From the IMG/VR virus record IMGVR_UViG_3300021373_000681, positions 1-26,220 of that record: DNA of 26,220 bases; one strand, given 5' to 3'. The translations under genes and the position numbers were made by a program. The DNA comes from a virus. This document shows, piece after piece, positions 1 to 26,220 of this stretch (positions are counted from its first letter, which is position 1; each line of letters opens with the position of its first letter). Under the pieces are notes generated by a model that did not search any database, was not told where the DNA came from, and was given only the letters and a program-made list of their open reading frames with translations.

Positions 1-473
1 TCTGGTGACATGCGAACCACTGGTTCACCTTTTGGCGAATTGTCATGTGCTAATTTTTGCGGTTCTTTTGGCACATGCAAAGCTTTGTCGTTTCGCTGCG
101 CCACCTCTATCTCAAAAGAACTAGCGTAAGCGCCACCATGTAGACCTAGTGAGGCAAGCGCACGGCCTATCGCAGATGTCTCCGCATTCTCTAGCGCAGA
201 GGTGCGGTTCACATTACCTTGACCGCGTATCTCCTCTGCGTATCCGCTACCGATTGCCATGCCTTTGTCATTCACAACTTGGGCTTTGATGACTACCTTC
301 TGTCCATCATCTACAACTATGTCAGTTGTAATACCCATTGTAGTTCCGAATGCTTTGCGAAACGCCTCAACACGCACAAATACTTCTGTGTATTTTTTAC
401 CGCCTCTCTGCACTACACCGTGTGTTCTGTTGAGGTCGTTTACCTCACTCATTGCTTTTATTAGATCGTTCAT
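1..473 (-). CDS. Phage ssDNA-annealing/recombination protein (ERF/Sak-like), C-terminus cut by window edge
   Basis: The leftward frame from ATG at 473 stays open to base 1, giving about 157 residues of a longer protein. Residues 89-107 read NRTSALENAETSAIGRALA, a signature I associate with phage single-strand annealing/ERF-type proteins. These coat ssDNA and anneal complementary strands during phage recombination and replication. The start is supported by GGGAG just upstream and by an ATGA overlap with the stop of the exonuclease gene, which implies translational coupling. The partnership with an exonuclease is the classical two-gene phage recombination module (compare lambda Exo/Bet). The tail of the visible part (from about residue 130) is polar and Lys/Pro-rich, as in the flexible C-termini of such proteins. 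The family assignment is from motif memory; a generic ssDNA-binding role is the main alternative. Confidence 0.7.
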   Translation of the reverse strand, partial: MNDLIKAMSEVNDLNRTHGVVQRGGKKYTEVFVRVEAFRKAFGTTMGITTDIVVDDGQKVVIKAQVVNDKGMAIGSGYAEEIRGQGNVNRTSALENAETSAIGRALASLGLHGGAYASSFEIEVAQRNDKALHVPKEPQKLAHDNSPKGEPVVRMSP

Positions 474-1444
474 GTTCTCCCAAATAGCTCCTTTGCTTTA
501 CGCAGTACGCTCGGTGACAAGTCACGCCACACAAAACTGTCTGCAAAATGTGGATCGGTAAGGTTTAGTAATTCAACAGCATCATCAGCTACCTTCATTA
601 GCTTTTCCCTGCGACGACATGCCATTGAAATATCGTGCAGCGCGTACTCAAGCTCATCAATCGTAGGCTCAAGAACAACAAAGCCTAGTCTGTTTGCGTA
701 GACTATCTTAGGCACAATCTTGCTAAGATGCCAGTATCCTGCAAGCTGTGTCATGTGCGGTGCTTTGATTTTTTTCGGCAATGAGTTAGCGCGTGGGTTG
801 TCTGTGTGGGCGGCCTGATCCCACTGAGTTTTAAGCTCAACCCGTCCCTCCCCATAATCTGGCTTACCAAAGTAAGGTAGTTCGCAGTGCGGTATAGACC
901 CAAACAAGTCTATCTCACCTACGATGCGGTTCGCGCCACTCATTGCCTCCCTGATGCCAGAAGCGGCGTTCTCGCATACTAGCGCAAATTCAGATTGAAC
1001 TGGCTCCTTGCTCCGCTTCCCGTCTGCATCAAAGTAGATACGTTCTCTGTTCTCAATCCAAAGCTGATCCTTTGGCTTGTCGCGCCAGTGTCCACCTTGA
1101 AAGCCTTGCAAGACATTGACTGCCTCTGCGTATGCTTCGTTGGGGGATGCGTCATCGACTAGCAGCATGTCAGTGTATGCTTGCACTGCCCTGCCGCTGA
1201 CCATGTTTGGATTGTCATTGTACTGCGTGTGACCCAAGACATCTTTGTAGTGTCCCGCGTCTGAGATTACCTCTCTTGCCCAGATCATATCCCCATCTTC
1301 GTCACCCACAATGATGCGCCATGCTTTGTCTCGCATGGGGCGCAGGATACACTTATCAAAGAATACCCAAGCATCAGGTGTAGACGGGTTACTGTGCCAT
1401 TTATAATTGAACCTGTCGGCCCATTGTTTGTTCTGTAAACCCAT
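470..1444 (-). CDS. RecB/Cas4-like PD-(D/E)XK exonuclease of the phage recombination module
   Basis: This 324-aa protein carries the RecB-type nuclease motifs in order: GEIDLF with D179, then VELKT with E203 and K205 (the ExK pair), and QLAGY at 233-237. The last matches the QxxxY motif IV of RecB/AddB-type nucleases. It would resect double-stranded ends to give single strands for its downstream partner, whose start codon overlaps this stop (ATGA at 470-473). The start ATG at 1444 has AGAGGT nine bases upstream. It is the first gene of the leftward unit, and its promoter must lie in the divergent region 1445-1509. The length fits phage exonucleases. I see no helicase motif, so this is a stand-alone nuclease. 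Confidence 0.78.
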   Translation of the reverse strand: MGLQNKQWADRFNYKWHSNPSTPDAWVFFDKCILRPMRDKAWRIIVGDEDGDMIWAREVISDAGHYKDVLGHTQYNDNPNMVSGRAVQAYTDMLLVDDASPNEAYAEAVNVLQGFQGGHWRDKPKDQLWIENRERIYFDADGKRSKEPVQSEFALVCENAASGIREAMSGANRIVGEIDLFGSIPHCELPYFGKPDYGEGRVELKTQWDQAAHTDNPRANSLPKKIKAPHMTQLAGYWHLSKIVPKIVYANRLGFVVLEPTIDELEYALHDISMACRRREKLMKVADDAVELLNLTDPHFADSFVWRDLSPSVLRKAKELFGRT

Positions 1445-1453
1445 GATTACCTC

Positions 1454-1499
1454 TTGACATAACGTGACACTAAGTTAATTATTTGACACAAGTAGTCAA
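1454..1499. promoter_or_regulatory. Divergent control region with 17-bp dyad operator and likely rightward promoter
   Basis: The dyad TTGACA-N5-AGTCAA (1483-1499) lies between the divergent exonuclease and HTH genes. Upstream, TTGACA at 1454-1459 is a perfect -35 box, followed after 17 bases by AATTAT (1477-1482, 4 of 6 to TATAAT). That would start transcription inside the dyad, a natural repressor site. A second element, TGACATAACGTGACA (1455-1469), overlaps the -35. Both elements recur near 6620-6665. That they are operators for the adjacent Cro-like protein is inference. Confidence 0.55.
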
Positions 1500-1509
1500 G
1501 GAGAAAATG

Positions 1510-1713
1510 ATGAAACTTGAAAAATGGCGGTCAGAGAAGAATTTGACTTTGACACAATTGGCCGAGAAACTTGGTGCGCCGCATGCCACAGTTGTTCGGC
1601 GGTGGTGCTTACCTACGGATCACAAGGATTACAAGATCCCATCTGCTAAGTATATGTTAATTATACAAGAAACTACGATGGGCGCTGTGACGCCTAATGA
1701 TTTTTATGGATAA
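1510..1713 (+). CDS. Cro/CI-like helix-turn-helix regulator
   Basis: A 67-aa small DNA-binding protein. Residues about 10-33 (LTLTQLAEKLGAPHATVVRRW) form a typical HTH_3/Cro-type helix-turn-helix. The C-terminal GAVTPNDFYG resembles the ending of many phage Cro-like proteins. I chose ATG at 1510: AAGGAG (1498-1503) lies six bases upstream, whereas ATG 1507 would be too close. A TTG at 1483 is in frame but coincides with the putative operator. It is the first gene of the rightward accessory operon and sits directly behind a dyad, so autoregulation is likely. It probably also acts at the related site near 6650. Whether it behaves as Cro, CI or an activator cannot be told from sequence. Confidence 0.8.
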   Translation: MKLEKWRSEKNLTLTQLAEKLGAPHATVVRRWCLPTDHKDYKIPSAKYMLIIQETTMGAVTPNDFYG

Positions 1714-2464
1714 ATTACTGCGCCATGTTGATCTATGCTCAGGCATTGGCGGCTTTGCTCTTGGCTTTGAATGGGCAGGATTGAGCAGGCCAGTGATGTT
1801 TTGTGACATAGAAGAATGGAGTAGACAAATCGTGTCAAAGCATTGGCCTGACGTGCCAGTAGCTACGGACGTTAAGGAGTTAGCAAGTGACCCAGATAGA
1901 AATGTTCCCGACTGCGAAATTATCACGGCTGGCTATCCATGTCAGCCCTGGTCCGTCGCAGGTGAGCGCAAAGGATCGAGCGACAATCGCCACATCTGGC
2001 CGTACATCTGCGAAATTGTTGCACAAAAAAGACCCGCTTGGTGCGTTCTCGAAAATGTTTATGGGCACATCTCATTGGGGATCGACGAAGTGCTGTCTAA
2101 CTTGGAGTGCCAAGGCTACGCCGCAAGGGCGTTTGTTGTTCCAGCTTGCGGTGTCAATGCCCCGCACAGACGCGAACGAGTATTTATTGTGGCCCACACC
2201 GACAGCCCGAGATCACAAGGGCGGGTACAAGGGCGGCAGGATACGCAACGGGAAGGTAAGTTGGGACACTCTGGACGTAGCTGTTCAGTACACAGACAAC
2301 CAATCGAAAGATGGTGGGACACTGAACCCGAATTGGGTCGAGTGGCTCATGGGATACCCAATAGGACACACAGACTTAGAGGATTAGGAAACGCAATCGT
2401 TCCACAGATAGCGATGCGTATAGGGCAAACAATCAGAGCAGTAGAGGAACAAGATGGGCGGTAA
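1697..2464 (+). CDS. C5-cytosine DNA methyltransferase (Dcm family)
   Basis: A 255-aa protein with all key motifs of the family in order: motif I VDLCSGIGGF (11-20, AdoMet binding), motif IV GYPCQPWS with catalytic C82, motif VI ENV (119-121), motif VIII APHRRERVFIVA (155-166) and motif X RLRGLGNAIVPQ near 228-240. It methylates C5 of cytosine in DNA, probably to protect phage DNA from host restriction. The stretch between motif VIII and X (target recognition) is short, about 60 residues, so the enzyme is compact. The gene overlaps the end of the HTH gene; ATG 1697 and ATG 1706 are both possible and neither has a strong ribosome site. Its 3' end overlaps the nuclease gene at 2454. A large second frame inside it (1887-2387) is described separately. 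Confidence 0.93.
   Translation: MIFMDKLLRHVDLCSGIGGFALGFEWAGLSRPVMFCDIEEWSRQIVSKHWPDVPVATDVKELASDPDRNVPDCEIITAGYPCQPWSVAGERKGSSDNRHIWPYICEIVAQKRPAWCVLENVYGHISLGIDEVLSNLECQGYAARAFVVPACGVNAPHRRERVFIVAHTDSPRSQGRVQGRQDTQREGKLGHSGRSCSVHRQPIERWWDTEPELGRVAHGIPNRTHRLRGLGNAIVPQIAMRIGQTIRAVEEQDGR
1887..2387 (+). CDS. Overprinted ORF inside the methyltransferase gene (+1 frame), phage family of unknown function
   Basis: A 166-codon frame, +1 relative to the methyltransferase, lies wholly inside it, opposite methyltransferase residues 64-230. It starts at GTG 1887, or ATG 1902 (MFPTAK). Its product contains TWSAKATPQGRLLFQLAV, then PRTD, then LLWPTPTARDHKGG, and ends LNPNWVEWLMGYPIG-TDLED. From memory these are hallmarks of a widespread phage protein group found next to or over C5 methyltransferases. 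The same bases give the methyltransferase GRVAHG and RLRGLGNA motifs. I cannot tell whether this frame is translated, or whether the resemblance arises because such database proteins are themselves shifted readings of methyltransferase genes. No strong ribosome site precedes either start. Confidence 0.42.
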   Translation: MTQIEMFPTAKLSRLAIHVSPGPSQVSAKDRATIATSGRTSAKLLHKKDPLGAFSKMFMGTSHWGSTKCCLTWSAKATPQGRLLFQLAVSMPRTDANEYLLWPTPTARDHKGGYKGGRIRNGKVSWDTLDVAVQYTDNQSKDGGTLNPNWVEWLMGYPIGHTDLED

Positions 2465-2792
2465 AGCAGCTAGAGACAAGGGCGCTAACTTTGAGCGCGA
2501 GATAGTAAACTGGCATAGAGAGCGTGGGGTAGAGGCCGAGCGTGTACCTTTGTCGGGCGCAGCCAAAGGCAACTACAAGGGTGATCTAAAGATAGGGCCA
2601 GAGCAGGCATTGCTTGCTGAGTGCAAGCGTAGAGCTAGAGCGTATCAGGATCTGTATGACGCGCTAGATCAGGATGACAGTGACATGTTGTTCATCCGAA
2701 AAGACCGTGGGCGCACATTGGTTGTGTTGCCGATTGAAACTTACGAAGCAATATTGGAGTGGATCGGATGGAAGAAATACCCGAAGAAATAA
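2454..2792 (+). CDS. Hjc-like PD-(D/E)XK nuclease, probable Holliday-junction/branch resolvase
   Basis: This 112-aa protein has the small archaeal-Hjc/phage nuclease arrangement: GANFEREIVNWHRERG with E14/E16, then AERVPLSGAAKGNYKGDL with D44, then AECKRR with E56 and K58. Together these form the E-D-ExK metal site. Such enzymes cut branched DNA; here it would clear recombination or replication junctions before packaging. The start ATG 2454 lies inside the methyltransferase end, indicating coupled translation. It belongs to the same operon as the methyltransferase and complements the exonuclease/annealing pair across the divergent promoter. A general VRR-like or very-short-patch-type nuclease is an alternative. 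Confidence 0.72.
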   Translation: MGGKAARDKGANFEREIVNWHRERGVEAERVPLSGAAKGNYKGDLKIGPEQALLAECKRRARAYQDLYDALDQDDSDMLFIRKDRGRTLVVLPIETYEAILEWIGWKKYPKK

Positions 2793-2947
2793 AAGAGATT
2801 TTGCGCAAGCAGGGCATTGAACCTGATTGGGACAAGTTTGAGGAAGAGTTTACCAAATTCTTTTTGCCAGCTTGGCTTGGTACGACTGACGAGCAAGAAA
2901 TACAAAAAGCTTACGATGATCTGAAAGCGCGGAAGAGCGATGACTGA
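2768..2947 (+). CDS. Small acidic protein, unknown
   Basis: A 59-aa product, rich in Glu, Asp and Lys, predicted mostly helical (EEIPEEIKEILRKQG, then DKFEEEFTKFFLP). I do not recognise it. ATG 2768 is chosen because GGAG at 2756-2759 is eight bases upstream; an earlier in-frame GTG at 2759 lies within that site. It overlaps the end of the nuclease gene by 25 bases and the start of the next gene by 8. This is the tight packing expected of a genuine phage early-operon gene. No motif suggests a catalytic role; a protein-binding or inhibitor role would be guesswork. Confidence 0.6.
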   Translation: MEEIPEEIKEILRKQGIEPDWDKFEEEFTKFFLPAWLGTTDEQEIQKAYDDLKARKSDD

Positions 2948-3134
2948 CTACCCAGGTAAGCTATCAGACAAAGACCGTGTGTTTCAGTTGCTGAATGTGA
3001 TGAACATGTCGTTCACTTCTGAGGAGGTGGCAGAGCTAATCGCAATACCGAATGACATAGTGTTGCGCAGCTTGTTAGAATTAAAAGCAAAGAAAAAAGT
3101 ATCAGTGAGTTATGGAAAGTGGAGAACAGTATGA
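2940..3134 (+). CDS. Small winged-helix-like protein, unknown
   Basis: A 64-aa product. Residues about 9-58 (DRVFQLLNVMNMSFTSEEVA, then IPNDIVLRSLLELKAKKKVSVSYGKWRTV) read like a small winged helix: a first helix, an HTH-like pair at EEVAELIAIPNDIVLRSLLEL, and a beta wing at VSVSYGKWRTV. This suggests DNA or RNA binding, but I cannot name a family. ATG 2940 overlaps the preceding stop, with GGAAGAG upstream. The stop overlaps the next start as ATGA. The role is unknown. Confidence 0.6.
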   Translation: MTDYPGKLSDKDRVFQLLNVMNMSFTSEEVAELIAIPNDIVLRSLLELKAKKKVSVSYGKWRTV

Positions 3135-3343
3135 ATGAGCAACTTTCGTTTAGTGTGCGTGAAGTTATGAAGATTAGGTCTTGCCTGTGGCATGCAAGAT
3201 GCGTGTGGGAGGAGAGGCCTACGATTGTTCCTGATTGGGCAAAAGATGAAATCAAACAGATTGATAAACTTGACGCAAAAGTAGTGAAGTTTTTAAACAA
3301 TCTTGGATACAACTACCCATCATTTAAGGAATTAGATCAATGA
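3131..3343 (+). CDS. Small hypothetical protein
   Basis: A 70-aa product of unknown function, with a helical N-terminal half containing two cysteines (SCLWHARCVWEERP) and a helical Lys/Asp-rich second half ending FLNNLGYNYPSFKELDQ. ATG 3131 is preferred because GGAG (3121-3124) is six bases upstream and the start overlaps the previous stop as ATGA. An upstream in-frame GTG at 3119 lacks such support. The stop again overlaps the next start as ATGA. Being locked between two coupled genes argues that it is real. No fold is recognised. Confidence 0.6.
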   Translation: MNEQLSFSVREVMKIRSCLWHARCVWEERPTIVPDWAKDEIKQIDKLDAKVVKFLNNLGYNYPSFKELDQ

Positions 3344-3576
3344 AGTTTCATGGATTAGAGGTTACAGGTGGAACGGCGCGCTTTGTGTTTTACGGTTCTG
3401 ATGGGCGCAAGTTTGTGGAGCCTGCGATGGTCTGCAAGGAGTGTACTGGCGAGGGCGAGTACTTGGGTGAGGAGCCTGTGGTAGACTACGAACACGGCGG
3501 GTACCTGAAAGAGGTGAAGGTGACGTGTCAGACATGCGAGGGCTATGGATGGGTGGTGCAGGATGATGAGGAGTGA
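3340..3576 (+). CDS. Small zinc-finger protein with two DnaJ-type CxxCxGxG motifs
   Basis: A 78-aa protein with CKECTGEGEY near residues 32-41 and CQTCEGYGWV near 63-72, both of the CxxCxGxG type that binds zinc in DnaJ. One pair of motifs would hold one zinc between them in a beta hairpin. No J-domain is present, so this is not a co-chaperone. Phages often carry such stand-alone fingers and their roles are mostly unknown. It starts at ATG 3340, overlapping the preceding stop, and its end overlaps the following PP-loop gene. That neighbour is also cysteine-rich, so a joint metal- or sulfur-handling role is possible but speculative. Confidence 0.65.
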   Translation: MKFHGLEVTGGTARFVFYGSDGRKFVEPAMVCKECTGEGEYLGEEPVVDYEHGGYLKEVKVTCQTCEGYGWVVQDDEE

Positions 3577-4393
3577 GCCATACAAGCTTCCAGAGGGCAA
3601 CACACTTATTAGTGTAAGCGGAGGGCGCACAAGCGCCTACATGCTGTACGAAATACTATGCGAGTATGATGGTGAATTACCTGCAAACTGTGAGGTTTTG
3701 TTTGCAAATACTGGCAGGGAAATGCCTGGAACATTGGACTTTGTGCGCGATTTGGAAACGCATTGGGGTGTACCGATTACGTGGTTAGAGTATGACCGCG
3801 CTCCAAGCGCAAAGAGAAAGAACGGTACCGCTGCGTTCAAGGTCGTTGATTGGGATACTGCCGCGAGAAACGGTGAGCCGTTTGACAAGTACCTATCGTT
3901 CAACATGCTACCGAATGTGTTTCGTCGGGCATGTACGCAAGAGCTAAAGGTCAAGACGATGCGCAGATATTTGCTGTCTCTTGGCTGGAAGCATTGGAAC
4001 AACTTAGTTGGCATACGCGCAGATGAAGGGCGCAGGATTAAGGCAAGCAAAGATAAGCGAACAGTTAATGTATTTCCTTTGGCAGATGCGGGCGTGACAA
4101 AGCAAGATGTTATGCAGTTCTGGAGGGGCAAGTCATACGATCTAAAGATTGCGCCTGGATCAGGTAACTGTGACGGGTGTTTCTTGAAGTCTGAGGCTAC
4201 GTTGGCTGCGATGTGGCGTGAGTACCCAGATCGAATGGAATGGTGGGCGAATTGGGAAAGCAAGAAGTCCAACACGTTTCACGACATCAGAACATATCGA
4301 GAGCTTGGCGAGTTCGTTGACAGACAAGGCGATTGGATATTCGATGATGAGGCGTTCCTTTGTCAGGCAGATGACGGGGAATGCACGGGATGA
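3566..4393 (+). CDS. PAPS-reductase-like PP-loop ATP pyrophosphatase
   Basis: A 275-aa member of the phosphoadenosine-phosphosulfate reductase family. The PP-loop ISVSGGRTSAYML is at residues 15-27, followed by LFANTGREMPGTLDFVRD, the family strand-loop, and later IRADEGRR. Such proteins adenylate a substrate with ATP. The phage branch is usually annotated as PAPS reductase, but its true substrate is uncertain. Conserved cysteines stand out: RRACTQELK in the middle, NCDGCFLK near residue 202, and two more in the last ten residues. They are arranged as in enzymes that use an Fe-S or zinc site for sulfur transfer. ATGs at 3545, 3563 and 3566 are in frame; I take 3566 for family length, with low certainty. 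Possible roles include nucleic-acid thiolation or sulfur scavenging. Confidence 0.8.
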   Translation: MRSEPYKLPEGNTLISVSGGRTSAYMLYEILCEYDGELPANCEVLFANTGREMPGTLDFVRDLETHWGVPITWLEYDRAPSAKRKNGTAAFKVVDWDTAARNGEPFDKYLSFNMLPNVFRRACTQELKVKTMRRYLLSLGWKHWNNLVGIRADEGRRIKASKDKRTVNVFPLADAGVTKQDVMQFWRGKSYDLKIAPGSGNCDGCFLKSEATLAAMWREYPDRMEWWANWESKKSNTFHDIRTYRELGEFVDRQGDWIFDDEAFLCQADDGECTG

Positions 4394-4587
4394 GCAAGAA
4401 GAAAGCTAAGAGAAGTGGTTTCCAAAGCAACGTTGACTTAGACCGCTGCGCAGCCTGTGATAGAGCCTATGATATTACTCTGGGTGGCTGGGTTATTCTG
4501 GCCTCTGGGCAGTTGATTTGTGACCCTGTAGATCGTCACGAGTGCTGGGAAAAAGTCGCTACGTCTGCCAAGAAAAAAGGGGATTGA
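4390..4587 (+). CDS. Small four-cysteine protein, possible zinc ribbon
   Basis: A 65-aa product with a basic N-terminus (MSKKKAKRSG), then DRCAACDRAYD near residue 20 and LICDPVDRHECW near 46. The pairing CxxC plus C-x7-C suggests one bound zinc, as in a zinc ribbon. ATG 4390 overlaps the preceding stop as ATGA; an in-frame ATG at 4381 is an alternative. It lies directly behind the PP-loop gene and is the second small cysteine-rich protein in this operon. I do not recognise a named family. DNA or RNA binding would fit the basic ends. Confidence 0.58.
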   Translation: MSKKKAKRSGFQSNVDLDRCAACDRAYDITLGGWVILASGQLICDPVDRHECWEKVATSAKKKGD

Positions 4588-4590
4588 CAA

Positions 4591-5040
4591 ATGCCGATAA
4601 GGAAGTACGCTAACGCGAGGCCGACAGGCCGAGATAGTGATTACAGTGTAAGTGAATACAGTGCTAATCACAGTGCATACACTGAAACTACTAATAATAT
4701 ATTTAGCTCTATAAGTGATTACAGTGTAAGTGCTGACAGTGTCTGTAGTGATGACACTGTAGCGCGCGCGAGGGATTATCAGGACGCTACGTCTGCCAAG
4801 GTTTCAGAGATGCTGACCAGAATGTCGCCTGCGTACAAGTCGGGGAAAGCGCGGCGTCAGGCTGATCCTCTGGGGTGGCGCGTGGAGAAGATACTCAGAC
4901 GGCTGCGGCCTATGCTATCCACTGAAAACTTCTTGGAGGTGTCTACAGAGTTTAGCAAGGCGGATGCAATGGAAAGGGCTGCACTCGCTCACAGGCTCGA
5001 GGAGTGGCTAAAACATACTCACGGCTATGGTGACACCTAA
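4591..5040 (+). CDS. Unknown protein, last gene of rightward accessory operon, carrying internal DNA repeats
   Basis: A 149-aa product with two parts. Residues about 14-58 are Ser/Tyr/Asp-rich low complexity (SDYSVSEYSANHS, repeated as SDYSVSADSV). Residues about 60-149 are helical and charged (KSGKARRQADPLGWRVEKIL, then RRLRPMLS), ending EEWLKHTHGYGD. The low-complexity part is encoded by a cluster of ACAGTG-containing repeats, so its amino-acid sequence may be dictated by DNA function. The start follows the previous stop by three bases. No family is recognised. By position and by analogy with lambda O, which contains the origin, a replication-related gene is conceivable. I see no initiator-type HTH. 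Confidence 0.55.
   Translation: MPIRKYANARPTGRDSDYSVSEYSANHSAYTETTNNIFSSISDYSVSADSVCSDDTVARARDYQDATSAKVSEMLTRMSPAYKSGKARRQADPLGWRVEKILRRLRPMLSTENFLEVSTEFSKADAMERAALAHRLEEWLKHTHGYGDT
4636..4761. repeat. Iteron-like repeat cluster with AT-rich centre, possible replication origin
   Basis: An exact 19-base direct repeat, AGTGATTACAGTGTAAGTG, occurs at 4636-4654 and 4714-4732, 78 bases apart. The core ACAGTG occurs at 4643, 4658, 4670, 4721 and 4736, and its inverse form ACACTG at 4679 and 4754. Between the two groups lies an AT-rich stretch (4685-4713). Repeats flanking an AT-rich element inside a gene recall the lambda-type origin. An origin is inference; a codon-repeat explanation remains possible because all spacings checked are multiples of three. 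Confidence 0.45.
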
Positions 5041-5049
5041 AAACAGAAA

Positions 5050-5068
5050 AAGCCCCTCTGTGGGGCTT
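5050..5068. terminator. Intrinsic terminator between converging operons, stronger leftward
   Basis: A perfect 7-bp stem AAGCCCC/GGGGCTT with a five-base loop. Read leftward it is followed by TTTTTCTGTTTTT, a good U-tract, so it ends the operon 6605-5091. Read rightward it is followed only by TTCTCC, so it stops the 1510-5040 operon less strongly. Confidence 0.85.
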
Positions 5069-5090
5069 CTCCGTGGCTCTGAGGCGGTGT

Positions 5091-5315
5091 TTAGTTCTTG
5101 AGTGTAGCTTCTTTTATCAAAGTATACTCTGCAATGCGTTTCCCTGTATCTACTTCTACGCGCTCCGTGTGTATGTCGTGTCCTTCGTCGCGTAGGTCTT
5201 TGATCCGTGCTGCAAGGCGAAAGCATTGGTGATGATCTAGTGCCTCAAGCGCAGTGATGGTGCGGTGTTGGCGTAGGTGCGCAAGGATAGCGCGTGTCTG
5301 TGTTGCCTCTGTCAT
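5091..5315 (-). CDS. Small winged helix-turn-helix protein (HTH_39-like)
   Basis: A 74-aa product. QTRAILAHLRQHRTITALEA followed by FRLAARIKDLRDEGHDIHTE is the pattern of the phage helix-turn-helix family Pfam HTH_39. These are small winged helices often found next to recombination or replication genes. ATG 5315 has an excellent AGGAGG seven bases upstream; the longer open frame to 5366 lacks this. The start overlaps the stop of the preceding gene as ATGA. It is the last gene of the leftward operon, 23 bases before the terminator. It probably binds DNA; the target is unknown. Confidence 0.72.
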   Translation of the reverse strand: MTEATQTRAILAHLRQHRTITALEALDHHQCFRLAARIKDLRDEGHDIHTERVEVDTGKRIAEYTLIKEATLKN

Positions 5316-5515
5316 TGTGTGGCCTCCTTTTGTAACTGCAAAGCAACCTCTGCTGCCTTTGTGCAAATATCAACTTCTTTGGGTGTCAGTGTTGCCGCTA
5401 TTGTCTGAGCATGCCCCAAGCACTCTTGCGCAAGCTCCTCTGTTTCAGCTGTGACTGACAGCATCAGTGCAAGTGTAAGCGCGTCTGTTGGGCTGTTAAT
5501 TTCTATGCTGTTCAT
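5312..5515 (-). CDS. Small helical hypothetical protein
   Basis: A 67-aa product, almost entirely helical and acidic: PTDALTLALMLSVTAETEELAQECLGHAQTIAA, then TPKEVDICTKAAEVALQLQKEA. It is reminiscent of small phage proteins with two amphipathic helices, but I cannot name it. ATG 5515 is taken because GGAG lies eight bases upstream; the open frame extends to 5689 but overlaps other genes. The stop overlaps the start of the HTH gene as ATGA, so the two are coupled. Twelve bases separate it from the upstream membrane miniprotein gene. Confidence 0.65.
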   Translation of the reverse strand: MNSIEINSPTDALTLALMLSVTAETEELAQECLGHAQTIAATLTPKEVDICTKAAEVALQLQKEATQ

Positions 5516-5526
5516 TGTCTCTGCTC

Positions 5527-5631
5527 CTATGGTGTCACGTAAAGAAATGCGAATGTTGCGATGATGATGGCCACGCCGCCTAGCCAATCTGACAAGGTAG
5601 CGTGTTTGAATGCTTCTCTGATCTGTTTCAT
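5527..5631 (-). CDS. 34-aa single-span membrane miniprotein
   Basis: A very short gene read leftward from ATG 5631: MKQIREAFKHATLSDWL, then a hydrophobic span GGVAIIIATFAFLYV, ending TP. The positive N-terminus and single span predict an inner-membrane miniprotein with the N-terminus inside. Its start overlaps the stop of the preceding gene as ATGA (5628-5631). That, together with its snug position before the next ribosome site, supports translation. It shares the MKQ start and one-span layout with the 38-aa protein at the head of the operon. The function is unknown. A holin-like or superinfection-exclusion role is only a possibility. Confidence 0.55.
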   Translation of the reverse strand: MKQIREAFKHATLSDWLGGVAIIIATFAFLYVTP

Positions 5632-5981
5632 TGTGTAACCTCATCAATGATAGTGATATTTTCTGCGGTGGTTTCGCACTCTGCCGCAATCCATCCGACT
5701 AAGTAATCCTCAAGGCGCTTTAGCTCCTCTGTACTGTCGTCGTCTGTGTGATACTCGCTACGCTCAAGGTCTAGCTCGTAGTGTTTCAAGGTATTGCGAA
5801 ACTTCATCTCGTAGTGTTGACCACAACCGCCTGAAGCCTCCAAACGAATGTGCCAATAGTTTTCAATGTAATCGCCCTCATCAAAGGTCTGATCGCCCTC
5901 AAGGTAAACTACGCCCATCTGTGGTTCTTCGTCGTAGTTTTTAGCAAGGACGTGCTTGCGGGTCAGTGTAAGCTTATTCAT
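5628..5981 (-). CDS. Hypothetical acidic protein
   Basis: A 117-aa product of unknown function. The N-terminal half looks beta-rich (MGVVYLEGDQTFDEGDYIENYWHIRLEASGG, here in parts), with an aromatic-rich middle. The C-terminal half is strongly acidic and helical (HTDDDSTEELKRLEDYLVGW). The start ATG 5981 overlaps the previous stop as TAATG, with AGGTGA upstream. The stop overlaps the start of the 34-aa miniprotein. The acidity and small size recall phage anti-host proteins, but nothing specific is recognisable. Confidence 0.65.
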   Translation of the reverse strand: MNKLTLTRKHVLAKNYDEEPQMGVVYLEGDQTFDEGDYIENYWHIRLEASGGCGQHYEMKFRNTLKHYELDLERSEYHTDDDSTEELKRLEDYLVGWIAAECETTAENITIIDEVTQ

Positions 5982-6286
5982 TAGATTTCACCTCTTGCTA
6001 AACGAATGCCTGTCTTGATTGCGTTGATTGTGTCCAAAACTTCGCGCTTTGTACCGCGATCTGATATGTCCATTGCGCCGCCGCCTTTGCACATGCGTTC
6101 TAGTCTGTAACCGCCATACGCGCCGCCGATGTAAAACGTGCCTGCATTGGTAGTAAGCCAACCATTTTGATCACGAATAACTTTACCGTTTGCATCCTCT
6201 GCATATTGTGTAATTGCTAAACCTAGCATCTCGTTCAAATCTTGAACTGCGTTTTCTAGGATTTGTGTGGTTATGCGTCTTGTCAT
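5981..6286 (-). CDS. Small hypothetical protein of the leftward operon
   Basis: A 101-aa product. A helical start (RRITTQILENAVQDLNEML) is followed by a Gly/Tyr-rich centre (GTFYIGGAYGGYRLERMCKGGG) and a helical end (TKREVLDTINAIKTGIRLARG). This alpha-beta-alpha layout resembles small phage proteins seen in many marine and gut phages, but I cannot give a function. The start has AGAGGT upstream, and the stop overlaps the next start as TAATG. There is no predicted membrane span or metal site. Confidence 0.68.
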   Translation of the reverse strand: MTRRITTQILENAVQDLNEMLGLAITQYAEDANGKVIRDQNGWLTTNAGTFYIGGAYGGYRLERMCKGGGAMDISDRGTKREVLDTINAIKTGIRLARGEI

Positions 6287-6297
6287 TGTGATACCTC

Positions 6298-6483
6298 TTA
6301 TGCTGTGTAATGATGCTCAACTGTTTCCCAGTTGACTTTGCTTGCTTCTTCTTCGCCGTGATTTTCTGTGAATAGGTCAATGCATAATTCAAGGAATGCC
6401 TCAGGCGCTTCGTCTGCGTAATACTGAAATTCCTCTTTATATGCGTGAATTGCGCAATGTGTTTCTAGGCTTGGAGTTGTCAT
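6298..6483 (-). CDS. Small acidic hypothetical protein
   Basis: A 61-aa product with many Glu and aromatic residues (HAYKEEFQYYADEAPEAFLE, then NHGEEEASKVNWETVEHHY). ATG 6483 (MTTPSLETH) is chosen: GGTGA is nearby and the upstream gene ends at 6489. The open frame to 6540 would overlap the 38-aa gene without a ribosome site. The protein is helical and net acidic, like several phage host-takeover proteins, but no family is recognised. Confidence 0.6.
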   Translation of the reverse strand: MTTPSLETHCAIHAYKEEFQYYADEAPEAFLELCIDLFTENHGEEEASKVNWETVEHHYTA

Positions 6484-6488
6484 TTTAA

Positions 6489-6605
6489 TCACCCGTAAAC
6501 TGCTGAAAGTGTCGTAAGCATGATGTAACCGAAGAACCATGCGCTGCCGATTAAGCCTGTAGCTCTCAAAGCTAAATCAACGATTGCTGTAACATGCTGT
6601 TTCAT
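6489..6605 (-). CDS. 38-aa membrane miniprotein, first gene of leftward operon
   Basis: Read leftward from ATG 6605: MKQHVTAIVDLALRATG, then a hydrophobic span LIGSAWFFGYIMLTTLSAVY, and a final Gly. GAGG six bases upstream is a good ribosome site. It is the first gene behind the control region 6620-6665, so it should be among the most strongly made products of this operon. One transmembrane helix with a basic N-terminus is predicted. It resembles the 34-aa protein downstream in layout and in its MKQ start. The role is unknown. Confidence 0.58.
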   Translation of the reverse strand: MKQHVTAIVDLALRATGLIGSAWFFGYIMLTTLSAVYG

Positions 6606-6619
6606 TGTAAACCTCACTT

Positions 6620-6665
6620 TGTCATGTTGTGTCATAACAGTTAATCATTTGACACGATATGTCAA
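6620..6665. promoter_or_regulatory. Second control region with perfect 17-bp dyad, related to the one at 1454-1499
   Basis: The dyad TTGACA-N5-TGTCAA (6649-6665) is perfect over both 6-base arms. The block 6640-6665 matches 1474-1499 at 21 of 26 bases, including GTTAAT-ATTTGACAC. TGTCATGTTGTGTCA (6620-6634) is, on the other strand, 13 of 15 identical to 1455-1469. It sits just upstream of the leftward operon starting at 6605, so it is a likely repressor-controlled promoter. I could not find a convincing -10 box. Confidence 0.55.
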
Positions 6666-6689
6666 CAGGTAACAAAGAAAAAATTACAA

Positions 6690-6709
6690 AGCGCAACATT
6701 TATTGCGCT
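6690..6709. other. Perfect 7-bp hairpin, AGCGCAA stem
   Basis: AGCGCAA and TTGCGCT flank the six-base loop CATTTA. No U-tract follows on either side, so it is not a classical terminator. It may be a protein-binding dyad or an RNA processing hairpin between the leftward operon and the late genes. Confidence 0.4.
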
Positions 6710-6754
6710 AATCAATCACATGCGCTATATCTAGTTACGTGAAAACCTCTTTCA

Positions 6755-6821
6755 CAGAAAGCCTTTCCATGGGCTTTTCTGCCTCACTTAACTAGCTCCC
6801 GCTTCGGTGGGGGCGTTCTTT
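6755..6821 (+). terminator. Two hairpins before the late operon, second with UUCG loop and U-rich tail
   Basis: The first hairpin pairs CAGAAAGCC (about 6756-6764) with GGCTTTTCTG (about 6773-6782) with one bulge. The second is GCTCCCGC/GTGGGGGC with a UUCG tetraloop (6795-6814), followed by GTTCTTTC. This looks like a leader attenuator or terminator insulating the late operon from upstream transcripts. It lies 20 bases before the TerS start. Confidence 0.5.
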
Positions 6822-6834
6822 CAAGGAATTAGAC

Positions 6835-7269
6835 ATGGCAAGTCGTACAGTGACACTCAAAATAATGCAGGACATTTGCGATAGGTTAGCCAATGGTGAA
6901 ACACTCACAGACATCGTTAAAAGCGACAACATGCCAAGCTATCGCAGTGTCACACGTGCAGTCCAGGACGATGAAACACTGTGGGAAATGTATCGCAAAG
7001 CGCGCATATTACAGGGTGAATGGATGGCAGACAGGATAAACGGCCTCGCAATGGAACCATTGCCAGACAACAAAGACCCGCGAGTGATCGGTGCAGAGGT
7101 GCAGCGCAGACGGTTAGAGATAGAGACGCTCAAGTGGACAACAGCGCGCAATCAGCCATTCGGGATCAGAGACAAGAAGGAAGATCAGCCACAAGCACAG
7201 ACCTTCACAATCTCATGGGCGGGCGGCGATACAGCAGTGACGGGCGAGGATGATGAGGTTCTGCATTAG
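6835..7269 (+). CDS. Terminase small subunit (Sf6/P22-type)
   Basis: A 144-aa product. An N-terminal HTH (ICDRLANGETLTDIVKSDNM, then PSYRSVTRAV) is followed by a long helical part ending LKWTTARNQPFGIRDKK. This matches the Sf6-type small terminase plan: DNA-binding head, oligomerising helices, and the W-x5-P-x2-(F/Y)G-like ending. It recognises the packaging site and loads the large subunit. ATG 6835 has AAGGA seven bases upstream. It opens the late operon and is separated from TerL by a C-rich noncoding stretch and a small gene. Confidence 0.82.
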   Translation: MASRTVTLKIMQDICDRLANGETLTDIVKSDNMPSYRSVTRAVQDDETLWEMYRKARILQGEWMADRINGLAMEPLPDNKDPRVIGAEVQRRRLEIETLKWTTARNQPFGIRDKKEDQPQAQTFTISWAGGDTAVTGEDDEVLH

Positions 7270-7488
7270 GGGTGGATTACCACACTGCACAACATCCTGT
7301 GTGACCGAGCTACGCGCGCGAGGCTCTCGAGCAGTTAGCAGCAGGGTAACGGGCAGCGCTGCACTAGCGGTACATAATAAGTGTTATGTTAAATTGCCGG
7401 GGTGCAAATCGGTGACCCCCCTCCCCCCTACCCCCCAAAAAACAGCCCGCCACTTACTGCTGCATAATACACCCGAAGGGGGAACACA
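7270..7488. other. Noncoding terminase intergenic region with C-rich (G-quadruplex-capable) tract
   Basis: No convincing gene lies here. It contains the 10-bp palindrome GCAGCGCTGC (7353-7362), a hairpin ACATAA/TTATGT with a six-base loop (7372-7389), and at 7416-7436 three runs of six C separated by T and TA. The complementary strand thus has three G6 runs and could form a G-quadruplex. Position next to TerS suggests a possible packaging (pac/cos) signal; that is inference. Confidence 0.45.
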
Positions 7489-7683
7489 TTGACACCCACT
7501 CTCTCTCCTGATCAGCAAGCAGCATTAGCGCATATCTCAGCGCTGCGGAGAGGCATCACGGAGAGCGAAAGCGTTTCGGAGCAGTTAGAGAGCGCGGTGT
7601 TGCTTATAGACCTGTATGAGGCTATTCTGGAGCTGCATGGCATATTGATCTATGAGAACCAGTCGGAGGTTACAGAGCAGTGA
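7489..7683 (+). CDS. Small helical protein upstream of TerL (TTG start)
   Basis: A 64-aa product with two long helices (LSPDQQAALAHISALRRGIT and SVSEQLESAVLLIDLYEAILEL), acidic overall. The only available start is TTG 7489, with GGGGGA six bases upstream; no internal Met exists. The stop overlaps the GTG start of TerL as GTGA, so translation is coupled and the gene is likely real. I do not recognise a family. By position it may assist terminase, but this is a guess. Confidence 0.6.
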   Translation: MTPTLSPDQQAALAHISALRRGITESESVSEQLESAVLLIDLYEAILELHGILIYENQSEVTEQ

Positions 7684-8957
7684 CGCACATAGAGATACCG
7701 TATGACCCGAGGCCGTTGCAGATGAAGTTGCATAATGAGATGCAGAGCAAGCGGTGGGGTGTTGTTGTGTGTCATCGTCGTTTCGGTAAGACTGTGTGGG
7801 CGATTAATCATTTACTTAGGGATGCGTTTTTTTCTACGAAGCCGAACCCCCGCTATGCCTATATGGCACCCACCTATCGTCAGGCGAAGAATGTAGCTTG
7901 GGATTATATAAAACATTTTGCTGGTGGTGTACCCAATGTGAAGTTTCACGAGACTGAATTGCGGTGTGATTTACCTACTGGTGCTAGGATTTCTTTGTTA
8001 GGTGCTGAGAACCCAGATAGTTTACGTGGTATTTACTTAGATGGGTGTGTCATGGACGAGGTTGCTGACATGCCTGAGAATGTGTTTCCTGAGGTGTTGC
8101 GGCCAGCGTTGTCTGATCGTAAGGGGTTTTGTATCTTTGTTGGTACGCCTAAGGGGCATAATGCTTTCTTTGATTACTATGAGCAGGCTGCATCTAGTGA
8201 TGATTGGTTAGCAGCTGTGTATAAGGCGAGCGAAACTGGGCTGCTGGATAAGGAAGAGCTTGAGGCTGCTCAGGCTATGATGACGCATGATCAGTATATG
8301 CAGGAGTTTGAGTGTAGTTGGAATGCGAATGTTCCTGGTGCGATTTACGGTAAAGAGCTAGAGAATGCGACTATGGATGGTCGTGTGACGAAGGTTCCGT
8401 ATGATCCGAGTGTTAAGGTTGATACTTGGTGGGATCTCGGCGTGGGAGATTCGACTGCAATTTGGTTCACCCAGACGGTGGGGCGCGCTGTGCATGTGAT
8501 TGATTACTATGAGAATAGAAATCAGGGTTTACCGCATTATTGTCAGATTCTTAATTCTAAGCAGTATTTGTATGGGGATCATAATGCGCCGCATGATATT
8601 GAGGTGCGTGAATTGGGTAGTGGCAAGTCTCGTCGGGAGGTTGCTTGGGACTTAGGTTTGAATTTCCGTGTGGTTCCTAAGTTACCTGTTGAGGATGGTA
8701 TCCATGCGGCACAGATGTTGATCCCGAGGCTTTGGTTTGACCGTGAGAAGTGTAAACAGGGCTTGGAGTGTTTGCGACAGTATCACAGGTCATATAACGA
8801 TAAGACTAGAAGTTTTCGCGCAAATCCTGTACATGATTGGTCAAGCCATGCGGCGGATGCGTTTCGATATTTCGCTGTAGGTTTGCGAGAGAGCGGTGGG
8901 CGCATTGAGGCTCCACAGCGTTTTGCGGAAAGTAGTTATGACCCTTTTGCGGCATAG
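7680..8957 (+). CDS. Terminase large subunit (ATPase-nuclease)
   Basis: A 425-aa DNA-packaging motor. Walker A CHRRFGKT is at residues 31-38, Walker B GCVMDE at 122-127 with catalytic E127, and coupling motif FVGTPKG at 153-159. The C-terminal RNase-H-like nuclease shows WWDLGVGDSTA (first Asp) near 250, HVIDYYEN near 275 and HDWSSHAADAFRY near 400 (last Asp). The length and motifs fit the compact Terminase_6/P22-like class. The GTG start overlaps the preceding stop. The gene is visibly richer in T-ending and G-T codons (GTT, GGT, TTT) than the tail genes. It docks on the portal encoded downstream. Confidence 0.95.
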   Translation: MTHIEIPYDPRPLQMKLHNEMQSKRWGVVVCHRRFGKTVWAINHLLRDAFFSTKPNPRYAYMAPTYRQAKNVAWDYIKHFAGGVPNVKFHETELRCDLPTGARISLLGAENPDSLRGIYLDGCVMDEVADMPENVFPEVLRPALSDRKGFCIFVGTPKGHNAFFDYYEQAASSDDWLAAVYKASETGLLDKEELEAAQAMMTHDQYMQEFECSWNANVPGAIYGKELENATMDGRVTKVPYDPSVKVDTWWDLGVGDSTAIWFTQTVGRAVHVIDYYENRNQGLPHYCQILNSKQYLYGDHNAPHDIEVRELGSGKSRREVAWDLGLNFRVVPKLPVEDGIHAAQMLIPRLWFDREKCKQGLECLRQYHRSYNDKTRSFRANPVHDWSSHAADAFRYFAVGLRESGGRIEAPQRFAESSYDPFAA

Positions 8958-8966
8958 GAGTTGGAT

Positions 8967-9779
8967 ATGGCTATAAATGAAGACTTAATCAAAGTCCAAA
9001 AGGGCGACGAAGTTAAGATTGAGAAAGAAGGCAACAAGTATTACGTTAAGACGCTTGATGGCGAGAGCTTGAGCGGTCAGAATACGTCTGGTTTTACTGG
9101 GAAAAGGAACGCGCGTCGATTTGTGTTTTCTAGTGAAGATGCTGCCGAGAAGTTTGTAGATATTAAAGGTTATTACAAAGAGGGCGAGAAGCCTGCACCC
9201 GCGCCTGAACCAGAGCCTGAGCCTGAAGCGGAACCCGATACTGGGGGGTTTGGCGGTGAGCTAGAGGGTGCAAAAGAGGAAGCTGAGACACAGCTTGATG
9301 AGATTGATACTGATTTAAGCACTGAGGCTGTCAGTGAAGCCGCACCTAAGGATTTAGCGGAAGCGGAGGCTAAATCAGAAGCAGCGGCAGAAGCGGCAAG
9401 TGAAGCTTTGGAAGAGGTGACATCTGCTGCGACATCAGCGTTTGGCGGTGAGACTGTTGGCGACACCACGCAAGATACATCATCGTTTACAAGCGAGGCA
9501 GCAACTGCTGCGAGTGTAGCGCAACCTTCTGGCGGTGGTGGCGGTGGGGCGGCACCTTCTCCTGCGCCTGTAACTGTTGCAACTGGATCTGCGGCTGGTG
9601 GTGCGCAAGAAGCTGCGGCTGCCAAGTCTGTCGGGCCTGCTGAGGATGAGGCGATTGAGCTTTACACAAAGGGCCGCCGCGCGTCTATCCTAACTGGGCC
9701 GCAGGGTTTGCTTAGTGGTGAAGAGGCTGAGGAAGAAGATAGAAGCCTTCGTCGTCGTCGTTCTTTGTTGGCGGGGTAA
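8967..9779 (+). CDS. Ala/Glu/Pro-rich protein between terminase and portal
   Basis: A 270-aa product in four parts. Residues about 1-70 form a folded head (QKGDEVKIEKEGNKYYVKT, then RRFVFSSEDAAEKFVDIKG). Next comes PAPAPEPEPEPEAEPD, then a long Ala/Glu/Ser/Thr segment with a GGGGG run. The basic tail RRASILTGPQGLL, then RSLRRRRSLLAG, resembles the tails of small proteins found at this place in other marine podoviruses. ATG 8967 is chosen with AGGAG six bases upstream; TTG 8961 overlaps that site. The function is unknown; a minor head or packaging protein is plausible. The low-complexity middle may vary in length between relatives. Confidence 0.7.
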   Translation: MAINEDLIKVQKGDEVKIEKEGNKYYVKTLDGESLSGQNTSGFTGKRNARRFVFSSEDAAEKFVDIKGYYKEGEKPAPAPEPEPEPEAEPDTGGFGGELEGAKEEAETQLDEIDTDLSTEAVSEAAPKDLAEAEAKSEAAAEAASEALEEVTSAATSAFGGETVGDTTQDTSSFTSEAATAASVAQPSGGGGGGAAPSPAPVTVATGSAAGGAQEAAAAKSVGPAEDEAIELYTKGRRASILTGPQGLLSGEEAEEEDRSLRRRRSLLAG

Positions 9780-9782
9780 GTT

Positions 9783-9983
9783 ATGCTTATCAAAAAGAAA
9801 CCGTCTAATATAGCTGGGATTATGGGGCGCGATGCGTCACAGCCTGCTCAGATGAACGGGGTTGCTACGATTGATCCGTTAGAGCGGTTAAGTCAGAAGA
9901 TGGCGGGCCGCACAATGGGCGGTTCAATGGAGGGCTTGAAGCTACGCAAGCCGAGTATAATGAGTGGATATGGGAAAAAGTAA
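9783..9983 (+). CDS. Small basic protein before portal
   Basis: A 66-aa product, Met/Gly/Lys-rich (MLIKKKPSNIAGIMGRD, then MAGRTMGGSMEGLKLRKPS) and largely unstructured in appearance. It starts three bases after the previous stop, and its stop overlaps the portal start as TAATG. It is unrecognised. The repeated RKPS/KKPS-like ends recall the C-terminal tail of the preceding protein, so both may bind the same head component. Confidence 0.55.
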   Translation: MLIKKKPSNIAGIMGRDASQPAQMNGVATIDPLERLSQKMAGRTMGGSMEGLKLRKPSIMSGYGKK

Positions 9984-11587
9984 TGGCACAAGTTAGTCCA
10001 ATAGTTTCGCAGCTAGATCGTCGTTATCGCACTTTACAATCTCAGCGTTCTAACTGGGAAAAGCATTGGCAAGAGCTTGCGGATTACATGCTGCCACGTA
10101 AGGCGGATATTGTTAAGAAACGTACTCAGGGTGATAAGCGCACCGATCTTATCTTTGATGGGACTGCTATTCATGCGGTAGAGTTGTTGGCATCGTCACT
10201 GCATGGAATGCTTACATCCCCAAGTACGCCTTGGTTCTCTATGCGCTATCGTGATCCTGCTTTGCAGAGAGATGATACTGCAAACGAATGGTTAGAGTTG
10301 TGCATGGATCAGATGTACCAGCATTTTAACCGCTCTAACTTCCAGCAAGAGATACATGAGTTGTACTATGATCTTGTGGTTTTTGGTACAGCTGCTTTCT
10401 ATGTAGATAGTGAGGGTGATGGCATTCGTTTTGCATCTCGTCACATTGCAGAGATTTGCGTAAGTGAAGATCCCAGTGGTCGTGTTGATACTGTGTATCG
10501 TAAGTTTAAGCTAACCGCTCGTGCGATTGCGATGCAGTTTGGCGAAGATAAACTTCCTGCGATTATTGAAAAAGACTTTAAGAATGATCCTTACAAAGAA
10601 CATGAGATCATTCATGCTGTATTTCCGCGTGGAGAGGCCAAAGGGCCGCTAGCAAAAGATAAGCCAGTAGCGTCTGTGTACTACATAGCGGATGGTTTAG
10701 CTCTTCTTTCTGAGGGTGGCTTTGACGAGTTTCCGTTTATGGTGCCGCGCTTTGTTAAGGATAGCGTAAGTAACTACGGTCGTTCCCCAGCAATGACTGC
10801 GCTGCCAGATGTTAAAATGCTTAACAAGATGTCAGAAACGACAATCAAAGCAGCGCAAAAACAGATTGACCCGCCCCTTATGGCTCCAGATGACGGGTTT
10901 GTACTGCCTATTAGAACAACGCCAGGTTCATTGAATTTTTATCGTTCGGGTACGCGTGATCGCCTAGAGCCTTTGAACATTGGTGCAAATAACCCGCTTG
11001 GTCTAAACATGGAAGAGCAACGGCGCAATGCGATCCGTCAAGCATTCTATGTTGATCAGTTGTTGATTGGTCAGAACCAAACAATGACAGCTACGGAAGT
11101 ATTGCAGAGGAATGAGGAAAAGATGCGCCTGCTCGGGCCTGTGTTAGGGCGTTTGCAAGCGGAGTTGCTCCAACCGCTAATCTCTCGATCCTTTGCATTG
11201 CTCCTCAGGGCGGGCCTTCTCCCTACCCCTCCTGAGGAGCTACAGGGACAAGACATTGATATTGAATATGTTTCTCCGTTGGCTAAAGCGCAAAGACTTA
11301 CAGACTTACAGTCTATGCTGCGTGGGTTTGAGATTATGTTGCAAGTTAGCGAGGTTGCGCCTGTTATGGATTACTTGGATGATGACAAGCTTGTTCAGTA
11401 TCTCGTTGAGGTAACTGGCATGCCTGCGCGTGTGATTAAGAGCCAAGCTGAAGTAGACCGCATGCGTCGAGAACAGGCGGAGCAGCAAGCATTAGCTCAG
11501 GCGCAAGCGGAGCAGCAAGAAATGGTTCAGATGGCAAGTGATGCAGCGCCTGCTATCAAGGCTGCAAATGAGGCTGGTCTGATATGA
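9983..11587 (+). CDS. Portal (T7-type head-to-tail connector)
   Basis: A 534-aa protein of the bacteriophage head-to-tail connecting family. Recognisable pieces are SQRSNWEKHWQELADYMLPR near residues 18-37, IHAVELLASSLHGMLTSPS, the NYGRSPAMTALPDVKMLNK segment near 260-280, and TATEVLQRNEEKMRLLGPV near 365-385. The C-terminus (from about 490) is a Gln/Ala-rich coiled coil. Twelve copies form the ring through which DNA enters and leaves, and it anchors the terminase and tail. Length is typical (T7 gp8 is 536 aa). The start overlaps the previous stop and the end overlaps the next gene. Confidence 0.95.
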   Translation: MAQVSPIVSQLDRRYRTLQSQRSNWEKHWQELADYMLPRKADIVKKRTQGDKRTDLIFDGTAIHAVELLASSLHGMLTSPSTPWFSMRYRDPALQRDDTANEWLELCMDQMYQHFNRSNFQQEIHELYYDLVVFGTAAFYVDSEGDGIRFASRHIAEICVSEDPSGRVDTVYRKFKLTARAIAMQFGEDKLPAIIEKDFKNDPYKEHEIIHAVFPRGEAKGPLAKDKPVASVYYIADGLALLSEGGFDEFPFMVPRFVKDSVSNYGRSPAMTALPDVKMLNKMSETTIKAAQKQIDPPLMAPDDGFVLPIRTTPGSLNFYRSGTRDRLEPLNIGANNPLGLNMEEQRRNAIRQAFYVDQLLIGQNQTMTATEVLQRNEEKMRLLGPVLGRLQAELLQPLISRSFALLLRAGLLPTPPEELQGQDIDIEYVSPLAKAQRLTDLQSMLRGFEIMLQVSEVAPVMDYLDDDKLVQYLVEVTGMPARVIKSQAEVDRMRREQAEQQALAQAQAEQQEMVQMASDAAPAIKAANEAGLI

Positions 11588-11793
11588 AGCAGATAGAAGA
11601 TCTAAAGTTATCGTATCGCCGTACTTTTAACACCGAAGATGGTGAGAAAGTTCTTAGCGATTTAAAGACTAGGTTTGGCTTCAATGCCACTACGTTTACT
11701 GGCGATCCTTATGAAACTGCATTTAATGAAGGGCAACGCGCAGCTGTGCTGCTGATCGTCAGGATGTTGTCCGAGGAGAAGGAAAAACGATGA
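11584..11793 (+). CDS. Bbp19-like small head protein
   Basis: A 69-aa product: LKLSYRRTFNTEDGEKVLSD, then FTGDPYETAFNEGQRAAVLL. The pattern YRRxF-x4-G-x-xVL-xDL followed by DPYETAFNEGQR is what I know from the Bbp19 family of Bordetella phage BPP-1 and relatives, encoded beside portal genes. Its role is thought to be structural but is not defined. It is coupled on both sides by ATGA overlaps, with GAGGAGAAGG as the next gene's ribosome site near its end. Confidence 0.75.
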   Translation: MKQIEDLKLSYRRTFNTEDGEKVLSDLKTRFGFNATTFTGDPYETAFNEGQRAAVLLIVRMLSEEKEKR

Positions 11794-12587
11794 GCGAAGA
11801 GGCAATCCAAGATACAGGATCTCAAGAAGCTGTAGCAGCGGAGGCGGCTCCAGTTAGCTTTTTGGAAAGTTTACCAGAAGATTTGCGCAATGAGCCGAGC
11901 TTGCGCACGTTTACAGACCCAGGAGCATTAGCAAAAAGTTACGTGAATGCGCAGCGTATGATTGGCGCAGACAAGATTGCAATACCTGGAAAGCACTCAA
12001 CGCCTGATGAATGGCGCGAAGTGTACACTAAGTTAGGTGCGCCAACAGAGGCGAAGTCTTACGAGATTAGCGCTGGGGATGTGGATGAGGGAATGCTAGA
12101 AGCGTTTCGTCAACAAGCTTACGAGGCTGGTCTAACTAATCAGCAAGCAAATACCATGATGAAGTATTACACGGATCAGGCTGCTGCTGCGCGTGCTGCG
12201 GAAGATGACAAAATACAAGGCGCACAAGAACAAAGCATTGCTGAGTTGCAGCAAGAGTTTGGACGTGCGTATGAGCAAAGGATTGAGCTTGCACAAAATG
12301 CGGCTCGGACGTTCTTAGGTGGCACTGAGATATTTGACGAAATTGAGCTATCCGATGGGCGCTTACTTGGCGATCATCCCGATATTGTTAAGATGTTTGC
12401 TGCTCTTGGAGAGCAGATTGGCGAGGACAAACTGGTCGGTGAGCCTAGCGAAATGATTATGACACCTCAAGAGGCTCAGAGGCAGATTGATGAATTAACA
12501 TTGCCAAATAGCCCATATTGGGATAAAACTCATCCTAACAAGGATAGAATTGTCGAAGAGGTTTTGCGACTTCGAGAATACTTGTAG
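11790..12587 (+). CDS. Scaffolding protein
   Basis: A 265-aa acidic, mostly helical protein directly before the major capsid gene, the usual place and character of a scaffold. N-terminal SFLESLPEDLRNEPSLRTFT followed by LAKSYVNAQRMIGADKIAIP is a common start of podovirus and siphovirus scaffolds. The middle is a coiled region (QAAAARAAEDDKIQGAQEQS), and the C-terminus has QRQIDELTLPNSPYWDKTHP. It would guide capsid assembly and leave the head afterwards. The start overlaps the previous stop as ATGA. Confidence 0.85.
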   Translation: MSEEAIQDTGSQEAVAAEAAPVSFLESLPEDLRNEPSLRTFTDPGALAKSYVNAQRMIGADKIAIPGKHSTPDEWREVYTKLGAPTEAKSYEISAGDVDEGMLEAFRQQAYEAGLTNQQANTMMKYYTDQAAAARAAEDDKIQGAQEQSIAELQQEFGRAYEQRIELAQNAARTFLGGTEIFDEIELSDGRLLGDHPDIVKMFAALGEQIGEDKLVGEPSEMIMTPQEAQRQIDELTLPNSPYWDKTHPNKDRIVEEVLRLREYL

Positions 12588-12714
12588 CGGATAACCATGA
12601 GGCCCGCGTTAAGCTTGTACACAAGCGGAGTAGCTGCCCTAAGCAGTAGCACGGCCCCGCAAGGGACAACCAAGCGCAACAAACCGTAAACTGAAACTGT
12701 AAGGGGATGACATA
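12588..12714 (+). other. Structured 5' leader of the major capsid gene
   Basis: This 127-base gap is rich in local pairing: GCTTGT/ACAAGC at 12613-12626, CTGC-CCTAA-GCAG at about 12634-12646, and CCC-C-GCAA-GGG (12656-12665) with a GNRA-type GCAA loop. The ribosome site AAGGGG lies about ten bases before ATG 12715. Most late genes here overlap, so a long structured gap before the most abundant product suggests RNA stabilisation, processing or translational control. Confidence 0.45.
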
Positions 12715-13578
12715 ATGTCTACTCAAATCACTACAGCTTTTGTCAATCAGTTTTCTGCAAACGTCCAAATGTTGTCACAACAAATGGGTTCTCTGTTGCG
12801 TGCAGCGGTAGATGTAGAAAGTGTGAATGGCGAGAAAGCTTTCTTTGACCAAGTGGGTTCAGCGGCAGCTGTCCTACGCACATCACGTCATGCGGACACA
12901 CCGATTGTGGATACACCACATTCACGCCGTATGGTAACAATGTCAGACTACGAATACGCAGACTTGATCGACGATCAGGACAAAGTGCGTTTGTTGGTAG
13001 ATCCGACTTCAACATATAGCCGTGCTGCTGCTGCCGCCATGGGTCGCGCAATGGATGATGTCATCATTGCTGCTGCTCTAGGTACAGCGAAAACAGGTAA
13101 AGATGGCTCAACAGACACAGCGCTACCATCAGGCCAGAAAATTGCAGTTGCATCATCTGGTTTGACAATTGCGAAGTTGGTTGAGGCAAAGCAAATCTTG
13201 GACGAGGGCAACGTTGATCCGTCAATCGCTCGTCACATCGTTTGTGCGCCAAAGCAAATCTCTGACTTGTTGAACAACACGACTGTAACATCTAGCGACT
13301 ACAACACTGTAAAAGCGTTGGCGATGGGTGAAATCAACACATTCGTTGGCTTCCAGTTCCACGTAAGCAACCGTCTAACAACAGACGGATCAGGTGACCG
13401 CCAGGTTATCGCGTTTGCTGGAGACGGTATCAAGTGTGCAATCGGCAAAGAGCCTGCGGCACGCATTGATGAACGTGCAGACAAGTCATACGCAACGCAA
13501 GTTTACTACTGTCAGTCAGTAGGTGCGACACGTATGGAAGAGGCCAAAGTCGTCGAAATCGCGTGTAGCGAATCATAA
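12715..13578 (+). CDS. Major capsid protein (HK97-fold, Phage_capsid_2 type)
   Basis: A 287-aa product. TTAFVNQFSANVQMLSQQMG opens the protein, followed by FFDQVGSAAAVLRTSRHADT, SDYEYADLIDDQDKVRLLVD (spine helix region), HIVCAPKQISDLL, and the late GATRMEEAKVVEIACSES. This is the layout of podovirus capsid proteins grouped as Phage_capsid_2. It forms the icosahedral shell with help from the upstream scaffold. The 127-base leader upstream and the strong ribosome site fit very high expression. Codons are more regular here (ACA, GCA, GTT) than in neighbouring genes, also consistent with high expression. Confidence 0.92.
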   Translation: MSTQITTAFVNQFSANVQMLSQQMGSLLRAAVDVESVNGEKAFFDQVGSAAAVLRTSRHADTPIVDTPHSRRMVTMSDYEYADLIDDQDKVRLLVDPTSTYSRAAAAAMGRAMDDVIIAAALGTAKTGKDGSTDTALPSGQKIAVASSGLTIAKLVEAKQILDEGNVDPSIARHIVCAPKQISDLLNNTTVTSSDYNTVKALAMGEINTFVGFQFHVSNRLTTDGSGDRQVIAFAGDGIKCAIGKEPAARIDERADKSYATQVYYCQSVGATRMEEAKVVEIACSES

Positions 13579-13591
13579 GGAGACTTGAACA

Positions 13592-14053
13592 ATGGCTACT
13601 GTATATTCAGCACAACGTACAAACTCACGCGCTACCCCAGCCGTGATGAACAAAGCAAATGAGCTTGGCGGTCGTATCCGCGTAGCTCATGGCACATACG
13701 AAGCATCTGCACTAGCGTCTGGTGACGTTATTGAGATGTTTGTCTTGCCTGATGGCGCTCGTTTGTTGACAGGTACTCTTGCGCATGACGCGCTAGGTGC
13801 ATCAACAACATTGTCTGTAGGTTATGCAGCACACACAAACGCGGCTGGTACAGCTGTGTCTGCGTCTGCGGCGGCTTACAAAGCGGCAGCTGCGTCAACA
13901 TCAGCGGCAAAGAACGACATTCTTGCTACTCTAGCTCTAGGCTCAGGCACAGAGACAGACACAAACGAGGATGGCGTTGCGATCACAGTTACAATGGGCG
14001 GTGCTGCTGGCACTGGCACTATTGAACTAACGATCATGTATGTGGTTGACTAA
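13592..14053 (+). CDS. Head decoration-like protein
   Basis: A 153-aa protein, Ala/Gly/Thr-rich and predicted all-beta, with GRIRVAHGTYEASALASGDV, then FVLPDGARLLTGTLAHDALG, and a final GTIELTIMYVVD. Proteins of this type directly follow the capsid gene in many podoviruses and are thought to decorate or stabilise the shell. I know no biochemical name for it. GGAG ten bases upstream supports the start. It forms a capsid pair with the preceding gene, and both end at the hairpin 14061-14078. Confidence 0.7.
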   Translation: MATVYSAQRTNSRATPAVMNKANELGGRIRVAHGTYEASALASGDVIEMFVLPDGARLLTGTLAHDALGASTTLSVGYAAHTNAAGTAVSASAAAYKAAAASTSAAKNDILATLALGSGTETDTNEDGVAITVTMGGAAGTGTIELTIMYVVD

Positions 14054-14060
14054 ATAAGAC

Positions 14061-14080
14061 GGGGCGGTTCGCCGCCCCTT
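14061..14080 (+). terminator. Strong hairpin after capsid genes (partial terminator or RNA stabiliser)
   Basis: A perfect GGGGCGG/CCGCCCC stem with a TTCG loop, followed by TTCTCACTT, lies between the decoration-like and tail-tube genes. The weak U-tract suggests partial termination or 3' protection of capsid mRNA, lowering tail-gene expression relative to capsid. Confidence 0.7.
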
Positions 14081-14099
14081 CTCACTTACGGAGGCGATT

Positions 14100-14705
14100 A
14101 TGACATCCCAGGTTGATATTGCTAACTACGCACTGAATACCTTAGGCGCAACAAACATTGTCTCCCTTGACGAGAACAGTAAGCCCGCGAGAATAATCAA
14201 TCAAAGATATGACGCTGTGCGGGATTATGTGTTTCGCTCCCACCCTTGGAATTGTTTAATACGGCGCGCAGAGTTGCCGCGCGAAACTGAAACGCCCGCG
14301 TTTGGCTACGCTTATCAATATGCGCTACCGACTAACCCGTATTGCCTGCGGGTTTTAGAGTTTAGCAACGGATCTATGTCTTATCCGCAAGACAATATGT
14401 TTAGTAATACAGGTGGCCCTGTATTTGTCATTGAGGGTCGCAAGCTGCTCACGGACGAAGGTATTGCTAAAATTAAGTACGTTGCTCAGGTTACTGACCC
14501 CCAGCAATACGATATTGGCTTGATAGAGGCTTTGTCTGCCCGTTTGGCGATGGAGATCTGTTATGCAATCACTGGGTCTACTTCTATGATCCAACTTACT
14601 GCTGCGATGTATGATGACAAAGTAAAAGAAGCGCGCTTTACAGATGGGACTGAGGGCGCTCCTCAAAAGCTTGAAGCAAGTGACTTTATTGAAGCGAGGT
14701 TCTAA
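14100..14705 (+). CDS. Tail tubular protein A (T7 gp11-like)
   Basis: A 201-aa product with the family opening DIANYALNTLGATNIVSLDE, then RYDAVRDYVFRSHPWNCLIRRAEL, and FGYAYQYALPTNPYCLRVLEF. These are diagnostic of T7 gp11-type tail tube adaptor proteins, which form a dodecameric ring between portal and nozzle. The helical C-terminal half (LIEALSARLAMEICYAITGS) is typical. GGAGG five bases upstream of ATG 14100 is a good ribosome site. The next gene, the nozzle protein, starts immediately after the stop. Confidence 0.92.
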   Translation: MTSQVDIANYALNTLGATNIVSLDENSKPARIINQRYDAVRDYVFRSHPWNCLIRRAELPRETETPAFGYAYQYALPTNPYCLRVLEFSNGSMSYPQDNMFSNTGGPVFVIEGRKLLTDEGIAKIKYVAQVTDPQQYDIGLIEALSARLAMEICYAITGSTSMIQLTAAMYDDKVKEARFTDGTEGAPQKLEASDFIEARF

Positions 14706-16970
14706 ATGGCTAGATCTGCTCCAGCACTCAGCACCTTTACAGCTGGTGAGATCTCTCCGCGCCTTGAGGGGCGCGTTAGCATTGAGAAGTACCGCGAAGG
14801 TTTATCTGAACTAACCAATATGATTGTGCAGCCACACGGTGGTGTTACGCGCCGTCCTGGCACGGAGTATCTTGGTGAAGTAAAGGATAGCTCCGCTAAG
14901 ACTAGACTTATTCCGTTTGAGTTCAAAACTTCTGACACGTATGCTCTAGAGTTTGGCAACCAGTATATGCGCGTTTTCCGTAATGGCTTGCAAGTCTTGG
15001 AGGATGACGAAAAGACTGTTACCGCGATTACTCTTGCTGATCCAGGCGTTTTGACAAGCAACGCGCACGGTCTTAGCGATGGTGATGAGGTTTATCTGTA
15101 CAACGATAGCTCTGCGATGACTGAGCTAAAAGCACGAAACTATCTTATTGCAAACGCAACGACGAATACGTTTACGCTGCAAGATTTGTTTGGCAATGAC
15201 ATAGATACGACTAATTTCACTGCGTATGATGCAAACATCAGTGTTGATAAAATTTTTGAAATTACAACGCCGTATGCAACTGCAAACCTAGATGACATCC
15301 GTTTTGCTCAATCTGCGGATATTATGTACTTGGTGCATCCAAGCTATCAGGTGCGCACACTAGCCAGAACAGATCACAATGCTTGGACGCTAATGCCGAT
15401 CTATCTTGGCGAACCTCAAGCCGCTAAGAACATCACAGCGATTACAAAGGCTAACCCTGGTGTTATCACAAGTAGTTCGCATGGCTTGTCTAATGACGAG
15501 ATTGTTCTGATTGAAGATGTTGGAGGTATGACAGAGCTAAACAACAAGTATTACAAAGTTGCGGGAGTGACTTCTAATACGTTTACGCTTAAAGACATTG
15601 ACGACAACGACATCGACACAACAAATTTTACGACTTACACATCAGGCGGCACGGCAAAAGAAATACAGCCGAGCGTGCCTGCATTGTGGGGTGCAGACAA
15701 TAATCCGTCTGTTGTTACCTTCTTTGAGCAGCGCTTGGTGTTTGCAGCGACAACAAACAATCCACAATCCCTTTGGTTCTCTAAAAACTTTGATTATGAG
15801 AATTTCAGCGTGGGCAGCGCGGCAGATGATGATGCGCTAATCTATACGATTGCATCTAGTAAGGTAAACGCTATCCGCTACCTATCTGCTACGCGTATTT
15901 TGATCGTTGGTACATCTGGTGGTGAGTATGTACTGTCAACTACCAACAATGGCCCCGTAACGCCCTCTACTACCGTTATCCGTAAGTATTCTAACTATGG
16001 TTGCACAAACGATGAGCCTGTGCAGGTAGCGGACTTGACGCTGTTTATTCAGCGTGGCGGGCGCAAGGTCAGAGAGTTTCAGTATCAAGGTGAAATCAAC
16101 ACTGGTGGGTATGCTGCGCCAGACATTACAATTTTGGCTGAACACCTAACAGAAGGCACGATCACACAGTTTGCGTATCAGCAAGAGCCTGAGAGCATTG
16201 TTTGGGCGCTGCGTAACGATGGCACGCTTCTGGGCCTTACCTATCGCCGCGAAGAGGATGTTGTTGCTTGGCATAAGCATATTATCGGCGGCACGTTTAA
16301 TAGTGGTCAGGCTGTTGTAGAAAGTATTATCAGCTTGCCGACAGACAGCGGTGAAGATGAGCTTTATATGATTGTGAAGCGTACAATCAACAGTCAGACA
16401 AAAAGATATGTTGAAGTTCTAAAAACATTTGACTTCGGCGAGGGCAGCACTGGCGCATTCTTTGTAGACAGCGGGCTTTCTTACGCTGGCAGTGCAACAA
16501 GTAGTATCTCAGGTTTGCAGCACTTGGAGGGCGAAACGGTTACGATCTTGGCAAATGGTGCCACCCACCCAGACAAGGATGTATCTAGCGGCGGGATTAC
16601 AACTGACTTTGACATTACATCTGGCGCGATTGGCTTTGGATTTACAAGCAAAATGCAGACTTTGCGACTAGAAGCTGGGTCTGTAGATGGCACATCTCAG
16701 GGTAAGCCTAAGCGTATTCATGCGGTTACTCTGCGTTTGCATGAGACAATCGGTATTGAGGTTGGCACTGAGGAAAGCAATGTAGACCGTATCTTCTTCC
16801 GCGATAGCTCTATGAATATGGACGAAGCTGTGCCATTATTTACGGGAGACAAAGAAATCGAGTTCCCTGGTGGTTTTGATGATGATGCAAAGATATATGC
16901 GCAACAAACACAGCCACTACCTATGACAATCTTGGCGATTTATCCTCGCCTCAACACGTTCGATAAGTGA
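14706..16970 (+). CDS. Tail tubular protein B / nozzle (T7 gp12-like) with two FCCH-like inserts
   Basis: A 754-aa nozzle protein. The N-terminus (FTAGEISPRLEGRVSIEKYR, then GGVTRRPGTEYLGEVK) is typical of gp12-type tail tubes. Residues about 104-175 and 243-314 are two copies of one domain. Copy 1 has AITLADPGVLTSNAHGLSDG and NTFTLQDLFGNDIDTTNFT. Copy 2 has AITKANPGVITSSSHGLSND and NTFTLKDIDDNDIDTTNFT. The pattern resembles the E1_FCCH-type beta domain seen in phage tail proteins. The rest is beta-rich, including the motif LWFSKNFDYENFS. It binds the gp11-like ring and forms the tail tip. GAGG lies six or seven bases upstream of ATG 14706. Confidence 0.92.
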   Translation: MARSAPALSTFTAGEISPRLEGRVSIEKYREGLSELTNMIVQPHGGVTRRPGTEYLGEVKDSSAKTRLIPFEFKTSDTYALEFGNQYMRVFRNGLQVLEDDEKTVTAITLADPGVLTSNAHGLSDGDEVYLYNDSSAMTELKARNYLIANATTNTFTLQDLFGNDIDTTNFTAYDANISVDKIFEITTPYATANLDDIRFAQSADIMYLVHPSYQVRTLARTDHNAWTLMPIYLGEPQAAKNITAITKANPGVITSSSHGLSNDEIVLIEDVGGMTELNNKYYKVAGVTSNTFTLKDIDDNDIDTTNFTTYTSGGTAKEIQPSVPALWGADNNPSVVTFFEQRLVFAATTNNPQSLWFSKNFDYENFSVGSAADDDALIYTIASSKVNAIRYLSATRILIVGTSGGEYVLSTTNNGPVTPSTTVIRKYSNYGCTNDEPVQVADLTLFIQRGGRKVREFQYQGEINTGGYAAPDITILAEHLTEGTITQFAYQQEPESIVWALRNDGTLLGLTYRREEDVVAWHKHIIGGTFNSGQAVVESIISLPTDSGEDELYMIVKRTINSQTKRYVEVLKTFDFGEGSTGAFFVDSGLSYAGSATSSISGLQHLEGETVTILANGATHPDKDVSSGGITTDFDITSGAIGFGFTSKMQTLRLEAGSVDGTSQGKPKRIHAVTLRLHETIGIEVGTEESNVDRIFFRDSSMNMDEAVPLFTGDKEIEFPGGFDDDAKIYAQQTQPLPMTILAIYPRLNTFDK

Positions 16971-16977
16971 GGTCAGT

Positions 16978-17550
16978 ATGGGACTTCCAACAGCACTCTT
17001 AGCAATTAGCGCGGTGGCCTCTGTAGCTGGAGGCGTATCTGCAAAGAAAGCCTCTGATAAGGCCGCAGTAAAGGCTCAGGAGGCGGCTAACTTCAACGCA
17101 GAAATGATTGAGCGTGATGTTATCCTGCTGCAACGACAAGAGAAGATACTTAACGCAAGCGCTATACTGCGTGCAAAAGTAGACAGATTTAGATTTGCAG
17201 AAATGCAAGGGTCTGTTGTCAATGCTGTTGCGTTCTCTGGATTTGACATTGCGCAGGGTACACCAATGCGCACATTGCGTCAAAACGCGCGCGAATTTGA
17301 GTATGATATGGCTGTAAATCGCTTTGATGACAGCGTTGCGCGTATGCAGATTGCGGATCAGCAAGAGGACGCGTTCCTTAGGGCGGAGCTAACGCGCATG
17401 TCAGGTCAGGCTCAAGCTGGATTGCTAAAGTCCGAAGGCAGATCAAGCTTGATCAGTGGATTGGGTCAGGCTGCAAAAATAGGCTACCAAGCAGGCGGGT
17501 TTGGGCTTGGCAGCGGTAGCGGAACTGGCGGCGGTGGAGGTGGTAGATGA
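16978..17550 (+). CDS. Internal virion protein (T7 gp14-like)
   Basis: A 190-aa product. A hydrophobic N-terminus (LPTALLAISAVASVAGGVSA) leads into a long helical middle (ANFNAEMIERDVILLQRQE, then ASAILRAKVDRFRFAEMQGS) and a Gly-rich tail (GFGLGSGSGTGGGGGGR). This agrees with T7 gp14-family core proteins, which leave the head first and form a pore in the outer membrane during DNA ejection. GAGG upstream of ATG 16978 supports the start. The stop overlaps the next gene as ATGA. Confidence 0.8.
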   Translation: MGLPTALLAISAVASVAGGVSAKKASDKAAVKAQEAANFNAEMIERDVILLQRQEKILNASAILRAKVDRFRFAEMQGSVVNAVAFSGFDIAQGTPMRTLRQNAREFEYDMAVNRFDDSVARMQIADQQEDAFLRAELTRMSGQAQAGLLKSEGRSSLISGLGQAAKIGYQAGGFGLGSGSGTGGGGGGR

Positions 17551-19865
17551 GAATACCAAGATATACATCTCAGACAACTGGTATAACAAGAGCCACGCCT
17601 GGAAGCCCTATGAGAGCGCGCATGAATGCAGAGCCTTATGTTCAAGAGGCTTTGGCGAAAGGTCGCTTGATTGGAGAGGCCGCAAAGCAGGTCGGTGAAT
17701 TTGCCCAGATGCGCTACAAGATGGAGCGCGAAGCTGCATTGGACAACGCTCTTATTGGCGCAGAAGAGCAGATGCGCGAAGAGTATTATCGCCTTAGTAA
17801 GCTAAATACACCGCATGATGTATTCGGTGAAAAGAAGCTATGGGAAAACACCACTAACAGCATCATTGATAAAAACCGTGATCTTGTAGGCAACGATAGG
17901 TCTGCGGTTCAAGCGTATGATGAAGCGGTTCGCAGGTCTGAATTGAGCCTGCGATTTAGCCTGCGCAGCAAAATTGACACGAATATCGAGGCAAACAACC
18001 AAGCTGCTCGTAAGCAAAGACTTATAAATGCGCAGCGCGATGGTATTGCGGCAACTACCATTGAAGATCTTGAACTAATATTTAAGAATATTGGAATTGA
18101 TAGCGAAAGACGTGCTCAGTTAAATATTGGCAATCCTGTGTTGCTAAAAGAGCAAGAGCGCAGCTTAATAAAAAATGTCGCCGCAACGCGTCTACAGCGA
18201 TTAATAGATGGTACAGCGATGCCCTCTAAGCTTATGTCTGCACTTAGAACGGCAGTTTTAGACGACAATCAAGACGCTCTTCTTGACCCAGTTTTAGAGG
18301 GTAATGGCTTAATAGAGGCGCGTCTTATAGGTGCCTTACCTTTAGAAGATCAGGTAAATCTTTTAAGGGGCGGTGAAGCTTTAGCTAAATACATTGATGC
18401 GCCAACACTTGAAGAGCAAAAGGTTATTAACCTAGCAAAGGCTCAGGTTGATATTGTAAAAGATGAGATTAATGTAAAGCTTGACTTGCTTAAAGATGGC
18501 AAAAGCATACCTGGAAATGAGATCGTTAATCTTGCAAATCAGGTTGGAAGTTTAATCAAGGTTCTTGATGAGGGTGAGCAGCAAGAGATACTAAACTCTA
18601 TGAATACTCTTTCTAAGTTTTCTGAGTTTCAGATTGGTCTTAGTAGTGTCGCAACCCCAGACAACATAGAACAAATAGACATTGTTAAGCAGGCGCGCGC
18701 TGGGGATATAACTGGCAAGAAAGGTACTTTAGACGCTGATGACAAGCTTTTCCTTGATTACATAGATACATTTAGGGAAAGCATGATCGCGGGCTTGGAA
18801 AGCGATCCAATGCAGTACATGTCTGACAGCAATGCCGCCGATCTAAATCCGCTCAATCTAACATTAGAAGCCGCTAGGGATCAGAATGTTGGGTTACGTG
18901 ATAGGGCAATAACCGCAATAGAAGCGCAGCGCAGGTTTGGCTCTTTCTACATGCCAGAGATAAAGCTTCTTACGAATGAGGAAGCGGCTAAGATTGTTGG
19001 CACTATTCGCAATGCACCCGATGCTGGGTTTGTTTTACTTCAAGACATGCAGAAAGAAGCTGGCAAATACTCACAAGATTTAATGAACCAGTTAGAAGAT
19101 GCAGGGCTAACGCCTGAGCTTGTCGCAACGGGGGACGTCGCAGACGGATCTGTGCGCGCAACATTAGGTCAAGTTTCTGAGTTGAAAGACGCTGAAGTCA
19201 CAGAGCTAATTACTTCAACTGGAAAATCTGAACAAGACATTGATAAAGCTATTGCGGTTGAGCTTACGGATTTAAGATCTGCATATGTATTCGGCAGGGG
19301 TGTTGAGGCGTCAACTGCGTTTGCTGGACGTGTAGACGCTGCTAAAAAAGTCGTTGCCGCCTTCTTGTCTCAAGGCATGAAACAAGATGTTGCGGTAGAA
19401 AAAGCATTGTCTCAATTATTCCCAGCAAAAGACAGCGTTATCAATACCTCTGATGCTATGCTTTACATTCCTCAGACATTTGCTCCCGAAGCAGATCAAA
19501 TTGAAAGTAATCTGAGCTATCTTAAGCGCAAGTCAAAAGAGTTATTTACTCTAAAGCCGCTATCCCCAATTCAATTGCCTGGAGCGCCTGAGGCAACCAT
19601 GATCTTAAATCAAGATGCCCTACGTTCTCGCGGCAAATGGTTACTGAATAATACAGAGGATGGTGCAATCTTTCACTATACACTAGATGACGGTACGCCA
19701 ATCATGGCTTTAGATACAAATCAGAGGCCATATGAAATTAAGTTTTCTAAGCTTTCTGTTCTAAGAAATAAAGTTCAAGGCTTGGTGATAAGAGAAGCTG
19801 AAGAAACACAAGACCCTACACTTGGCTACTACCAAGAAGGGCAAAAGCTAAGAACAGATGAATAG
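17547..19865 (+). CDS. Large internal virion/ejection protein (gp15 position)
   Basis: A 772-aa, overwhelmingly helical and charged protein placed where T7 has gp15 (747 aa). N-terminal part: RMNAEPYVQEALAKGRLIGE, then FAQMRYKMEREAALDNALIG. No enzymatic motif is evident, and I see no membrane span. It probably joins the gp14- and gp16-like proteins in the ejection core that carries DNA across the periplasm. The start lies inside a ribosome-site-rich stretch (GGTGGAGGTGG) and overlaps the gp14-like stop. The assignment rests on position, size and composition rather than on a clear motif. Confidence 0.68.
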   Translation: MRIPRYTSQTTGITRATPGSPMRARMNAEPYVQEALAKGRLIGEAAKQVGEFAQMRYKMEREAALDNALIGAEEQMREEYYRLSKLNTPHDVFGEKKLWENTTNSIIDKNRDLVGNDRSAVQAYDEAVRRSELSLRFSLRSKIDTNIEANNQAARKQRLINAQRDGIAATTIEDLELIFKNIGIDSERRAQLNIGNPVLLKEQERSLIKNVAATRLQRLIDGTAMPSKLMSALRTAVLDDNQDALLDPVLEGNGLIEARLIGALPLEDQVNLLRGGEALAKYIDAPTLEEQKVINLAKAQVDIVKDEINVKLDLLKDGKSIPGNEIVNLANQVGSLIKVLDEGEQQEILNSMNTLSKFSEFQIGLSSVATPDNIEQIDIVKQARAGDITGKKGTLDADDKLFLDYIDTFRESMIAGLESDPMQYMSDSNAADLNPLNLTLEAARDQNVGLRDRAITAIEAQRRFGSFYMPEIKLLTNEEAAKIVGTIRNAPDAGFVLLQDMQKEAGKYSQDLMNQLEDAGLTPELVATGDVADGSVRATLGQVSELKDAEVTELITSTGKSEQDIDKAIAVELTDLRSAYVFGRGVEASTAFAGRVDAAKKVVAAFLSQGMKQDVAVEKALSQLFPAKDSVINTSDAMLYIPQTFAPEADQIESNLSYLKRKSKELFTLKPLSPIQLPGAPEATMILNQDALRSRGKWLLNNTEDGAIFHYTLDDGTPIMALDTNQRPYEIKFSKLSVLRNKVQGLVIREAEETQDPTLGYYQEGQKLRTDE

Positions 19866-21764
19866 ATGAGACGTTTCAACCTGCAAACAAACAACCCTTT
19901 TGTCCGCATGGAGGCTGGTTCTCAGCTAACATTATCTATGCGCGGGGCTGTTGAGCAGATTTTAGAAACGCCAACACTAACTGACTTGTTCGCGGCGCAA
20001 CCGATTGGCGAGTTTGCAGCGGCAACAGAAGAAGAGCGCGAAAGACTGCGCCAAGCGCAGCGTGATGCTGACTTATCTGAGGCCGCTCTTTCTGTAGACC
20101 TGCGCAGATCGCTAGAGCAGCAGTCTATTGATAATGCTGATCCTATCGAGGCGGAGCGGATTACTGCACAGGTTGATAGGCTGTCTGAGGGTGTTGATGC
20201 TGTACGTGAGAATATTGTTGAAGATAGTATTGCTTCTGGCCGCTTGCTTACGCCAGAGATGGCAAACAAAAAATACGGCGATTTGCTGAAGTTTGATGAA
20301 AATATCTCAGATCAAGAAGCTAGAGTGCTGTACGACAACAAGCGCAAAGAAATTATCAGGGACGAACTACTGGCCAGATCGCCAAAGGGCATTGGCCCAG
20401 CTGCTGTAAAGTTTGGCGCGTATCTTGTAAACTCTATGACTGATCCGCTTGAACTGGGCGCGGCATTTATTCCGTTTGCTGGCATGGCGGGCAAGGCATT
20501 GGGTGTGGCACGATTTGGTCGCGTAGGAAGCGCGGGTGTGCGCGGCACAGTAGATGGCTTCCTTGGTTCTGCTATGATCGAGCCTTTGTACTACGGGCTG
20601 TCTCAGAGCCAACAGTTAGATTACACGATGCGCGAGGCACTGCTAAATGTAGGTGTAGGTACTATTCTAGGTGGTGGCCTTGGTACTGTTGCTGGTGCAT
20701 TCCAAGCCCGCATCTATGATCCCGTAGAAAGCTTTCAGAAGTTGCGCACTCAAATCGCTAATGAGATTATGGGGCCAGAGCTAGAGATTAATGTAAAGCC
20801 TAGAGAAGCTGAGGTTGCTCCTACTAAAACGGAAACTATTCAGGCTAATTTAAAAAAAGCAAACAAAACATTTGGCCGTAAAGAAGTTGCTGATCTTGCG
20901 GTGCGCCAATGGGTTAATGATCTGGGTATCAATGTCAGTGTATCTCGTGTCAATGTACCTAAGCGCCCCATGACATTTACTGAGTTTGTGCGCAATGCAG
21001 GCGGCGTAAATGATGCAGACCCTACTTTCCGTGGCGAACTAAACAACATTGGGATCAAGCCATATACGCAGCGTTTGTCTAAAAAAGGCAATGTTGTAAA
21101 TGGCGTAAGCAATCCGCAATCTGAGCTAAATTTAGATGACATTGCTGAACTGGCAGAAGAAGCTGGTTACATTTCTGAGCGCAATCCAGATTTGGTTGTG
21201 CAAGCGTTAGATCAGGAGCGTAGCGCAGAGTTTGATCAAAGTGGAAACTTTGTGTTTTCTCGTCGGGATCAGGTAGACGCTGACGATTGGCGAGAGGCGA
21301 GTGCAGCAAGTGATGATGCAGTTGCAGAAATTGCACGCAGGCAAGAAATTAAACAACTTATGGAAGATGGTGGAGCACGTAACATATCGGAAGAAGATGT
21401 TGCTCTAGTCTCTGAGTATATGGCCCGCTATGACTTAGATTATTACGATGCATCAGAGCGCGTAGGTATTGAGCTAGAAAGCCGCGTATCTGAGATGCAG
21501 GCGCAGTATGTAGACGACATAGATAACAACAGTGTATTTTCTGATCGCAAGGCATCTGATGACTTTGATCAGCTTAGAATAGATGAAAACGACGAGATAT
21601 TTGTTGATGACTATGAGGCAATCGTTGCAGACTTAGAGCAGCGTGGATTGCTTAGCGAAACACAGCAAGAACTGCTGGGTGAGATACGGGCTATAGATGC
21701 AGAGGCGCAGGCGCGTGTAGAAATTATTGATGCTGTAACGGCTTGCGTAGTGAGGAGCGCGTAA
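19866..21764 (+). CDS. Internal virion protein, N-terminal partner of a split gp16-like protein
   Basis: A 632-aa product. Residues about 1-180 are helical and charged. Residues about 180-275 are hydrophobic and glycine-rich (FGAYLVNSMTDPLELGAAF, then VGVGTILGGGLGTVAGAF), able to form membrane helices. The remainder is acidic and ends AEAQARVEIIDAVTACVVRSA. In other phages such segments lie in the first half of a single gp16-like protein of about 1300-1500 aa. Here a stop follows and the next gene starts on the same bases (TAATG), so the two together equal one long protein. The role is membrane passage during ejection. No lytic transglycosylase motif is seen. Confidence 0.68.
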   Translation: MRRFNLQTNNPFVRMEAGSQLTLSMRGAVEQILETPTLTDLFAAQPIGEFAAATEEERERLRQAQRDADLSEAALSVDLRRSLEQQSIDNADPIEAERITAQVDRLSEGVDAVRENIVEDSIASGRLLTPEMANKKYGDLLKFDENISDQEARVLYDNKRKEIIRDELLARSPKGIGPAAVKFGAYLVNSMTDPLELGAAFIPFAGMAGKALGVARFGRVGSAGVRGTVDGFLGSAMIEPLYYGLSQSQQLDYTMREALLNVGVGTILGGGLGTVAGAFQARIYDPVESFQKLRTQIANEIMGPELEINVKPREAEVAPTKTETIQANLKKANKTFGRKEVADLAVRQWVNDLGINVSVSRVNVPKRPMTFTEFVRNAGGVNDADPTFRGELNNIGIKPYTQRLSKKGNVVNGVSNPQSELNLDDIAELAEEAGYISERNPDLVVQALDQERSAEFDQSGNFVFSRRDQVDADDWREASAASDDAVAEIARRQEIKQLMEDGGARNISEEDVALVSEYMARYDLDYYDASERVGIELESRVSEMQAQYVDDIDNNSVFSDRKASDDFDQLRIDENDEIFVDDYEAIVADLEQRGLLSETQQELLGEIRAIDAEAQARVEIIDAVTACVVRSA

Positions 21765-24244
21765 TGGTAAAGTGCTTTGACGAAGGTAATGCAGTAAACC
21801 AAGGACGTATTCCTGAGCAAGAGGTTATGGACGTTGTGCAGGAGTTACAGCGTGCGCGTAATCCAAACAAGGCGCGCAATGGCCTGCTTAATGTAGAAAA
21901 CTCTATCTTTGAAACTGGTACGTTCTTAGTAAAAGGCGTTGATCTAGCGAAAAAAGTGGAGAAGCGTAATCGCTTGATTAACATCATCAAAGAGCATGAG
22001 CTTACAGAGATTGCAGAGCGCGCGTATGAGCGCCACGGCAGTTTGAAGCTTGGACTAGAGGCAAAGCTAGTCGGTGTAAACTCTGATTTCCGTGGTGCGG
22101 CGGATAGTGTAGCGGCAAAAGCAAATGCACTAGAAAACCAGTATGGCGGTGGGATTATCAATGATCTTAACAGAGAAGGATTGTTGTCTCGGTTTACGTC
22201 TATGGGCGAAGATTTTGAACGCCAGGTTGCGCGCGTCCTTAGCGATCTGAATGAGCCAAACCCAAAGGGTGACGTAAAGGCAAGTGACGAAGCTAAGAAA
22301 ATAGGCAAGGTTCTGTTTAAGTACCAGCGCGGTATGTTGCAGCGCAAGAACCAAGCGGGCGCATATGTGCAACTAAAAGCGGGCCGCGTTGTATCTCAGA
22401 GCCACGATCCTGGCAAAATGGTTAAGCGCCAAGCAGAGTGGACAAACTACATCCGCGACAAATTAGACTTTGCGCGCATGGGCATTGAGCCAGAACGTCA
22501 AGAGAAATTCTTAGAGCTTGCGTACAATGCTATTGTGACAGGTGTGCGTGAACCGTCTGTAAAGCAATCTGATGATATTGCTGAGGCATTTAAGGGGCCG
22601 CAAAACTTAGCAAAACGCGAAAGTGCGCACGGTGTGTTTGTATTTAAGGACGCGGATGCATGGTATGACTACAACAAAGAGTTTGGCACTAATTCTTTGC
22701 GAGAGGCGTATCTGAATGACTTGCAGAGTGGTGCGCGCGCAATAGCTTTGTTAGAAAACTTTGGCACAAATCCTGAGGCCATGCTAGGTCGTGTCGTAGA
22801 TCGTCTTAGCCAAAAGTATAAGAATGATGGCAATGCAAGAGATGCGATTGCGGAGATGCGTGGCGAAAAGCGCGGTGCGTTTAGGCTAGACAACTACATG
22901 GCTGAGGTTACAGGCTCAGTTAATATCGGCGCAACCACAACAATGGCGCAGGTAAACACAAATATTCGTAGCTTGCAAACAATGGCAAAGCTTGGTGGAT
23001 CATGGATTTCAGCGTTATCAGACGTTGCCTTTATGTCTACAAACCGCATTTACCAAGGGCGCAGTGTTGTTGATGCGTGGGGCGATGCATTCTCAGCGGC
23101 CTTTGTTGGCTTGAATAACGCAGAACGCAAAGAGATGGCGGATCGTTTGCTTGTTGGTCTTGAGGGACAATTGGGCGACTTTTTCCAGAGATACGATGTT
23201 ACTGATGGTGCGTCAGGTAAAATATCTAGTGCTATGGGTATCTTCTTTAAGCTTAATCTGTTGCAACCTTGGACGCGGGCAAATAAGCGCGGTGCGTCTC
23301 TAATGCTTGCAAATGACTTTGGCAAACTGGCTAAAACAAAGTTTGCAGATCTACCAGATGCACAGAAACGTTTGTTTAGGATTTACAACATTGATGAGAA
23401 CAATTGGAATGCTGCGCGTGCTATTGTAGAGAATGATGCGCAAGGTCGTCCATATGTTATGCCTGACAAGATAGAAGATCAGGCTACACGAGAGGCATTC
23501 CAGCTTCTGCTTAACAATGAGGCAGAGTACACAGTTCCGTCACCAGGTGAGCGAGAGCGCGGCATATTGCGCCAAGGCTTGCAGGCTAATACTGTAGAAG
23601 GCCAAGCAATACGATTTATTACGCAGTTTAAAAGCTTTGGTGCAACTGTATTTACTAAGGTTTTGGGTCGCCAGATCTATGGTTACGGCAACAAAGGCTT
23701 AGTGGACGCAGCTAAAAATGGACTTGGCGCAAACATTGGCCTAATCAATGCAATCGTTGGCACAACAGTTCTTGGTTACTTTATTATGCAAGCCAAGGAG
23801 ATTTTGCGCGGCAGGGAGCCTAGGCCAAATACTCCAGAAACTTTCTTTGCAGCAATGTTGCAAGGTGGTGCGCTAGGTATTTATGGTGATTTCTTGTTTG
23901 CAGAGGCTAACAGATACGGCGGTGGTGCGCTAGAAACTGTTGCTGGGCCGACTATCGGTACTGCATCAGATGTAGCTGATCTATTACTAAAGTATCGTAA
24001 CGTTGCGTTTGGCGGTGATGAAAATGTTGGCGGAGATACAATTCGCCTAATTAAAAGCAACACACCGTTTGCAAACTTGTTCTACACAAAGCAGGTGATG
24101 GATTACCTAATTTGGTATCAACTGCAAGAGATAGTAAACCCAGGTTATCTTGAACGCGCAGAGAGACGGTCAATGTCTGCTACTGATCAGGATTACTTAT
24201 TACGTCCCAGTGATATTGTAGCTACAGGCGGTGGCTTCAGATGA
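21764..24244 (+). CDS. Internal virion protein, C-terminal gp16-like protein
   Basis: An 826-aa, mostly helical protein. The last 200 residues are diagnostic: GLVDAAKNGLGANIGLINAI, a hydrophobic VGTTVLGYFIMQAKEILRGR, and then NTPFANLFYTKQVMDYLIWY followed by QEIVNPGYLERAERR near the end. This is the typical C-terminus of gp16-type ejection proteins of marine and enteric podoviruses. The start ATG 21764 has GAGGAG seven bases upstream and overlaps the previous stop; an earlier in-frame TTG at 21743 lies within the previous gene. Together with the preceding gene it forms the DNA-ejection motor or channel. Confidence 0.78.
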   Translation: MVKCFDEGNAVNQGRIPEQEVMDVVQELQRARNPNKARNGLLNVENSIFETGTFLVKGVDLAKKVEKRNRLINIIKEHELTEIAERAYERHGSLKLGLEAKLVGVNSDFRGAADSVAAKANALENQYGGGIINDLNREGLLSRFTSMGEDFERQVARVLSDLNEPNPKGDVKASDEAKKIGKVLFKYQRGMLQRKNQAGAYVQLKAGRVVSQSHDPGKMVKRQAEWTNYIRDKLDFARMGIEPERQEKFLELAYNAIVTGVREPSVKQSDDIAEAFKGPQNLAKRESAHGVFVFKDADAWYDYNKEFGTNSLREAYLNDLQSGARAIALLENFGTNPEAMLGRVVDRLSQKYKNDGNARDAIAEMRGEKRGAFRLDNYMAEVTGSVNIGATTTMAQVNTNIRSLQTMAKLGGSWISALSDVAFMSTNRIYQGRSVVDAWGDAFSAAFVGLNNAERKEMADRLLVGLEGQLGDFFQRYDVTDGASGKISSAMGIFFKLNLLQPWTRANKRGASLMLANDFGKLAKTKFADLPDAQKRLFRIYNIDENNWNAARAIVENDAQGRPYVMPDKIEDQATREAFQLLLNNEAEYTVPSPGERERGILRQGLQANTVEGQAIRFITQFKSFGATVFTKVLGRQIYGYGNKGLVDAAKNGLGANIGLINAIVGTTVLGYFIMQAKEILRGREPRPNTPETFFAAMLQGGALGIYGDFLFAEANRYGGGALETVAGPTIGTASDVADLLLKYRNVAFGGDENVGGDTIRLIKSNTPFANLFYTKQVMDYLIWYQLQEIVNPGYLERAERRSMSATDQDYLLRPSDIVATGGGFR

Positions 24245-24298
24245 CACTACACAAATGACCAACATTGTGATATTTCTTGTGCAAAGTAAGGATGAACC

Positions 24299-26220
24299 AT
24301 GACAGTATCAAGCAGCACAAACAGAGTTAGCTACAGCGGCAACGGCACGCTGACAACTTTTGCATATACGTTCAAAGTGTTTGACCAGAGTGACTTGACT
24401 GTCATCCTTCGGGCAAGCAACGGCGCAGAAACAGTTCAAACAATTACAACTGACTACACTGTGACAGGCGTAGGTGATGTTGGCGGTGGTAACGTAGTGT
24501 TTACGACAGCGCCCACGGCTACAGAAACTGTTGTTATTCTGCGAGAGCAAGGTCTAACGCAAGGACTTGATCTGGTTCCTAACGATCCGTTCCCAGCGCA
24601 ATCGCTAGAAGAAAGCTTGGACAAGCTGACGTTTATGGTTCAGCAACACAACGAAGAGTTGGGCCGAGCAATTAAAGCATCACGCACAAACACAATTACT
24701 GGTTCTGAGTTTACGATTTCTGCTGCTGATCGTGCGAACAAAGTATTCTCGTTTGATGCGTCTGGTGACTTAGCGGTTACCCAAGAGCTTGGCGTTTGGC
24801 AGGGTGATTGGGCTACAAGCACAGCATTCTCGGTGCGTGATATTGTTAAAGATGCAAGCAATAGCAACGTTTATATCTGTATTACTGCGCACACATCTAG
24901 CGGATCTACACCGATCAGCACAAACACAGATAGCGCAAAGTGGGCATTGCTGGTAGACGCGGCATCTGCGGCATCTAGTGCAGCAGCTGCGGCTGCATCA
25001 GAGACTGCGGCAGAAACTGCGCAAACGGCAGCGGAAGCTGCGCAGACTGCCGCTGAAACAGCACAGACAGCTGCGGAAACTGCGGAGACAAATGCTGAGA
25101 CTGCGCAGACAGCGGCAGAAACAGCAAAGACTGATGCAGAAACGGCACAGGCTGCGACAGAGTTGGCATATGATAACTTTGATGATCGTTACCTTGGCGC
25201 AAAGGCAAGCGATCCAACGCTAGACAATGATGGCGATGCGCTAATTGACGGCGCGTTATACTTTGACACAACCAACAATGTGATGAAAGTTTACGATCTA
25301 GGCGGCACAGCTTGGAAGCGCACAACACCTACATCTGCCGAGCAAACAAACATTGACACAGTGTCTGGCATTTCAGCGAATGTTACGACAGTTGCTGGCA
25401 TTTCTGGAAACGTTACAACGGTAGCAGGGATTAGCTCAGACGTTACGACAGTTGCGGCAGATGGCACTGACATTGGTACTGTGGCAACAAACATAACAAA
25501 CGTAAATACGGTTGCGGGTATATCTAGCAATGTAACGACAGTAGCTGGAATTAGCGCGGATGTAACTACAGTGGCTGCGGATGGTACTGACATTGGTACT
25601 GTTGCTACCAATATTGCTAACGTAAATGCTGTAGGTGGTATTTCTGCTAACGTTACAACGGTTGCTGGCATATCTGCCAACGTCACAACGGTTGCAGGGA
25701 TCAGCGCAAATGTCACAACGGTGGCTGGTGATACAGCAAACATTGGTACGATTGCAACTAATCTAAATGGCACTGATACAATCGGCACTGTTGCTGGATC
25801 AATTAGCAATGTGAACAGTGTTGGCGGTGCAATCTCTGATGTTACTACTGTTGCATCAAACCTGACTGACGTTCAGAGTTTTGCGAATACCTACCGCATT
25901 GGCACTACTGATCCAACAACCAGCCTAGATACTGGGGATCTGTTCTTTAATACATCAAGTGGTGTTCTAAAGGTCTACAACGGTTCTGCTTGGGAAGCTG
26001 GCGTAACGGCTGGCTCTGGGTTTATGCCGCTAACAGGTGGTACGTTTACTGGCGATGTATCCTTCGGCGACAACGACAAAGCCATCTTCGGCGCAGGGTC
26101 TGACCTACAGATTTACCATGATGGGACTAATAGTTTCATTGATGAAGCTGGAACTGGTAATTTACGAATACGAGCATCAAGTGCACTTAATTTGCAGACA
26201 CGAAACACTGCAGATACAGC
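24299..26220 (+). CDS. Tail fibre / receptor-binding protein (T7 gp17-type N-terminus), C-terminus cut by window edge
   Basis: The frame from ATG 24299 stays open to the edge (640 codons). AAGGA six bases upstream gives the start. Residues 1-130 (MTVSSSTNRVSYSGNGTLTT, then FPAQSLEESLDKLTFMVQQH) are the T7-fibre attachment domain. Residues about 164-219 (WQGDWATSTAFSVRDIV, VYICITAHTS, AKWALL) look like a carbohydrate-binding module of the CBM5/12 type. Residues about 237-292 are eight heptads of the AAETAQT type, a trimeric coiled coil. Residues 352-521 are decapeptide repeats of the VTTVAGISAN type. Then FMPLTGGTFTGDVSFGD and DLQIYHDGTNSFI are typical of marine phage fibres. It binds the host receptor; the tip lies beyond the window. 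Confidence 0.9.
   Translation, partial: MTVSSSTNRVSYSGNGTLTTFAYTFKVFDQSDLTVILRASNGAETVQTITTDYTVTGVGDVGGGNVVFTTAPTATETVVILREQGLTQGLDLVPNDPFPAQSLEESLDKLTFMVQQHNEELGRAIKASRTNTITGSEFTISAADRANKVFSFDASGDLAVTQELGVWQGDWATSTAFSVRDIVKDASNSNVYICITAHTSSGSTPISTNTDSAKWALLVDAASAASSAAAAAASETAAETAQTAAEAAQTAAETAQTAAETAETNAETAQTAAETAKTDAETAQAATELAYDNFDDRYLGAKASDPTLDNDGDALIDGALYFDTTNNVMKVYDLGGTAWKRTTPTSAEQTNIDTVSGISANVTTVAGISGNVTTVAGISSDVTTVAADGTDIGTVATNITNVNTVAGISSNVTTVAGISADVTTVAADGTDIGTVATNIANVNAVGGISANVTTVAGISANVTTVAGISANVTTVAGDTANIGTIATNLNGTDTIGTVAGSISNVNSVGGAISDVTTVASNLTDVQSFANTYRIGTTDPTTSLDTGDLFFNTSSGVLKVYNGSAWEAGVTAGSGFMPLTGGTFTGDVSFGDNDKAIFGAGSDLQIYHDGTNSFIDEAGTGNLRIRASSALNLQTRNTADT
25007..25174 (+). 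repeat. Heptad repeats in tail fibre (AAETAQT)
   Basis: Eight consecutive 21-base units encode AAETAQT-type heptads (for example AAEAAQT, NAETAQT, AAETAKT). The unit length matches one coiled-coil heptad, so copy-number change would lengthen or shorten the fibre shaft without breaking it. Confidence 0.8.
25352..25861 (+). repeat. Decapeptide repeats in tail fibre (VTTVAGISxN)
   Basis: About 17 degenerate 30-base units encode decapeptides such as VTTVAGISGN, VTTVAADGTD and IGTVATNITN. They group into a larger unit of about 40 residues that occurs twice (near residues 372-411 and 412-451). Regular Val/Ile spacing suggests a repetitive shaft. Confidence 0.8.

What the first reader, a model, noticed from the sequence alone, without database searches (positions are those of the whole stretch)
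1887..2387. A second, conserved-looking protein is encoded inside the methyltransferase gene
Seen: a 166-codon frame, +1 to a complete C5 methyltransferase, runs without a stop over methyltransferase residues 64-230. Its product carries TWSAKATPQGRLLFQLAV, LLWPTPTARDHKGG and LNPNWVEWLMGYPIG, which I recall as signatures of a common phage protein group of unknown role found beside C5 methyltransferases. The same bases give the methyltransferase motifs ENV, RRERVF, GRVAHG and RLRGLGNA, so both frames look constrained. Inference: either a true overprinted gene (perhaps a partner or a decoy of the enzyme), or a whole family in databases that arose by reading methyltransferase genes one base off. 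Either outcome would be worth knowing.
Basis: partly seen in the sequence, partly recalled or inferred. Interest (0 to 1): 0.82.

Follow-up and report, generated by a model that had tools for sequence, protein, structure and literature searches.

The report
DNA-reading subunit hidden inside methyltransferase gene
Inside this viral DNA-methyltransferase gene a second protein is encoded one base out of step, and comparison with relatives indicates that it is the enzyme's own missing DNA-recognition half, so that one stretch of DNA codes for both subunits, an arrangement found in phages and in bacteria of many phyla.

Summary
The frame is real (1887-2387, +1 to the C5 methyltransferase), conserved and very probably translated. 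Of 80 relatives chosen only by methyltransferase residues 1-63, outside the overlap, 79 keep the +1 frame open across it (up to 494 codons). In a region set by methyltransferase motifs, 36 genes show 0 stops against 163 expected; ordinary C5 methyltransferases show 136 against 133. Over the target-recognition (TRD) and motif IX region the fastest codon position is frame b's wobble base; motif IX is missing from the methyltransferase frame, while frame b ends in an IX-like segment after one or more WPTPxAxD modules. In 36 actinophage loci both halves lie in one frame. Codon choice preserves a Shine-Dalgarno site and start for b. Best explanation: frame b is the specificity (beta) subunit of a two-subunit C5 methyltransferase: alpha supplies I-VIII and X, beta the TRD(s) and IX. 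This is the M.EcoHK31I kind, here widespread in phages and prophages and often with tandem TRDs. The 'database artefact' reading is rejected.

The parts
1709..2464 (+). alpha: C5 cytosine methyltransferase ORF (ATG 1709, overlapping the TAA of the upstream ORF; alternative ATG 1697). Holds motifs I-VIII and X; no motif IX in this frame
   Evidence: Pfam DNA_methylase E 2.3e-35, matching only profile 2-164 of 324; AF2 model confident in the core (block means 93-98 for residues 1-70, 90-97 for 91-150), below 50 for residues 176-204, 95-96 over 231-250; aligns to M.HhaI at Z 24.7, rmsd 2.5, 209 residues
1874..1879 (+). Shine-Dalgarno AAGGAG, 7 nt before the GTG of frame b
   Evidence: read in sequence; in 42 relatives with a VKE-like motif the Lys codon is AAG in 42/42 (background 0.45) and the Glu codon GAG in 30/42 (background 0.33)
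1887..2387 (+). beta: frame-b protein, 166 aa, GTG start, +1 to alpha and nested in it
   Evidence: phrog_1008 E 2.7e-27; 79/80 unbiased relatives keep the frame open; 0 stops against 163 expected
1887..2189 (+). beta N-terminal part, sharing its DNA with alpha motifs IV-VIII; alpha is the primary frame here
   Evidence: mismatch ratio a3/mean(a1,a2) 1.76, against 2.70 and 2.93 in alpha-only parts; a b-similarity test was not specific here
2190..2321 (+). TRD-like module of beta (WPTPTARDHKGGYKGGRIRNGKVSWDTLDVAVQYTDNQSKDGG); in alpha the same DNA gives low-confidence hydrophilic filler
   Evidence: tandem modules, 1 to 9 per protein in relatives; frame-b wobble base is the fastest position here; a-frame stops given b: 1 seen against 436.6 expected
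2322..2378 (+). motif IX-like segment of beta, LNPNWVEWLMGYPIGHTDL
   Evidence: profile-profile: the best alignment of b to ordinary C5 methyltransferases falls on their motif IX (RRLTPKECQKLQGFPDWF), E 0.024; b similarity with alpha fixed, median z 5.9
2372..2413 (+). motif X of alpha, RLRGLGNAIVPQIA, back in the methyltransferase frame
   Evidence: AF2 helices 220-228 and 232-248

Best explanation
The locus encodes a two-subunit C5-cytosine DNA methyltransferase with both subunits in one stretch of DNA. The methyltransferase frame makes alpha: SAM binding and catalysis (motifs I-VIII) and motif X, with a disordered filler where TRD and motif IX should be. The +1 frame makes beta from its own ribosome-binding site and GTG: a 100-residue N-terminal part overprinted on motifs IV-VIII, then a target-recognition module, then motif IX. 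Alpha and beta would assemble so that beta forms the small, major-groove DNA-reading lobe and alpha the catalytic lobe. In relatives beta carries up to 9 modules, which would give one enzyme several target sequences, useful to a phage for escaping several restriction enzymes. Shown here: both frames, their conservation, the missing IX in alpha, module arrays, start signals, single-frame relatives. Inferred: translation, assembly, DNA recognition by the modules, biological role.
For: Unbiased set: 79/80 keep +1 open across the overlap while stops are dense just outside it; 0 against 163.0 expected, ordinary enzymes 136 against 132.9. Among 60 C5 methyltransferase ORFs in 20 bacterial genomes, those carrying b at full strength show no motif IX in the methyltransferase frame and 0-4 stops at +1; those with IX in frame have 8-37 stops and no b, apart from one 33-bit partial match. 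Codon-position signal flips by region: a3/mean(a1,a2) = 2.70 (N), 1.76 (IV-VIII), 1.00 (TRD), 0.85 (IX), 2.93 (C) (same trend). Alpha is kept open through TRD/IX: 1 stop against 436.6 expected given b, as needed to reach motif X. Single-frame relatives: 36 actinophage loci; in the six printed, I-VIII (153-175 bits), b-type modules plus IX (31-41 bits) and X share one ORF; 33 more are split at +1. Murai gp6/gp5 and L237 are natural alpha(I-VIII)/beta(TRD-IX-X) pairs. Start signals held by codon choice: AAG 42/42, Asn AAT 31/31 (background 0.46), Ser AGT 9/10 (background 0.19). AF2 finds no fold in alpha 176-204. Precedent: M.EcoHK31I has I-VIII and X in the large subunit and IX in the small one (PMC3404938).
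Against: No peptide, ribosome-profiling or activity data. AF2 of beta alone is weak (pLDDT 60, pTM 0.29) with no PDB match, so a TRD fold is not shown. Motif IX homology by profile alone is weak (E 0.024 for a 23-residue match). In the IV-VIII part the test for b similarity was hardly better than its control frame. The start signal analysed covers 42 of 93 representatives; deep lineages start elsewhere. Sequences are phylogenetically related, so counts are not independent.
Confidence: 0.86

Rival explanations
1. Frame b is a real, translated protein but a separate partner (regulator, anti-restriction factor or decoy) that merely grew inside the methyltransferase gene.
For: It has its own start signals and a 100-residue N-terminal part unlike any methyltransferase segment; no Pfam match.
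Against: Does not explain why alpha lacks motif IX exactly where b ends in an IX-like segment, nor why the catalytic core, b-type modules and IX are joined in one frame in actinophages.
Confidence: 0.08
2. One polypeptide is made by programmed +1 frameshifting from alpha into beta.
For: Natural in-frame fusions of the alpha N-terminus to b exist (L139, L229).
Against: Motif X stays in the alpha frame in the window type, so such a product would lack X; alpha is kept open through TRD/IX; b has its own conserved RBS and start; the two fusions may be deletions or assembly errors.
Confidence: 0.05
3. Artefact: the +1 frame is open and alike only because the methyltransferase below it is conserved, and the database family is a misreading.
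For: Over motifs IV-VIII part of the b resemblance is of this kind.
Against: 0 stops against 163 expected; frame b is the better-conserved frame over TRD/IX; RBS and start preserved; single-frame relatives.
Confidence: 0.01

Closest known systems
M.EcoHK31I (two-subunit C5 methyltransferase, YGGCCR; Lee, Kam and Shaw 1995, as cited in PMC3404938)
   Same: Large subunit with motifs I-VIII and X, small polypeptide with motif IX; from memory, its small ORF is also nested in the large one in another frame
   Different: The published account puts the predicted TRD in the large subunit; here TRD modules are conserved in the small, +1 frame. Here the small subunit often has several modules.
M.AquI (two-subunit C5 methyltransferase)
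   Same: Split of I-VIII from the distal half of the enzyme (PMC3404938); Murai gp6/gp5 and L237 look like this type
   Different: The AquI small subunit holds IX and X; in the window X is in alpha
Multispecific Bacillus phage C5 methyltransferases (SPbeta, phi3T; Trautner et al.)
   Same: Tandem target-recognition modules between motifs VIII and IX (recalled; multi-TRD Bacillus phage enzymes mentioned in PMC8936443)
   Different: Single-frame, single-chain enzymes; here modules sit in the +1 frame on a second subunit; the window has one module only
phrog_1008 ('DNA methyltransferase') and 'g55 internal gene' / 'Mte8-like' annotations
   Same: The frame-b product itself, listed in some phage annotations
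   Different: No role assigned in these records beyond the methyltransferase label
ShiLan out-of-frame HNH insertion in a phage methylase (PMC11855218)
   Same: Second protein in another frame of a phage methylase gene
   Different: A mobile HNH insertion; frame b here covers the enzyme's own conserved region and carries no HNH match

Membership tests
C5 cytosine methyltransferase (PF00145), alpha frame | motifs I-VIII including PCQ and ENV | tested here: met
   PF00145 profile 2-164, E 2.3e-35; M.HhaI Z 24.7
C5 cytosine methyltransferase (PF00145), alpha frame | motif X | tested here: met
   RLRGLGNAIVPQIA, with near-invariant residues in relatives; helices in the HhaI-like model
C5 cytosine methyltransferase (PF00145), alpha frame | TRD and motif IX in the same chain | tested here: not met
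   Pfam match stops at 164/324; no IX pattern in b-type genes; residues 176-204 pLDDT below 50
M.EcoHK31I-type two-subunit methyltransferase | large subunit with I-VIII and X but no IX | tested here: met
   definition from PMC3404938
M.EcoHK31I-type two-subunit methyltransferase | motif IX on a separate small polypeptide | tested here: met
   LNPNWVEWLMGYP in frame b aligns to motif IX (E 0.024); single-frame relatives place it between TRD and X
M.EcoHK31I-type two-subunit methyltransferase | small ORF nested out of frame in the large ORF (recalled) | tested here: met
   window 1887-2387 inside 1709-2464, +1
M.EcoHK31I-type two-subunit methyltransferase | both polypeptides needed for methylation | not testable with these tools
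   needs expression and assay
M.EcoHK31I-type two-subunit methyltransferase | sequence relation of beta to EcoHK31I beta | not tested
   EcoHK31I sequence not at hand; original paper not held
M.AquI-type two-subunit methyltransferase | IX and X both on the small subunit | tested here: not met
   X is in alpha in the window; met in Murai gp5 and L237
Multispecific C5 methyltransferase | several tandem TRDs | tested here: not met
   one module in the window; by a loose pattern 86 of 96 sequences show 2 to 6 and one shows 9
ShiLan-type hidden HNH insertion | HNH endonuclease in the alternative frame | tested here: not met
   no Pfam or NCBIfam match for b; b lies on conserved methyltransferase DNA, not on an insertion

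The most novel reading that the evidence does not exclude
A large, old and mostly unrecognised class of phage and prophage C5 methyltransferases stores its catalytic and specificity subunits in two frames of the same DNA: each subunit carries a part overprinted on the other, TRD cassettes are exchanged as DNA blocks that must stay open in both frames, and enzymes with several target sequences arise by adding such blocks.
Probability: 0.6. Interest if true: 0.85.

Novelty: new variant of a known kind. Interest (0 to 1): 0.74.

Why it matters
Many genes annotated as complete 'DNA cytosine methyltransferase' in phages and prophages would be only half an enzyme as annotated; expressing the annotated ORF from a recoded synthetic gene would destroy the hidden specificity subunit and look inactive. 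Target prediction from the methyltransferase frame would read filler instead of the TRD. It also gives an unusually large set of long same-strand gene overlaps (up to 494 codons, at least nine bacterial phyla by record title) in which the dominant frame switches along the gene, and a system in which specificity modules are added under a two-frame constraint.

Tried and rejected
Similarity of b over motifs IV-VIII with alpha held fixed: median z 2.83, but the +2 control frame gave 2.57, so shared descent explains most of it and it is not used as evidence. The codon-shuffle test on ORF-defined intervals is biased by construction and was replaced by motif-defined intervals. Fold search with the beta model: no match in the PDB, four weak viral matches, two of them named methyltransferases; the model is too poor to judge. 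Profile search of b against PDB chains: nothing of note. Stand-alone b genes away from a methyltransferase: none among the 80 bacterial loci; the closest are Murai gp5-like genes, which follow a truncated methyltransferase. Plasmid search with b: 11 records, mostly annotated as methyltransferases, not followed further. Literature: nine searches found no held paper describing this overlap across phages; absence is not proof. Programmed frameshift and database artefact were considered and ranked low. Direction of evolution between single-frame and two-frame forms is not settled: single-frame actinophage genes still carry filler-like stretches after motif VIII and may be secondary fusions.

Full report
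Observation. The window holds a C5 methyltransferase ORF (1697-2464; ATG 1709 overlaps the stop codon of the upstream ORF) and, at +1, a 166-codon frame b from GTG 1887 to TAG 2387. AAGGAG stands 7 nt before the GTG. Frame b matches phrog_1008 (E 2.7e-27) and no Pfam or NCBIfam family. The methyltransferase frame matches Pfam DNA_methylase only over profile positions 2-164 of 324.

Is it more than chance? To avoid choosing relatives by frame b, I fetched 80 viral loci with methyltransferase residues 1-63 only, which lie outside the overlap. In 79 of 80 the +1 frame is free of stops across the overlap, up to 494 codons in L152, with stops dense just before and after it and many stops in the +2 frame. 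The exception, L139, has a deletion that joins the alpha N-terminus in frame to b; the rest of the methyltransferase frame is still open there. With each protein and codon set held fixed and the interval defined by methyltransferase motifs, 36 non-redundant genes show 0 stops at +1 against 163.0 expected, and 317 against 455.2 at +2. Ten ordinary C5 methyltransferases with motif IX in frame show 136 against 132.9 at +1.

Which frame is under selection where? In codon-aligned pairs of moderately diverged genes, the mismatch ratio of methyltransferase codon position 3 to the mean of positions 1 and 2 is 2.70 before the overlap, 1.76 over motifs IV-VIII, 1.00 in the TRD region, 0.85 in the LNPxWVEWLMG segment and 2.93 after the overlap (one search gives the same trend on BLAST alignments). 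Frame b's wobble base is methyltransferase position 1, and that is the fastest position in the TRD and LNPxWVEWLMG segments. So the methyltransferase frame dominates over IV-VIII and frame b over TRD/IX. The methyltransferase frame is nevertheless kept open there: given the b protein, 1 stop was seen against 436.6 expected.

What frame b is. Ordinary C5 methyltransferases have the order I-VIII, TRD, IX, X. In b-type genes IX is missing from the methyltransferase frame while X is present. In 20 bacterial genomes 60 C5 methyltransferase ORFs were examined: those with a recognisable IX in frame have 8 to 37 stops at +1 and no frame-b match, apart from one 33-bit partial match (L254); those with a full-strength frame-b match have no IX in frame and 0 to 4 stops; a remainder of divergent ORFs showed neither by the simple pattern used. 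Frame b ends in LNPNWVEWLMGYPIGHTDL; in a profile-profile comparison with ordinary methyltransferases its best match is motif IX (RRLTPKECQKLQGFPDWF, E 0.024). On its own this is weak. The strong bridge is in actinophages: using Murai gp5 (TRD, IX, X) as query, 36 of 79 loci hold the catalytic core and this C-terminal part in a single frame, and 33 have them split at +1. In the six single-frame proteins printed (L320-L323, L326, L327) the order is I-VIII (153-175 bits to the alpha profile), LLPTPxAxD modules plus a segment such as LSAAFSEWLMGWPEGWVTD (31-41 bits to the b profile, positions about 100-210) and then X. L237 and Murai gp6/gp5 are natural pairs in which alpha ends after VIII and beta carries TRD, IX and X; L237 has ten stops in the methyltransferase frame from the end of VIII on.

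Start signals. Many relatives start b at the same place. In 42 with a VKE-like motif, Lys is AAG in 42 of 42 (background 0.45) and Glu GAG in 30 of 42 (0.33), making the Shine-Dalgarno sequence; the residue whose codon creates the start is Asn AAT in 31 of 31 (0.46) or Ser AGT in 9 of 10 (0.19). These genes are related, so P values overstate independence. Deep lineages start elsewhere.

Structure. AF2 of alpha is confident except mainly for residues 176-204, the stretch over TRD/IX, and aligns with M.HhaI at Z 24.7. AF2 of beta alone is poor and finds nothing in the PDB, so no fold is claimed for it. A complex could not be modelled here.

Modules. Beta contains tandem segments that begin WPTPxAxD; a loose pattern counts 1 to 9 per protein in 96 sequences, most often 2 or 3, one in the window. 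The window module plus IX segment is 78-80% identical to those of L013, L022 and L026, whose methyltransferases are only 34-40% identical to the window's over their length. That pattern suggests cassette exchange. In L152 a two-module unit is repeated. Multispecificity is an inference from known multi-TRD Bacillus phage enzymes.

Spread. The same nested arrangement was found in nearly all of 80 bacterial loci chosen by frame b (L237 being AquI-like and L229 partly fused), from Bacillota, Pseudomonadota, Bacteroidota, Acidobacteriota, Chloroflexota and others by record title, and in phages C72C1, Shelly, R9.1, K1H, N15 and eiAU. These loci were chosen by similarity to b, so they show breadth, not frequency. 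Some annotators noted the inner ORF: 'g55 internal gene' in Paenibacillus phage Shelly, 'Mte8-like protein' in K1H; C72C1 lists only the methyltransferase.

Known precedent. M.EcoHK31I has I-VIII and X in its large subunit and IX in its small one, and M.AquI splits I-VIII from IX-X (PMC3404938). From memory, the EcoHK31I small ORF is nested out of frame in the large one. The window fits that kind. It differs from the published description of EcoHK31I, which places the predicted TRD in the large subunit; here the conservation lies in the small, +1 frame. I could not obtain the EcoHK31I sequence. ShiLan-type hidden HNH elements (PMC11855218) are a different thing.

Verdict. A real overprinted gene, most likely the specificity subunit of the methyltransferase that contains it. 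The mechanism is a strong homology inference, not a measured activity. What appears new is the breadth of the arrangement, the placement of TRD arrays in the hidden frame, and the switch of the dominant frame along the gene; a search of the held library found no account of these, which does not exclude one elsewhere.

Noticed in passing
L139 (MTase N-terminus fused to b), L229 4355-5365: Natural in-frame joins of the alpha N-terminus with b; deletion, frameshift or assembly error cannot be told apart.
   Followed up: partly
L237 4742-6041: Bacillota locus with alpha ending after motif VIII (ten stops follow) and beta carrying about five module-like segments, IX and X: an AquI-like arrangement.
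   Followed up: yes
L250 (Mycobacterium phage Murai) 2023-2974: Two adjacent 'DNA methylase' genes, gp6 with I-VIII and gp5 with TRD, IX and X, overlapping by 23 bases.
   Followed up: yes
L013, L022, L026 against window 2190-2378: Module plus IX segment 78-80% identical in b while the methyltransferases are 34-40% identical overall: looks like exchange of TRD cassettes.
   Followed up: partly
L152 frame b: A two-module unit is repeated in tandem within a 493-codon b frame; the contig has ambiguous bases there.
   Followed up: no
L320-L327 after motif VIII: Single-frame actinophage methyltransferases keep a filler-like hydrophilic stretch (e.g. VAHASSAAIGEPAGG...) before the LLPTP modules, hinting that they may be secondary fusions.
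   Followed up: no
window 2454-4393 and 1507-1713: Neighbours: RusA-like resolvase (2454-2792), phosphoadenosine phosphosulfate reductase (3545-4393) and a small repressor-like protein (1507-1713); phage C72C1 also has a repressor and a reductase flanking its methyltransferase.
   Followed up: partly
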